Origin: Salinicola tamaricis
Lineage (GTDB): Bacteria > Pseudomonadota > Gammaproteobacteria > Pseudomonadales > Halomonadaceae
Assembly: GCF_003006155.1 (NCBI RefSeq)
Contig: NZ_CP023559.1
Location: 2,356,001-2,420,000, forward strand
Direction: 5' to 3'
DNA: 64,000 nucleotides
The notes under the pieces were generated by a model, which did not search any database, was not told where the DNA came from, and saw only the letters and a list, made by a program, of their open reading frames with translations. This document shows positions 1 through 64,000 of the stretch, one piece after another. The translations under genes and the position numbers were made by a program. Position 1 is the stretch's first letter. Every line of letters starts with the position of its first letter.

Positions 1-493
1 CGGGGTCGAGACGGAAGACGTGGCGCGCGGGCTGCTCGGGATCGGCGCGGTAGCCCTCGAAGTTGGAGATCAGCCCATAGGTGGGGTCGGTGAACCAGAT
101 CGCCCCGTCGCGGCTCACCACCACGTCGTTGGGCGAATTGAGCCGCCCGCCGGCGTAGTGCGAGGCAAGCACTCGAACACGCCCATCGGGCTCGGTGCGT
201 ACCAGATCGCGGCTACCGTGGCGGCAGCTCACCAGGCGCCCCTGATTGTCGCGGGTGTTGCCGTTGTTGAAGCCGGTGCGCTCGCGGAAGGTGGTGATAC
301 CGTCGCGTGCCGACCACCGCAGCAGGCGCTGGCTGGGGATATCAGAAAATAGCAGGCACTGATGGTCACCGAACCATACCGGCCCCTCGGTCCAGGTGAA
401 GCCGGTGGCCAGCCGGGTCAGCGGTGCCATGGGGTGAACCAGCCGCGCGAAGCGCGGGTCGTGGCTGTCGAGATGTTCAGGGGTGGGAATCAT
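1..493 (-). CDS. SMP-30/gluconolactonase family sugar lactonase (N-terminal part)
   Basis: The first ~164 residues read off the left edge, so the C-terminal half is missing. The family hydrolyses sugar lactones with a divalent metal in a six-bladed beta-propeller. Visible family signatures are FTWTEGPVWF (residues ~32-41, with the metal-ligand Glu36), FNNGNTRDNQGRL (~75-87), NSPNDVVVS (~119-127) and WFTDPTYG just after it. There is no signal peptide, so it is probably cytoplasmic. The ATG at 493 overlaps the 3' end of the upstream permease gene by 17 bp, making it the last visible gene of the sugar ABC operon. It likely opens a lactone made from the imported sugar; the actual sugar cannot be read from sequence. 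Confidence 0.85.
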   Translation of the reverse strand, partial: MIPTPEHLDSHDPRFARLVHPMAPLTRLATGFTWTEGPVWFGDHQCLLFSDIPSQRLLRWSARDGITTFRERTGFNNGNTRDNQGRLVSCRHGSRDLVRTEPDGRVRVLASHYAGGRLNSPNDVVVSRDGAIWFTDPTYGLISNFEGYRADPEQPARHVFRLDP

Positions 494-1423
494 GTGCGGG
501 TCTCCGGGCGTTGGCGGCGATCACGATACCGATGATGATCATGCCGGTCAGCATCATGCGCGCGCCGGCGTCGAAGCCGTAGGCGTTGAGCATCGACACC
601 ACCAGGAACATGAACAGGGCCGCACCCACACCCCGGGTACGTTGGAGAAGCCGCCGGCGATCGAGGTGCCGCCGATCACACCACGGCGATCGACAGCAGC
701 AGGTACTGCTGCCCCATGTTGAGCGCAGCGCCGCCGGAGAAGCTCGCCAGCAGATAGCCGGTGAGCCCGGCCAGCAGCGCCACGCTGAGATAGGCACTGG
801 CACGCACGCGCTCCACCGGTACCCCGGCGAGCCTTGCCGCGCGCGGATTCTGGCCGGTGGCGAGCAGACCAGCGCCCCCAGCCCGCGCTCCAGCAGCCAC
901 CACACGACCAGCGCCAGGAGCACGCCGATCAGCGCCACGTTGGGCACGCCAGGGTGCGCCCGGTGGCGAAGTCGGCCAGCGCCGCCGGCGGCTTGATACG
1001 CAGGCCGCGGTTGGACCAGATCGCCAGCGATTGATACAGCAGCGAGGCGGCGAGGGTGGCGATGATCGGCGGCAGACGCAGCAGCCGGATCAGCGCGAAG
1101 TTGGCCGCGCCGCAGCCAAGGCCCACCAGCAGGGCGACGCCCAGCCCCAGCAGTGCGGTACCGGGGGCGCCGTCCATGGCCTTGAGCGCCAGAGTGCCGG
1201 CCAGGGTCATGACCGCGGGGATCGAAAGATCGATATTGCCCGGCCCCAGGGTGATCACCAGCATCTGGCCGATGCCGACGATCGCCGCGAAGGCGCCGAA
1301 CGAGAGCGCGGCGTAGAGCAGCCCACCCGCCTGGGCCGCACCGGAGAGCGCGATGGAGAGAGCGAAGACCGCGATGGCGGCGAGCCAGGCCCAGAGCCAG
1401 GGCCGCGAGATCAGGCTTTGCAT
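477..1423 (-). CDS. CUT2-type sugar ABC transporter permease 2 (frameshifted)
   Basis: RbsC/XylH-type inner-membrane permease. The first ~160 codons (1423 to ~945) are a clean run of hydrophobic segments with the family phrase GPGNIDLSIPAVM, the counterpart of the NDIDLS motif in permease 1. The protein continues in other frames: MPNVALIGVLLALVVWW from about 947, then TGQNPRAARLAGVPVERVR from about 860, then back to the first frame near 680 through to the stop at 477. Three or more single-base shifts are therefore needed to rebuild one ~315-residue protein. The start ATG has AAGGA upstream. It lies 118 bp after permease 1, and that spacer is filled by a 15-bp repeat array. I read the shifts as sequence errors, but a true pseudogene is not excluded here because the gene is not essential. 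Confidence 0.75.
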
Positions 1424-1439
1424 GGCATCGATCCTTGCA

Positions 1440-1514
1440 GTGGAGATAGGGCGTGTGGAGAAAGCGCGCGTGGAGATAGGGCGTGTGGAGAAAGCGCGCG
1501 TGGAGAGGGCTGCG
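1440..1514. repeat. 15-bp tandem repeat array between two permease genes
   Basis: Five units of 15 bp in the 118-bp spacer. Units alternate between GTGGAGATAGGGCGT (1440-1454, 1470-1484) and GTGGAGAAAGCGCGC (1455-1469, 1485-1499), followed by a degenerate fifth unit (1500-1514), so there is also a 30-bp higher-order period. The array does not encode a supported protein in this position. Confidence 0.85.
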
Positions 1515-1541
1515 TGGAAAATGAGCGCATGGATAGAAGTC

Positions 1542-2471
1542 TCAAATCAGCGCTTCGCGGCGCGTGAACAGCAGGCGCGCGGCGAGCACCAGAATCAGCA
1601 CCGCCCCCTGCGCACCGATCTGCCAGTCCGGCGAGATATGCATGAAGGCCAGCAGCGACCCCGCCAGCGACAGCGTCAGCGCCCCCAGCACCGCGCCGAT
1701 CGGCGATACCCGGCCGCCGATGAACTCGCCGCCGCCGAGGATCACCCCGGCGATACTGAGCAGGGTATAGCTGGAGGCGACGCTGGCCCCGGACGAGGTG
1801 TAGAGCCCCACCAGGGTGAGGCCGGCAAGCACCCCGAAGACTCCGGCGAGGCCGTAGGTCAGCGCGTAGAGCCCGCTCAGGCGCCAGCCGGCGCGGGCCA
1901 CCGAGCGCGAGTTGCCGCCCAGGCCGCGCAGCACCGTGCCGATCCCCGAGCGCATGATCAGCAGATGCGCCGCGGCGGCGATCAACAGCGCCGCCACCAC
2001 CGCCATGGGTGCCAGCGGCGGCTTGACCGTCATCAGCGCACGCAGCCACTCCGGCGAGGTGCCGCCGGGGGCGGGCATGATCACCAGCGCCAGCCCGCCC
2101 CAGATGAACGACATGCCCAGGGTGACCACGATCGCCGGTAGCTCGAAGCGGTGGATCAGCGCCCCCAGGGCGGCGTAGGCGAGCACCAGGCCGGCCAGCG
2201 CCAGCCAGCCGAGCCAGGGGTGCTGCACCAGCAGGGTGGAGACGATGCACGCCACCAGGCTGACGAAGGCGCCCACCGAGAGGTCGATATCGTTGACCAT
2301 GATCAGCAGCTGGCCGATGGTCGCCAGGGCGATGGGGATGGTCAGGTTGAATAGCAGGTTCAGCCCCAGATAGCTCATCGCCCGCTCCTGCAGGGCGAAG
2401 GTCGCGATCAGCAGCACGCTGAACGAGATGAGCGGCAGCAGCTTGCGCGGCGAGATCGAATGACGGGTCAT
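1542..2471 (-). CDS. CUT2-type sugar ABC transporter permease 1
   Basis: Intact 309-residue polytopic membrane protein of the ribose/xylose (RbsC-like) permease family. It has about eight to ten hydrophobic segments, the family phrase MVNDIDLSVGAFVSL (residues ~58-72) and the C-terminal coupling region with ILGGGEFIGGRVSPIGAV. The two permeases of the operon would form the heterodimeric translocation channel on which the double ATPase acts. The ATG at 2471 lies one base past the stop of the ATPase gene (2473-2475), indicating translational coupling. Unlike its partner permease, this gene is uninterrupted. Confidence 0.9.
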   Translation of the reverse strand: MTRHSISPRKLLPLISFSVLLIATFALQERAMSYLGLNLLFNLTIPIALATIGQLLIMVNDIDLSVGAFVSLVACIVSTLLVQHPWLGWLALAGLVLAYAALGALIHRFELPAIVVTLGMSFIWGGLALVIMPAPGGTSPEWLRALMTVKPPLAPMAVVAALLIAAAAHLLIMRSGIGTVLRGLGGNSRSVARAGWRLSGLYALTYGLAGVFGVLAGLTLVGLYTSSGASVASSYTLLSIAGVILGGGEFIGGRVSPIGAVLGALTLSLAGSLLAFMHISPDWQIGAQGAVLILVLAARLLFTRREALI

Positions 2472-2472
2472 C

Positions 2473-3921
2473 TCAGTTCTCCTGCATCTCGAACGAGGCG
2501 GCCAGGATGCGCTCTTCGTTGATCTCGGCGCCGCTCAGTTCTGCCGAGATCTTGCCGTCGCGGAAGACGAAGACGCGATCGCACTGGCATACCTCCTCGG
2601 TTTCGGTGGAGTACCACAGGAAAGTCCGGCCGGCGTCGGCCTCGGCGCGGATCAGCGCATAGACCTCCTGCTTGGTGCCGACATCGACCCCGCGCATGGG
2701 GTCGTCCATCACCACGATGGGGGCGCTCGACGCCAGCGCCCGGGCGAACAGCACCTTCTGCTGGTTGCCGCCGGAGAGCGAGGTGATGGGGTTGCCCAGG
2801 TCGTCGCTGCGGATGCCGATGCGCTGTTGCCACTCGCGCCCCAGCGTCGCCTCGGCGCGGCGATCCACCGCGCCGCGGTGGGCCCCGGCGGGCAGCACCG
2901 AGAGGCTCAGATTGCGCAGGATCGACCACAACGGCAGCACGCCGTCGCGGCCGCGGTCGCCGGCGACGAAGGCCATCCGGGGCTGGCGTGGGGCGCGCCA
3001 GCCGGAGGTGCCGGCAAAGTAGAGCTTGGCCAGGGCCTCGGCCTGGCCGTGGCCGGCGAGCCCGGCGAGGCCGACGATCTCGCCACGCCGCGCGCTGAGC
3101 CCGGCAGCGTCTTCGATCACCGTCGCGCTCGCGGCCCCGGCCGAGACGCTGCCCTCGGCATGCCGGCGCTGTTCAGCGCTCGGTGCGTGCTGGGCCACAT
3201 GGCCCATGGCGTCGACCAGCGAGTCGCGGTCGAAGTCCTGGCTTGCACGCTCGGCCACCACGCGACCGTCCTGCATCACCACGATGCGGCTGGCTACGCG
3301 GAAGATCTCGCCCAGCATGTGCGAGATGAACACCACCGTGCCGCCCTCGGCGCAGAAGCGCTCGACGTAGGCCAGCAACTGCTCGGCGATACCCGCATCC
3401 AGCGACGAGGTGGGCTCGTCGAGGATCACCAGCCGCGCCTGGCCGCCGCGCGGGGCGAAGCCGATGGCGATCTCGATCATCTGACGCTGGGCGATGGAGA
3501 GGGTGTCGACCCGGGCGTCGGTGTCGATACCGTGGCCGGGAAACACCTGGTCCAGGCTGGTACGGATTTCGGCCCCGGCGCGGCGGCGCCAGCCCAGCCC
3601 CTTGAGCGTGGGGTGGGCGATGCGCAGGTTCTCGGCCGCACTCAGATTGGGGCACAGCGAGAGCTCCTGGAACACCGAGCGGATGGCGCTGCCGCGACCG
3701 CCGCGGGTTACATGGCTGTCGATCTCGCCGCGGCTCGGCTTGAGCGTGCCGTTGATCAGATTGACCAGGGTCGATTTGCCGGCGCCGTTGTGGCCCACCA
3801 GCCCGACGCATTCGCCGGGGGTCAGGGTGAGGTCGATGCCATCGATCGCCCTGACCGCACCGAACTGCTTGTGCACGCCGCGCAGGGCGACCACGGCTTC
3901 GACCGGCTGAGACGTGTTCAT
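2473..3921 (-). CDS. CUT2-type sugar ABC transporter ATP-binding protein (double ABC domain)
   Basis: 482-residue fused ATPase of the RbsA/XylG/MglA type that powers sugar import. Domain 1 has Walker [10 protein letters not shown] (~res 38-46), and Walker B with the D-loop in [12 protein letters not shown]. Domain 2 has a degenerate Walker A ([12 protein letters not shown]) but a good signature motif LSGGNQQKV and Walker [15 protein letters not shown], as is usual in this family where the C-terminal half is catalytically weaker. The start ATG overlaps the stop of the binding-protein gene as ATGA. No frameshift is seen across the whole gene. Confidence 0.92.
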
Positions 3922-5127
3922 GGCTGGATCTCCTGGGCGGCGGACGGGTTCTTGGCCTGGTCCGTGGCGGGGGCGGTGTTCGGCTGGGTACTCGCCGCCT
4001 GCGTGTCCCGGGCCTGCTGGATCAGCCGCTCGACATCGGCGCGGGTGAAGATCTGGTCGGCCACCGAGCCCTTGGGCGTATGCGCCAGCACCTCGGAGAG
4101 TTCGTCCTGGCGGATGTGGTAGAGCGGTACGGTCAGGTGCTTGGGCACGTCCTCGCCGGCGAGAATGCGCTGGGCCACCCAGAAGGCGACCATGGCGATG
4201 CCGGGGGCGTTGGAGATGGCGATGCTCTGGTAGCCGTTTTTGCGGTGCTGTTCGGCCCACCACGCCAGCTCGTCCTGGGCGTTGGAGAAGATGATCACCG
4301 GCATCTCGCGCTGCGAGGCGCGGAACGCCTGGGCCACGCCGTAGGCCTCGCCGCCCTGGTTGAGCACGCCGTCGATGTGCGGCAGCGAGGGCAGCACTCC
4401 GGCCACCGCCTGCTGGGTCACGTCCTGGGCCCAGTCGCCCTCCACCGAGGAGACGATGTGCAGCTTGGGGTAGTGCTTGAGCTCGTCGACGATGCCCTGG
4501 TGCAGGTCGTCATCGACGAAGGTGCCCGGCAGCCCACGCACCTCGAGCAGGTTGGCACCGTCGGGGAAGCGCTTGGCCATGTAGTCGACCTGCTCGCGGC
4601 CCCACTCATGGAAGTCGTTGACGATCTTCCAGGCGCAGGGGGCGGTGACGATGCCGTCGAACGAGACCACCACCACGCCGGCGTCGCACGCCTCCTGCAC
4701 TGCACCGTTGAGGGCGGTGGTCGAGGCGGCGTCGATCACGATGGCGTCGTAGCCCTGCAGGATCAGGTTCTGGATCTGGGCGGCCTGATCGGTGGGCTGG
4801 TTCTCGCCGATGGTGAAGGCGTCGGCGGCGGCGACCACGCCGGTCTTGACCGCGGGTGCGGTCTGCGCCTGCCAGGCCGCGAGCATCTGCTGGCGCCAGG
4901 CGTTGCCGGCGTAGTTGTTGGAGAGCGCGATGCGCTTGTCCGCGGTCGCACTCGTTCGCGGGCTGGCTTTGGGTCTGGCCTGCGGCCTGGGCCTGGGCCT
5001 GGGCAGGGCTTGGGGGCGTGGCCGCTGCCTCGTCGCCGGTATCGGCGTGCGCGGCGAGGGCCGCGGCGCTCAGGGCCAGCCCCAGCAGGCCCGCACGCCA
5101 GCGCCGGTTGTCGTTATCAGGGGTCAT
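3918..5127 (-). CDS. Sugar ABC transporter periplasmic substrate-binding protein (frameshifted)
   Basis: First gene of the sugar operon. The N-terminus from ATG 5127 is a signal peptide (basic NRRWRAG, then [15 protein letters not shown], probable cleavage after AHA) followed by a low-complexity Ala/Gln-rich linker. The frame is lost near 4950, and a second frame carries the remaining ~325 residues down to 3918. These include [17 protein letters not shown] and [13 protein letters not shown], typical of periplasmic-binding-protein-like (type 1, LacI/RbsB) sugar receptors. The shift falls exactly where [17 protein letters not shown] should begin the mature domain, so one lost or gained base restores a ~402-residue protein. 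The ligand is unknown; the lactonase downstream suggests an aldose that is oxidised to a lactone. Confidence 0.82.
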
Positions 5128-5448
5128 GCTCGGCTCCCATCTCTTCTGCCGCTTGCCGGCGCGATCGGGTCGCACTGGCGGTGCGGACATCGCCCTCTGG
5201 CGGGGCGTGGTATCGGACGCGTGTCCAGGGACATTCATGGTTGGGCGTGGCGGTCTGGGGTGTAAAGGCGGCCCCCCGCACAATTGCTGCGGGTTCCCGC
5301 AATTTCGCCCTCAACTTAAGGATGAGGGGAAGGCGTCAGGGATAGCGCTATGCTGGTCGCCCGGCGCCCGGCTCGCGCCTGATTTTGGCGCGCGCGAGTG
5401 CGCGCAAGCGCCACCATCATGTGGGCCGTGCGGTCCATGAAGCGTGTT
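5128..5448. promoter_or_regulatory. Upstream region of the sugar ABC operon with an operator-like palindrome
   Basis: This is the 5' region of the minus-strand transporter operon. It contains an interrupted palindrome at 5282-5304 in which AATTGC-TGCGGG faces CCCGCAATT around a central TT, with the inner GCGGG-TT-CCCGC perfect. LacI- and related sugar regulators use such dyads, but the same structure could be a simple hairpin. No protein-coding gene is supported here, and I cannot place a -10/-35 pair with confidence. Confidence 0.35.
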
Positions 5449-5595
5449 CTAGGTTCTGTAGGAAAAGTCAGCGAGCGAAGGCAAGACAAGGCAAAAATCG
5501 GCGAAAACGCGGAGTTTACGGGGTGTAAATGAGCATTTTGAGCCGATTGTTAACGCCGTATTGTCGAGCGCAGGTAGTTTTCGTACAAAGCCTAG
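5449..5595. mobile_element. MITE-like element, 139 bp, IS5-type ends, CTAG target duplication
   Basis: The element 5453-5591 has 14-bp imperfect terminal inverted repeats. The left end reads GTTCTGTAGGAAAA and the right end, reverse-complemented, reads GCTTTGTACGAAAA. Both ends are flanked by CTAG (5449-5452 and 5592-5595), which fits the 4-bp YTAR target duplication typical of the IS5 subgroup. The interior has no transposase ORF and is AT-richer than its surroundings. It ends 31 bp before the start codon of the histidine kinase gene, so it forms most of that gene's upstream region and may supply its promoter. Confidence 0.72.
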
Positions 5596-5626
5596 CCAAG
5601 CAGGCCAGCCAGTAGAGGAGTCCGGT

Positions 5627-6871
5627 GTGAGCGATACCATGAGCCCTCAGCCCCTGATGGAGAGGCTGCCTGGTGAGACTGCGGCGGCGCGTGAGGCCGA
5701 GATCACGGCGCTGCTGCTGCGGCTTCCCGCACTGCTGGGCGAGGCGAGCGATATCCAGGGCGCGCTCGATCGGGTCGCCGAGGCGCTGACGCCGCTGCTG
5801 CCGTTCACCCATGCCGATGTCTGCCTTCACGATGGGCCCGAGTGGTCGGTGAGTTATGAAGTGGGGATCAGTACCCACTGGTCGGCGCGACGCACCCGGC
5901 TCGACTGCTCGCCGATCCGCTCGGTGCTCGACGGCTCCGTGCCGCTGATGGTCAGCGCCAACGCGCTGCTCGACCCGCGTCAGATCTTCGCCGGCGCCTG
6001 CTGCGAGCCGATCTTCGCTCATCAACTTCGCAGTCGGGTGCACGTGGCGCTGCGCAGCGGTGGCCAGGTGATCGGTGCGCTGAGCGTCTCGCATCGCGAG
6101 GCCGACCACTTCGAGGCCGCCGACGTGGCCCTGATCCAGCGTCTGGCGGCACCGCTGGCGCCGGTGCTCCACGCCCTGCACGGGGCTGCCGAGCTGCGCC
6201 AGCAGGCCCATGGCCGCAGCCAGACCCAGGCCAGCGAAGAGTGGCTGCGCCAGGGCTCGCTGCAGCTGACCCAGGCGCTGGAGCAGGCGCGGCAGCGCAT
6301 CGGCATGGATCTGCACGATCAGACCCTGGCCGACCTGACCCGGCTGCTGCGCGAGCTGGAGGGCGCGGGGCCGCCACCCAGCCGCGAGGCGCTGGCGCAG
6401 GCGCTGGCCCAGAGCATCGATGACCTGCGCTGCATCATCGACCGCACCGCGCCCAAGCTGCTCGATCTGTTCGGCTTCCACCATGCGGTGCGCGATCACC
6501 TGGAGCGTGCCACCGAGGGCGAGCGCGTCCAGATTCTGGTCGAGGACCTCACCGCGGGGGCGCCGGACCGGTTGCCCGGGGAGACCCGCACCGCGCTCTA
6601 TCGCATCGTCCAGGAGGCGATCAACAATGCCGCGCGACATGCGCGCGCCGAGCGTATCGAGGTGCGCGTGACACTGGCCCCGGAAAATATCCTGTGCGTC
6701 AGCGTGGACGACGATGGCCAGGGGCTCGCCAATGCGGGTACGCGCCAGTCCGGGCTGATCCATATGCGCACCCGGGCGCGGCTGATCGGCGCCACCCTGG
6801 ATATCTTCGAGCACGTCGGCACCCGGGTCGCGGTGCGGCTGGCGCTGCCGTCGTCGGAGGCCGCGGCGTGA
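5627..6871 (+). CDS. GAF-domain sensor histidine kinase (NarX/DesK class)
   Basis: About 414 residues, no membrane segment, so a soluble sensor. An N-terminal GAF-like domain (~res 15-180) precedes a HisKA_3 dimerisation segment containing RIGMDLHDQTLADL, with the likely phospho-accepting His at ~230. A short HATPase_c domain follows, with N box QEAINNAARHA (~328-338) and G box DDDGQGLANAG. I chose the GTG at 5627 because AGAGGAG lies six bases before it; an ATG at 5639 is the alternative. Longer reading into the upstream mobile element is possible but has no ribosome site. The gene ends in a GTGA overlap with the response regulator. The signal sensed is unknown. Confidence 0.85.
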   Translation: MSDTMSPQPLMERLPGETAAAREAEITALLLRLPALLGEASDIQGALDRVAEALTPLLPFTHADVCLHDGPEWSVSYEVGISTHWSARRTRLDCSPIRSVLDGSVPLMVSANALLDPRQIFAGACCEPIFAHQLRSRVHVALRSGGQVIGALSVSHREADHFEAADVALIQRLAAPLAPVLHALHGAAELRQQAHGRSQTQASEEWLRQGSLQLTQALEQARQRIGMDLHDQTLADLTRLLRELEGAGPPPSREALAQALAQSIDDLRCIIDRTAPKLLDLFGFHHAVRDHLERATEGERVQILVEDLTAGAPDRLPGETRTALYRIVQEAINNAARHARAERIEVRVTLAPENILCVSVDDDGQGLANAGTRQSGLIHMRTRARLIGATLDIFEHVGTRVAVRLALPSSEAAA

Positions 6872-7629
6872 AGATCCTGGTGGTGGAGGATGACCAGTTC
6901 CACGCCTCCTTCCTGCAGGGGGTGATCGCCGAGGCGCTGCCGGAGGTGACCGAGACGCTGCACGTCCAGGATGGGCTGCAGGGTGAGGCGGCGGCACGCG
7001 CCGGACGCTTCGAGGCGGTGGTGATGGATCTGCAGATGGCGCGGCGCAACGGCATCGAGGCCGCGCGGACCATCTGGCACGAGCGCCCGCGCACCCGCAT
7101 CCTGTTCTGGTCCAACTACTCCGACGAGGCCTATCTGCGCGGAGTCGCCGATATCGTGCCGGCCCACAGCGCCTACGGCTATGTGCTCAAGACCGCCAGC
7201 CGCGAACGTCTCAAGCTGGTGCTGCGGGCGGTGCTGCTGGAAGGGCAGGTGATGATGGATCGCGAGATCCAGCGTCTGCGCCGGCGCAATGCCTCGCCAC
7301 GCCACTCGCTCAGCCAGAGCGAGTATGCGGTGCTGCTGGATCTCGCTCTGGGGCTGCAGGACCGGCTGATCGCCGAGCGTCAGGGGCTGTCGCTGCGCAC
7401 GGTGCAGAATCGCCTGCTGACGCTCTACGACAAGCTCGGGGTCAACGGCGAGGAGCAGGCGCTGCCGGGGCTCAACAAGCGCGTGCGCGCGCTGTCGCGG
7501 GCGATCTCCACGCGCACGCTCAATCTGGAGATGCTGGAGACCGCCCAGCACGATCTCGAATGCTGGCTGGCTGCGCGGCCTGCCGACGAAAAAGCCCCGC
7601 CGACCCAGGGGGCCGACGGGGCTCTGTAG
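6868..7629 (+). CDS. NarL/LuxR-type response regulator
   Basis: 253 residues. The receiver domain shows the acidic pocket VVEDDQ near the start, the phospho-acceptor Asp54 in VVMDLQM, a Ser in LFWSNYS and the conserved Lys in GYVLKTAS. The usual Pro after D-x-x-M is replaced (DLQMARRNG). The C-terminal part (~150-215) is a helix-turn-helix with LSLRTVQNRLLTLYDKLGV, in place of the more usual TVK...L phrase, followed by a ~35-residue tail. It overlaps the kinase gene by four bases, so the two form a cognate pair. Its last codons overlap the aconitase terminator hairpin on the opposite strand. Confidence 0.86.
   Translation: MKILVVEDDQFHASFLQGVIAEALPEVTETLHVQDGLQGEAAARAGRFEAVVMDLQMARRNGIEAARTIWHERPRTRILFWSNYSDEAYLRGVADIVPAHSAYGYVLKTASRERLKLVLRAVLLEGQVMMDREIQRLRRRNASPRHSLSQSEYAVLLDLALGLQDRLIAERQGLSLRTVQNRLLTLYDKLGVNGEEQALPGLNKRVRALSRAISTRTLNLEMLETAQHDLECWLAARPADEKAPPTQGADGAL
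7593..7623 (-). terminator. Intrinsic terminator of acnA, embedded in the response regulator gene
   Basis: On the minus strand AGCCCCG and CGGGGCT pair around a GC-rich loop and are followed by TTTTTC. It lies 22 bases after the acnA stop. The same bases encode the last residues of the converging response regulator. Confidence 0.8.
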
Positions 7630-7644
7630 CGCGTTGCCAGCGTC

Positions 7645-10407
<2,763 letters not shown>

Positions 10408-10782
10408 GGATCATCCTCCTCATTGGGCGGCGCGGCCATGGAGCTTTCGATGGCTGCCGGTCCGGTTCTTTAGCGACGGTCCGACGGCATCGTGGTCGTC
10501 GGGGGCTCCTGGCTGGCGGCCGTCTTGGCGGCGCGCTCTATACATTTTCCAATCTTTGCGTGGGGTCGTTTCTGCGACATGACGCGGTCGATATAAAGTT
10601 GTCGACAATAAGCATGGGCACCATAGCATGTCTTTTCAATCCCGCGCGCCTCTCGATCGTCTGCACGCCGATGGCAGTGGGGCCTTGAAAGTCGCGCTTG
10701 CCGACACCAATTCAAGCTTAGCTCAGCTCAGCGACGATGCAGCCGTGACGAGGGCATATGTAATGAAGCGGAGGAGGCGTGT
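10408..10782. other. Intergenic region between acnA and the CPXCG gene
   Basis: A 375-bp gap holding the 5' regions of two divergent genes. It contains a perfect 10-bp palindrome TTGTCGACAA at 10599-10608 and an AT-rich stretch (10540-10620) that probably contains the acnA promoter, although I cannot assign a convincing -35/-10 pair. The GGAGGAGG at ~10771-10778 is the ribosome site of the downstream gene. No protein-coding ORF here has homology I recognise. Confidence 0.5.
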
Positions 10783-10989
10783 ATGGCATATGAAGCGCTA
10801 CGCGAATGGCCGGTGCACTGCCCCTACTGCGATGCGCCATTCACGCTGCTGCTCGACGTAAGCGCTGGTGGCCACGTGACCTGGGAAGATTGCGCGGTGT
10901 GCTGCCAGCCGATTCAACTGCGCGTCGACGTGGATGCCGAGGGCGAGCTGGAGACGGTCACCCTGGCCACCGACGATGACGTGCTGTAG
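10783..10989 (+). CDS. CPXCG-motif cysteine-rich small protein
   Basis: 68 residues matching the small Cys_rich_CPXCG family (PF14255). The paired motifs are CPYCDAPF (~res 13-20) and, after W-E-D, CAVCCQPIQLRV, which together look like a four-cysteine zinc knuckle. The acidic C-terminus is also typical. A strong GGAGGAGG ribosome site precedes the ATG. Function is unknown in the family; it is often found singly near housekeeping genes. Confidence 0.85.
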   Translation: MAYEALREWPVHCPYCDAPFTLLLDVSAGGHVTWEDCAVCCQPIQLRVDVDAEGELETVTLATDDDVL

Positions 10990-11032
10990 GTGACCGTGGT
11001 CGGCAATGCTGGATGCTGACGTCACATGATCG

Positions 11033-11069
11033 ATAGTGATTGTCTATATCTTTGATTGTGGCAATTAAA
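11033..11069 (+). promoter_or_regulatory. OxyR-like operator upstream of the peroxiredoxin gene
   Basis: An ATAG-N7-CTAT element (11033-11047) is followed by exactly seven bases and then a degenerate second element ATTG-N7-TAAA (11055-11069). This spacing is the established OxyR architecture, ATAG-N7-CTAT-N7-ATAG-N7-CTAT. It lies ~80 bp upstream of a 2-Cys peroxiredoxin gene. The first half is perfect and the second weak. Confidence 0.6.
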
Positions 11070-11150
11070 TTGGAGCATCAAGAGGTAAGTCGTTAGTCTA
11101 ATCGGCTTCGATTCCTCTACTCCCCACCCACGCTACGACAGGAGAAGCCC

Positions 11151-12889
<1,739 letters not shown>

Positions 12890-12922
12890 TGCCGCCGCTG
12901 CGCACGGCGCGGCGGTAAACGA

Positions 12923-12952
12923 CAAGCGGCCCGGCAGATGCCGGGCCGCTTG
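12923..12952 (+). terminator. Hairpin terminator after trxB
   Basis: CAAGCGGCCCGGC pairs perfectly with GCCGGGCCGCTTG around an AGAT loop, 34 bases after the trxB stop. It sits between converging trxB and slyX and could serve both. Confidence 0.7.
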
Positions 12953-13015
12953 CGTTGGGTGGGGTGTTCCGTCGAGTGTCGACCGCTGCGAGCGCCGCCC
13001 GCATAGCCGCTATGC

Positions 13016-13291
13016 TCAGTAGTGGGGCGGGCGCTCGTGGGCGCTCTCGCTGCCGCCCTCCAGGGCATCCAGGGCGCTGCGCTGTTCCCGCAGGCGCTGC
13101 TGCATCAGCGCGTTGATCCGGGTCAGCCGCTCGATCTCGGCGGACTGTTCGCGCACCCGTGCATCCAGCGTTTCCAGCCAATCCTCCTGATAGGTCAGGC
13201 GACTCTCCAGCGCCTCCAGGCGTGCCTCGGCGGAGCTGAGCGAGGCGGGATTTGCCGTGTTAGACTTCGAAAGCTGTGTCTCATCATTCAT
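13016..13291 (-). CDS. slyX: SlyX family protein
   Basis: 91-residue protein made of a long heptad-patterned coiled coil (ARLEALESRLTYQEDWLETL, then ERLTRINALMQQRLREQR) and ending in the diagnostic C-terminus ERPPHY. The family is widespread in proteobacteria and its function is unclear. It converges on trxB and is followed by the shared hairpin. No frameshift is seen. Confidence 0.9.
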   Translation of the reverse strand: MNDETQLSKSNTANPASLSSAEARLEALESRLTYQEDWLETLDARVREQSAEIERLTRINALMQQRLREQRSALDALEGGSESAHERPPHY

Positions 13292-13381
13292 TCACGGCAC
13301 CTTTGGCATGTCTGTTCGAGGATCGTCAGCCGGCGCTATATGAGGCCGGTCATTGGTAATACAAGTAGTCAGTATCACAAC

Positions 13382-13532
13382 CTTAGGAACCACTGCATAA
13401 ATGCCTGCACGAGCGAATGGCTGCGTTGCGCGTTACTCGAAGGCTCGGCTAACCCCATGTTATGTCTCGCCTGCTGTGCTCCGTGCGCCTTGCCTTTCAT
13501 CTCGCTCGGCGATTTATTCAGCGCTTCCCTTA
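13382..13532. mobile_element. Second MITE-like element, 143 bp, flanked by CTTA
   Basis: The element 13386-13528 has 17-bp imperfect terminal inverted repeats. The left end is GGAACCACTGCATAAAT and the right end, reverse-complemented, is GGAAGCGCTGAATAAAT (13 of 17 identical). Both sides carry CTTA (13382-13385 and 13529-13532), consistent with a 4-bp target duplication. The AATAAAT tail resembles ends of IS5/IS903-type elements. There is no transposase. It lies in the 301-bp gap between slyX and the cold-shock-domain gene, ending 60 bp before the latter's start; the rest of that gap shows nothing else clear. Confidence 0.65.
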
Positions 13533-13592
13533 CCTGCCCGCCCCTGGGCGGTGCGCGTTCCGCTATCCCGACGTCTAGAGATATGAGAATCC

Positions 13593-14075
13593 ATGAATAG
13601 CAAGGTCTTTCTACGCTGTACGTTGATCAGTCTACTCCTCTCCATTCCCTCGCCACTGCTGATCGGTCTGCTGATCACCCTGATCAGTAGCGTCCTGGCC
13701 ACCGATCTCACCTGGTTTCTGAACGTCGAGGGTGTCTCGGCAATGTATGCGGCCACGGTGCTGGCGGTCTTCATTGTCCTGCTGCTGGCGACGCTGACGG
13801 TCTCGCTGCTGTCGCCGGCAACGCCCAAGGCGGTGACTGCCGCCATGCTGGCAGACGTCGAGAACGACGACCGCGAGCTGGGCGAAGTGAAGTGGTTCAA
13901 CGTCAACAAGGGCTACGGCTTCATTACCCGCGCCAGCGGCGAGGATGTCTTCGTCCACTTCCGCGCCATTCGCGGCAAGGGCCATCGGACCCTCGCCGAG
14001 GGGCAGAAGGTGCGCTATCACGTGATCGAGAACGATCGCGGGCTGCAGGCCGACGACGTCACCGTCATCACCTGA
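13593..14075 (+). CDS. Membrane-anchored cold-shock-domain protein
   Basis: 160 residues in two parts. Residues ~1-75 hold two hydrophobic helices (LISLLLSIPSPLLIGLLITL and a second around AATVLAVFIVLLLATLTVSL). Residues ~92-160 are a full cold-shock domain with the RNA-binding motifs GEVKWFNVNKGYGFI (RNP1) and EDVFVHF (RNP2). The N-terminus would tether an RNA/DNA chaperone to the inner membrane. The ribosome site is weak, so the start rests on the coherent first helix. It has its own strong terminator and lies just after a MITE-like element. Confidence 0.88.
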   Translation: MNSKVFLRCTLISLLLSIPSPLLIGLLITLISSVLATDLTWFLNVEGVSAMYAATVLAVFIVLLLATLTVSLLSPATPKAVTAAMLADVENDDRELGEVKWFNVNKGYGFITRASGEDVFVHFRAIRGKGHRTLAEGQKVRYHVIENDRGLQADDVTVIT

Positions 14076-14101
14076 GCACCAGCCACCATCTCGATGACCC
14101 C

Positions 14102-14139
14102 AACCGCCCCCGGCGCCTGACGCCGGGGGCGGTTTTTTT
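14102..14139 (+). terminator. Intrinsic terminator of the cold-shock-domain gene
   Basis: AACCGCCCCCGGCG pairs with CGCCGGGGGCGGTT around a 5-base loop, followed by seven T. A textbook Rho-independent terminator. Confidence 0.93.
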
Positions 14140-14183
14140 ATGTCCGGCGGCGGGTCACGGCCCGGCGTGACGCCGGCCTGTCA

Positions 14184-15155
14184 TCAGCCGGCGGGGGCGG
14201 GCATTTCGCCGCTGCTGCTGTCGGGGCCGCTCGGGTCTTCCCGCTCGTCCACGCCGGCGCGCGCTTCGGCCTCGACGAAGATGCGCTTGACCGCGGCGTG
14301 GCGCTGCTTGATCTGGCGGTCGAGCGCGACGATGGTGCGCTCGATGCGTTCGGCGCGGGCGTCACGGGAGAAGCGTACGCTGAGATTGACCAGCACGAAG
14401 TCCGGGCCCATATGCATGGTCAGCACCTCGTTGACCTGCTCGATGCCCTCGGCGTCGTGGGCGAGCTGGCGAATATCGTCGACCACGTGGCGGTTGGCCG
14501 CCTCGCCGATCAGCAGCCCCTTGGTCTCCATCGCCAGCCAGATCGCGGTGCCGCCGAGAATCAGCCCGATGATCACTGACGCGATGCCGTCGAACACGGC
14601 TAGCCCCGTCCACTGGCTGAGGCCGATTCCGGCCAGGGCCACCAACAGGCCCAGCAAGGCGGCGGAGTCCTCGAACACTACCACGAACATCGACGGGTCC
14701 TTGCCGCGGTGGACCGCCTCGAGATAGCTCCACTTGCCCTTGGTCTTGCGAAATTGATTGAGCGCGAAGGCCCAGGAGGCGCCCTCGAAGAGGATGCCGA
14801 GACCGAGCACGATGTAGTTGATCAGCGGCGACTCGATCGGCTCGGGGTGCATAATGTGCACCACGCCCTCGTAGAGCGAAACCCCGGAACCCACGGCGAA
14901 GATCAGCAGCGCGACGACGAAGCTCCAGAAATAGATCTCCTTGCCGTGGCCGAACGGGAACTGCTCGCTGGGTGGTCGCTTGGCCCGCTGCATGCCGAGC
15001 AGCAGCAGGATCTGGTTGCCGGTGTCGACCACCGAATGGATGCCTTCGGAGAGCATCGCCGAGCTGCCGGTCATGGCGGCGGCGACGAACTTGGTCACGG
15101 CGATGGCGAGGTTGCCGCCCATGGCCGCGAAGATGACCGGTTTGGATTCTGCCAT
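14184..15155 (-). CDS. Cation diffusion facilitator (CDF) transporter
   Basis: 323-residue divalent-metal/proton antiporter of the inner membrane. Transmembrane segments are visible from residue ~8 on. The metal-site HxxxD is in SEGIHSVVDTGNQ (TM2) and an acidic pair in VVFEDSAALLG (TM5). A cytoplasmic C-terminal domain contains HVVDDIRQLAHDAEGIEQ. The sequence resembles the ZnT9-like branch of the family, so zinc, iron or cobalt are all possible substrates. It is transcribed away from dapE with a 162-bp gap upstream. Ribosome site AAGGAGGT precedes the ATG. Confidence 0.88.
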   Translation of the reverse strand: MAESKPVIFAAMGGNLAIAVTKFVAAAMTGSSAMLSEGIHSVVDTGNQILLLLGMQRAKRPPSEQFPFGHGKEIYFWSFVVALLIFAVGSGVSLYEGVVHIMHPEPIESPLINYIVLGLGILFEGASWAFALNQFRKTKGKWSYLEAVHRGKDPSMFVVVFEDSAALLGLLVALAGIGLSQWTGLAVFDGIASVIIGLILGGTAIWLAMETKGLLIGEAANRHVVDDIRQLAHDAEGIEQVNEVLTMHMGPDFVLVNLSVRFSRDARAERIERTIVALDRQIKQRHAAVKRIFVEAEARAGVDEREDPSGPDSSSGEMPAPAG

Positions 15156-15317
15156 GCGGACCTCCTTGTCCTGGTCTGATGCGGCCCGTTGGGGCCGGCG
15201 CGCGAATAGGGCGCTTGCGTATCACGCACCGTCACGGGTAGAGCCGTGCGGCGCTGTGTCGACAGCGCTGTGCGCGCAGTATAGAGGATGCCCGCGGCCC
15301 CGGATGGGGCCCTGAGC

Positions 15318-15710
15318 TCACTGGCCGGGGTCGGGCCAGTCGATGGTGCCTTCCTGGCCGTCGGGGAGGACCTGCCAGAAGCGGTCCGGATCGTCCCCCG
15401 GCTGCCAGCCGCCCAGCGAGCAGCGTGCCTCGCAGCCCAGCCGGACCGAGGCGTCACGCGCGCAGTCGGTGTCGCGGGGCCAGGGCGTGGCGTCGCAGTC
15501 GAACCACAGGCTGGCGAAGTGATCGGCGGCGCGCTCCACCAGCATGATGTTGATCGGGCGCGCCGCGCATGTCGCCTTGCCACGCCAGATGCCCTTGCCG
15601 CTACGCGCCAGCGTCAGGGCGTCGTCGTCCAGCGCCTCGCGCAGCCAGGCGGTGATGGCGTCGACGTCGGCCTGGGCCAGATAGATCTCGATGTCGGGAA
15701 AACGCTGCAT
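15318..15710 (-). CDS. Conserved hypothetical protein next to dapE
   Basis: 130 residues, not recognised with confidence. No signal peptide or membrane segment. It is Trp- and Asp-rich, with several cysteines (KATCAARPI, DCDATPWPRDTDC, LGCEARCSLGGW) and opens MQRFPDIEIYLAQADVDAI. It begins seven bases after the dapE stop and is therefore probably the last gene of the glnD-dapD-dapE transcript. Its coding signature (start, GC pattern, tight linkage) supports a real gene; I infer no function. Confidence 0.7.
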   Translation of the reverse strand: MQRFPDIEIYLAQADVDAITAWLREALDDDALTLARSGKGIWRGKATCAARPINIMLVERAADHFASLWFDCDATPWPRDTDCARDASVRLGCEARCSLGGWQPGDDPDRFWQVLPDGQEGTIDWPDPGQ

Positions 15711-15717
15711 GGCTTCC

Positions 15718-16875
15718 TCAGGTGAATAGCCGCACCAGCGTCGCTTCGTAGACGCGGCTCAGGATATCGAGGTCTTCGGCACGGATGCGTTCGTCGACCT
15801 GGTGGATGGTGGCGTTGATCGGGCCCAGTTCGATCACCTGGGTACCCAGGGTCGCGATGAAGCGCCCGTCGGAAGTGCCCCCCGAGGTCGAGAGCGTCGG
15901 GGTGATGCCGGCCTCCTGCTCGCAGGCCGCGCGTGCGGCTTCGAGCAGCCGGCCGCCGGGGGTCAGGAAGGGCTCGCCGTTGAGGGTCCACTCCAGCTGG
16001 TAGTCGAGGCCGTGGGCATCGAGCAGGGCGGCGACGCGCTCGCGCAGCGTCTCGTGGGTCACCTCGGTGGAGTAGCGGAAGTTGAAGGTCACCTCCAGCT
16101 CTCCGGGCACCACGTTGGTCGCGCCGGTACCGGCGTGCAGGTTGGAGATCTGGAAGCTGGTGGCGGGGAAGAACTCGTTGCCCGCGTCCCAGTGCTCGTC
16201 GACCAGCGCCTGCAGCGCTGCCAGCGCCTGATGGATCGGATTGCGTGCCAGGTGCGGGTAGGCCACGTGGCCCTGGATGCCGCGCACCTTGAGCACGCCG
16301 CCGAGGGAGCCGCGCCGGCCGTTCTTGATCACGTCACCCAGGGTTCGGGTCGAGGAGGGCTCGCCGACGATGCAGTAGTCGAGCGGCTCGGCGCGCTCGC
16401 GCAGACGCTCGACCACGGCCCGCGTGCCGTGGATCGCAGGACCCTCTTCGTCGGCGGTGATCAGAAAGGCGATACGTCCGGCGTGGTCGGGGTGGTCGGC
16501 GACGAAGCGCTCCACCGCGGTGACCATCGCCGCCAGACTGCCCTTCATGTCGGCGGCGCCACGCCCGCACAGATACCCTTCGGCGTCGATGCGGGGGTCG
16601 AACGGCGGGTACTGCCAGGCGCTCTCCGGGCCGCTGGGCACCACGTCGGTGTGGCCGGCGAAGGCCAGCACCGGGCCGTGCTGGCCGCGGGTGGCCCAGA
16701 AGTTGTCGATGCCGCCGATGGTCATGCGTTCGACGTCGAAGCCGAGCCGCACCAGGCGCTCGATCATCAGCGCCTGGCAGCCGTGGTCGTCCGGCGTGAC
16801 CGATGGCCGCGCGAGCAGCTCGAGGGCCAGGGCCTGGGTGGCAGAGGGCGCGGTCGTCGGTGACGCGTCAGACAT
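15718..16875 (-). CDS. dapE: Succinyl-diaminopimelate desuccinylase
   Basis: 385-residue M20-family zinc peptidase that hydrolyses N-succinyl-LL-diaminopimelate, giving LL-DAP for lysine and peptidoglycan. Metal-site motifs are [11 protein letters not shown] (His ~73) and [11 protein letters not shown], with the catalytic ITADEEGPA. The C-terminal [13 protein letters not shown] and [12 protein letters not shown] are also diagnostic. It lies 16 bases after dapD, so the two succinylase-branch steps are co-transcribed. No frameshift. Confidence 0.96.
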
Positions 16876-16891
16876 GGTGGCTCCGGCCGGA

Positions 16892-17914
16892 TCAGTTGTG
16901 GGCGTGCAGGGCTTCGTTGAGCGCTACGGCGCTCTTGTTGGTGCGGCACTCCAGGCGCCCGCTCACCGAGTGGCGCACGAACAGCAGATCGCTCTGGCCG
17001 GCGAGTTCGCGCGCGGCCACAGTCTCCACCGCCTGGCCCTGGTCGTCGAGCACGGTCACCTTGGCGCCGGCAGTGACGTAGAGCCCCGCCTCAATGGTGC
17101 AGCGGTCACCGAGCGGAATGCCGAGGCCGGCATTGGCGCCGATCAGGCAGTTCTCGCCGATGCTGATGACCACGTTGCCGCCGCCGGAGAGCGTGCCCAT
17201 GGTGGAGCAGCCGGCGCCCAGGTCGGAGCCCTTGCCGACGAATACGCCGGCGGAGATGCGGCCTTCGATCATGCCCGGCCCTTCGGCCCCGGCGTTGAAG
17301 TTGCAGAAGCCCTCGTGCATCACCGTGACCCCTTCGCCGAGATAGGCGCCCAGGCGAACCCGTGCGGTGTCGCCGATGCGGATGCCCTTGGGCACCACGT
17401 AGTCGGTCATCTTGGGGAACTTGTCGACGCAGTCGACCGAGAGCGGGCGGCCGGCCAGGCGCGCCTGGAGCCGACGCGCCGGCAGCTCCTCGACGTCGAT
17501 GGCGCCTTCGCTGGTCCAGGCGACGTTCTTGAGCAGGCCGAACATGCCGTCGAGCTTGAGCCCGTGCGGCATGACCAGACGGTGCGAGAGCAGATGCAGT
17601 TTGAGATAGACCTCGGGCACGCTCTCCGGCGCATGGTCTTCCGCCAGGAACACCGCGACCAGCGGCCGCTGGGCGGAGGCGAATGCCTCGGCGATCTCCG
17701 CCTGTTCGGGCGCTCCGGCATCCCGCAGCGCCTGGGCCAGGCCAGCGCAGTGCTCGGGCAGGAAGCTCACCACTTCATCCTCGGCGCCCTCGAGCGCCTG
17801 ACGCGCGGCGCTGACCACGGCCTCAGCGGGCTGGTAGAGCGGTGCCGGATAGTAGACTTCGAGCCAGTCGCCCTGAGTGTTCTGGGTGCCGGTTCCTAGT
17901 GCGAAGCTCAGCAT
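16892..17914 (-). CDS. dapD: 2,3,4,5-tetrahydropyridine-2,6-dicarboxylate N-succinyltransferase
   Basis: 340-residue left-handed beta-helix succinyltransferase of the lysine/DAP pathway. The hexapeptide-repeat core runs from ~res 180 ([19 protein letters not shown], then [18 protein letters not shown]) and includes the conserved [19 protein letters not shown] chose ATG 17914 over an upstream start at 17959 because AAGAGGA lies just before it and the protein then opens [11 protein letters not shown], as in relatives. This is the longer DapD type found in Pseudomonas and Halomonas. It lies between an ArsC-like gene and dapE. Confidence 0.95.
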
Positions 17915-17984
17915 CGCGAAATCCTCTTGATCATGAAGGCGGTGAGTGGGGCTTTGCATGTGGCGGTATCGGGGGCGGCGCTGG

Positions 17985-18331
17985 TCAGGCGCCCAGAGTG
18001 GCGTAGCGTGCCGGGTCGAAGCCGACGATCAGCGTCTCGCCCCGGGCCAGCAGCGGGCGCTTGAGCAGCGTCGGATGGGCCAGCATCAGCTCGCGCGCCG
18101 GGTGGCGTCGACGTCCTGCTTGTCGCGATCGTCGAGCCCGCGCCAGGTGGTGCTGCGAGTATTGAGCAGTGTCTGCCACTCGGCAGCGGCGAGCAGGCGA
18201 TCGAGCAGTTCGGCATCCAGGCCATCCTCGCGCAGATCGTGGTAGCGGTACTCGACGCCCTGGTCGGCGAGCTGGCGCCGCGCCTTGCGGCAGGTATCGC
18301 AGGTCTTGATGCCATACAGGGTGGTGGTCAT
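17985..18331 (-). CDS. ArsC/Spx-family reductase (YffB-like, frameshifted)
   Basis: Small thioredoxin-fold protein of the ArsC family. The N-terminus MTTTLYGIKTCDTCRKA has the CxxC-type TCDTCRK motif, followed by YRYHDLREDGLD. The frame is lost near 18105 in a Asp-Ala-Thr stretch, and the C-terminus (ARELMLAHPTLLKRPLL, then VGFDPARYATLGA) continues in another frame to the stop at 17985. A single base change restores ~115 residues, the normal family length. Such genes commonly sit between glnD and dap genes in this group. True substrate unknown. Confidence 0.8.
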
Positions 18332-18417
18332 GGTCGCCGGCCGCTCGCAGTGTCGCAAAGCCGCCGATTATAGGCGTCCCGGCACCCCGGCTCAAACCGG
18401 GGCGCCGGGAACCCGGG

Positions 18418-21087
18418 TCAGACGTCGAGCGCCTCGCACAGGCGCTCGCGCAGGCGACGCTGGGCGTCGGGGTCGGTCAGCGGGCGGCCCTGCTTGTCGG
18501 TGATGAAGAAGACGTCCTCGACGCGTTCGCCGAGGGTGGCGATCTTGGCCGCCGACAGCGCGATGTTCTGCTCCATGAAGATGCGCCCCACCCGCGCCAG
18601 CAGGCCCGGCCGGTCGGGGGCGATCAGCTCCAGCGAGGTGCGCTCGTTGGCCGGGTCCTGCTCGATGATCACCTCGATCGGCACCTTGAAGTGCTTGAGC
18701 TGGCGCGGCGTGTGACGGCTGACGATCTGCGGGTAGTCGTCGGGGTCGTCGAGTTCTTCGACCAGATAGCGGCGCACCTCCTCGAGACGCGCCGGATCGC
18801 GGATCGCGTCACCGTCGTCGTCGAGCAGAATGAAGGTGTTGAGCGTCCAGTCGTCGCTGGAGGTGGCGATGCGCGCGTCGTGGATCGACAACCCCAGCTG
18901 CTCCATCGCCGCGGCGGTGGCGGCGAACAGGTCGTCGACCGAGCGGGTATGGATGAAGATCTTGGTGCCGCCCTCGGTCATGTCGGCGCTGGGGGCGCTG
19001 ACCAGAACCAGCGGCAGCGGCGTCTGGTGGGCGAGAATGCCCTGGGTCTGCCAGGCGATCTCGCTGGCGGTGTACTGCAGGAAGTAGTCCTCGCCGAAGG
19101 TTTGCCACAGCGCCTCGACCCGCTCGCTGTCGGCGCCGATGGCGCGCAGCAGGCCGAGTGCCTCCTCGCGGGTCTCGCTGACCCAGCCCTGGCGGTCGAT
19201 CGTGTTGTCGAGCCCGCGCCGCAGCACACGTCGGGTTTCGGTATAGAGCTGGCGCATCAGCGAGGCGCGCCAGCCGTTCCACAGCGAGGGGTTGGTGGCG
19301 CTGATGTCGGCCACGGTAAGCACGTAGAGATAGTCGAGGTGGACCTCGTCGCGCACGGTACGGGCGAAGGTGTGGATCACGTCGGGGTCGGAGATGTCGC
19401 GCTTCTGCGCGGTCTTCGACATCAGCAGGTGGTGCTCCACCAGCCATGCCACCAGGCGGGTGTCCCAGGGCGACAGATCGTGGCGGGTGGCGAAGTCGGC
19501 GGCATCCACCGCGCCCAGCTGCGAGTGGTCACCGCCGCGGCCCTTGCCGATATCGTGATAGAGCCCGGCGATCCACAGCAGTTCGAGCTTGGGCAGCTTC
19601 TGGATCACTTCGATGGCGACGCTGTACTCGTCACTGTCGCGGGCCTCGCGGAAGCGCTGCAGGAAGCTCAGCAGGCGCAGGGTGTGGGCGTCGACGGTAT
19701 AGATGTGGAACAGATCGTGCTGCATCAGCCCCCCGCCTCGCCGAACTCGGGCAGATATTTGCCCAGCACGCCGTAACGATTCATCCGCGTCAATTGGGTG
19801 GGAACGTCGCCGCCGCTGCGCAGCAGTTCCATGAACAGGCTCTGGTGACGCAGATCCTGACGGAAGGTGTCATCGATCAGGTGGCGGTGGTCGCGGATCT
19901 GGCGGATGGTGTCGGCGCGCACGCCCTCGATCTCGGGGTGCTGAGCCATCACCAGGAACAGTTCGAGCAGCGCCCCCGGTCGGCGTACGAAGACGTTGGG
20001 GTGGCGCAGCTGAATAGCCGCCCTTGGTCTCGAAGCGCGGGTTGATCGGCTTCACCTCCAGCGCTTCGCCGGCGCGCAGGATCACTTCGTCAAAGTGCTG
20101 CAGCAGCATGTCGTTGAGGCCGGCCAGAGCGGTGACGTGGCGGTAGTAGGCCTTCATGAACTGCTCCACCGCCAGCCGCCAGCGGGTATCGACATAGCCG
20201 AACAGCGCCGCCAGGGCGCGCTGATGGTCGAACAGCAGGCGATCCTCGGCGCGCCCGGTGAGCATGTGCAGGGCGTAGCGCACCTGCCACAGAAACGCCT
20301 GGCCCTGGCTCAGGATGCGCAGCTCGGCGTCGTTCATGAAGCCCTGGGCGACCACGTCTTCGTAGCGCAGCGGGCCGAAGTGGCGCTTGGCCACCCAGCC
20401 GATCATCTGGATGTCGCGCAGCCCGCCCGGGGCGCTCTTGATATTGGGCTCGAGGTGATACTCGGAGTTGTTGTGCTTGTAGTGGCGAGTGATCTGCTCC
20501 TGCCACTTGCCTTCGAAGAAGGCCGCCGACGACCACATGTGGCGTGCCGACAAGCGCTCGCGCATGGCCCCGCGCAGGCGTTCGGGGCCGGCCAGGGTGC
20601 GCGTCTCGAGCAGGTTGGTGATCACCGTGATATCGGCGCGCGCCTCGCGCTCGCAGTCGTTGAGCGAGCGCACGCTCTGGCCGATCTCCAGGCCGATGTC
20701 CCACAAAAAGGTGATGAAGCCGGTCAGCGCCTCGCGGTAGGGGGTGTCGTCGTCGTGCTCGAGTAGCAGCAGCAGGTCGATGTCGGAGTAGGGGTGCAGC
20801 TCGCCGCGGCCGTAGCCGCCCACCGCGAGCAGGGCGATACCGTCGTCGTGCCAGTCGAAGCGCTCCCAGGCGACTTCGAGCAGGCGATCCAGGCACCAGG
20901 CGCGGCCGTGAATCAGGTCGCGGATATCGCTGCCCTGGCGGAAGCGCGCATCGAGACGCTCGTGGAGGGTCGCCAGGGCCTGCTTGAACGCCGGGATGGG
21001 CTGGCGCTCACGGGCGAGCTCGGCACGGAACGCGGCGACGTCGAACAGCGATTCGTCGGGCTGGAACCGATAATGATGCAGCAGCAT
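18418..21087 (-). CDS. glnD: Bifunctional uridylyltransferase/uridylyl-removing enzyme (two frameshifts)
   Basis: PII-modifying nitrogen sensor, ~889 residues. The nucleotidyltransferase domain has [20 protein letters not shown] (res ~93-112), an HD domain follows with [15 protein letters not shown], and two C-terminal ACT domains include [20 protein letters not shown] and end with [14 protein letters not shown]. The first ~355 codons are clean; the frame changes near 20020 (after [11 protein letters not shown]) and again near 19727 (EFGEAGG, before [14 protein letters not shown]). The two changes compensate, because the whole span is a multiple of three. It is a large conserved gene with no other decay, so I favour sequence error. 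It follows map and leads the lysine genes. Confidence 0.92.
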
Positions 21088-21151
21088 GAACGCGAGCGCT
21101 CCCGATCGATGAAGGGGGGTCGCCAGGCGACCCCGGGCGGGCAGGGGACGG

Positions 21152-21942
21152 TCAGGCGGAGAGAAAGCTCAGGTCTTCGTCGGCGCGGGCGGTGAGCACC
21201 TCGACGCCGGTATCGGTGACCAGCAGAGTATGCTCCCACTGGGCCGACAGGCTCTTGTCCTTGGTCACCGCGGTCCAGCCGTCGCGCAGTACCTTGGTGC
21301 GGTAGCCGCCGGCGTTGAGCATCGGTTCGATGGTCAGGCACATGCCGGAGGCGAGCTCGGCGTCGGCCTCGGGCGCATAGCCGTCATAGTGCAGCACCTG
21401 GGGTTCCTCGTGGAAGCCGGCGCCGATACCGTGGCCGCAGAAGTCGCGCACCACCGAGTAGCCGAAGCCTTCGGCGTGGGCCTGGATCACCCGGGCGATG
21501 GTGGAGAGGCGCACGCCCGGGCGCACCTCGGCCATGGCCTTGTAGAGGCACTCCTGGGTCACCCGGCAGAGGCGCTCACCCTGGATCGTCTCGCCGATCA
21601 CGAACATCATACTGCTGTCGCCGTGATAGCCGTCGGCGGTCTTCACGGTGATGTCGATGTTCATGATGTCGCCGTGCTTGAGCTTCTTGTCGAAGTCGGG
21701 GATACCGTGGCAGACGACGTGGTTGAGAGAGGTGCAGATCGACTTGGGGAAGCCGTGGTAGTTGAGCGGTGCCGGGTCGAGCCGAGCTCCTTGACGATGA
21801 AGTCGTGGCACAGGCGGTCGAGCTCGCCGGTGGAGACGCCGGCGACGACGTGGGGGGTGATCATGTCGAACACGGCGGCGGCCTGACGGCCGGCTTCGCG
21901 CATTTTTTCGATTTCGTCGGGTGTCTTGCGTGGAATGTTCAT
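21152..21942 (-). CDS. map: Methionine aminopeptidase type I (frameshifted)
   Basis: Removes the initiator Met from nascent proteins, essential in bacteria. The N-terminus MNIPRKTPDEIEKMREAGRQ starts at ATG 21942 with GAGGA upstream. The frame breaks near 21785, in IVKELG followed by DPAPLNYHGFPKSICTSLN. Metal ligands are visible in NIDITVKTADGYHGDSS (both Asp), GHGIGAGFHEEPQVLHY (His, His), TIEPML (Glu) and QWEHTLLVT (Glu). One base restores ~263 residues, the normal length. Divergent from rpsB, the standard gammaproteobacterial arrangement. Confidence 0.93.
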
Positions 21943-22299
21943 GCGCGTCCTCGCAGCGGAGTTCGGTGGGTGTCGCAGGTCGTGGTGAAGAGACGACAGA
22001 AACGGCGTCGAGGCGTTGGCTTCGACGACCGGCGACTTCATCTTGCGTGGGTTCTATGGTATAAAGCCGCGCGCTCGACTGCAATTCCCGTCCTGACGCG
22101 GCGCGAGACAGCGATGTCTCATGCCCACATGATGGTGGAGGCGGTCGACGCGACAGTGGCGGTGAGTGCACTCGTCTCGAGGCGCCACCGAAAAAAACAC
22201 ACACGCACCGACACATGGTCCCGGGTGCCGTGACGGCAACGCCGAGCGGTCGGATCCATGGGGTGTGTGGAGGCCCAACCCGATTCTTCAGGAGTCACC
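21943..22299 (+). promoter_or_regulatory. map-rpsB divergent region: rpsB promoter and long leader
   Basis: Likely rpsB promoter: -10 TATAAA at 22060-22065, with a weaker -35 TTCATC at 22037-22042 and a 17-bp spacer. This leaves a ~225-nt leader before the rpsB ATG. Within it, GGTCCCGGGTGCCGTGACGGCAAC (around 22216) looks hairpin-prone. In gammaproteobacteria the S2 protein represses its own operon by binding the rpsB leader, so an autoregulatory structure is expected here, but I have not folded it. No ORF in the leader looks real. Confidence 0.5.
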
Positions 22300-23032
22300 A
22301 TGGCACAAGTCAACATGCGCGACCTGCTCAAGGCAGGTGCACACTTCGGTCACCAGACCCGTTACTGGAACCCGAAGATGGGTCAGTACATCTTCGGCGC
22401 GCGTAACAAGATTCACATCATCAACCTCGAACATACCTTGCCGGCGCTGCTCGAAGCCACTGGCGTGGTCGAGAAGATGGCCGCTTCCAACAACAAGATC
22501 CTGTTCGTCGGTACCAAGCGTTCCGCCAGCAAGATCATCAAGGAAGAGGCGAATCGCGTCGGTCAGCCGTTCGTCAACCACCGCTGGCTGGGCGGCATGC
22601 TGACGAACTACAAGACCATTCGTCAGTCGATCAAGCGTCTGCGTGAACTCGAGACCATGCGTGAAGATGGCACCTTCGAGAAGCTGACCAAGAAAGAGGT
22701 CCTGATGGCGACCCGCGAGCAGGAGAAGCTCGAGCGTTCCATCGGCGTATCAAGGAGATGGGTGGCCTGCCCGACGCGCTGTTCGTGATCGACGTCGACC
22801 ACGAGCGCATCGCGATCAACGAAGCCAACAAGCTGGGCATTCCGGTCATCGGTGGTCGACACCAACTCCAACCCGGACGGCGTCGACTACGTCATCCCGG
22901 GGTAACGACGACTCCATTCGCGCGATCCAGATCTACGTGCAGGCGATCGCCGATGCCTGCGCCAAGGCGAAGGAAGGCCGTCCGGACGAGTTCGTCGAAG
23001 TCAGCGAGACCAGCGACGCCGCGGCCGAGTAA
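22300..23032 (+). CDS. rpsB: 30S ribosomal protein S2 (three frameshifts)
   Basis: Essential small-subunit protein, ~243 residues. The N-terminus [20 protein letters not shown] and [14 protein letters not shown] are canonical. Frames change near 22748 ([20 protein letters not shown], one G apparently lost), near 22857 ([21 protein letters not shown]) and near 22905 (an extra G before [18 protein letters not shown]). It ends with [14 protein letters not shown] at 23032. A ribosomal protein cannot tolerate this, so these are almost surely errors. Ribosome site AGGAG at 22290. A strong terminator follows, separating it partly from tsf. Confidence 0.95.
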
Positions 23033-23106
23033 CGCCGCAGGCATCGCGTCTGCGTTGGGCGTGCTCCCGAGGGCGGTCACCGGATCGCCGGCATCAGCGC
23101 AGACAG

Positions 23107-23130
23107 AGGGGGCTATCGAGCCCCCTTTTT
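23107..23130 (+). terminator. Intrinsic terminator/attenuator between rpsB and tsf
   Basis: AGGGGGCT pairs with AGCCCCCT around ATCG and is followed by a T tract. It lies 75 bases after rpsB and 67 before tsf, as in other gammaproteobacteria, where it lowers but does not abolish tsf read-through. Confidence 0.9.
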
Positions 23131-23196
23131 ACACCCGCAGCGGTGCCCCGCGGGCGCCGTTCGTCAGACGAAACAGCGATTTTCAGAGGGACTCAC

Positions 23197-24063
23197 ATGG
23201 CAGCTATCAGCGCTTCTCTAGTCAAGGAACTGCGTGAGCGTACCGGTCTCGGCATGATGGAGTGCAAGAAGGCACTCACCGAAGCCGAGGGCGACATCGA
23301 GCGTGCGATCGAAGATCTGCGCAAGAACTCTGGCCTCAAGGCAGCCAAGAAGGCTGGCCGTACCGCCGCCGAAGGCGCCATCGTCACCCGCGTGGCCGCC
23401 GATGGCAGCTACGGCGCGATGCTCGAAGTCAACTCCGAGACCGATTTCGTGTCGCGTGACGACAACTTCAAGAGCTTCGCTGACAAGGTCATGGCCAAGG
23501 TGTTCGAGACCAAGTCCGAAGACATCGCCGCGATCATGGATGGTGAGCTGGAAGACGCGCGCAACCAGCTGGTGCAGAAGATCGGCGAGAACATCTCCGT
23601 GCGTCGCGCGGTGGTCGTCGATGCGCCGGAAGGCGGCGTGGTCGGTGCCTATGTCCACGGTGATCGTATCGGCGTGCTGACCGTGCTCAAGGGCGGCAAT
23701 GCCGACGTGGCCAAGGACGTCGCCATGCACGTGGCCGCGATCAATCCGGTCGTCGCGCGTCCTGAAGAGATGCCGCAGGAGCAGCTCGACCAGGAGAAGG
23801 CGATCATCCTGGCGCAGCCGGACATGGCCGGCAAGCCGAGCGAAATCGCCGAGAAGATGGTCCAGGGTCGTCTGAAGAAGTACCTGGCCGAGAACAGCCT
23901 GACCGAGCAGCCGTTCGTCAAGGACCCGAACCAGACCGTGGCCGAGTACGCCAAGAGCGCTGGCGGCGAAGTCATCGGCTTCACGCGTTTCGAGGTCGGC
24001 GAGGGCATCGAGAAGGAAGAGGTCGATTTCGCCAAGGAAGTCATGGAACAGGCTCGCCGCTGA
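23197..24063 (+). CDS. tsf: Elongation factor Ts
   Basis: Intact 288-residue nucleotide-exchange factor for EF-Tu. The N-terminal UBA-like module has [20 protein letters not shown] (contains the TGAGMMDCK-type family motif) and the core has [15 protein letters not shown] chose ATG 23197 because AGAGGGAC lies just before it and the start agrees with relatives. The codon usage is strongly biased, as expected for a highly expressed gene. Confidence 0.97.
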
Positions 24064-24079
24064 GCCCCGTGATTTCCGT

Positions 24080-24147
24080 CGGGAGCGGTGGTCGCCAGGC
24101 GCCCGCGACTGCTCCCACTGATGGCGTGCGCGAAAGCGCACGCCATC
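24080..24147 (+). terminator. Two hairpins between tsf and pyrH
   Basis: GGGAGC (24080-) pairs with GCTCCC (24112-24117), then GATGGCGTGCGC and GCGCACGCCATC form a perfect 12-bp stem with a GAAA tetraloop (24120-24147). There is no T tract, so the second may be a processing or stability element instead of a full stop. Confidence 0.55.
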
Positions 24148-24224
24148 GCGTATCCGCTGGATGAGAATCGCGTTCCTCCAGCCGGTCCCGCCGACACGCC
24201 CCGCAATCACCAGGAGAGATCCCC

Positions 24225-24971
24225 ATGTCCGACGTCGTCGACCGTTCGAACAAGCCCGCCGAGAAGTCGAAGTACAAGCGCATCCTGCTCAAGCTGTCCG
24301 GTGAGGCACTGACCGGCGAGCAGGAGTTCGGCATCGATCCCAAGGTGCTCGACCGCATGGCGCTGGAGATCGGCCAACTGGTAGGGATCGGCGTACAGGT
24401 GGGTATCGTGATCGGCGGTGGCAACCTGTTCCGCGGTGCGGCACTGCATGCCGCCGGCATGGAGCGGGTCACCGGCGACCACATGGGCATGCTGGCGACG
24501 GTGATGAATGCGCTGGCGATGCGCGATGCGCTGGAGCGTTCCAACATCCGTTCGCGGGTGATGTCGGCGATCCCCATGAGCGGCGTGGTCGAGCACTACG
24601 ATCGCCGCACTGCGATTCGCTATCTCACTTCCGGCGACGTGGTGATCTTCTCCGCGGGCACCGGTAACCCCTTCTTCACCACCGACTCCGCCGCCTGCCT
24701 GCGCGGTATCGAGATCGATGCCAACGTGGTGGTCAAGGCCACCAAGGTCGACGGTGTCTACGACAAGGATCCGGTCAAGCATCCCGACGCCGTCAAGTAC
24801 GAGCGCCTGGGGTATGATGACGTCCTCGACCAGAAGCTCGGGGTGATGGATTTGACCGCCATCTGTCTGGTACGTGACCATGACATGCCGGTGCGCGTGT
24901 TCGATATGACCAAGCCCGGCGCGCTGTTGAATCTGGTGGTCGGTGGGCGAGAAGGCACGCTGATTGATTGA
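24225..24971 (+). CDS. pyrH: UMP kinase
   Basis: Intact 248-residue bacterial uridylate kinase of the amino-acid-kinase fold, phosphorylating UMP to UDP and usually allosterically controlled by GTP and UTP. Motifs: [13 protein letters not shown] (phosphate loop), [28 protein letters not shown], and the C-terminal [13 protein letters not shown]. The ~14-residue N-terminal extension before the first strand is rich in charged residues. AGGAGAG precedes the ATG. frr follows 10 bases later, the conserved order. Confidence 0.97.
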
Positions 24972-24981
24972 GGTTTAGGAC

Positions 24982-25539
24982 ATGATCGACGACATCAAGA
25001 AAGACGCCGAAGGGCGTATGAAGAAGAGCCTGGAGTCGCTCCAGACCAACTTCCACAAGATTCGTACCGGGCGCGCCCACCCCAGCATTCTGGATGCGGT
25101 GATGGTCGAGTACTACGGCAGCGACGTGCCGCTCAACCAGGTCGCCAACGTCAACGTCGAGGACGCGCGCACGCTCGCCGTCACGCCGTGGGAGCGGACC
25201 ATGGTGCAGAAGATCGAGAAGGCGATCATGACCTCCGATCTGGGCTTGAATCCGGCCACTGCGGGCACCGTCATCCGCGTGCCGATGCCGCCGCTGACCG
25301 AAGAGACGCGCCGCAACTACATCAAGCAGGCCCGCGCCGAGGCCGAGAATGCCCGCGTGGCGGTACGCAACGTGCGCCGCGACGCCAACAGCGACCTCAA
25401 GTCCCTGCTCAAGGACAAGGAGATCACCGAGGACGACGAACGTCGCGGTGAAGAAGAGGTCCAGAAGCTGACCGACAAGTACGTCAGCGAGATCGACAAG
25501 CTTCTGGAAACCAAGGAACACGACCTGATGCAGGTGTGA
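24982..25539 (+). CDS. frr: Ribosome recycling factor
   Basis: Intact 185-residue protein that splits post-termination ribosomes with EF-G. Diagnostic phrases: [57 protein letters not shown] and the C-terminal helix ending LMQV. The length is standard. It belongs to the pyrH-frr-uppS run. Confidence 0.97.
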
Positions 25540-25602
25540 GGTTCGACGGCGGCACGGGCATGAAGCGCGTGCCGCCGTCGCCCATCCGGCTTGCGAGATA
25601 TC

Positions 25603-26364
25603 ATGACAGACATGCAGTCGCGTGACGCCCTGGCGATGTCGTCGGTGCCTCGCCATGTGGCGATCATCATGGACGGCAACAATCGCTGGGCGCGCGCCCG
25701 GGGGCTCTCCAGCGCGCAGGGACATCGCGCTGGGGTCGAGTCGTTGCGTAGCGTGATCCGCCGGGCGGCGGAACTCGGCATCGGCACCCTCACCCTGTTC
25801 GCCTTCTCCAGCGAGAACTGGCGCCGGCCGTCGGCCGAAGTCAGTGCCTTGATGGAGCTCTTCATGCTCGTGCTCAAGCGCGAGGTCAAGAAACTCGACG
25901 ACAACGGCATCCGACTGTCGATCATCGGCGACCGTCGACGCTTCTCCACTTCGCTGCAGAAGCAGATGGCGCGCGCCGAGGCACAGACCCGTGACAATCC
26001 GGGGCTGCATCTGGTGGTGGCGGCCAACTACGGTGGCCGCTGGGATATCGCCCAGGCCTCGCGCCGGCTGGCCCGGCGGGTGGCCGACGGCGAGCTGGCC
26101 CCGGAGGAGATCGACGAGACGCTGCTCGATAGCGAGATCTGCCTGGCCGGTGAGCCGGCGGTGGATCTGTGCATCCGTACCAGTGGCGAGCAGCGTATCT
26201 CCAACTTCCTGCTGTGGCAGCTGGCCTACGCCGAACTGGTGTTTTCGCCGCAGCTATGGCCCGATTTCGACGCCGCCGCGTTCGATGCCGCGCTGGGGGA
26301 TTTCCGCCAGCGGCAGCGCCGTTTCGGCATGAGTCAACAGCAAGTCGAGGCGCATGGTGCTTAG
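25603..26364 (+). CDS. uppS: Undecaprenyl diphosphate synthase
   Basis: Intact ~253-residue cis-prenyltransferase making the C55 lipid carrier for cell-wall synthesis. Signature motifs: HVAIIMDGNNRWARARG (catalytic Asp in MDGN), TLFAFSSENWRRP and DLCIRTSGEQRISNFLLWQ. The first ~13 residues before VPRHVAI are non-conserved. I use ATG 25603; a TTG at 25591 would only add four residues. Its end overlaps the cdsA start by 11 bases. Confidence 0.96.
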   Translation: MTDMQSRDALAMSSVPRHVAIIMDGNNRWARARGLSSAQGHRAGVESLRSVIRRAAELGIGTLTLFAFSSENWRRPSAEVSALMELFMLVLKREVKKLDDNGIRLSIIGDRRRFSTSLQKQMARAEAQTRDNPGLHLVVAANYGGRWDIAQASRRLARRVADGELAPEEIDETLLDSEICLAGEPAVDLCIRTSGEQRISNFLLWQLAYAELVFSPQLWPDFDAAAFDAALGDFRQRQRRFGMSQQQVEAHGA

Positions 26365-27156
26365 GCAACGGATTCTGACCGCACTGATACTGGCGCCGCT
26401 GGCGCTGGCCGGCCTGTTCGGGCTCGACGGCGGCGCCTTCGCGCTGTTCACCGCCCTGGTGCTGCTGCTCGGCGCCTGGGAGTGGGCGCGTCTGGCCGGC
26501 TTCGCCGCCACCGCCCGCGCCTGGCCTACACGGCGGCGCTGGCGCTGCTGCTGCTGCTGGCGTGGTTCGCCGGCTGGGCATCCGCCCATTGGCCGCTGTG
26601 GCTGGGCGTGCTCGGCTGGTTGGCCAATGCCCGCTGGGTCATCCGCTACCCGGATGCCACCCACGAGTGGCAGCGCCCCGGTGTGCGCCTGGCGATGGGG
26701 GTGTGGGTACTGTTTCCGTGCTGGGTCGGTTTCTATCAGCTGCGCCAGGAGGGCAGTGAGTGGCTGCTGTTCGTGCTGCTGCTGGTGTGGCTGGCGGATA
26801 TCGGCGCCTATTTCTCCGGGCGCCGCTTCGGCCGGCGCAAGCTGGCCCGGCATGTCAGCCCCGGCAAGTCCTGGGAAGGGGTCTACGGCGGCTGGGTGGC
26901 GGTGGCGCTATTGGCGCTCGGCTACGCGCTGTGGCTGCCGTTCGATCTGGGGCAGGCCCTGGGGCTTTTGCTGCTGGCACTGCTGGTGGCAATGGTCTCG
27001 GTGGTGGGCGATCTGTTCGAGAGCATGCTCAAGCGCTTCAGTGGCCTCAAGGACTCCAGCCATCTGCTTCCCGGGCATGGCGGTATCCTCGATCGCATCG
27101 ACAGCCTGACAGCGGCAGTGCCGCTGTTCGCGCTGATTAGCCCCTGGCTGGGATAA
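26354..27156 (+). CDS. cdsA: Phosphatidate cytidylyltransferase (frameshifted)
   Basis: Integral membrane enzyme making CDP-diacylglycerol for phospholipid synthesis. It starts MVLRQRILTALILAPLALAG at 26354. The frame breaks near 26510 in the ARLAGF...LAYTAALALLL stretch, and the C-terminal two thirds continue in another frame. These carry the family signature SPGKSWEG and then VGDLFESMLKRFSGLKDSSH, LLPGHGGILDRIDSL. One base restores ~267 residues. Essential gene, so a sequence error is likely. Six bases separate it from dxr. Confidence 0.93.
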
Positions 27157-27162
27157 CCCCGC

Positions 27163-28348
27163 ATGACCGTATCCTCCCCCCTGAAGGTCAGCGTGCTTGG
27201 CGCGACCGGCTCCATTGGGCGCAGCACCCTCGACGTGCTGGCGCGTCACCCCGAGCGCTACCGAGTGCACGCGGTGACCGCCCAGCGCTCCCGCGAGGCG
27301 CTGCTCGAGCTGTGCCTGGCGTGGGCGCCGGCACGGGCGGTGATCGGCAGCGCCGCGGACGCCGAGTGGCTACGCGCCGAGCTGGGCGCCGCTGGCCATG
27401 GCGCCACCGAGGTGAGCAGCGGCGAGCAGGCGCTGGTCGAGGTCGCCGGTGATCCCGACGCCGACGTGGTGATGGCGGCGATCGTCGGTGCCGCCGGGCT
27501 TTTGCCCACGCTGGCGGCGGTGGAGGCGGGCAAGCGCGTGCTGCTCGCCAACAAGGAGGCACTGGTAATGTCCGGCAGCCTGTTCATGCAGGCGGTCGCG
27601 CGTGCCGGGGCGACACTTTTTACCGATCGATTCGGAAATAATGCGATCTATCAGTGTCTTCCTATGCAGCATCGCGGCGGGCTCGAGCGCCTCGGCGTCT
27701 CGCGCCTGCTGCTGACCGCCTCCGGCGGCCCGTTCCGCGAGTGGGCCAGTGCCGACCTGGACAGCGTGACGCCGGCCCAGGCCTGCGCGCACCCCAACTG
27801 GTCGATGGGGCAGAAGATCGGTCGACAGTGCCACCCTGATGAACAAGGGATTGGAGCTGATCGAGGCGTGCTGGCTGTTCGATGCCGCCCCGGCCCAGGT
27901 CGAGGTGGTGGTCCATCCCCAGCATCGTCCATTCGATGGTGGGCTACAGCGATGGTTCGGTGTTGGCGCAGCTGGGTAACCCCGACATGCGTACGCCGAT
28001 CGCCTACGGCCTGGCCTGGCCCGAGCGTATCGATGCCGGGGTCGCGGCGCTCGACCTGTTCGCGGTGGGCGGCTCGATTTCGAGCCGCCCGATGAGCAGC
28101 GCTTCCCCTGCCTGCGCCTGGCGCGCCAGGCGATGGTGGCGGGCGGCACCGCGCCGGCGGTGCTCAACGCCGCCAACGAGGTCGCGGTGCAGGCGTTTCT
28201 CGCCGGGCGTCTGTCGTTTCCGGGAATCGCCCGGGTGGTGGCAGCGACCCTCGAGGCGCTCGAGGTGCGCGCAGCCGATTCGCTCGACGTGATAATGTGC
28301 GAGGATGCACGCGCCCGGCGTACCGCCGAGTCGCTGCTGCCACAATGA
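27163..28348 (+). CDS. dxr: 1-deoxy-D-xylulose 5-phosphate reductoisomerase (multiple frameshifts)
   Basis: Committed enzyme of the MEP isoprenoid pathway, ~395 residues. The NADPH fold [18 protein letters not shown] and [12 protein letters not shown] are intact. The metal-binding block that should read close to LLPIDSEHNAIYQ is present only as [13 protein letters not shown], explained by an extra T at ~27612 and a lost base at ~27634. Further shifts occur near 27820 (before [20 protein letters not shown]), near 27917 (before [20 protein letters not shown]) and near 28075 (before [11 protein letters not shown]). The C-terminus is clean to 28348. Essential in this group, so errors are far more likely than decay. 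Confidence 0.92.
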
Positions 28349-28385
28349 TCCGGCTGGCCGGATCCTGCTAGAGGGGATGGGCGTG

Positions 28386-29741
28386 ATGGATGCGCTCCAG
28401 AATGTGCTGGCCGTCATCGTCGTGCTCGGCCTGTTGATCACTTTTCACGAGTTCGGCCATTTCTGGGTCGCGCGTCGCTGCGGGGTCAAGGTGCTGCGCT
28501 TCTCGGTCGGCTTCGGCAAGCCGCTGTGGTCGCGCCGCGACCGCCACGGCACCGAGTTCGCGCTGGCCGCGATTCCGCTCGGCGGCTACGTCAAGATGCT
28601 CGACGAGCGCGAGGGGCCGGTGGACCCGGCCGAGCGCGAGCACGCCTTCAATCGCAAGAGCGTATGGGCGCGGATCGCTATCGTCGCCGCCGGCCCGATC
28701 GCCAATCTGCTGCTGGCGGTGGTCGCCTACTGGGCGCTGTTCGTCTACGGTACGACCACGGTGGCACCGGTGGTGGGCGCGGTGGTGCCGGGGTCGCCGG
28801 CGGCCGAGGGCGGTCTGCGTCAGGGCCAGGAGATCGTCAGCGTGCAGGGCGAGTCGACGCCCTCCTGGAACGACGTCAATCTGCAGCTGATTGCGGCGAT
28901 CGGCGCCGACGGCGCGCTGAGCGTGACCACCCGCGAGCGCGCCGAGGGCCCGACCACCGACCACCGCGTGCCGGTCAGTGGCTGGCTGGTGCGCCAGGAC
29001 CCACCGCAGCCGCTGGCCACGCTCGGCGTGGTGCCGTTCCGGCCGACGGCGCCAGCCGTGCTGGGGCAGGTGCTCGAGGGCGGTCCGGCGGCCAAGGCCG
29101 GGCTTCAGCCCGGCGATCGCCTGCTGCGCGTCGACGGGCGTGAGCTCGACGACTGGGCGGGCTTCGTCGAGGCGGTGCGCGCACATCCCGGCGAGCCGCT
29201 GCAGGTGACCCTGTCGCGGGGCGGTGAGACGCGCACGCTGACGCTGACGCCGGATATCCGTGAGGCGGAGGACGGTGCACGTATCGGCTATATCGGTGCG
29301 GCTTCCGAGCGGGTCGAGTGGCCGGCACAGTATCGTCGCGAGATTCGTTACGGGCCGCTGGCCGCGGTGGGCCAGGCGCTTGAAAAGACCGGCGAGATGA
29401 CCTGGCTCACCGCCGATTCCATCCGCAAGATGGTGGTGGGCTGGATTTCGCCTTCCAATCTTTCCGGGCCGATCACCATCGCGCGGATCGCGGGGGACTC
29501 GGCGCGCAGCGGGGTCGAGACCTTCGTCGGCTTTCTCGCCTACCTGTCGATCAGCCTGGGGGTGCTCAACCTGCTGCCGATCCCGGTACTCGACGGCGGA
29601 CACCTGGTCTACTACCTGATCGAGCTGGTGCGCGGGCGGCCGGTGTCGGAGAATGCCCAGGCCATGGGGCTCAAGATCGGCGTGGCGCTGGTCGGCTGTC
29701 TGATGGTAATGGCCCTCTATTTCGATCTGATGCGGCTCTAG
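28386..29741 (+). CDS. rseP: Site-2 zinc metalloprotease RseP
   Basis: Intact ~451-residue inner-membrane protease that cleaves RseA in the sigma-E envelope stress cascade. The zinc motif LITFHEFGHFWVARR is in TM1, two PDZ domains lie between (~res 110-290), and the third metal ligand is in PVLDGGHLVYYLIE near the C-terminus. I chose ATG 28386, about nine bases after GAGGGG; ATG 28377 is too close to that site. It lies between dxr and bamA, the conserved place. Confidence 0.95.
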   Translation: MDALQNVLAVIVVLGLLITFHEFGHFWVARRCGVKVLRFSVGFGKPLWSRRDRHGTEFALAAIPLGGYVKMLDEREGPVDPAEREHAFNRKSVWARIAIVAAGPIANLLLAVVAYWALFVYGTTTVAPVVGAVVPGSPAAEGGLRQGQEIVSVQGESTPSWNDVNLQLIAAIGADGALSVTTRERAEGPTTDHRVPVSGWLVRQDPPQPLATLGVVPFRPTAPAVLGQVLEGGPAAKAGLQPGDRLLRVDGRELDDWAGFVEAVRAHPGEPLQVTLSRGGETRTLTLTPDIREAEDGARIGYIGAASERVEWPAQYRREIRYGPLAAVGQALEKTGEMTWLTADSIRKMVVGWISPSNLSGPITIARIAGDSARSGVETFVGFLAYLSISLGVLNLLPIPVLDGGHLVYYLIELVRGRPVSENAQAMGLKIGVALVGCLMVMALYFDLMRL

Positions 29742-29815
29742 CAGGCGGGACTGCGCCCGCCGAGGGATGGCGACGGGCGGCGAAAGGAAGACTTCGGTGA
29801 TCGACGGGCCTGGCC

Positions 29816-29843
29816 TTGTCAGTCACTGAGGGAAATGTATAAG
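29816..29843 (+). promoter_or_regulatory. Candidate promoter upstream of bamA
   Basis: -35 TTGTCA (29816-29821), 16-bp spacer, -10 TATAAG (29838-29843), 47 bases before the bamA ATG. A small GGCGGG/CCCGCC hairpin (29744-29761) follows rseP upstream of it. This would let envelope-assembly genes be expressed apart from the upstream operon. Confidence 0.55.
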
Positions 29844-29889
29844 GTGCCTGTTCGATACGCGGGCGGACCCCAGAGAAGCGACTGATTGC

Positions 29890-32226
29890 ATGAAACTCAA
29901 GACCATCGGATTGGCAGGACTGTTGCTGGCCAGCTCGCCTGTGGCGCTGGCTGCACCTTTCGAGATTTCGGATATTCGCGTGGAGGGGCTGCAGCGCGTT
30001 TCGGCGGCATCGGTCTTCAACGCCTTTCCCGTCAGCGCCGACCAGCGGGTCGACGATCAGCAACTGGGCGACGCCGCGCAGAAACTGTTCCAGACCGGGC
30101 TCTTCGACGACATCCGCCTCTCGCGCGACGGCGACGTCCTGATCATCAACGTGGTCGAGCGTCCCTCGATCGCCGAGATCAACATCGAGGGCAACTCGCA
30201 GATCTCCGACGACGACCTGCGCAAGGGGCTGCGTGACGCCGGCATCGCCGAAGGGCAGGTGCTGCAGCGCTCCACCCTCGAGGAGATGCAGCGCGAACTC
30301 GAGCGCCTCTATCAGTCTCAGGGCCGTTACAGCTCCAACATCGAGACCTCGGTCGAGCAGCTCGAGCGCAACCGCGTACGCGTCAATATCAATATCAACG
30401 AGGGTGAAGTCGCCAAGATTCGCCAGATCAACGTGGTCGGCAACCAGGCCTACGACGACGATACCCTTCGCGATCTGTTCAAGCTGGAGGACAAGCCCGG
30501 CTGGTTCTTCGGCTGGTTCTCCGACGACAAGTATTCTCGCGAGGCGCTCTCCGGTGACCTGGAGACGCTGCGCTCTTGGTATCTCGACCGCGGCTACGTC
30601 AATTTCCGCATCACCTCGACTCAGGTCTCGATCAGTCCCGACAAGTCGCGCATCTTCGTCACCATCAACGTCGACGAGGGCAAGCGCTACAAGCTCGACC
30701 AGATTCGTTTCGACGGCGATCTCAAGATGGACGAGTCGGTGGCGCGTTCGCTGGTGACCGCCAAGCCCGGCGAGTATTTCTCCCAGAGCAAGCTCACTGC
30801 CTCCTCCGAGGCGCTGCGCCAGAAGCTCGGCGCCGAGGGCTTCGCTTTCGCCGATATCAAGGCGGTGCCCACGGTGCACGAGGGCAGCGACACCGTCGAC
30901 GTGACCTTCCGCGTTGACCCGGGTCGCCGTGCCTACGTGCGCCGGATCAACTTCGAAGGCAACACCACCACCCAGGACGAGGTGCTGCGCCGCGAGATGG
31001 TGCAGATGGAGGGCGCGCCGGCCTCCACTGACCAGATCTCGCAGTCGCGTCAGCGGCTCGAACGGCTCGGCTTCTTCAAGCAGGTCGACGTCGACACGCG
31101 CCCGGTGGCCGGCGAGCCGGACCAGCTCGATGTCACCTATAACGTCCAGGAGCAGCCCTCCGGCTCGATCTCGGCCAGCGTCGGCTTCTCCCAGAGCGCC
31201 GGGGTGATCTACGGTGCGGCGCTGGCCCAGAACAACTTCCTGGGTACCGGCAACCGCGTCAATATCGGTGCCCAGCGCAGTGACACCTTCACCAACGTCA
31301 ACTTCGGCTACACCGATCCGTACTGGACGCTGGACGGTATCTCGCGGGGTTACAACGTCTTCTACCGCGAGACCAATTACGAAGACTCCGATATCTCGAC
31401 CTACTCCACCGACTCCTACGGCGGCAACATCAACTTCGGCTATCCGATCAACGATCTGTCGCGGTTGAACTTCGGCGTCGGCCTCGAGAACCTGTCGATC
31501 GACACCTACGACGACACGCCCGCCGAGATCGTGCAGTACGTCGATGACCAGGGTGAGGACTTCCTCAACTACAAGCTCACCGCGAGCTGGACCCGCAATA
31601 ACCTGAACCGCGGCATCATGCCCACCGCGGGCAGCTATCAGCGCGTCTCGCTGGAGACGGCGGTGCCCGGTTCGGACGCCGAGTACTACAAACTGCGCTA
31701 TCGCGGCCAGAAGCTGTTCGAGCTCAACCCGGACTGGTCGCTCAAGTTCAGCAGCAACCTGGGCTACGCCGATACCCTGGGCTCCAATGACCCCTATCCG
31801 TTCTACGAGAACTTCTACGCCGGCGGCCTGGGTTCGGTGCGCGGTTACACCGGCAATACGCTGGGGCCGAAGACCACCAAGCGGGGCAACGGTGACGACG
31901 ACACCCTGGGCGGCAACGTGCTGGTCGAGGGCTCGGCGGAGCTGATCTATCCGTTCCCGTGGATCGAGGATCGCCGCTCGCTGCAGACCAGCATCTTCCT
32001 GGATGGTGGCAACACCTTCCTGACCGACTGCTACGACGTGCCCGAGGGCATGACCTCTAGCTGCAAGAGCGGCGTCGATCTGGGTGATCTGCGCTACAGC
32101 GTCGGCCTGGGGCTCTCCTGGCTGACGCCGGTGGGGCCGCTGACCTTCAGCGTGGCCAAGCCGCTCAACGAGAAGGACGGCGACGACCCGCAGGTGTTCC
32201 AGTTCTCGCTGGGTCAGACCTTCTGA
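29890..32226 (+). CDS. bamA: Outer membrane protein assembly factor BamA
   Basis: Intact 778-residue central component of the BAM complex. A signal peptide (KLKTIGLAGLLLASSPVALA, cleavage before APFEI) is followed by five POTRA domains (~res 22-420) and a 16-strand barrel. The barrel contains the conserved loop-6 motif VRGY in GGLGSVRGYTGNTLGP. The last residue is Phe (FSLGQTF), the outer-membrane sorting signal. It is followed by skp, its periplasmic chaperone partner. No frameshift. Confidence 0.97.
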   Translation: MKLKTIGLAGLLLASSPVALAAPFEISDIRVEGLQRVSAASVFNAFPVSADQRVDDQQLGDAAQKLFQTGLFDDIRLSRDGDVLIINVVERPSIAEINIEGNSQISDDDLRKGLRDAGIAEGQVLQRSTLEEMQRELERLYQSQGRYSSNIETSVEQLERNRVRVNININEGEVAKIRQINVVGNQAYDDDTLRDLFKLEDKPGWFFGWFSDDKYSREALSGDLETLRSWYLDRGYVNFRITSTQVSISPDKSRIFVTINVDEGKRYKLDQIRFDGDLKMDESVARSLVTAKPGEYFSQSKLTASSEALRQKLGAEGFAFADIKAVPTVHEGSDTVDVTFRVDPGRRAYVRRINFEGNTTTQDEVLRREMVQMEGAPASTDQISQSRQRLERLGFFKQVDVDTRPVAGEPDQLDVTYNVQEQPSGSISASVGFSQSAGVIYGAALAQNNFLGTGNRVNIGAQRSDTFTNVNFGYTDPYWTLDGISRGYNVFYRETNYEDSDISTYSTDSYGGNINFGYPINDLSRLNFGVGLENLSIDTYDDTPAEIVQYVDDQGEDFLNYKLTASWTRNNLNRGIMPTAGSYQRVSLETAVPGSDAEYYKLRYRGQKLFELNPDWSLKFSSNLGYADTLGSNDPYPFYENFYAGGLGSVRGYTGNTLGPKTTKRGNGDDDTLGGNVLVEGSAELIYPFPWIEDRRSLQTSIFLDGGNTFLTDCYDVPEGMTSSCKSGVDLGDLRYSVGLGLSWLTPVGPLTFSVAKPLNEKDGDDPQVFQFSLGQTF

Positions 32227-32330
32227 CGGGAGGCTTTCGCCGATCGTCGGCCCCGGCGGCGCCTCTCAGTGGGCGCGCCGGGGGCAGGGCGACTCCCGCG
32301 AAGCGCCACGGCGGTGACTGCCGGGGTGAG

Positions 32331-32386
32331 ATTCACCAAGCTCCATTCACCAAGCTCTACTCATCAAGCTCCATTCATCGAGAGCA
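32331..32386. repeat. 14-bp tandem repeat array before skp
   Basis: Four units of 14 bp: ATTCACCAAGCTCC (32331), ATTCACCAAGCTCT (32345), ACTCATCAAGCTCC (32359) and a decayed ATTCATCGAGAGCA (32373). They fill the last part of the 179-bp bamA-skp spacer and end just before the skp ribosome site. Confidence 0.85.
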
Positions 32387-32405
32387 TATGCTCAAGGAGG
32401 CGCGG

Positions 32406-32908
32406 ATGCGCAAGGTAATAGGTGCCCTCGGGCTAGGACTCATGACGCTGGTTTCCCTGCCGGCGATGGCCACCGATGTCGGCGTGCTCGACTGGCGCCA
32501 GGCGCTGATGTCCTCGCAGTCGGCGCAGGCGTCGATGAACCAGCTGAAGAACCGCATCGGGCCGCAGCAGAAGCAGGCCGAGGCGCTCGGTCAGCAGCTG
32601 CAGCAGCTGCAGGAGAAACTGCAGAAGAACGGTGACGTGATGTCCGAGTCCGAGCGCAACGCGGTGACCCAGCAACTGCGCCAGAAGGGCGGCCAGTTCC
32701 AGCAGCTGCGTGGCCAGATCGCTCAGGCCCAGCAGCAGGCCGAACAGCAGTATCTGAAGGGCGCCAAGCCCAAGCTCGACCAGGCGATCCAGCGTGTGGT
32801 CAAGCAGCGTGGGCTCGATATGGTCGTGGATCGCGACGCGGTGGTCTACTCCGCGACAGCCTGGACATCACCAACGAAGTGACCAAGATCTTCAACTCAC
32901 TCAACTGA
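32406..32908 (+). CDS. skp: Periplasmic chaperone Skp/OmpH (C-terminal frameshift)
   Basis: Holdase chaperone for outer-membrane proteins, ~167 residues. The signal peptide is RKVIGALGLGLMTLVSLPAMA, followed by DVGVLDWRQALMSSQSAQ and long Gln-rich coiled-coil helices (the tentacles). The frame is lost at ~32860 after VVDRDAVVYSA, and DSLDITNEVTKIFNSLN continues in another frame to 32908. One base restores it. The start is fixed by AAGGAGG five bases before ATG 32406. Lies between bamA and lpxD as usual. Confidence 0.93.
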
Positions 32909-32930
32909 CGATCGAGAACGGCCCCCGTTC

Positions 32931-33971
32931 ATGAAGAGTGCTGCCCCCGCTTCCTACACGCTCGGCGAACTCGCCGAGCGCATCGACGCTCGCCTGGTCG
33001 GTGATCCCGAGCTCCGCGTCAGCGGCCTGGCGACCCTGACCGATGCCGGTCCGGGCGATCTGGCCTTTCTCGCCAATCGTGCCTATCTCAAGTATCTGGC
33101 CGATACCCGCGCCAGTGCGGTGCTGGTACACCCGGCCCATGGCGAGACCTGCCCGTGCCCACGGCTGGAGCTCGACAATCCCTATCTGGGCTACGCACGG
33201 CTGTCGCGGCTGTTCGACCCGTTGGACAACCGTGATTCACAGGGTGTCCATCCCAGTGCGGTGGTCTCCCCCGATGCGGTGATCGGGGCACGGGTCGAGA
33301 TCGGCGCGCACTGCGTGATCGAGGCCGGGGTCGAGATCGCTGATGACTGCGTGATCGGTGCCGGCAGTTTCATCGGCGCCGATACCACCTTGGGCCAGGG
33401 CTCGCGTCTGCACGCCAATGTCACGCTCTATCACGGCGTCAGCGTGGGCCAGCGGGCGATTCTTCACAGCGGCTGCGTGATCGGCGGCGATGGCTTCGGC
33501 TTCGCCCATGACGGCGCATCCTGGGAGAAGATCGCTCAGCTCGGCGGCGTGCGTCTGGGTGACGATGTCGAGGTGGGTAGCTGTTCGAGCATCGACCGCG
33601 GCGCGCTGGGTGACACCCTGATCGGCAATGGGGTCAAGATCGACTCCCAGGTGCAGATCGCCCACAACGTGCAGATCGGCGATCACAGCGCGCTGGCCGG
33701 CTGCGTCGGCATCGCCGGTTCGACCAAGGTCGGCCGTCACTGTCTGCTCGGTGGCGGGGTGGGGCTCTCGGGCCATCTGACCCTGGCCGACGGTGTCCAG
33801 GTGACCGGCATGAGCCTGGTCACCAATTCGATCCTCGAGCCGGGCGTCTACTCCTCCGGCACGGGCTCGATGTCGAATAGTCAGTGGCGCAAGAACGCGG
33901 TACGCTTCAAGCAGTTGGACGAGATCGCCAAGCGTCTGACACGACTCGAGCGTGGCCGACGCGATGCGTGA
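32931..33971 (+). CDS. lpxD: UDP-3-O-(3-hydroxyacyl)glucosamine N-acyltransferase
   Basis: Intact 346-residue lipid A enzyme, third step of the Raetz pathway. The N-terminal uridine-binding domain includes SGLATLTDAGPGDLAFLANR, and the left-handed beta-helix contains the catalytic block GGDGFGFAHDGASWEKIAQ with the conserved His. The C-terminal helix ends RRDA. The beta-helix carries regular hexads (VIGARVEIGAHCVIEAGVEI). Confidence 0.97.
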   Translation: MKSAAPASYTLGELAERIDARLVGDPELRVSGLATLTDAGPGDLAFLANRAYLKYLADTRASAVLVHPAHGETCPCPRLELDNPYLGYARLSRLFDPLDNRDSQGVHPSAVVSPDAVIGARVEIGAHCVIEAGVEIADDCVIGAGSFIGADTTLGQGSRLHANVTLYHGVSVGQRAILHSGCVIGGDGFGFAHDGASWEKIAQLGGVRLGDDVEVGSCSSIDRGALGDTLIGNGVKIDSQVQIAHNVQIGDHSALAGCVGIAGSTKVGRHCLLGGGVGLSGHLTLADGVQVTGMSLVTNSILEPGVYSSGTGSMSNSQWRKNAVRFKQLDEIAKRLTRLERGRRDA

Positions 33972-34007
33972 ACGGAGGGGTATGGCAATCGGCGCGGGGG
34001 CGAAAGG

Positions 34008-34097
34008 CTGGCAGCCCTGTAGTGCGCCTGTATAATGCCCGCCCACATGGGTGAACGCCGCTTTACCTCCGTGTGCCTGCCTTTTCGGCAGGCATTT
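34008..34097 (+). promoter_or_regulatory. Candidate promoter and leader hairpin upstream of fabZ
   Basis: A perfect -10 TATAAT (34031-34036) lies 17 bases after CTGGCA (34008-34013). About 40 bases downstream TGCCTGCC pairs with GGCAGGCA around TTTTC (34074-34094) and is followed by TTTCG. The hairpin sits between this promoter and the fabZ start, so it could act as an attenuator or 5' stabiliser. Confidence 0.55.
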
Positions 34098-34119
34098 CGT
34101 TATTTCAGAGGTCGTATTG

Positions 34120-34563
34120 ATGATAATGGACATCAACCAGATTCGTGAGTATCTACCGCATCGTTATCCTTTTCTGTTGGTAGATCGCGTGATGGAGATC
34201 ACGCTGGCGAATCGATCGTGGCGTACAAGAACGTCAGCATCAACGAACCCTTCTTCAACGGCCACTTCCCCATCCTCATCCGATCATGCCGGGCGTGCTG
34301 ATCATCGAAGCACTGGCCCAGGCCGCGGTATCCTCGGCTTCAAGACCGTCAACAAGTTGCCCGCCGACGGTTACGTTTACTATCTCGTAGGCAGTGACAA
34401 CGTGCGCTTCAAGCGGCCGGTGATGCCGGGCGATCAGCTCAAGCTCGAAGCCGACGTGATCAAGGGCAAGCGCGGCATCTGGAAATTCGCCTGCCGCGCC
34501 AGCGTCGACGGCGAGCTGGCCTGCGAGGGCGAAATCATCTGCGCCGAGAGGAAAATCGCTTGA
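34120..34563 (+). CDS. fabZ: 3-hydroxyacyl-[acyl-carrier-protein] dehydratase FabZ (internally frame-shifted)
   Basis: Hot-dog-fold dehydratase of fatty acid elongation, 147 codons. The start ([20 protein letters not shown]) and the end ([20 protein letters not shown], then [17 protein letters not shown]) are canonical. The middle, ~34207 to ~34330, is in the wrong frame: another frame shows [21 protein letters not shown] and [15 protein letters not shown], which hold the catalytic His and Glu. Three one-base losses sum to one codon, so the ORF stays open and hides the damage. ATG 34120 has AGAGG eight bases upstream. Its stop overlaps lpxA as TTGA. Confidence 0.93.
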
Positions 34564-35328
34564 TTCATCCCACCGCCATCGTCGATCCCGCTGCGCGTCT
34601 GGCCGCTGACGTCGAGGTCGGCCCGTACAGTGTGATCGGTCCCGATGTCGAGATCGATGCGGGCTGCGTGATTGGCCCGCACGTGGTGATCAAGGGGCCG
34701 ACACGCCTGGGCCAGCGCAATCGCATCTTCCAGTTCGCCTCCGTGGGTGAGGAGTGCCAGGACAAGAAGTACGCCGGCGAGCCCACTCGTCTCGAGGTGG
34801 GTGACGACAACGTCATCCGCGAGAGCGGTGACCATCCACCGCGGCACGATGCAGGATCGTGGCGTCACCACCATCGGCAGTCGCAACCTGTTCATGGCCT
34901 ACTCCCACGTCGGCCACGACTGTCTGATCGGCGACGACTGCATCCTGGCCAACCAGGCGACCCTGGCCGGCCACGTGACCCTGGGCAACTTCTCCATCCT
35001 CGGCGGGCTGTCGGCGATCCACCAGTTCTGCCACATGGGCGAGCACGCCATGGTCGGCGGTTGTTCGGCGATCACCAAGGACATCCCGGCGTTCATCATG
35101 GTCAGCGGCAACCCGGCCGCGCCCCACGGGCTCAATTCGATCGGACTCAAGCGCCGCGGTTTCTCCGCCGAGGCGATCAAGGCCCTCGGCGAAGGGTACC
35201 GTCTGGTCTACCGCAAGGGTCTGACCCTGGAGCAGGCGATCGCCGAGATCGAGCGCCGCTTCGCGCTTGAGGAGACCCAGCGCTTCGTCGATTCGCTCAA
35301 GGTCTCCCAGCGCGGCATCATCCGCTAG
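34560..35328 (+). CDS. lpxA: UDP-N-acetylglucosamine acyltransferase (frameshifted)
   Basis: First enzyme of lipid A synthesis, ~256 residues of left-handed beta-helix. It starts at TTG 34560 ([20 protein letters not shown]), overlapping the fabZ stop. An apparent extra G near 34828 breaks the frame after DDNVIRES; the next frame gives [14 protein letters not shown], and the catalytic His is in [16 protein letters not shown]. The C-terminal helical domain ends VSQRGIIR. Essential gene, so a likely sequence error. Confidence 0.94.
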
Positions 35329-35344
35329 CCGGTCCGGGGGCAGG

Positions 35345-36529
35345 ATGCGTGTCTATCTGGTGGCCGGCGAACTCTCCGGCGACATCCTCGGTGCCGGGCT
35401 GATGCAGGCGCTGCGTCAGCGCCGCCCCGACGTCGAGTTCCGCGGCATCGGCGGCCCGCGCATGCAGGCCCAGGGGCTCGAGTCCCTCTATCCGCTGGAG
35501 ACTCTGTCGGTGATGGGGCTGGTCGAGGTGCTCAAGCACCTGCCGGGGCTGATCAAGGTGCGCCGCCATCTGAAGCGCGATGCACTCGCCTGGCGGCCTG
35601 ACGTGATGATCGGCATCGACGCCCCGGACTTCATCTCGGCCTCGAGCTTCAGCTGCGCCAACGCGGCATCCGCACCGCCCACTATGTCAGCCCCTCGGTC
35701 TGGGCCTGGCGTCAGGGCCGGGTCAAGAAGATCGCGCGGGCGGTCGATGCCATGCTCACCTTTCTGCCGTTCGAGGCCGCGTTCTACGCCGAGCATCGGG
35801 TGCCGGTAGCTTATGTCGGCCATCCGCTGGCCGACGAGCTACCGCTGGTCAACGACCGCGCTGCTGCGCGCGAGGCGCTGGAGCTCGACCCGGCCACGCC
35901 GACCCTGGCGCTGCTGCCCGGCTCGCGCAGCAACGAGGTGCGCTTCCAGGGCGAGATTTTCCTGCGCGCCGCCGCGGCGCTGCGCGAGCGGCTGGGTGAG
36001 CTGCAGGTGGTGATCCCGCGGCCTCGCCGCAGCGCCGGGAGGAGCTCGAGGCGCTGCTCGAACGCTTTCCGCAGCTGGCCGAGCGGGTCACGCTCTGCGA
36101 TGGCCGCTCGCGCGAGGCGATGACCGCCGCCGACGCGGTGCTGCTGACATCGGGCACCGCGGCGCTGGAGACCATGCTCTGCCATCGCGCCATGGTGTGG
36201 CCTATCGCATGGCGCCGGCCACCTACTGGCTGGCCCAGCGGCTGGTCAAGACACGCTGGATCTCGCTGCCCAACCTGATTGCCCAGGAGGAACTGGTGCC
36301 GGAGCTGATCCAGGACGCGGTAGATGCCGAGCGCCTGGTCGAGACGTTGACCCTGGTTCGACGACGCACTCGGCGCGAGGCGCTGGAGACACGCTTCGCC
36401 GAGCTCCACGCCGGGCTGCAGCGCGGCGCCAGCGAGCGCGCCGCCAGTGCCGTGCTCGAACTGGTCGAGCACGGTGCGCTCAGCGTCACCGCCTCTAACC
36501 CTAGTGCTTCTAAAGCGCGCCCCTCTTGA
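35345..36529 (+). CDS. lpxB: Lipid-A-disaccharide synthase (three or more frameshifts)
   Basis: GT19 glycosyltransferase that joins UDP-diacylglucosamine and lipid X. It opens [20 protein letters not shown] and has [18 protein letters not shown]. Frames change near 35640 (after IGIDAPDF, then [20 protein letters not shown]), near 36022 (after VVIPRP), and near 36193 (before [19 protein letters not shown]). The intact piece in the middle carries [29 protein letters not shown] is the nucleotide-binding part. The summed span is a multiple of three (~394 residues), the normal size. rnhB follows 10 bases later. Confidence 0.92.
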
Positions 36530-36539
36530 GAGGTCAGTC

Positions 36540-37166
36540 ATGCCCGCCAAGCGCGCCCCTCAGACCTATCCCGAACTGGTAATCGACTACCATGGCGAGC
36601 GCCTCGCCGGTGTCGACGAAGTCGGGCGCGGCCCGCTGGTGGGCGCGGTGGTGGCGGCTGCGGTGATCCTCGATCCGGCGCGCCCCATCGACGGGCTGAC
36701 CGACTCCAAGCGGCTGAGTGCGGCCCGCCGCGAGGCGTTGGATCTGCGCATCCGCGAGCAGGCGCTGGCGTTCGCGGTGGCCGAGGCCACGACGGAGGAG
36801 ATCGACCAGCTCAATATCTACCACGCCACGCATCTGGCGATGCGCCGCGCCATCGATGCGCTACCGCTGGCCGCGGAGTATCTGCTGGTCGACGGCAACC
36901 GCCTGCCGGGCCACGCCTGTCCTGGGCAGGCGGTGGTCAAGGGCGATCTGCGCCATCCGGCGATCAGCGCCGCGTCGATTCTGGCCAAGGTGGCGCGCGA
37001 CGCCCAGATGGCCGAGCTGGATGCGCGCCATCCCGAGTATGGCTTCGCCCGCCACAAGGGCTATCCCACCCGCGAGCACCTGGACGCGCTCGTCCGCTGG
37101 GGGCCGCTCGCGGCGCATCGGCGCTCGTTCGCCCCGGTACGCGAGCAGCTGGCGCTGTTCTCCTGA
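36540..37166 (+). CDS. rnhB: Ribonuclease HII
   Basis: Intact 208-residue endonuclease that removes RNA from RNA-DNA hybrids and misincorporated ribonucleotides. The active-site motif is [17 protein letters not shown] (Asp, Glu), the third Asp is in [11 protein letters not shown], and the fourth lies in [12 protein letters not shown]. The start at 36540 has GAGAGGTC just before it. It sits between lpxB and dnaE, the conserved order. Confidence 0.96.
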
Positions 37167-37262
37167 GCGGCACCCTGTCCCATTCCCGGAGTCTCTGCTT
37201 GCCCGGGGCCAAGCTGGTATCCTGTCGCGGTCACTCATTCGCCGCCCGATCTCGAGTTCGTC

Positions 37263-40769
<3,507 letters not shown>

Positions 40770-40775
40770 CGGCGG

Positions 40776-40805
40776 TTGCCAACACTCGTGAGGGTGCGAT
40801 AATGA
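40776..40805 (+). promoter_or_regulatory. Candidate promoter upstream of accA
   Basis: -35 TTGCCA (40776-40781), 18-bp spacer, -10 TAATGA (40800-40805), in the 99-bp dnaE-accA gap and 63 bases before the accA ATG. Confidence 0.45.
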
Positions 40806-40868
40806 CGCGTTTTCGCCGCAGCGTACGCCGCACGCTTCAGGTTGCCAGGACATCACAGTAGACGCCCT

Positions 40869-41819
40869 ATGAATCCCAACTATCTGGACTTTGAACAGCC
40901 GATCGCCGAACTTCAGGCCAAGATCGAAGAACTGCGCCTGGTCGGGAACGACAGCCGCATCAGCCTGAGCGACGAGATCGGCAAGCTCGAAGAGAAGAGC
41001 CGCAAGCTCACCGAGCAGATTTTCCGTGACCTGACCGCCTGGCAGGTGACGCAGCTGTCGCGGCATCCGCAGCGTCCCTACACGCTGGACTATCTCGACA
41101 GCATCTTCACCGAGTTCGATGAACTGCACGGTGACCGCAACTTCGCCGACGACGCTGCCCTGGTCGGCGGCGTGGCACGGCTCGATGGCAAGCCGGTGAT
41201 GGTGATCGGCCATCAGAAGGGGCGTGATGTCAAGGAGAAGGTGCGCCGCAACTTCGGCATGCCGCGCCCGGAGGGCTACCGCAAGGCGTGCCGCCTGATG
41301 GAGATGGCCGAGCGCTTCAAGATGCCGGTGCTCACCTTCATCGACACGCCGGGCGCCTATCCGGGCATCGATGCCGAGGAGCGCGGTCAGTCGGAAGCGA
41401 TCGCCTACAACCTGGCGGTGATGTCACGCCTCAAGACGCCGATCGTCGCCACCGTGATCGGCGAGGGCGGTTCCGGCGGGGCGCTGGCCATCGGCGTCTG
41501 CGACGAGCTGCAGATGCTGCAGTACTCCACCTACTCGGTGATCTCGCCCGAAGGCTGCGCCTCGATCCTGTGGAAGAGCGCCGAGAAAGCCTCCGAGGCG
41601 GCCCAGGCGATGGGGATCACCGCTGAACGGCTGAAGGAGCTGGGCTTCGTCGACACGCTGATCGACGAGCCGGGCGGTGCCCATCGTCAGCCTCGCAAGA
41701 CCGCGGAGAGCGTGCGCGCGGCGCTGCTCGAAAGCCTCGACCGGCTGCAGGGAATGGACACCGACGCGCTGCTGGCGCGCCGCTACGAACGCCTGATGTC
41801 CTACGGCGCCCCGCAGTAA
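40869..41819 (+). CDS. accA: Acetyl-CoA carboxylase carboxyltransferase alpha subunit
   Basis: Intact 316-residue subunit of the carboxyltransferase that makes malonyl-CoA. It opens [20 protein letters not shown], a start shared by relatives, and contains [39 protein letters not shown] and the oxyanion-hole block [14 protein letters not shown]. It follows dnaE, the usual place. The partner accD is not in the window. Confidence 0.97.
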
Positions 41820-41877
41820 GCTCACGCCTGGCCGCGCCACGCTCTCCCTTGTCGAGGCGCGTTCAGGAGGTCTCCCG

Positions 41878-43273
41878 GTGGCCGACTCTCGTCCCCCTCT
41901 CGATGTACTCGATGCCCTCATCACTGAAGCCCTGGCGCCACTGGCCCCGGGGCGACGGCTATGGGTGGCGCTCTCCGGTGGTCTCGATTCGTCACTGCTG
42001 CTGAGCCGCGTGGCGCCGGCGGCGCGCGCGCAGGGGATTACGCTGAGAGCAGTGCATGTCGACCACGGCCTGCAGCCCGCGGCAGCGACCTTCGTCGACC
42101 ACTGCCGGGCACTGTGCGCCGCGCTCGCGGTGCCGCTGAGCGTGGTGCCGGTCACGGTGACGCCGGCAGGGCAGGGGCTCGAGGCGGCTGCGCGGGAGGC
42201 ACGCTATGCCGCGTTCGCCGCCACCCTGGCGACGGGCGACATGCTGTGGCTGGCCCAGCACGCTGACGATCAGCTCGAAACCTTCCTGCTCGCCGCGCTG
42301 CGCGGCAGCGGCGTGACCGGGCTCGCTGGCATGCCGTTGCGGCGGCACTGGCGTGGCCTGGAGATCATTCGGCCCTGGCTCGGGGTGTCACGATCGACGC
42401 TGCGCGCTGCCGCCGAGCAGTGTGATCTCGCCTGGTGCGAAGACCCCACCAATCACGCGCTCGAGTATGACCGCAACTTCCTGCGCCACCGGTAGTGCCG
42501 CCGCTGAGCGAACGCTGGCCAGGGGCGGTCGCGGCGGTGGGGCGCAGTGTGGCCTGGCTGGCGGAGGCGGACGAGCTGCTCGCCGAGCTGGCCGAGGGCG
42601 ATCTCGCTCTCGCCGGCGATGATCCCGGGTGCCTGCCGCTGGCACGGCTGACGCCGCTGTGAGCCCGGCGCGCCAGCGCCTGCTGGTGCGCCACGCCCTG
42701 GCCCGCCTGGCGCTGCCGGCACCGCCGGCGGCGCGTCTGGCCGAGCTGCGCCGCCAGTGGCAGGCGGGCCAAGATCGCAAGGTCAGGGTGGTCTGGCCGG
42801 GGGCGGAGGCGCGGGTATGGCGCGGGGCGCTCTATCTTTGCCGACGCCGGCGCCGTTGGAACCCGCAGTGGTGCGTCGATTGGGATGGCTGCGGCGTGTT
42901 GGCCACGCCCTGGGGGAACTACCGTTATCGCCTGAGCCGCGAGCCCGACCACGGCGAGAACGGTCGAGGAGGGCGCTACCCATAAGGGGGCTTTCGACGA
43001 GGGGTTAACGAAGAGAGTATTAACGAAGAGAGTATTAACGAAGAGAGTGTTAGCGAGGCGCTGACACTGCGATGACCCTGCCCGCGGCGGCGAACGCCTC
43101 GCCTGGCCGGCCGCGGCAGCCGCGACGTCAAACGGCTGCTGCAGGAAGCGGGCTTGCCGCCGTGGGAGCGTGAGCGTGTGCCACTAGTGTGGCACGACGA
43201 CACGCTGGTGGCGGTGCTGGGAGTGGCAACCGCCGCGGGCTGGCGGCAGATGCCGCTGCCCGCGACCGAATGA
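41878..43273 (+). CDS. tilS: tRNA(Ile)-lysidine synthase (several frameshifts)
   Basis: Modifies C34 of the minor tRNA-Ile to lysidine; essential. The GTG start has AGGAGG eight bases upstream. The N-terminal ATP-pyrophosphatase carries the PP-loop LWVALSGGLDSSLLLSRVAP (SGGxDS), ending with EDPTNHALEYDRNFLRH at ~42493. The middle and TilS substrate domain (RLLVRHALARLALP, WPGAEARVWRGALYLCR) and C-terminal domain (RGGERLAWPGRGSRDVKRLL, LPPWERERVPLVWHDD) lie in other frames, so at least three shifts exist (near 42492, ~42660 and after 42935). A 15-bp repeat encoding Asn-Glu-Glu-Ser-Ile units is in frame in the linker. It ends ATE at 43273. Confidence 0.9.
43006..43065. repeat. 15-bp tandem repeat inside tilS
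   Basis: Two copies of TAACGAAGAGAGTAT (43006, 43021), a third with one change (43036) and a decayed fourth (43051). Read in the tilS frame it gives repeating Asn-Glu-Glu-Ser-Ile just before the conserved C-terminal domain, so copy-number changes would not shift the frame. Confidence 0.87.
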
Positions 43274-43301
43274 GCGAACGCGATATCGTGAGCGCGCGGC
43301 G

Positions 43302-44810
43302 TTACTCGTTATAGTTCAAAGCCAGCCCGACGCTGCGCTGGTAGCCAGACTCTTCTTCGAGATCGTTGAGCACCAGCGGGTGCAGACGCGTCGCCGGCAG
43401 CGTCAGCGTCAGGGTCTCTTCCTGGGCGTCGAGCTGGAAGTCGTCGATCGCCTGCTCCGGGCGTGAATGGTTGAGCAGCACCGCCAGGCGCAGCAGCCGT
43501 GCCAGCCGGGCGTAGGCCGAGCGTGACGCCTCGGGCAGCGCCTCGAGCTCCTTGTGCGGAAACTTGCGCCGGTGGGCGCGAACCAGAAACGCCAGCGCCT
43601 GCTGCTCCGGACGCGAGAAGCCGGGCATGTCGGAGTACTCCAGCAGATAGGCGCCATGGCGATGGAACTGGCTGTGCGAAATGGCCAGGCCGATCTCGCA
43701 CAGGCGTGCCGCCCAGGTCAGGAACAGGCGCTGCTCAGGGGTGAGCCCCCACGCCTTGCGCACCTGATCGAAGGCGTGCAGCGCGCTGCGCTCGACGTTG
43801 TCGGCGTGTGCCAGGTCGACGCTGTAGCGGCGCATCATCTGCTCGACGCTGTGACGGCGTGAATCCTCCGGGGTGTTGCGCCCGATGAGATCGTAGAGCA
43901 CCCCCTCGCGCAGGGCACCGTCGGAGTAGCGCATGCGCTCGAGCTCGAAGGCCTCGAATACCGCGCAGAGAATCGCGACCCCAGCCGGGAACACCCGCGC
44001 CCGATCCTCCTTGAGCCCCTCCATGGCGACCTTGTCCAGGTGGCCGCAGTTGATCAGCCGCTTGCGCAGCGCCAGCAGCGCCTCTCGCTCGATGACTCCG
44101 GCATCGCCCTCGCCGTGGGCGGCGATGACCGCGGCCGCGGCCTTGATCGTGCCGCTGGAGCCGATCGGATCCTGCCAGCCCAGGCGGCGATAGCCATTCT
44201 GGATGTTGGCGAGTTCGGAGAGTGCCGCCATCTCGGCGCGGCGGAAGCGTTTCTCGCTGATGTCGCCATTGGCGAAGAAGGCGCCGGTATAGGCGACGCA
44301 GCCCATGTGCAGGCTCTCCAGTGCCTGGGGCTCGAAATCCTCGCCGATGATGAACTCGGTGGAGCCGCCGCCGATATCGACGATCAGCCGCCGGCCGTGC
44401 ACTTCGGCCAGCGCGTGGGCGGCGCCCAGATAAATCAGACGCGCCTCTTCGCGGCCGCCGATGATCTCGATCGGGTGGCCGATCAGCGCCTCGGCGCGTT
44501 CGATCAGGGCGTGGGCGTTGTGCGCGGCGCGCAGGGCGTTGGTTCCCACGATGCGCAGGTCACCCGGCGCGACTTCGGCGAGAAAGGGGGCAAAGCGCTC
44601 GAGACAGCCCAGCGCGCGCTCCATCGCCGCCGGGGTGAAGTTCTCGTCGGCATCCAGGCCGGCGGCGAGCTGAACCTTCTCGCCCATCTTGGCGACCACC
44701 TGCAGGCGGCCATCCTGATAGTTGGCGACCAGCAGGTGGAAACTGTTGGAGCCGAGATCGATGGCTGCCAGGCGACGGGTGGTCTCGGTGGCGGTCGGCT
44801 TCCCGCTCAT
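43302..44810 (-). CDS. ppx: Exopolyphosphatase
   Basis: Intact ~502-residue Ppx/GppA-family enzyme that trims polyphosphate. The ASKHA fold has RLAAIDLGSNSFHLLVANY (phosphate 1), IVDIGGGSTEFIIGE (phosphate 2) and GSSGTIKAAA; a C-terminal HD-like helical domain follows. I chose ATG 44810 (MSGKPTATETTRRLAAID) over a longer reading to 45026, since the extra 72 residues are low-complexity and overlap the divergent thioredoxin gene. Polyphosphate turnover links to the nearby PhoX gene only by theme. Confidence 0.95.
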   Translation of the reverse strand: MSGKPTATETTRRLAAIDLGSNSFHLLVANYQDGRLQVVAKMGEKVQLAAGLDADENFTPAAMERALGCLERFAPFLAEVAPGDLRIVGTNALRAAHNAHALIERAEALIGHPIEIIGGREEARLIYLGAAHALAEVHGRRLIVDIGGGSTEFIIGEDFEPQALESLHMGCVAYTGAFFANGDISEKRFRRAEMAALSELANIQNGYRRLGWQDPIGSSGTIKAAAAVIAAHGEGDAGVIEREALLALRKRLINCGHLDKVAMEGLKEDRARVFPAGVAILCAVFEAFELERMRYSDGALREGVLYDLIGRNTPEDSRRHSVEQMMRRYSVDLAHADNVERSALHAFDQVRKAWGLTPEQRLFLTWAARLCEIGLAISHSQFHRHGAYLLEYSDMPGFSRPEQQALAFLVRAHRRKFPHKELEALPEASRSAYARLARLLRLAVLLNHSRPEQAIDDFQLDAQEETLTLTLPATRLHPLVLNDLEEESGYQRSVGLALNYNE

Positions 44811-44994
44811 GGGGTGGCGTCCTCGACGGCTATCTGAACAAGGCGCGGGACGTCGCTGCCGGCGCCCGTGGGAGCCGGCCGCCAGCGTCCCGCGGCGGTA
44901 AAAGGTGAGTGCAAGGTTGCGTTGCCCTCCCGGGCTTGTCAATCGGCTCGCCGCTCTGCATGCTGCGTCCAGAGCCCCCTTGAGGCAGGCAGCC

Positions 44995-45324
44995 ATGGTG
45001 CAGAGACTCAAGCTCGACGGTGACACCTTCGACGCCTGGCGCGAGCGCCCCGGCGGGGCGCGGCTGGCGGTGTTCGTGGCTGCCTGGTGCCAGCCCTGCG
45101 ACAGTCTGCTGGCGACGCTTGCGACGAGCGGCGACGGGCTGGGGCTCGATCAGCCGCTGGGGGTGATCGACGTCGACCGAGAGCCGGCTCTGGCCGAGCG
45201 CTACGGCGTACGCGGCACGCCCACGCTGACGCTGTTCGTCAATGGCGAGGCGCGCACCTCGCGGGTGGGCGCGCTCTCGCAGAGCCAGCTCGCGCAGCTG
45301 TGCGACGAGGCCACGCGCAACTGA
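44995..45324 (+). CDS. Thioredoxin-like protein
   Basis: 109-residue thioredoxin fold with the active site AAWCQPCDSLL (WCQPC instead of WCGPC) and the conserved cis-Pro in GVRGTPTLTLFVNGE. The start at 44995 has TTGAGGCAG upstream; longer starts add only low-complexity sequence. trxA lies beside rho in many gammaproteobacteria, and this gene sits 419 bp upstream of rho, so it may be the local trxA. The non-standard CQPC motif suggests altered redox potential, which makes me cautious. Confidence 0.82.
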   Translation: MVQRLKLDGDTFDAWRERPGGARLAVFVAAWCQPCDSLLATLATSGDGLGLDQPLGVIDVDREPALAERYGVRGTPTLTLFVNGEARTSRVGALSQSQLAQLCDEATRN

Positions 45325-45743
45325 ATGCCGAGCGGCGCCCACCGCCATGCCTTGCCAGCGTCCATCGGCCATGCCTTGGCATCATCGAATGACTTGCGTT
45401 CGTCGGGCGGCTTGTCTACCATCGGGACGTTCGCCTGTTCCGAATGCTTCTCGACCGCCTCGCGGTCCCCCAAGTCGTCAGTCACCCCAGTTCCGATCAC
45501 CGGATCGACATTGCGTCTATCGGACGACCGTCCGAGAGATCACAGGCGAATCGAACCGCTCTCCCGGCATCTTTGGCCAACCGGTCTCTTAAACGTCACG
45601 GTGACCGGCCATCCAGACGAATAGCCCGGCTTCTGGGACGACTGAACGCGCCGCGCGGCGTATGCACTGACCGCCTCTTGTCCTTTCTTTCTTCATCCGG
45701 CAACCGCCATTGCCTGCGACACGAGCCATTTCTGACCGAACTC
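45325..45743 (+). promoter_or_regulatory. Long rho leader with candidate promoter
   Basis: A 419-bp gap before rho. The best promoter is -35 TTGCGT (45394-45399), 17-bp spacer, -10 TACCAT (45417-45422), which leaves a ~315-nt leader. The leader is C-rich and G-poor in places (such as around 45700), the composition Rho prefers. In E. coli, rho is autoregulated by premature Rho-dependent termination in its leader, so the same is likely here. A palindrome ATGCC-TT-GGCAT (45371-45382) precedes the promoter. No leader ORF is convincing. Confidence 0.5.
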
Positions 45744-46998
45744 ATGAATCTAACCGAACTCAAGCAAAAATCCGTTCCTGAGCTGCTGGATATCGCCCGG
45801 GAAATGGGCATCGATAATCTTGCCCGTTCGCGCAAGCAGGACATCATCTTCGCGATCCTGAAGAAGCACGCCAAGAGCGGTGAAGACATCTACGGGGATG
45901 GGGTTCTGGAGATTCTCCAGGACGGTTTCGGTTTCCTGCGCAGCGCCGACTCTTCGTATCTCGCCGGCCCGGACGATATCTACGTCTCGCCGTCGCAGAA
46001 CCGGCGCTTCAACCTGCGCAAGGGCGACTCCATCTCCGGCAAGATCCGGCCGCCGAAAGAGGGCGAGCGCTATTTCGCGCTGCTCAAGGTCAACGAGATC
46101 AATTTCGACAAGCCGGAAAACGCCAAGCACAAGATCCTGTTCGAGAACCTGACGCCGCTGTTCCCGCAGGAGCGTCTGGTGATGGAGATCGGCAACGGCT
46201 CCACCGAGGACATCACCGCCCGCGTGATCGACCTCACCGCACCGATCGGCAAGGGCCAGCGTGGTCTGATCGTGTCGCGCCCAAGGCGGGCAAGACGCTG
46301 ATGCTGCAGAACATCGCTACCTCGATCACGCGCACAACCCCGAGTGCCACATGATCGTGCTGCTGATCGACGAGCGCCCGGAGGAAGTGACCGAGATGTC
46401 GCGGACGGTGCGCGGCGAGGTGGCGTCGACCTTCGACGAGCCGCCGGCACGTCACGTGCAGGTCGCCGAGAGGTGATCGAGAAGGCCAAGCGCCTGGTCG
46501 AGCACAAGAAGGACGTGGTCATCCTGCTCGACTCCATCACCCGTCTGGCGCGCGCCTACAACACCGTGGTGCCTTCCTCCGGCAAGGTGCTCACCGGTGG
46601 TGTCGACGCCCACGCACTGGAGAAGCCCAAGCGCTTCTTCGGGGCTGCGCGTAACATCGAAGAGGGCGGCAGCCTGACCATCATCGCCACCGCGCTGGTC
46701 GACACCGGCTCGAAGATGGACGAGGTGATCTTCGAGGAGTTCAAGGGCAACCGGCAACATGGAGGCGCACCTCGACCGCAAGCTGGCTGAGCGCCGCGTC
46801 TACCCGGCGCTCAATATCCGCCGCTCCGGCACCCGGCGCGAGGATCTGATCGCCTCCGAGGACGAGATGCAGCGTATGTGGATCCTGCGCAAGCTGCTCA
46901 ACCCGATGGACGACGTGGCGGCCACCGAGTTCCTGATCGATCGCTTGAAGGATACCAAGACGAACCTGGAGTTCTTCGAGGCCATGAAGCGACGCTGA
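45744..46998 (+). CDS. rho: Transcription termination factor Rho (four frameshifts)
   Basis: Hexameric RNA helicase, ~418 residues. The N-terminus [20 protein letters not shown] and RNA-binding cold-shock-like domain ([20 protein letters not shown]) are clean. Frames change near 46282 (before [14 protein letters not shown], the Walker A loop), ~46325 (before [20 protein letters not shown]), ~46470 (before [20 protein letters not shown], Walker B) and ~46747 (before [20 protein letters not shown]). The C-terminus ends FFEAMKRR. Rho is essential, so errors are the best reading. A good terminator follows. Confidence 0.95.
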
Positions 46999-47030
46999 GT
47001 GTCGATCATGCGCTGGGGTATTCGGAGATG

Positions 47031-47058
47031 GAGGGCGTGCCAAGCGGCACGCCCTCTT
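47031..47058 (+). terminator. Terminator of rho
   Basis: GAGGGCGTGCC pairs with GGCACGCCCTC around AAGC, 33 bases after the rho stop, followed by TT. Perfect 11-bp stem. Confidence 0.8.
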
Positions 47059-47302
47059 GCTATCGATTCTCTGCACGTCGATGACCAGCCCTCATCGGGC
47101 GGTTGCATGCGGGGAAGCCCGGCACCTTCCGATTGGTCCCAGACAGATGTGGTGAAGTCAGCCCACGAGCTGTTCATCGCACACTGCCTCTCTCTCTCTC
47201 CGGTATCAGCTGTTTTAGCTTTTGATACCAATCTGGCCCCCTTTCTCCTGAATCGTGACTGCGACCGGTATCGGTTTTCATCGCATAAAAACCGTGACGC
47301 GG

Positions 47303-47320
47303 CTTTCACTCAGACGTCAT
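47303..47320 (+). promoter_or_regulatory. Weak Pho-box-like direct repeat upstream of phoX
   Basis: CTTTCAC and ACGTCAT, each matching 5 of 7 bases of the PhoB half-site CTGTCAT, are spaced by four bases (11-bp period), and a weaker third copy CCGTGAC precedes them in phase. It lies ~296 bp before the start codon. The match is weak, but its place before a PhoX gene makes it worth noting. Confidence 0.3.
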
Positions 47321-47615
47321 GATATCGACACGTATTCGGATGAATCATGGGCGGCTTTCCACCTGGGCAATCGAGGGGTAGGGGTGGTCTGCGTCAGGAA
47401 GAAGTGGGCGAAATCGGGCGGAGGGTGGAGGAGGGGCGGAAAGATAAATTAGTGATTTAAGGGTGGAGAAAGGCGGTCTGACGATGGTGATATGTTCGAT
47501 TCACGCTGTCTTGCCGGCACTCTCTCGCCTGGAATCCTGAATCCCCAGGGTATCCTATGGAAACCTCTTTTGCTCCTTTCGTGAATTCGATAGGACCAGA
47601 AAAAAGAGAGTGGAC

Positions 47616-49958
47616 ATGAGTCGGCATATCAGTAGCGACAAGATCGCCAACAAGAGTCAGAACGAACATCTCGAATCCATCATCGAAAGGCGTCTGAGCC
47701 GGCGCGGGGTGTTGCAAGGTGGACTGCAGGTTGCCTCTTTGGCAATGATGGGGTCGAGTCTGGCTGCCTGCAGCAATGGCAGTGACACGGCCGAATCGCC
47801 TGCCGGGGCTGCGAGTAGTGACATCACGGAGCCTGGTGGGAAGCGCCCGATCACCCTGGGCTTCGATGCTATCCGTGGCTCGAAAACGGATGGTGTCGTG
47901 GTGCCCGAGGGTTATTCGGCCCAGGTGCTGGTTCCCTGGGGAACGCCCCTCAACGACAATGCGCCGGAGTGGTATCCCGAACTGGATATGACGCCGGAGA
48001 TCCAACTCAACAGCGTGGGTATGCATCATGACGGAATGTATCACTTCCCGCTGACTACGCAGAGTGCTTCGCGCGAATTCATTCTCGCCGTGAATCATGA
48101 GTATATCGACCCGGATGCACTGTGGAAGTGGCAGAAAGAGGCGCATGGCGGAAAGGATTTCGATCATGCTCTCGATGGCGGTTTTGCCGATCCCAGGGAC
48201 GTCCAGCAGGTCCGCACGGAGATGAATGCACATGGTATTACCCTAGTGCATGTCAGGAAAGACGAGAGTGGCCGATGGGAGCCGGTCAAGAATTCGCTCT
48301 ACAATCGCCGCATTACATCGGCAACGCCGGTCGCGCTGTCCGGCCCCGTTGCCCGATCCCACTACGTCAAGACTCGTTACTCGCCCGAGGGCAGCACGAC
48401 ACGCGGTACCAACAGTAACTGTGGCTGCGGTTTCACCCCATGGGGGACCTATCTGAGCTGCGAGGAGAACTGGCCGGATTACTTCAGAATGGGGGCCGGT
48501 GAGGACCGCGATAGTGCCATCGATGACGTCGAATATATCAATGCCGACGACAAGCGTCTGTTGGTGGGTCAGAACCACAGTCGCGATGGTCACTCGCGTG
48601 GCAATAACCGCTGGTATGCGGCAGCCACCGACCCACTGAACGACGATGGTGAATTCAGTCGCTGGTATCCCTATGGCACGATTCGAACCGATGCAAACGG
48701 GGCGCCGCTGTCTTCCGATCCGAGCGATGATTTTCGTAACGAGACCCGCACCTTTGGCTATGTCGTCGAAGTCGATCCCTATAGTCAGACCCGTTCCATC
48801 AAGAGAACCCACCTGGGACGGTTTCGCCACGAGGGGTGCTGGCTGGGGAAGCTCGTCGAGGGCGAGCCGCTGGTCTATTACATGGGGCATGACTCCCTGA
48901 GCGAATACCTCTATCGCTTCGTTTCCGACGAGCGCTGGGATCCTGCCGACGCCAATCGTCCGGGCGAGCGATACGACCGTCTGAGCATCGGTGCCAAGTA
49001 CCTCGACAAGGGCGTGCTGTCCGTCGCCAAGTTCAACGATGACGGCACCGGCAACTGGGTGGCGCTGGAACCGGATGCCCGGGACCGCAATGGTCGGAAA
49101 CTGTCCGATATTCTGGGGCTGGACGGCGATGACGATATGGCCGGACTCATCATCCACACCTGTGATGCGGCGGACTGCATGGGCGCCACGTCGCTGGATC
49201 GCACCGAGTGGGGCGCGGTCGATCCCGAGAGTGGCAGGCTTTACATGTCGTGCACGAACAACTGGCGTCGACGCGGGCCAGACCAACCGGAAATGGGCAC
49301 TTATGGGGTCAGGGATATCGAAGAGCCGGGGATCGGTCCTGACATCGTGCATCCTGATGCGGTCAGCCCGCGCTACTTTAGCGAGGGCGCGAACAAGGGG
49401 CTCACCCCGATGGGCAATGAAGCCGGTCAGATCATCACCTTGCTGGATGATGCTGTCGGCGCCACGACCTTCTCCTGGGATATCTTCGTGTTCGGGGCGG
49501 GGGCCAACGACCTGAGCAATCTCTCTGGACTCACCGAGCTGAATCAGTTCGCCCAGCCGGACGGACTGTTTTACGACGACAGGGGCGGCGGTCAGGGAAT
49601 CCTCTGGATCGAGACGGACAATGGCTACGATCCGGTCGAAGACTACACCAATGATCAGCTGCTGGCGGTAATCCCCAGCGCGGTTGCCAAGATGCCAGGT
49701 GCGGGCCAATCCGATGCCATCGTCAACCCCAGCAATCAGGAGCATCTCAAGCGTTTTCTGGTGGCGCCCAATGGTTGCGAGGTCACGGGTATCTTTCTGA
49801 CACCCGACAAGACATCGCTATTCTTGAACATCCAGCACCCGGGTAACTGGCCCGTGGACACGGACGCCACCCGAGCCACGGTTGAGGGAACGCGTATTCG
49901 ACCTCGCTCAGCAACTGTAGTGGTACAAAAGCGTGACGGCGGCGAAATCGGGGTCTAG
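47616..49958 (+). CDS. phoX: PhoX-family alkaline phosphatase (Tat-exported)
   Basis: Intact ~780-residue DUF839/PhoX phosphatase, a calcium/iron enzyme that releases phosphate from organic esters outside the cytoplasm. A twin-arginine signal is visible (RLSRRGVLQGGLQVASLAMM), ending in the lipobox-like LAAC, so it may be a lipoprotein. Family motifs include GFDAIRGSKTDGVVVPEGY, CGCGFTPWGTYLSCEEN (conserved Cys), EVDPYSQTRSIKRTHLGRF and GILWIETDNG. ATG 47616 follows AGAGAG; GTG 47610 is an alternative. Its GC content and codon use are lower than the neighbours, with no frameshift, consistent with a different history. Confidence 0.92.
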   Translation: MSRHISSDKIANKSQNEHLESIIERRLSRRGVLQGGLQVASLAMMGSSLAACSNGSDTAESPAGAASSDITEPGGKRPITLGFDAIRGSKTDGVVVPEGYSAQVLVPWGTPLNDNAPEWYPELDMTPEIQLNSVGMHHDGMYHFPLTTQSASREFILAVNHEYIDPDALWKWQKEAHGGKDFDHALDGGFADPRDVQQVRTEMNAHGITLVHVRKDESGRWEPVKNSLYNRRITSATPVALSGPVARSHYVKTRYSPEGSTTRGTNSNCGCGFTPWGTYLSCEENWPDYFRMGAGEDRDSAIDDVEYINADDKRLLVGQNHSRDGHSRGNNRWYAAATDPLNDDGEFSRWYPYGTIRTDANGAPLSSDPSDDFRNETRTFGYVVEVDPYSQTRSIKRTHLGRFRHEGCWLGKLVEGEPLVYYMGHDSLSEYLYRFVSDERWDPADANRPGERYDRLSIGAKYLDKGVLSVAKFNDDGTGNWVALEPDARDRNGRKLSDILGLDGDDDMAGLIIHTCDAADCMGATSLDRTEWGAVDPESGRLYMSCTNNWRRRGPDQPEMGTYGVRDIEEPGIGPDIVHPDAVSPRYFSEGANKGLTPMGNEAGQIITLLDDAVGATTFSWDIFVFGAGANDLSNLSGLTELNQFAQPDGLFYDDRGGGQGILWIETDNGYDPVEDYTNDQLLAVIPSAVAKMPGAGQSDAIVNPSNQEHLKRFLVAPNGCEVTGIFLTPDKTSLFLNIQHPGNWPVDTDATRATVEGTRIRPRSATVVVQKRDGGEIGV

Positions 49959-50045
49959 ATAGCGTCTTTCCCGGGATCTGCCAGCGCTCGCTCCGATACC
50001 AGGCCGCAAGGGGTCGGTATTGGGACATCGCGCGCAGATGCAATG

Positions 50046-50074
50046 AAAGGGCAGCGTGTTATGCTGCCCTTTTT
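50046..50074 (+). terminator. Intrinsic terminator after phoX
   Basis: AAAGGGCAGC pairs with GCTGCCCTTT around a 7-base loop and continues into T residues. It ends 33 bases before the ubiD start. Confidence 0.88.
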
Positions 50075-50106
50075 GCGTTCTTGATCGCCAGGATGCGGGC
50101 AACGGC

Positions 50107-51612
50107 ATGAAATATCACGATTTGCGCGACTTCATCGCGGCGCTGGAAGCGCGCGGCGAGCTCAAGCGCGTCAGCGTCGAGGTGGACCCCTACCTAGAGA
50201 TAACCGAGATCTGCGACCGCACCCTGCGCGCGGGCGGACCGGCGCTGTTGTTCGAGAACGTCAAGGGCAGCCGCATGCCGGTGCTGGGCAATCTGTTCGG
50301 CACCCCGCAGCGGGTTGCCTTCGGCATGGGCGAGGAGAGCGTCGAGGCGCTGCGCGAGGTGGGCAAGCTGCTCGCCTTCCTCAAGGAGCCGGACCCGCCC
50401 AAGGGCCTGCGCGACGCCTGGGACAAGCTGCCGATCTTCAAGCAGGTCATGAGCATGGGGCCGAAGACGCGACGCTCGGCGCCGTGCCAGGAGGTGGTGC
50501 TCGAGGGCGATGCGGTGGATCTCGACCAGTTGCCGATCCAGCACTGCTGGCCAGGCGACGTGGCGCCGCTGGTGACCTGGGCGCTGGTGGTGACCAAGGG
50601 GCCGCACAAGACGCGCCAGAATCTGGGGATCTACCGCCAGCAGAAGCTGGGACGCAACCGGCTGATCATGCGCTGGCTGTCGCATCGCGGCGGGGCGCTG
50701 GACTTCAAGGAGTGGCAGGCCGCCCATCCCGGCGAGCCGTTCCCGGTGGCGGTGGCGCTGGGCGCCGATCCGGCGACCATCCTCGGTGCGGTGACCCCGG
50801 TGCCCGATACCCTCTCCGAATACGCCTTCGCCGGGCTGCTCAGAGGCTCGCGTACCGAGCTGGTCAAGTGCGGCCATGCCGATCTGGAGGTGCCGGCCTC
50901 CAGCGAGATCGTGCTCGAGGGCTACATCTACCCCGACGACATGGCGCCGGAGGGCCCCTACGGCGACCATACCGGCTACTACAACGAGGTCGAGCAGTTC
51001 CCGGTGTTCACCGTCGAACGCCTGACCCACCGCCGCGATCCGATCTATCATTCGACCTACACCGGACGTCCGCCGGACGAGCCGGCGATCCTCGGACTGG
51101 CGCTCAACGAGGTGTTCGTGCCGATCCTGCGCAAGCAGTTCCCGGAGATCGTCGACTTCTATCTGCCGCCGGAAGGGTGCTCCTACCGCATGGCGGTGGT
51201 GACCATGAAGAAGCAGTATCCGGGACACGCCAAGCGGGTGTGATGGGGGTCTGGAGTTTCCTGCGTCAGTTCATGTACACCAAGTTCGTGATCGTGCTCG
51301 ACGACGACGTCGACGCGCGCAACTGGGAGGACGTGATCTGGGCCATCACCACGCGCATGGACCCGGCACGCGACACGGTGATGGTGGAGAACACCCCGAT
51401 CGACTATCTCGATTTCGCCTCGCCCACCGCGGGCTGGGGTCCAAGATGGGGCTCGACGCCACCAACAAGTGGCCCGGCGAGACCACCCCGAGTGGGGCGA
51501 GCCGATCGTCATGGACCCGGCAGTCAAGGCACGGGTCGAGGCGCGCTGGGACGAGTACGGCATCGATATCGCGCCACCCGCGGCGCGCTCGGGCAAGGCG
51601 CCCGACGCCTGA
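50107..51612 (+). CDS. ubiD: 4-hydroxy-3-polyprenylbenzoate decarboxylase UbiD (frameshifts near the 3' end)
   Basis: Prenylated-FMN decarboxylase of ubiquinone synthesis. [20 protein letters not shown] starts at 50107 and the frame stays clean for ~378 codons, including [20 protein letters not shown] (catalytic Glu region). It breaks near 51240 after YPGHAKRV. The next frame gives [20 protein letters not shown], with further shifts near 51440 and 51480 before [20 protein letters not shown]. The whole span is a multiple of three (~501 residues; E. coli UbiD is 497), so the shifts compensate. fre follows, as in E. coli. Confidence 0.93.
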
Positions 51613-51637
51613 GGTTGCGGTTCGACACGCGGGCAGG

Positions 51638-51700
51638 ATAGTGGCCATCGAACAATCGGTAGTCGAGCGATCGGCATACAAAATAGTGGGCATGCGAACA
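51638..51700. repeat. Imperfect direct repeat upstream of fre
   Basis: ATAGTGGCCATCGAACA (from 51638) recurs as ATAGTGGGCATGCGAACA (from 51683) at a 45-base interval. It fills the ubiD-fre spacer and resembles a decayed short tandem array like those elsewhere in this window. Confidence 0.4.
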
Positions 51701-51711
51701 GAGAGGTGAAC

Positions 51712-52517
51712 ATGACGGTCAGAACCCTGACCTGCCAGGTGGAATCGGTCGAGGATCTGACTCCCGACGTGTTCCGGGTGATGCTCGAGGGGCGGGCCGA
51801 GGCGATCGCCCACGCCCCGGGCCAGTATCTGGAGCTTGCGGTGGATGAGGACACCTGGGTGCCGTTCTCGATCGCCTGTGCCGAGAACGGCGAAGGGCGT
51901 CTGGAACTGCATATTCAGCACTGGCCCGAGCGCACGCACTCCTCGCGCCTGCGTGAGATGCTGACCCACCGTGCGCGGCTCTCGGTGCGCCTGCCCCACG
52001 GCGAGTGCACGCTGCCGGCGCAGAGCAACGCGCCGTTGCTGCTGGTCGGCGCCGGTACCGGCTTTGCCCAGCTGAAGGCGATCGCCGAGGCCGCGCTGGC
52101 AGAGAATCCCGCGCGCGAGCTGGCACTGTGGTGGGCGGTGCGCGAGCGCCGCGACCTCTATGCCGAGAGCCTCGCCCGCCGCTGGGCCAGCGAGCATCCC
52201 AACGTCAGTTTCCACGCCGTGGTGGAGAATCTCGATGATCAGATCGAGACGCTCAGCGGAGTGACCTGGCACGCCGGGCGCATCGATGCGGTGCTGGCCG
52301 CCGAGATCCAACGCTCGACGGCGTCGAGATCTATCTGGCCGGCTCCCCCGGCATGGTGTACGCCTGCGTCGACACCCTGGCACCGCTGGGGCTGGTGGCC
52401 GAACAGATCCACTCCGACGTCTTCAGCTACGCCCCTCGCGTGCCCTTCCTGCCGCTACCTGAAGCCGACCCCGACACGGCGCCGCTCAGCCCCGGCGAGG
52501 AGAACGAGCGCCCGTGA
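51712..52517 (+). CDS. fre: NAD(P)H-flavin reductase (frameshifted)
   Basis: Ferredoxin-reductase-fold enzyme of the Fre/LuxG type that supplies reduced flavin, for UbiX/UbiD cofactor chemistry among other uses. The FAD domain has APGQYLELAVDEDTWVPFSI (res ~37-56), and the NAD domain PLLLVGAGTGFAQLKAIAEA. The frame is lost near 52315 (after AAEIQ), and EIYLAGSPGMVYACVDTLAP continues in another frame to 52517. One base restores ~268 residues. ATG 51712 follows AGAGG by six bases. It overlaps the next gene as GTGA. Confidence 0.88.
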
Positions 52518-53198
52518 GCCAGTCGCCGATCCTGATCACCGGCGGCGCCCAGCGCCTGGGTCTGCACTGCGCCGAGCGCTTGCTCGACGACGGCCATCCG
52601 GTGATCGTCACTTACCGTCGCGAACGCGAGGCGGTGGCGGCGCTGCGCGACCGCGGTGCGCTCACCCTGCAGGCGGATTTCGCCACCCGCCCGGCATCGA
52701 GTCGTTCATCGACCGGCTCAAGGCCCAGACACGTAGCCTGCGTGCGGTGGTGCACAACGCCAGCGAGTGGCTGGCGGACCCCGACCCCGAGGCCGCGGGG
52801 GAGACCTTCGAGCGGCTGTTCCAGGTCCACATGCAGGCGCCGTATCTGATCAACCTGGCGGCGCGCGAGCTGCTCGAGGCGTGCCAGGAGCCGCAGCGCG
52901 ATATCGTCCATATCACCGATAGCGTGGTGCGCCGCGGCGCTGCCGAGCAGGCCGCCTACGCCGCCAGCAAGGCCGGGCTGGAGAGTCTGACGCTCTCCTT
53001 CGCCGCGCGCTTCGCGCCCGCTATCCAGGTCAACGCCATCGCCCCGGGGCTGGTGATGCTCGGCGAGGCCATCCACACCAACCGGCGGGTGCCGGGCCCC
53101 GGGGTGGTCTACCAGACCTGCGCTATCTGCTCGACAACGACTATGTCACCGGCACCGTGATCGCGGTGGATGGCGGGGAGTCCCTGGGCGCGGGCTGA
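52514..53198 (+). CDS. folM: Dihydromonapterin/dihydrofolate reductase FolM (SDR, frameshifted)
   Basis: Short-chain dehydrogenase of ~228 residues. GTG start; the Rossmann loop is PILITGGAQRLGLHCAERLL, the active-site stretch AAYAASKAGLESLTLSFAARF (Tyr-x3-Lys) and the C-terminus YVTGTVIAVDGGESLGAG. Frames change near 52690 (after DFATRP) and near 53112 (before RYLLDNDYVTG). GLVMLGEAIHTNRRVPGPGVV between them is less conserved. The TITGGxQRxGL start is more FolM-like than generic SDR, but substrate specificity is inferred. Confidence 0.8.
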
Positions 53199-53209
53199 CT
53201 CCGCGGTGT

Positions 53210-53240
53210 CTAGGTTCTTTACGAAACGTACAAAACCTAG
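53210..53240. mobile_element. Residual IS5-type inverted repeat (collapsed MITE)
   Basis: CTAG on both sides (53210-53213, 53237-53240) encloses 23 bases in which GTTCTTTACG faces the reverse complement GTTTTGTACG. These match the ends of the full element at 5449-5595 (GTTCTGTA.GAAAA). It looks like both ends of the element joined with the interior deleted. The second CTAG supplies the TAG stop of the converging anti-sigma gene, and the hairpin could also end the folM transcript. Confidence 0.65.
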
Positions 53241-53937
53241 AGCGAGAACGGCTCGCTGCGCATCGGTACCAGCTTCCCATGATCGAGCATGGTGCCGCTG
53301 GGCTTGCCCGCCGGAGCGCCGCTGCGCGGCTCCAGGCTGACCGCGAGGTCGGCGCTGCGCAACTGGGCGCGCATCGTTCGGGCAGGCGCATGCTTTTCTG
53401 CCCGCTGCTCGGCAGCATGCCCAGCGAGACCGGCTTGCCGTTGTCCATCATCCACAGCTCGCACGCCATGCCCGCCGGCATCGGGCCCGGGGCCAGGGTC
53501 TGGATGCGCATCTCTCGCCGCTGTCGGAGGCGCTGACCAACCACCCGGGCGGCCACCCTCGCGTTGGCGACGAACACGTAGTCGCTGTCCATCATCGGCG
53601 GCGTGGGCGCGGCGATCACGTGCCGCCGCAGCAGCGCCGCCAGGGTGGAGAGGGCGCTGATCCCCTGCCACAGCCCTAGCCGCCGCCACCAGCGGCGTCC
53701 AGCCCGGCCCGGGCGGCGATCTGTGGCCACAGTGTGGCCGGGCGGGTCGACCGGTCCAGCCGCGCATTCACGCCTGCAGCCGCTCGCGCCAGGCGTCGAC
53801 GCTCTGCTGCAGCTCGGGCTGACCGCCAGCAGCGCTTCGAACTCGGCCTGCTGGCGTCGGGTCAGGGTCCTCAGTACGTACTCGCCGGCGGCCCGCTCGC
53901 GGGCTTCGGGATCGCTCAAGCGAAGCGTGTCATGCAT
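53237..53937 (-). CDS. RskA-like anti-sigma factor (frameshifted)
   Basis: Membrane anti-sigma factor partner of the adjacent ECF sigma gene, ~233 residues. The N-terminal zinc-finger-free sigma-binding segment has DPEARERAAGEYVLRTLTRR (anti-sigma K type), then a basic region around one hydrophobic helix. The C-terminal RskA domain has MRIQTLAPGPMPAGMACELW and, in another frame, SADLAVSLEPRSGAPAGK and DHGKLVPMRSEPFSL. Frames change at several places (about 53820, ~53700-53400). It starts 22 bases inside the sigma gene's end, and its TAG stop is inside a repeat end. Confidence 0.75.
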
Positions 53938-54469
53938 GCTTTCAACCTCTCCAGCCCGCGGCGGACCCAGCTCTTGACCGTGCCCAGCGGTGCCGTCAGC
54001 TGCTGGCGAGCTCGTGATGTGTCATGCCTTCGAAATAGGCCAGCTCCAGCGCCTGGCGCTGCTGCGGCGTGAGCTCGTCGAGGCAGGCGTTCAATGAGTC
54101 TGCCTGGCCCGCCATGTCGCTGGCGTGCTCGACATCGTCATCGCTGGGCAGCGCCTCGATCAGGGCTTCGCTGTCCGGCGCGTTCGGGCGCTGGCGGCGT
54201 AGCCAGTCGATGCCGGCGTTGCGTGCCAGCGTCGATAGCCAGGTCATCGGCTGGGCGCGGCTGGCGTCATAACGGCCGGCGGCCTGCCACACGCGCAGAT
54301 AGACCTGCTGCAGGCAATCCTGCGCGGCGGCCTCCTGACGCACGATACGCAGCAGCTGCGCATAGAGATGCGGGCTGGTGGTGCGATAGAGCTTGGCGAA
54401 GGCGCGGTCGTCGCCGCGGGCGCAAGCCGCGAGCTGGCTGGCCAGGGTGTCGGGGGGCGGGTAGGTCAT
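53916..54469 (-). CDS. ECF sigma factor, SigK-like (C-terminal frameshift)
   Basis: Extracytoplasmic-function sigma-70 of ~184 residues. Region 2 has DDRAFAKLYRTTSPHLYAQL and DCLQQVYLRVWQAAGRYDAS, then PMTWLSTLARNAGIDWLRRQ; region 4 begins ELTPQQRQALELAYFEGMTH and HHELAS. The frame is lost near 54000, and QLTAPLGTVKSWVRRGLERL (the helix-turn-helix) follows in another frame to the stop at 53916. One base restores it. ATG 54469 is preceded by AGGATAACG. Co-transcribed with an RskA-type anti-sigma, suggesting response to an envelope or oxidative signal. Confidence 0.85.
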
Positions 54470-54596
54470 CGTTATCCTTTGATTTTTCTGGCTCGTGCGA
54501 TCCCTGCCCGGGGTTTACCACAGATTCACGCATGGTGTCTCGCGCGCCGCCCGGGGCGCTTCGCGGCGCCAGGCGCCACGCGTTTCCACGCGGTGC

Positions 54597-54624
54597 TTGT
54601 CAAATGCCGACGAGGCGTTAGGAT
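54597..54624 (+). promoter_or_regulatory. Candidate promoter of the aroG leader
   Basis: -35 TTGTCA (54597-54602), 16-bp spacer, -10 TAGGAT (54619-54624). Transcription would start ~20 bases before the leader peptide ATG, as expected for an attenuator-controlled gene. The rest of the 54470-54596 gap shows nothing clear apart from ECF-gene upstream sequence. Confidence 0.55.
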
Positions 54625-54651
54625 AGAGGCACGATCTACGCGAGAGAGCCC

Positions 54652-54783
54652 ATGACTTCCAACCCCGCCATCCACGCTGCCGCTGCTGCCGATCTCTTCG
54701 GCTGTGCTGTCGCGTATGCGGGCTTTGGTTTCGGTTATGGCTACTGGTTTAGGACTGGCGTGCCCGTCGGTCGGTCGACATGA
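54652..54783 (+). CDS. Aromatic-rich leader peptide (putative attenuator) upstream of DAHP synthase
   Basis: 43-codon ORF. Its middle reads AYAGFGFGYGYWFRTG: eight aromatic codons (four Phe with one more at residue 16, three Tyr, one Trp) concentrated between residues 22 and 33, with an earlier LFGC. Random sequence at this GC would rarely give such a cluster. It ends TGA 46 bases before a strong terminator hairpin and 107 before the DAHP synthase start. Leader peptides rich in the pathway's product are the hallmark of ribosome-mediated attenuation. GAGAG is a weak ribosome site. The ORF is small, so real translation is an inference. Confidence 0.68.
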   Translation: MTSNPAIHAAAAADLFGCAVAYAGFGFGYGYWFRTGVPVGRST

Positions 54784-54829
54784 CCTGAACCCGCGAGGCA
54801 CGCCCCACCAGGGCTGCCTTCCGCGTATC

Positions 54830-54867
54830 GAGAACCCCCGGAGCAGCCCGCCGGGGGTTCTCGCGTT
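54830..54867 (+). terminator. Attenuator terminator before the DAHP synthase gene
   Basis: GAGAACCCCCGG pairs perfectly with CCGGGGGTTCTC (12 bp, 9-base loop), followed by GCGTTTC. Upstream, GGGCTGC (54811-54817) is complementary to GCAGCCC in the terminator loop (54843-54849), and GGCGTGCC (54757-54764) to GGCACGCC (54797-54804). These give competing structures, as an attenuator needs. Confidence 0.75.
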
Positions 54868-54890
54868 TCAGGCCCCAACCCTGGAATGAG

Positions 54891-55961
54891 ATGATGATGA
54901 ACGCCGTGACATCTGCCCTGAAGCCTGCCGCCGAGAGCGCCCCGCGTCGGCGTGAACTGACCCTGCCCAGCGCCGCCGAGCTGCGCGCAGCGATCCCCCT
55001 GGAACCCATGCTGGCTGCCCGCGTCGCGCGTCAGCGCGAGGCCATTCGTGATGTCCTCACCGGGCGCGACGAGCGCCTGCTGGTGGTGGTCGGGCCGTGC
55101 TCGATCCATGACCCCGACGCCGCGCTGGAGTATGCCGAACGCCTGGCCGCGCTGCAGGCCAGCGTGGCCGATCGTTTGCTGCTGGTGATGCGGGTCTACG
55201 TCGAGAAGCCGCGCACCACGGTGGGCTGGAAGGGGCTGGCTTACGACCCGCACCTGGACGGCAGCGATGACATGGCGGCGGGGCTGGCCAGCGCCCGGCG
55301 GCTGATGCGCGATGTCGCCGCGCTGGGCCTACCGGTGGCCACCGAGCTGTTGCAACCGATGGCCGCGGCCTATTTCGATGATCTGCTGAGCTGGGTCGCG
55401 ATCGGCGCGCGCACCACCGAGTCGCAGATCCACCGCGAGCTGGCCAGCGGGCTCGACGCCTGTGTCGGCTTCAAGAACGGCACCCAGGGCAATGTCGACG
55501 TGGCGGTGGCGGCGATGCAATCGGCGGCGCACCCGCATCGCCACTTCGGGGTCACCGCCGAGGGCACGCCGGCGATGATCGAGACCCCCGGCAACCCCTT
55601 CACCCATCTGGTGCTGCGCGGGGGCCAGGATGGACCCAACCACGATGCCGCCAGCATCGCCGCCAGCCGCCGCGCGCTGGAGGCCGCCGGGCTGACGCCG
55701 CGGCTGATGGTCGACTGCAGCCACGCCAATTCGCGCAAGGATCACCGCCGCCAGACCGAGGTGCTGCACAGCGTGGTCGACCAGCGTCTGGCCGGCGAGC
55801 GCGCGCTGATGGGGGTGATGCTCGAAAGCCACCTCTTCGAGGGCAAGCAGCCGCTCAACCCGGCCGCGCTGCGCTACGGCGTCTCGATCACCGATGCCTG
55901 CCTGGGCTGGGAGACGACCGCGCAGCAGCTCATGCGCGCCGCCGAGCGTCTGCGCGGCTGA
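54891..55961 (+). CDS. aroG: 3-deoxy-7-phosphoheptulonate (DAHP) synthase, class I
   Basis: Intact 356-residue enzyme condensing PEP and erythrose 4-phosphate, the first step of aromatic amino-acid synthesis. Motifs: LVVVGPCSIHDPDAALEYAE, MRVYVEKPRTTVGWKGL, ATELLQP, GARTTESQIHRELASGLD, FKNGTQGNVDVA and MVDCSHANSRKDHR. It is of the AroF/AroG/AroH type, but the feedback-inhibiting amino acid cannot be read from sequence, so the G is nominal. Three consecutive ATGs (54891, 54894, 54897) make the exact start uncertain; I report the first. The leader upstream suggests control by charged aromatic tRNAs. Convergent with gspN. Confidence 0.93.
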   Translation: MMMNAVTSALKPAAESAPRRRELTLPSAAELRAAIPLEPMLAARVARQREAIRDVLTGRDERLLVVVGPCSIHDPDAALEYAERLAALQASVADRLLLVMRVYVEKPRTTVGWKGLAYDPHLDGSDDMAAGLASARRLMRDVAALGLPVATELLQPMAAAYFDDLLSWVAIGARTTESQIHRELASGLDACVGFKNGTQGNVDVAVAAMQSAAHPHRHFGVTAEGTPAMIETPGNPFTHLVLRGGQDGPNHDAASIAASRRALEAAGLTPRLMVDCSHANSRKDHRRQTEVLHSVVDQRLAGERALMGVMLESHLFEGKQPLNPAALRYGVSITDACLGWETTAQQLMRAAERLRG

Positions 55962-55965
55962 CCCG

Positions 55966-56688
55966 CTACCAGCGGAAGCGCTGCTCGATACGCTCGCCGC
56001 GGGCGTCGGGGTCGAGACGCCGGCGCCACTCGGCCAGCGGATGGCTATCGGCGATGCGCCCGCGCAGCTCGCCCTGGCCGCTGTCGGGGTCTAGCGTCAG
56101 CGCGAGCGCCAGGGCCTGACCCTCTTCCAGATTCAGCCGCAGCTCGGGGGTGCCGCCACGGCATGTGAGCTGCAGCTTGGCGTGACCCAGTTCGACCCGG
56201 GTCGGGGCGAGCAAGGTCACGCTGGAGGCCGTCAGCGCGCCGTGGCTGGCGAGACAGCGGGTGCCGCGCAGGGTGACATCCAGTTGCCCCTCCCAGCGCC
56301 CCGCCAGCGCCAGCGGCAGACGCGAGAGATCGAGCGCGTCGAGATCGCCGCCGCTGAGCGTCCAGTGGGTGTCGAGGCCGCGCCAGACGCCGCGGACATG
56401 CCAAGCGCCGCTGCCTTCACCCAGGGTGAGCGTGAGCCGCCCGGGCCAGGCCAGCTGCCAGTCGAGGGGCCCCAGGGCCAGCGGCCAGCCAGCGGCGCGC
56501 CAGGCGATGCGCGCCACTTGGCCCGCCGCCAGCGTCCCCGAGGGGGCGATCAGGGTGACGTCACGCGCTATCGCTGCCCGCGGGCCGAAGGTCGTCAGCG
56601 GCCAGTCCAAAGCCAGCGTCAGGACGAAGGTGAGGGCGATGGTCAGCCCTGCGCCGAGCGTGCCCAGCATAGCGATACTGCGTCTCAT
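55966..56688 (-). CDS. gspN: Type II secretion system protein N
   Basis: 240-residue GspN. An N-terminal membrane anchor (LGTLGAGLTIALTFVLTLAL) is followed by a beta-rich periplasmic domain with DLSRLPLALAGRWEGQLDVT and GTRCLASHGALTAS, typical of this family, ending EQRFRW. It is the last gene of the gsp operon and overlaps gspM by one base. GspN is dispensable in many systems. Confidence 0.85.
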   Translation of the reverse strand: MRRSIAMLGTLGAGLTIALTFVLTLALDWPLTTFGPRAAIARDVTLIAPSGTLAAGQVARIAWRAAGWPLALGPLDWQLAWPGRLTLTLGEGSGAWHVRGVWRGLDTHWTLSGGDLDALDLSRLPLALAGRWEGQLDVTLRGTRCLASHGALTASSVTLLAPTRVELGHAKLQLTCRGGTPELRLNLEEGQALALALTLDPDSGQGELRGRIADSHPLAEWRRRLDPDARGERIEQRFRW

Positions 56689-57218
56689 CAGGGGCTCCCC
56701 GTCGCTGTGGTGTCCAGCGCCGCCTTTCCCGGCCCCGGCTCTGATTCCGGCCCTGACTCTGGCCCCGAACCCGGTCTTTCGAGCTGACTACGCCAGCGCG
56801 CCTCCAGCGCCAGGCTGCGCCCATCGCGGCGTTCGAGCTGCCACGCCACCGCCCACCAGCCGCGCTGCGCCGCCCAGCGTGCGAACTCGCTGAGCGCCTC
56901 GGGCGAGGTAGCCTCACCGCGGGTCACGACGCTGTCGTCATGCGTTTCGATACGGGTCAGTGCCAGGCCATGTTCCACCGCGGCGCTGCGCCAGTGCTCG
57001 ACGTTCACCGCTTCGATCGGCGGCAGCCCCAGCAGGCTCGGGTCCGGTCTCGCTGCGGTGAATGGCTCGCCCCCGGCGGGCAGATGTGTCAGCACGGCGT
57101 GGCCGGTGTAGGCCAGCACACCGACCAGCGCCAGTATCAGCAGACCCTTCTCCCGCCCCGAGCGCGCCATCCACAGCGGCGCCAGTCGGGCGGGCAGGCG
57201 CAAGGTGAATCGGCTCAT
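56688..57218 (-). CDS. gspM: Type II secretion system protein M
   Basis: 176-residue inner-membrane protein that forms the platform with GspL. A cytoplasmic basic start (FTLRLPARLAPLWMARSGRE) precedes one helix (LLILALVGVLAYTGHAVL) and a periplasmic ferredoxin-like domain with LALTRIETHDDSVVTRG. The C-terminal tail is a low-complexity Gly-Pro-Glu-Ser repeat region, probably disordered. The ATG overlaps the gspL stop. Confidence 0.88.
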   Translation of the reverse strand: MSRFTLRLPARLAPLWMARSGREKGLLILALVGVLAYTGHAVLTHLPAGGEPFTAARPDPSLLGLPPIEAVNVEHWRSAAVEHGLALTRIETHDDSVVTRGEATSPEALSEFARWAAQRGWWAVAWQLERRDGRSLALEARWRSQLERPGSGPESGPESEPGPGKAALDTTATGSP

Positions 57219-58576
57219 GGGCTAGTCTCCAGGGCGTTGGCGGACAGGGTCAGCGCCAGGCTCAGCTCGCCCGGCCCTGGCTGCCATTGCGCCTCGCCCA
57301 GCGTGGCGAGAGCCTGGCGGGCCCGGTTCACCACCACCGGCGCCGGCGGCTCGGGGTAGCGCCAGGTCAGGCTAGCCCGGGTGCCGGTGACCGCCAGCCG
57401 TGATAGCTGCCAGGGCGTGGCGGCGAGCTGTGCCGTAGCCGTTGCCAGGGCCTCGCTGAGCTGGCGATTGCGCCGGGCCAGGGCGTCGATGGCGTCAGCA
57501 CGAGTGGCCAGCGCCGCCTGGGCGTCCACCGGCGGTGGGCCGACGAAGCGCGCGGCCAGCGCTGCCGCCTGTTGCTGCCCGGCAGCGGCCTCTGCGCGCC
57601 AGGTCGTGGCCAGCCACAGGGAGGCGTCGAGCAGTGCCAGCAGGGCGATGGACCCCGCCAGCCAGCGTGTACGTCGCTGCGGCTGCCAGCTGATCCCTGG
57701 CCAGCGCGCGCCTCTGTCATCGGCGAACGGCAGCGCGGCGGGGGGCTGCGCCGCCAGCCAGGTGAGGCTGCGGCGCCGGGCCTGCTCGGCCGCCGCTTCG
57801 CCGCCATCATGGCGTTCGTTATCGTCTCTTTCGCCATCGCCGTGTTCGTCGTTGCGCTGTCGCGGCTGGCGGGTGTCGCCATGGGCATCGGTATCGATAG
57901 CGCCATCGACTACCTGGCAGTCGCGCTCGCGCCAGGCCGGCGGCAGCGGCCAGTCGCGCGGCCAAGCCAGCCACTGGCGAGTCTCCGGTGCACCCGGCGC
58001 TGCGGGTGCGGCCAGCCCCAGACACAACCGGTGGCTGCCGTCGTCGAGCGTGGTGATCTGATCCGGCGCCGCCGGCTGCGGCAGTGCCAGGAAGGCGCAG
58101 CTCCAACCCGCCGGGGCCAGACCGAGGCGCTGCGCCCAGGCGCGCCAGGCGGCGAGCTCGGCCCGCGGCAAGGCGATCAGTTCCAGGTGGCCGCGGCCGC
58201 GCTGCAGCGGATGCAGATGGAGCTGGTCCACCGCATCGCTGGTTACCGTCTCCAGCAGCAGCGGCCACTCGCGGCGCTTGAGCCCGCGTGGCGCGGCGAG
58301 ATGGAAGTGGCTGACCGCATCCGCCGCCAGCAGCAGGGTGACCGGGTGGCTGGTGGCCAGCCGCGTCAGTGCTTGCCACGCCTCAGGAGGGCTGGTGTCG
58401 CTCAGGGTGTGCGGCGTGGCACCCTCCAGGCACCAGTCGACACGAAGCCGGGTGTCAGTCTCTGTGACTGTATCCGCATCGGCGTCGACGCCGGTTTCGG
58501 TACGCGGCGCGAGACGCAGCCGTGGGGCGACCAGCAGGCGGGTGGCGGCGCGCGCCGGGCGTGCGGATCGGCGCAT
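57215..58576 (-). CDS. gspL: Type II secretion system protein L
   Basis: 453 residues, longer than the usual ~390-400. An actin-like cytoplasmic domain (to ~res 260) with AVSHFHLAAPRGLKRREWPL and WSCAFLALPQPAAPDQITTL precedes one transmembrane helix (SIALLALLDASLWLATTW) and a periplasmic domain with LATLGEAQWQPGPGELSLAL. The extra length is a hydrophilic insert (~res 225-260) full of Asp, His, Arg and Glu (NDEHGDGERDDNERHDGGEA), plus an acidic DADADTVTETDTR near the N-terminus. It recruits the GspE ATPase. One-base overlap with gspK. Confidence 0.88.
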   Translation of the reverse strand: MRRSARPARAATRLLVAPRLRLAPRTETGVDADADTVTETDTRLRVDWCLEGATPHTLSDTSPPEAWQALTRLATSHPVTLLLAADAVSHFHLAAPRGLKRREWPLLLETVTSDAVDQLHLHPLQRGRGHLELIALPRAELAAWRAWAQRLGLAPAGWSCAFLALPQPAAPDQITTLDDGSHRLCLGLAAPAAPGAPETRQWLAWPRDWPLPPAWRERDCQVVDGAIDTDAHGDTRQPRQRNDEHGDGERDDNERHDGGEAAAEQARRRSLTWLAAQPPAALPFADDRGARWPGISWQPQRRTRWLAGSIALLALLDASLWLATTWRAEAAAGQQQAAALAARFVGPPPVDAQAALATRADAIDALARRNRQLSEALATATAQLAATPWQLSRLAVTGTRASLTWRYPEPPAPVVVNRARQALATLGEAQWQPGPGELSLALTLSANALETSP

Positions 58577-59697
58577 CAGGGTGACTCCTGGGTGAAGACG
58601 TTGTCCGCCGCCGGCCCGGCGGCGTCGGTGGAGATAGCGTTGGTCGAAATAGCGTTGGTCGAGATAGCGTCGAGCCGAGCGCTGGGATAGCCGCTGCGGC
58701 GGCTCAGCACCCGTACCCTCGCCGCCGGCTGCAGCGGGTAGAAGGCGCTGGTGCCCTCGGCCAGCAGCAGACGCTGGAAGTCGTAGCGGCGATCCGCCAG
58801 GCGGATGCGGATATCCAGCGCCACATAGTCCGGGGTCAGGCGCAGGCGGTTGGCGTAGCGGTCGAGCCAGGGCGCATCGCCGCCCAGCGCCTGGCGCACC
58901 GCATCGAGATCCGTGTAGCCGCCCGGCGGGCGGGCGCGCAGCAGCGTGGCCAGGGCGCCGCGGTCGACCTGGCCCAGGAACAGCGCATCCAGCAGCGGCA
59001 GGTCGCCGGGGCCCAGGGCGTTGAGATCGAGCCGCCAGGGGCCGTCGTCGGGCAGCGCGCAGAGTTCACCGAAACGCCCGGCGCGGCGGCTGTCCAGCGG
59101 CGCCAGCCAGTTGATCTCGCTGGGATCGCGCAGCCAGGTGTCGGCGCTCGTCCGGGGCGGGTCGAGGCGCGCATAGTCGGCACCATCCATGCCGCCGAGG
59201 CGGGCGATGTTGTCGGCATCGATCCAGTCGGCGAGGCGGGCGACGAAGGTATCCGGGGTCATGCCGACGAGGCGCTCGCTGGCATAGGTCGCCACCCAGT
59301 AGCGCAGCTGCTGCTCGGCCAGTGCCGCCTGGCTGCCGCCCAGGGCGTTGAGGTTGAAGCAGGTGCGCAGGTCGTGCACCACCAGACGCAGCTCGCCGGC
59401 GTCGGTGGGGTAGCGCAGCGGCCGCCCGGCCAGGGTCTGCCACCACAGGTCGGCATGGCGCACTGCGGCATCGGTGAGCGCACGGCGGGCGATGATCTCC
59501 GCGCCGCGGGCGTAGAATTCGGCCTGGGTTTCCTGCTGCAGCAGTTCGAGACGGGTCAGCTCGCGCCGCCCCTGCAGCGTCAGCGCGCTCAGCGTGACGC
59601 TCACCAGCGCCAGCGCCAGCAGTACCATCAATAGCGCCGCCCCGCGCTGGCGCGGTGCCCCCACGGGCTCACGCTGGGCTGGCGGCGGCACGCTCAT
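58576..59697 (-). CDS. gspK: Type II secretion minor pseudopilin K
   Basis: 373-residue minor pseudopilin that caps the pseudopilus tip. A short leader (MSVPPPAQREPVGAPRQRG) precedes the hydrophobic helix AALLMVLLALALVSVTLSAL. The large extracellular domain has FNLNALGG, DWIDADNIARLGGMDGADYA and SEINWLAPL. The C-terminus carries a 15-bp repeat giving AISTN units before TDAAGPAADNVF. I chose ATG 59697 because it is the start whose leader fits a pseudopilin; the longer reading to 60012 overlaps gspJ. Confidence 0.88.
   Translation of the reverse strand: MSVPPPAQREPVGAPRQRGAALLMVLLALALVSVTLSALTLQGRRELTRLELLQQETQAEFYARGAEIIARRALTDAAVRHADLWWQTLAGRPLRYPTDAGELRLVVHDLRTCFNLNALGGSQAALAEQQLRYWVATYASERLVGMTPDTFVARLADWIDADNIARLGGMDGADYARLDPPRTSADTWLRDPSEINWLAPLDSRRAGRFGELCALPDDGPWRLDLNALGPGDLPLLDALFLGQVDRGALATLLRARPPGGYTDLDAVRQALGGDAPWLDRYANRLRLTPDYVALDIRIRLADRRYDFQRLLLAEGTSAFYPLQPAARVRVLSRRSGYPSARLDAISTNAISTNAISTDAAGPAADNVFTQESP
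58627..58671. repeat. 15-bp tandem repeat in the gspK 3' end
   Basis: Three units: GGTGGAGATAGCGTT (58627), GGTCGAAATAGCGTT (58642), GGTCGAGATAGCGTC (58657). On the gspK strand they encode repeated Ala-Ile-Ser-Thr-Asn. The 15-bp length keeps the frame. Confidence 0.87.
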
Positions 59698-60302
59698 GGC
59701 AGCAGCTCCGGCAGGACCACGGTCAGCGTCACCGGTCGCCCATGGCGCTGCCACTGCACGCGCACGCCCTGGGCGATGCCGTTCGGCGGCGGTGAGGCGA
59801 GCCAGCGTCCGGCGGAGAAGAACGCCAGCGTCAACGCGTTGACGCCGTCGAGTGCCGCCACCCGTTGCCACTCGGGCTCCCCGGCGGCGTCGAGCAGCCC
59901 GCTGGAATCGAGCGTCAGGGTGGCGCTGTCGCGATCCCACTGCAGGCGTTGGCGACGCAGGCGGGTGTAGAAATCGCCCACCGGCAGCGCCACCGCGCCC
60001 AGCGAGACCCACTCCAGCCGTGCCAGATCGGCACGATAGGCCAGTGGCAGGTTGAACAGCGCCCGCCCCCCTGCATGTATCGGGCGCTGCACCAGCGCCT
60101 CCAGACGCCGCGTGAGCAGGCGACTGAAGTCGATCTCCGCGTCCAGCGGCGCCGGTTCGGCGAAACGTTCGCGGGTACTCACCAGCTGATTGACCAGCGC
60201 CGCCACGCCGATGCCGACCAGCGCGGTCAGGGCGATGGCGATCATCACCTCGAGCAGGGTAAAGCCGCGCTGGTGCGGCGTCTTTGCGGCCAGCGTTCTC
60301 AT
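59694..60302 (-). CDS. gspJ: Type II secretion minor pseudopilin J
   Basis: 202-residue pseudopilin. The prepilin peptidase site and helix are RGFTLLEVMIAIALTALVG (Glu5 conserved), after a short leader MRTLAAKTPHQ. The mature domain has DFSRLLTRRLEALVQR and QRLQWDRDSATLTLDSSG. It overlaps gspK by four bases (ATGA) and gspI similarly. It forms the tip complex with GspI and GspK. Confidence 0.92.
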   Translation of the reverse strand: MRTLAAKTPHQRGFTLLEVMIAIALTALVGIGVAALVNQLVSTRERFAEPAPLDAEIDFSRLLTRRLEALVQRPIHAGGRALFNLPLAYRADLARLEWVSLGAVALPVGDFYTRLRRQRLQWDRDSATLTLDSSGLLDAAGEPEWQRVAALDGVNALTLAFFSAGRWLASPPPNGIAQGVRVQWQRHGRPVTLTVVLPELLP

Positions 60303-60691
60303 GGCGGTGCCAGATAGAGGGTGAAGGTGAGGACCGGGTGTGTGCGGTCCGGGGCGTCGTAGAGCGCCAGGCGCCCCTGGCGCAGCCGCTGGATCGGTGT
60401 GGCGCTCACCGTCAGCCGCCACCAGCAGGTGTGTCCCGCCTGGCTCAATTCGCCCTGCTGGGTGCCCAGGCGCGGCCAGTAGTGGTCGAGCGCCGCACGG
60501 CTTTCGAACTCCCGCGCGCACAGCAGCATGGGGGCGCGGCGCGCCGCACTCTCGGCGATGCGCACGCGCTGCTGCACGCCCTGGGCGACGATCGCCGCGA
60601 TCAGCGCCAGGATGAATAGCGCCACCATGACCTCGAGCAGGGTGAAACCGCGCTGGCATTGGGCCTCGTGGTAGCCGGGCCTGGCACTCAT
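60299..60691 (-). CDS. gspI: Type II secretion minor pseudopilin I
   Basis: 130-residue pseudopilin. Cleavage site and helix: QRGFTLLEVMVALFILALIA, with the conserved Glu5. The mature part includes LLCAREFESRAALDHYWPRL and CWWRLTVSATPIQRLRQGRL. I chose ATG 60691, which gives a 15-residue leader. It overlaps gspH (start GTG 61163, stop 60688) by four bases. Confidence 0.92.
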   Translation of the reverse strand: MSARPGYHEAQCQRGFTLLEVMVALFILALIAAIVAQGVQQRVRIAESAARRAPMLLCAREFESRAALDHYWPRLGTQQGELSQAGHTCWWRLTVSATPIQRLRQGRLALYDAPDRTHPVLTFTLYLAPP

Positions 60692-61163
60692 CGCCCACCG
60701 CCTGTCACGCTGACCCCGAGCGCGTCCACCGCCAGGGTGCGGCGGGCGCCGTCGCTGGCCAGTTGGACATGCGCACCCACCACCTCGCCGTCGGGCAGCC
60801 ACACCAGCCAGGGCGTGGTGGTATCGGCGGCCGGCGGCTGACGGCTGGGCTGAAGCGGCGGCTCCCAGCGCTGCGCGGCCAGCCCCAGGCGCTCGCCGAA
60901 GGGCTGCCAGCCGCGTCCGGGCTGCCAACTGACGAAGCGATAGCCGTCGCCCTGCGGCTGCCAGCCGACCACTCGCTGGCGCGCCCGGGCGACGTCCGCG
61001 GCCAGGCGGAAGGTGCCGGCCAGCTCGCGCGCCTCGCGGTCGAGCCGCTCGCCGGGGCGCGTGCCCGCCAGCCAGGCCACGGCGAGGCTCGAGCCCAGGC
61101 GATGATCACGATCACCACCAGCAGCTCGATCAGCGAGAAGCCCCGGGTAGCGCGAGCGCTCAC
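60688..61163 (-). CDS. gspH: Type II secretion minor pseudopilin H (frameshifted)
   Basis: Minor pseudopilin, ~158 residues. The GTG start gives VSARATRGFSLIELLVVIVI, a proper prepilin helix with Glu5. The frame breaks near 61097 in VIVIIA, and GSSLAVAWLAGTRPGERLDR, FRLAADVARARQRVVGWQPQ continues in another frame to 60688, ending TGGGR. A single base restores it. The start overlaps the gspG stop as GTGA. Confidence 0.88.
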
Positions 61164-61599
61164 AGCATCCAGTTACCGATGTCGGCATCGATGCTCTCGC
61201 CGCCGGGCTGGTCGTCGGCGCCCAGGCTGTAGAGATCGACCCGGCCGTGCTGGCCGGGGCTGGCGTAGTGGTAGGGGTTGCCCCAGGGGTCCTCGGGCAG
61301 GCGCCGGATATAGCCACCTTCGCGGTAGTTGTCCGGCTGTGGGTCGCTGGTGGGAGGGCTGACCAGCGCCGCCAGGCCCTGCTGGGTGGTGGGGTAGCGG
61401 TAGTTGTCGAGACGGTACATGTCGAGCGCCTGCTCGAGCGTCGAGAGATCGGCGCGCGCCTTCTGCTGCATGGCGTCGTCCTGGTTGCTCAGCACGTTGG
61501 GGGCGACGATCGCCACCAGCAGACCGATGATGAAGATCACCACCATGATCTCGAGCAGGGTGAAGCCGGACTGGTGGCCGGGCGGGGAGCGCGTGTCAT
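61160..61599 (-). CDS. gspG: Type II secretion major pseudopilin G (N-terminal frameshift)
   Basis: Major pseudopilin, ~146 residues. From 61546 the sequence is canonical: MVVIFIIGLLVAIVAPNVL, DLSTLEQALDMYRLDNYRYP and GGYIRRLPEDPWGNPYHYAS (calcium-binding loop region follows). The first codons (ATG 61599, MTRAPRP) join it only after a one-base shift near 61578, where SGFTLLEIM supplies the cleavage Gly, Phe1 and Glu5. Without the shift the protein would lack the prepilin site, so a sequence error is likely. Confidence 0.93.
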
Positions 61600-61665
61600 G
61601 CCGTTGCCTCTCTCGTCGTTGTCATATCAGTCGTTTGCGTCATGGCTTGCGTGTCTGCCGGGGCG

Positions 61666-62873
61666 CTACAGCGCCACGCTGCTGTTGAGCTGCATGATCG
61701 GCAGCAGGATGGCGAGCACCACGGTCAGCACCACCGCGCCCATGACCAGGATCATCAGTGGTTCGAACAGCGCCAGGGCCATGTCGACGCGGCGGTTGAA
61801 GGTGCCCTCCTGGGCGTCGGCGATGCGTTCGAGCATGCGATCCAGAGTGCCGCTGGCCTCGCCGCTGGCGACCATGTGCAGCAGTGAGGGCGAGAAGCGC
61901 CCCGACTCCTGCATCGCCCGGTGCAGGCTGACCCCGCTCTCGACGCGCTGCTCGATCAGCGCCACCGCCTCGCGCATGCCGTGGTTGCCCAGGGTGTCGC
62001 GGCTTACCCGCAGCGCCTCCCGCAGGGCGATGCCGCTGCGGGTGAGGATCGCCAGGGTGCGGGTCAGGCGCCCGGTGTCGAGTAGCCGGATCAGCTCGCC
62101 CAGGCGCGGCAGACCGAGCAGCAGGGCGTCGAGCCTTGCCCGCGGCGCCGGGCGCCGCAGTACCCGTGCCGCCAGCGGTACGCTCAGCAGCAATAGCGCT
62201 AGCAGCCATGGGCCCAGGCTCAGCATCAGGTGGGAAAGAGTGATCATCAGCCGGGTCAGCCACGGCAGCGCCATGTCGGAGCGCTCGAACTGCTGCGCCA
62301 GGCGTGGCACCACCCAGGTCATCAGCCCGCTCACCACCGCCAGCGAGACCCCTGCCAGTACCAGCGGATAGACCAGCGCGGTGCGCGCCTTCTGGCGCTG
62401 CGCCTGGACCCGTTCCAGATGGTCGGCCAGGCGTTCGAGCACCAGCGCCAGGCGTCCGGCGCGCTCGCCGGCGGCGACCAGCGAGCGGTAGAGCAGGTCG
62501 AAGCTCGCGTGGGGCTTCAGGCTGTCGGCCAGCGAGTGGCCTTCGCGCACCCGAGTGCCCACCGCCAGCGCAGCGCCCGCTCGCGCTGGCGCTCGGCCTG
62601 GCGGGTGAGGGCGTCGAGGGCGTCGCTGAGCGGGATGCCGGCGTCGATCAGCGTCGCCAGCTGGCGCGTGAGCAGCGCCAGGCTGGTGGTATCGAGGCGC
62701 CCACGGCCCGCGCTGCGACCCGCGGCATCGGCGCTACGCACCAGCGCCAGGCGGCGCGGAAACAGACCACGCTCGTGCAGCAGCTGGCGCGCCTGACGCT
62801 CGCTCTCAGCCTGCAGCACGTCGCGCTGGCGGCGGCCGTCGGGGCTCAGGGCCAGATAGCGATAGGTGGGCAT
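61666..62873 (-). CDS. gspF: Type II secretion inner-membrane protein F (frameshifted)
   Basis: Platform protein, ~402 residues. [20 protein letters not shown] starts at 62873, followed by RLDTTSLALLTRQLATLIDA. The frame breaks near 62575 (after ALTRQAERQRER), and LADSLKPHASFDLLYRSLVA, then three membrane segments and LLHMVASGEASGTLDRMLER continue to 61666. This is the standard two-domain T2SSF architecture. One base restores it. Confidence 0.92.
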
Positions 62874-62999
62874 CGACTCTCCCCAGTAGCGATGTCGATA
62901 TGACGCCCGTCACGCATCGCGACGGCCATGACGGGCATCGATGGCGCCGTAGTCTGACCCACGGTCGATGGCAGTTTGAGGTCAGCGCGGGCCGCGCGC

Positions 63000-64000
63000 T
63001 CAGCGGTGGATCGCACGCAGCACCTCGTCGAGGGCGGTTTCGCCCGCTGCCAGCCGCGCCAGCGCCGCCTGCGCCAGGCTCTGGGCGCCGGCCTGGCCGA
63101 AGGCGTACTCGGCCAGCGCCGCCTCCGGGGCGCGTTCGTGGATCATGCCGGCCAAATGGGCGTCAATGGGGATGAACTCGTAAAGCCCCAGGCGCCCGCG
63201 ATAGCCGCTGTGGTCGCAGCTCTCGCAGCCCTGGGGCTCGGCCAGCCGCGACAGCGTCTCGATGCCGGGCAGCCACTGGGCGTCGTCGGCTCGGCGCGGG
63301 CGCCACTCGCAGCACGCCGGGCACAGCCGACGCACCAGGCGCTGCGCCATCACTCCCTTGAGGCTGGTCGCCAGCAGAAACGGCTCGATGCCCATGTCGC
63401 GCAGGCGCGCGATCGCTCCCAGCGCACTGTTGGTGTGCAGGGTCGAGAGCACCAGGTGGCCGGTGAGACTCGACTGCACCGCGGTGGCGGCGGTCTCCAG
63501 ATCGCGGATCTCGCCGATCATGATCACATCCGGGTCCTGGCGCAGGATGGCGCGCAGGCCCCGGGCGAAGGTCAGCCCGGCATGGGGGTTGACCGGGGTC
63601 TGCCCGATACCGGGGATGGCGTACTCCACCGGGTCCTCGACGGTGAGAATGTTGCGGCTGCGGTCGTTGAGCGCATTGAGGCTGGCGTAGAGGGTGGTGG
63701 TCTTGCCCGAGCCGGTGGGCCCGGTGTTGAGCAGGATGCCGTTGGGCTGCTCGAGTACCCGGCGGTAGCGCTCGAGCACGGCCGGCGGCATGCCCAGGCG
63801 GTCGAGGTCGAGCAGCGCGGCGTGCTTGTCGAGCAGACGCATCACCACCCGCTCGCCGTGGATGCCGGGCAGGGTAGAGACGCGGATATCGACGTCGCGG
63901 CCGGCGGCGCGCACGGTGATGCGGCCATCCTGGGGCTGGCGCTTCTCGGCGATGTCGAGCCGCGCCATCACCTTGATTCGCGAGATCAGCACCGGCGCCA
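63000..64000 (-). CDS. gspE: Type II secretion ATPase E (C-terminal part)
   Basis: The C-terminal ~333 residues of the secretion ATPase; the N-terminus lies beyond the right edge. Motifs in order: Walker [21 protein letters not shown], Asp box [18 protein letters not shown], Walker [17 protein letters not shown] and the His box [20 protein letters not shown]. The zinc-binding tetracysteine CPACCEWRP...CESCDHSGY follows. It ends 127 bp before gspF; gspC and gspD are expected further right. Frame is clean throughout. Confidence 0.95.

Follow-up and report, generated by a model that had tools for sequence, protein, structure and literature searches.

A putative attenuator for tyrosine, tryptophan and phenylalanine ahead of a DAHP synthase gene in Salinicola, and its relation to the Pseudomonas RNA P15

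In Salinicola tamaricis, a gene for DAHP synthase, the enzyme that opens the synthesis of aromatic amino acids, is preceded by a short ORF rich in aromatic residues and by a hairpin. The locus lies in a stretch of 64,000 nucleotides, hereafter the window, to which all coordinates refer. What does this leader do for the gene behind it? The first-pass annotation had proposed an attenuator that senses shortage of aromatic amino acids. Conservation, reading frame, gene context and, within limits, covariation support this proposal, which appears right on both the kind of control and its target. It is likely, at a probability of roughly 0.75, that the element attenuates transcription in a ribosome-mediated manner and thereby matches DAHP synthase to the joint supply of Tyr, Trp and Phe. 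Four points go beyond that annotation: homology to P15, a chain of alternative helices, a reversed parity of the proposed switch and the tandem form in relatives. The main features are as follows.

54597-54624, + strand: sigma-70-type promoter, TTGTCA-16-TAGGAT (promoter scan; hexamers in the genus alignment)
54652-54783, + strand: leader ORF of 43 codons, MTSNPAIHAAAAADLFGCAVAYAGFGFGYGYWFRTGVPVGRST, with a TGA stop (ORF list; counterpart at 18 of 18 genus loci)
54742-54750, + strand: putative control codons Tyr31 (TAC), Trp32 (TGG) and Phe33 (TTT) (conservation)
54829-54863, + strand: terminator-like hairpin of 13 bp, followed by CGUUUC instead of a U-tract (sequence, folding)
54891-55961, + strand: DAHP synthase gene of the class I aroFGH type, presumed to be the regulated gene (domain and family matches)

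The promoter lies where it had been annotated and is the sole promoter-like site within 54300-55000 (shuffles: mean 0.0, sd 0.1). Its -35 and -10 hexamers are mostly kept in an alignment of 18 upstream regions of the same genus. The 43-codon ORF is present, with residues 22-33 reading YAGFGFGYGYWF. A stretch of 12 codons with at least seven F/Y/W that include all three residues occurs once in the six frames of the window, and this is the leader. The gene matches PF00793 (4.2e-82), TIGR00034 (2e-133) and NF009395 (1.5e-152). A second DAHP synthase in the same genome, 53% identical, is without the element; the covariance model R2, described below, matches this genome once, at the window locus. 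The ORF, promoter and gene are oriented away from a gene for an ECF-type sigma factor (Sigma70_r2, r4_2) at 53996-54469 on the - strand. Elsewhere in the window, a t44 RNA (RF00127) was found at 22180-22279 on the + strand with 70 bits.

The hairpin was annotated as a perfect 12-bp terminator at 54830-54862. The 12 bp are perfect and extend to 13 bp, but termination would have to proceed with the tail CGTTTCAGG, which has no U-tract, and a terminator scan that requires a T-run found none here. The window has five further sites with a perfect 12-bp hairpin and a loop of 3-12 (11 overlapping entries if the two for the leader hairpin are counted), so that the leader hairpin alone is not rare there. 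The region 54628-54910 as a whole folds more stably than its shuffles (z -4.37; 0 of 200 shuffles as good).

In each of 18 genomes of the genus, the leader stands ahead of the orthologous DAHP synthase gene. The Tyr-Trp-Phe codons are present at all 18 loci, which were found through the gene. The N-terminal half of the peptide varies in sequence and length among them. From Gly-Tyr-Gly-Tyr-Trp-Phe to the hairpin, the DNA is almost frozen.

Two covariance models were used beyond these loci. The terms order and family follow the groupings of the genome tool, in which Pseudomonas is placed in the same order as Salinicola (Halomonadaceae). Model R1 was built from the 18 genus sequences, partly on RNAalifold folds, and its search ignored the gene. 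At E <= 0.1 it matched 223 of 250 family genomes and 52 of 390 order genomes. DAHP synthase lies downstream at 55 of the 56 R1 loci L031-L086, of which L031-L048 are the model's own 18; the remaining match, L086, looks like chance. Model R2, from 36 diverse sequences, is broader. At E <= 0.01 it matched 37 of 41 family genomes in 21 of 24 genera (one of the 37, G038, only weakly), and the other four gave no match. All 30 R2 loci fetched precede DAHP synthase and read Tyr-Trp-Phe; five of them are rows of R2, and all R2 rows were chosen via the Y-W-F pattern, so that the model leans that way. The dense aromatic run emphasized in the first-pass annotation is real, but beyond the genus only Tyr-Trp-Phe is kept.

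A DNA pattern scan of named genomes gave at least 119 stretches. Among the 119 listed, 110 are followed on the same strand by DAHP synthase at a distance of 147-390 nt. The gene was not found at the other nine, at least six of which (L093, L099, L100, L129, L131 and L160) lie less than 500 nt from the end of the fetched stretch. The matches listed come from Salinicola, Halomonas, Chromohalobacter, Billgrantia, Pseudomonas, Stutzerimonas, Halopseudomonas and other genera. L131, from a Paucimonas sp. MAG, is a Pseudomonas-like element under the name of another class, perhaps from a mislabelled bin.

A set of 141 unique elements was chosen by the pattern TA[TC]TGGTTTAG, which fixes Y, W and F by selection; codon conservation was therefore judged only from the 18 genus loci and the 30 R2 loci. 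In 131 of the 141, the aromatic codons are preceded in frame by an ATG with an SD-like sequence; the other two frames give 0 and 1 of 141. By sequence, a translatable short ORF upstream of the gene and conserved candidate control codons for the pathway's end products are thus indicated. Loss of the ORF or free variation of its aromatic codons in relatives, named earlier as evidence against an attenuator, was seen neither at the 18 genus loci nor at the 30 R2 loci.

A class-wide search with R2 matched 20 of 369 genomes. The sole convincing member outside the order is L239 (G790, another order of the class), with an E of 3.3e-16 and a position before DAHP synthase. Its peptide, ...YFYGYWFSRYGV, is identical to that of L199, and the element is possibly a transfer or an old relic. 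Other class-wide matches outside the order had an E of 4.6e-4 or worse, showed no DAHP synthase in the fetched loci and were rejected.

Downstream of the control codons, four segments were recognized.

54757-54764, + strand: region 1, GGCGUGCC, which begins 12 nt downstream of the Trp codon's first base (sequence, covariation)
54795-54805, + strand: region 2, GAGGCACGCCC, partner of region 1 (through 54797-54804) or of region 3 (covariation)
54811-54822, + strand: region 3, GGGCUGCCUUCC, partner of region 2 or of region 4 (covariation)
54840-54849, + strand: region 4, GGAGCAGCCC, at the top of the hairpin, loop included, pairing with region 3 as the proposed antiterminator (covariation)

Two complementary pairs had been noted before, 54757-54764 with 54797-54804 and 54811-54817 with 54843-54849. 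Both are exact, and the second involves the hairpin loop, but there are three alternative helices (1:2, 2:3 and 3:4) instead of two. In all 20 elements listed, the segments come in the order 1, 2, 3, 4, region 2 can pair with 1 or 3, region 3 can pair with 2 or 4, and the duplex energies of the alternative pairings are -12.4 kcal/mol or lower. Helix 2:3 is mutually exclusive with both 1:2 and 3:4.

The 141 unique elements were thinned to 96 for the swap test and for ribosome-edge folding: 12 Salinicola, 19 long-spacer and 65 short-spacer elements, split by locus and spacer length and not by taxonomy. Covariation was scored in 36 of the 96 against 500 shuffles, permutations that do not remove relatedness. 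Cells changed on both sides numbered 38 against 9.5 in shuffles for 1:2 with the terminator (22 of the 38 in 1:2), 18 against 5.0 for 2:3 and 15 against 5.5 for 3:4, and 0 of 500 shuffles reached any of these counts. The percentage paired and the covariation score were likewise reached by 0 of 500 in each of the three helix sets. The tool rates two other measures as least swayed by relatedness. The number of pairs changed on both sides was reached by 18 (1:2 with the terminator), 239 (2:3) and 21 (3:4) of 500 shuffles, and the number of further pair types by 41, 301 and 103. Because these two measures are not clearly above shuffles, 2:3 above all, we rate the attenuator as likely and no more.

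At one position of 1:2, U-A is found in 16 rows and C-G in 15; in 2:3, its region-2 base forms A-U in 16 rows and G-C in 15. With the partner slid, the share of cells paired did not exceed 56.0% (1:2 with the terminator), 48.4% (2:3) and 67.0% (3:4), against 87.8, 81.0 and 88.9% in the native registers. The covariation score fell as well on sliding, with one exception: 3:4 slid by -3 scored higher, with no double-sided change. Slid by -2 and +3, 1:2 had more pairs with double-sided change than the native helix and fewer such cells. In 2:3, the double-sided pairs were equal at -3 and more numerous at -2 and -1, again with fewer such cells. In the 31 Salinicola and long-spacer elements, the eight-pair helix 1:2 is complete, with 248 of 248 cells paired and double-sided changes in six. 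For 3:4, 241 of 247 cells are paired, and 12 show double-sided changes.

In the swap test on the 96 elements, native 1:2, 2:3, 3:4 and the hairpin beat all 2000 permutations. The unpredicted pairings A:B and A':B' were reached by 1388 and 1718 of 2000, and A:B' (region 1 with region 4), also unpredicted, gave a weaker signal (13 of 2000 overall; 1 of 2000 in Salinicola and long-spacer elements). The result holds within the 65 short-spacer elements and, with 15 of 2000 permutations reaching 3:4, within the 19 long-spacer elements. Within the 12 Salinicola elements, 2:3 was reached by 9 and 1:2, invariant in its eight pairs, by 95 of 2000; native 3:4 was worse than permuted (reached by 1997) and showed no covariation there. 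The covarying terminator and antiterminator stems anticipated by the first-pass annotation are hence seen between groups by cells and score; other measures do not all agree, and 3:4 shows no such signal within Salinicola. Between groups, these mutually exclusive helices could link the position of a ribosome to the terminator.

RNAalifold folds of the Salinicola alignment were considered as the main structure and dropped, as the wider set favours 1:2, 2:3 and 3:4. The first RNAalifold hairpin has compensatory changes in two Salinicola and may be a local fold of a free region.

A ribosome reaches about 12-13 nt beyond its A-site. The distance from the start of the Trp codon to region 1 is 12 nt in Salinicola and long-spacer elements and mostly 13 nt in short-spacer elements. 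Folding was modelled with only the RNA ahead of the ribosome, up to but without the 3' arm of the hairpin. With the ribosome at Tyr, Trp or Phe, the RNA is predicted to fold into 1:2 and 3:4. In the window, at an edge of 12, helices 1:2, 2:3 and 3:4 have 11.0, 0.0 and 9.9 pairs with Trp in the A-site, and 0.0, 8.9 and 1.8 pairs with the stop codon there. At an edge of 15, the outcome at the stop codon is reversed (0.0, 2.1 and 8.1) because region 2 is then partly covered; the result depends on the assumed footprint.

The three groups differ in this model. At the stop codon and an edge of 12, 2:3 and 3:4 have 6.6 and 2.2 pairs in the short-spacer group and 7.9 and 3.4 in Salinicola; the long-spacer group keeps more 3:4 (3.3 and 7.7). 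Counted in codons from Trp, 2:3 first prevails at +2 in 8 of the 12 Salinicola and 8 of the 19 long-spacer elements; in 49 of the 65 short-spacer elements, this happens at +2 or +3. There is no codon at which 2:3 exceeds 3:4 in 1 of the 12 Salinicola, 10 of the 65 short-spacer and 10 of the 19 long-spacer elements. A first ribosome model, in which the footprint was merely barred from pairing, was replaced since it allowed RNA to pair across the ribosome. At the stop codon it gave 6.8 for 2:3 and 2.0 for 3:4 in the short-spacer group, as the scheme predicts, while 3:4 stayed at 10.4 in Salinicola and 10.1 in the long-spacer group, against the scheme. In the full transcript at equilibrium, the terminator hairpin wins at every ribosome position tried; 3:4 could thus work only kinetically, in the moment before the hairpin completes.

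In the proposed mechanism, the leader would be translated while it is being transcribed. When charged tRNA is short for Tyr, Trp or, less sharply, Phe, the ribosome would stall just before region 1 and leave it free, and 1:2 would form. Region 3 would then be free to form 3:4, which sequesters the top of the hairpin, and RNA polymerase would continue into the gene. When all three aromatics are plentiful, the ribosome would reach the stop codon, where region 1 cannot pair with region 2. Helix 2:3 would then form, the hairpin would fold and transcription would end. Stalling, termination and the amino-acid response are predictions from sequence and folding models.

The leaders of E. coli trp and of other operons for Trp and Phe consist of a short ORF with codons for the product, competing helices and a hairpin before the gene. 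In E. coli trp, the stalled ribosome masks region 1, and 2:3 is the antiterminator. The Salinicola element shares the general architecture of these leaders, but it has no Rfam match at the gathering score. It also differs from E. coli trp in having codons for all three aromatics side by side and three alternative helices plus the terminator hairpin. In the model, this number of helices means that the stalled ribosome spares region 1 instead of masking it. The element would therefore not be a trp-type attenuator in the narrow sense: region 1 begins 12 nt past the start of the Trp codon, and hairpin sequence is part of 3:4 and not of 2:3. An untranslated leader would be read through by default. 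Being off with abundant aromatics is the expected direction for a biosynthetic gene, here predicted to be reached by a parity other than that of E. coli trp.

In Salinicola, control may instead be mainly translational, the position of the leader ribosome shifting RNA folds that leave the gene's ribosome-binding site accessible or cover it. We regard this as unlikely, although several observations near the start codon fit it. The start codon lies only ~27-50 nt past the hairpin, no U-tract follows the hairpin in the window, and several Salinicola have a further small hairpin over the start region:

54864-54888, + strand: small hairpin CGUUUCAGG/CCUGGAAUG spanning the gene's ribosome-binding region (comparison within Salinicola)

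This hairpin takes a different form in one Salinicola subgroup. The segment 54784-54797 is complementary to 54860-54872 (CCUGAACCCGCGAG/CUCGCGUUUCAGG), enclosing the terminator-like hairpin; this complementarity is kept in most Salinicola, and RNAalifold chooses most of the pairing. Its changes are one-sided only, however. The control codons are 150-175 nt from the gene start in Salinicola, against 250-560 nt in most relatives fetched, so that a translational mode is unlikely to be ancestral. The T-run of the hairpin tail is kept in short-spacer, Pseudomonas-like elements and is missing in the Salinicola window. Under the transcriptional attenuator that we prefer, Salinicola may terminate only weakly, with a possible further step at translation from folds around the start codon. 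Salinicola may have come to use a simpler switch or shifted part of it to translation.

The relatives connect the element to a catalogued RNA. An Rfam scan of 14 loci, 13 from relatives and the window's own, gave five matches to RF00627, listed as 'Pseudomonas sRNA P15', over the element. In 293 order genomes, 31 have an RF00627 match, 14 of them above the cut-off, and all 14 precede DAHP synthase. Among the lower-scoring loci fetched, 15 of 16 are also before DAHP synthase; the other, L233, looks like a chance match. Fourteen control genomes gave no match to RF00627. The window's genome gave none at E <= 0.01, the family threshold being 70 bits, and the Salinicola relative G004 scored 26.6 bits. 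In Pseudomonas, P15 spans the Y-W-F codons to the hairpin tail and stands before DAHP synthase, like the Salinicola element. Through these intermediates and the same gene context, we judge the two to be homologous.

P15 differs in being catalogued as a small RNA; the available parts of the RF00627 literature assign it no leader peptide or attenuation. It is also named in the accessible text of PMC2375449 and PMC10215021, and that of PMC8297930 and PMC2965389 does not mention it. In the openly searchable literature, as far as its text is available and with subscription papers outside it, no description of P15 or of this aromatic leader as an attenuator was found. The listing as an sRNA would suit a trans-acting RNA that merely overlaps the 5' end of the gene, and a stable terminated leader would register as a small RNA. 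Such an RNA is improbable here, given the 14 of 14 positions before DAHP synthase, the conserved reading frame with SD and the covariation of the alternative helices between groups. The terminated leader of the attenuator may also act in trans.

In TnaC, the nascent peptide arrests the ribosome, with a free amino acid as the signal. A similar arrest by this leader peptide, with a free aromatic amino acid as the signal, would account for the Y-W-F found in 30 of 30 R2 loci and for its Phe codon, which is TTT in all 30 though TTC is favoured (470 TTC against 60 TTT in 48 mechanical ORFs of at least 300 aa in the window). We consider it quite improbable, as the neighbours of Y-W-F are variable (it is followed by S, R, I, M or T), unlike a nascent-chain arrest motif. 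At 54748-54751 and in relatives, TTT followed by A, mostly as TTTAGC, is almost frozen in both leaders despite the TTC preference. A metabolite-binding riboswitch, perhaps the nature of P15 according to the available text of Livny et al. 2008, which argued from synteny (PMC2527527), would fit the very high nucleotide conservation within Salinicola, but it is very improbable, as the ORF with SD is found in one frame only, the Y-W-F codons keep a near-constant spacing from helix 1, and the groups share codons, competing helices and the hairpin, with no other conserved core seen.

A second aromatic leader is found in most relatives fetched. A second ORF with TGGCGATTTA, which includes the Arg codon CGA, lies between the first hairpin and the gene in 111 among the 119 loci listed (for example, L049 and L050), and the motif is found downstream in 121 of the 141 unique elements. 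One example of the second leader reads MNYATYYRYDSFTAWRFS.... In L049 and L050, its Phe codon is 12 nt before CGGTCGG, which is complementary to a later CCGACCG. No U-tract terminator follows the second leader among the rows listed, and the second leader is absent from the five Salinicola loci among the 119.

The attenuators of Salmonella mgtCBR respond to other signals. The mgtCBR leader contains two short ORFs (PMC3641672, available text) and thereby resembles the tandem leaders of most relatives; the window has one leader, before another gene. For Corynebacterium glutamicum aroF, the accessible part of PMC4046766 describes a putative leader peptide with Phe-Tyr-Phe before a DAHP synthase gene. 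That leader is actinobacterial and has no Trp in the motif given there.

A fuller form of the preferred reading, to which we give an even chance, is an odd-parity attenuator for three amino acids. It would have one helix more than E. coli trp; a stall short of region 1 would keep the gene on, and the default would be on, with the gene turned off only after the ribosome has passed Tyr, Trp and Phe. The second leader with W-R-F in most relatives fetched would provide two-stage control, and 'sRNA P15' would be the terminated product of the first stage.

If true, Pseudomonas and Halomonadaceae would directly control how much carbon enters the shikimate pathway as a whole, with all three end products read at one codon site, and the catalogued small RNA P15 would receive a function. 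The usual logic of attenuation would be inverted, for which removal of the leader start codon is a simple test. Such a switch would be useful to engineers of these hosts for aromatic compounds.

A variant form was observed at L077, L078, L080 and L082-L084 (family f20). It was left out of the counts, and its helix chain had no clear 1-2-3-4 fit in the two sequences folded. Its leader ends in ...FGYGFYFS, with F-Y-F codons, and a strong T-run follows the hairpin, before DAHP synthase.
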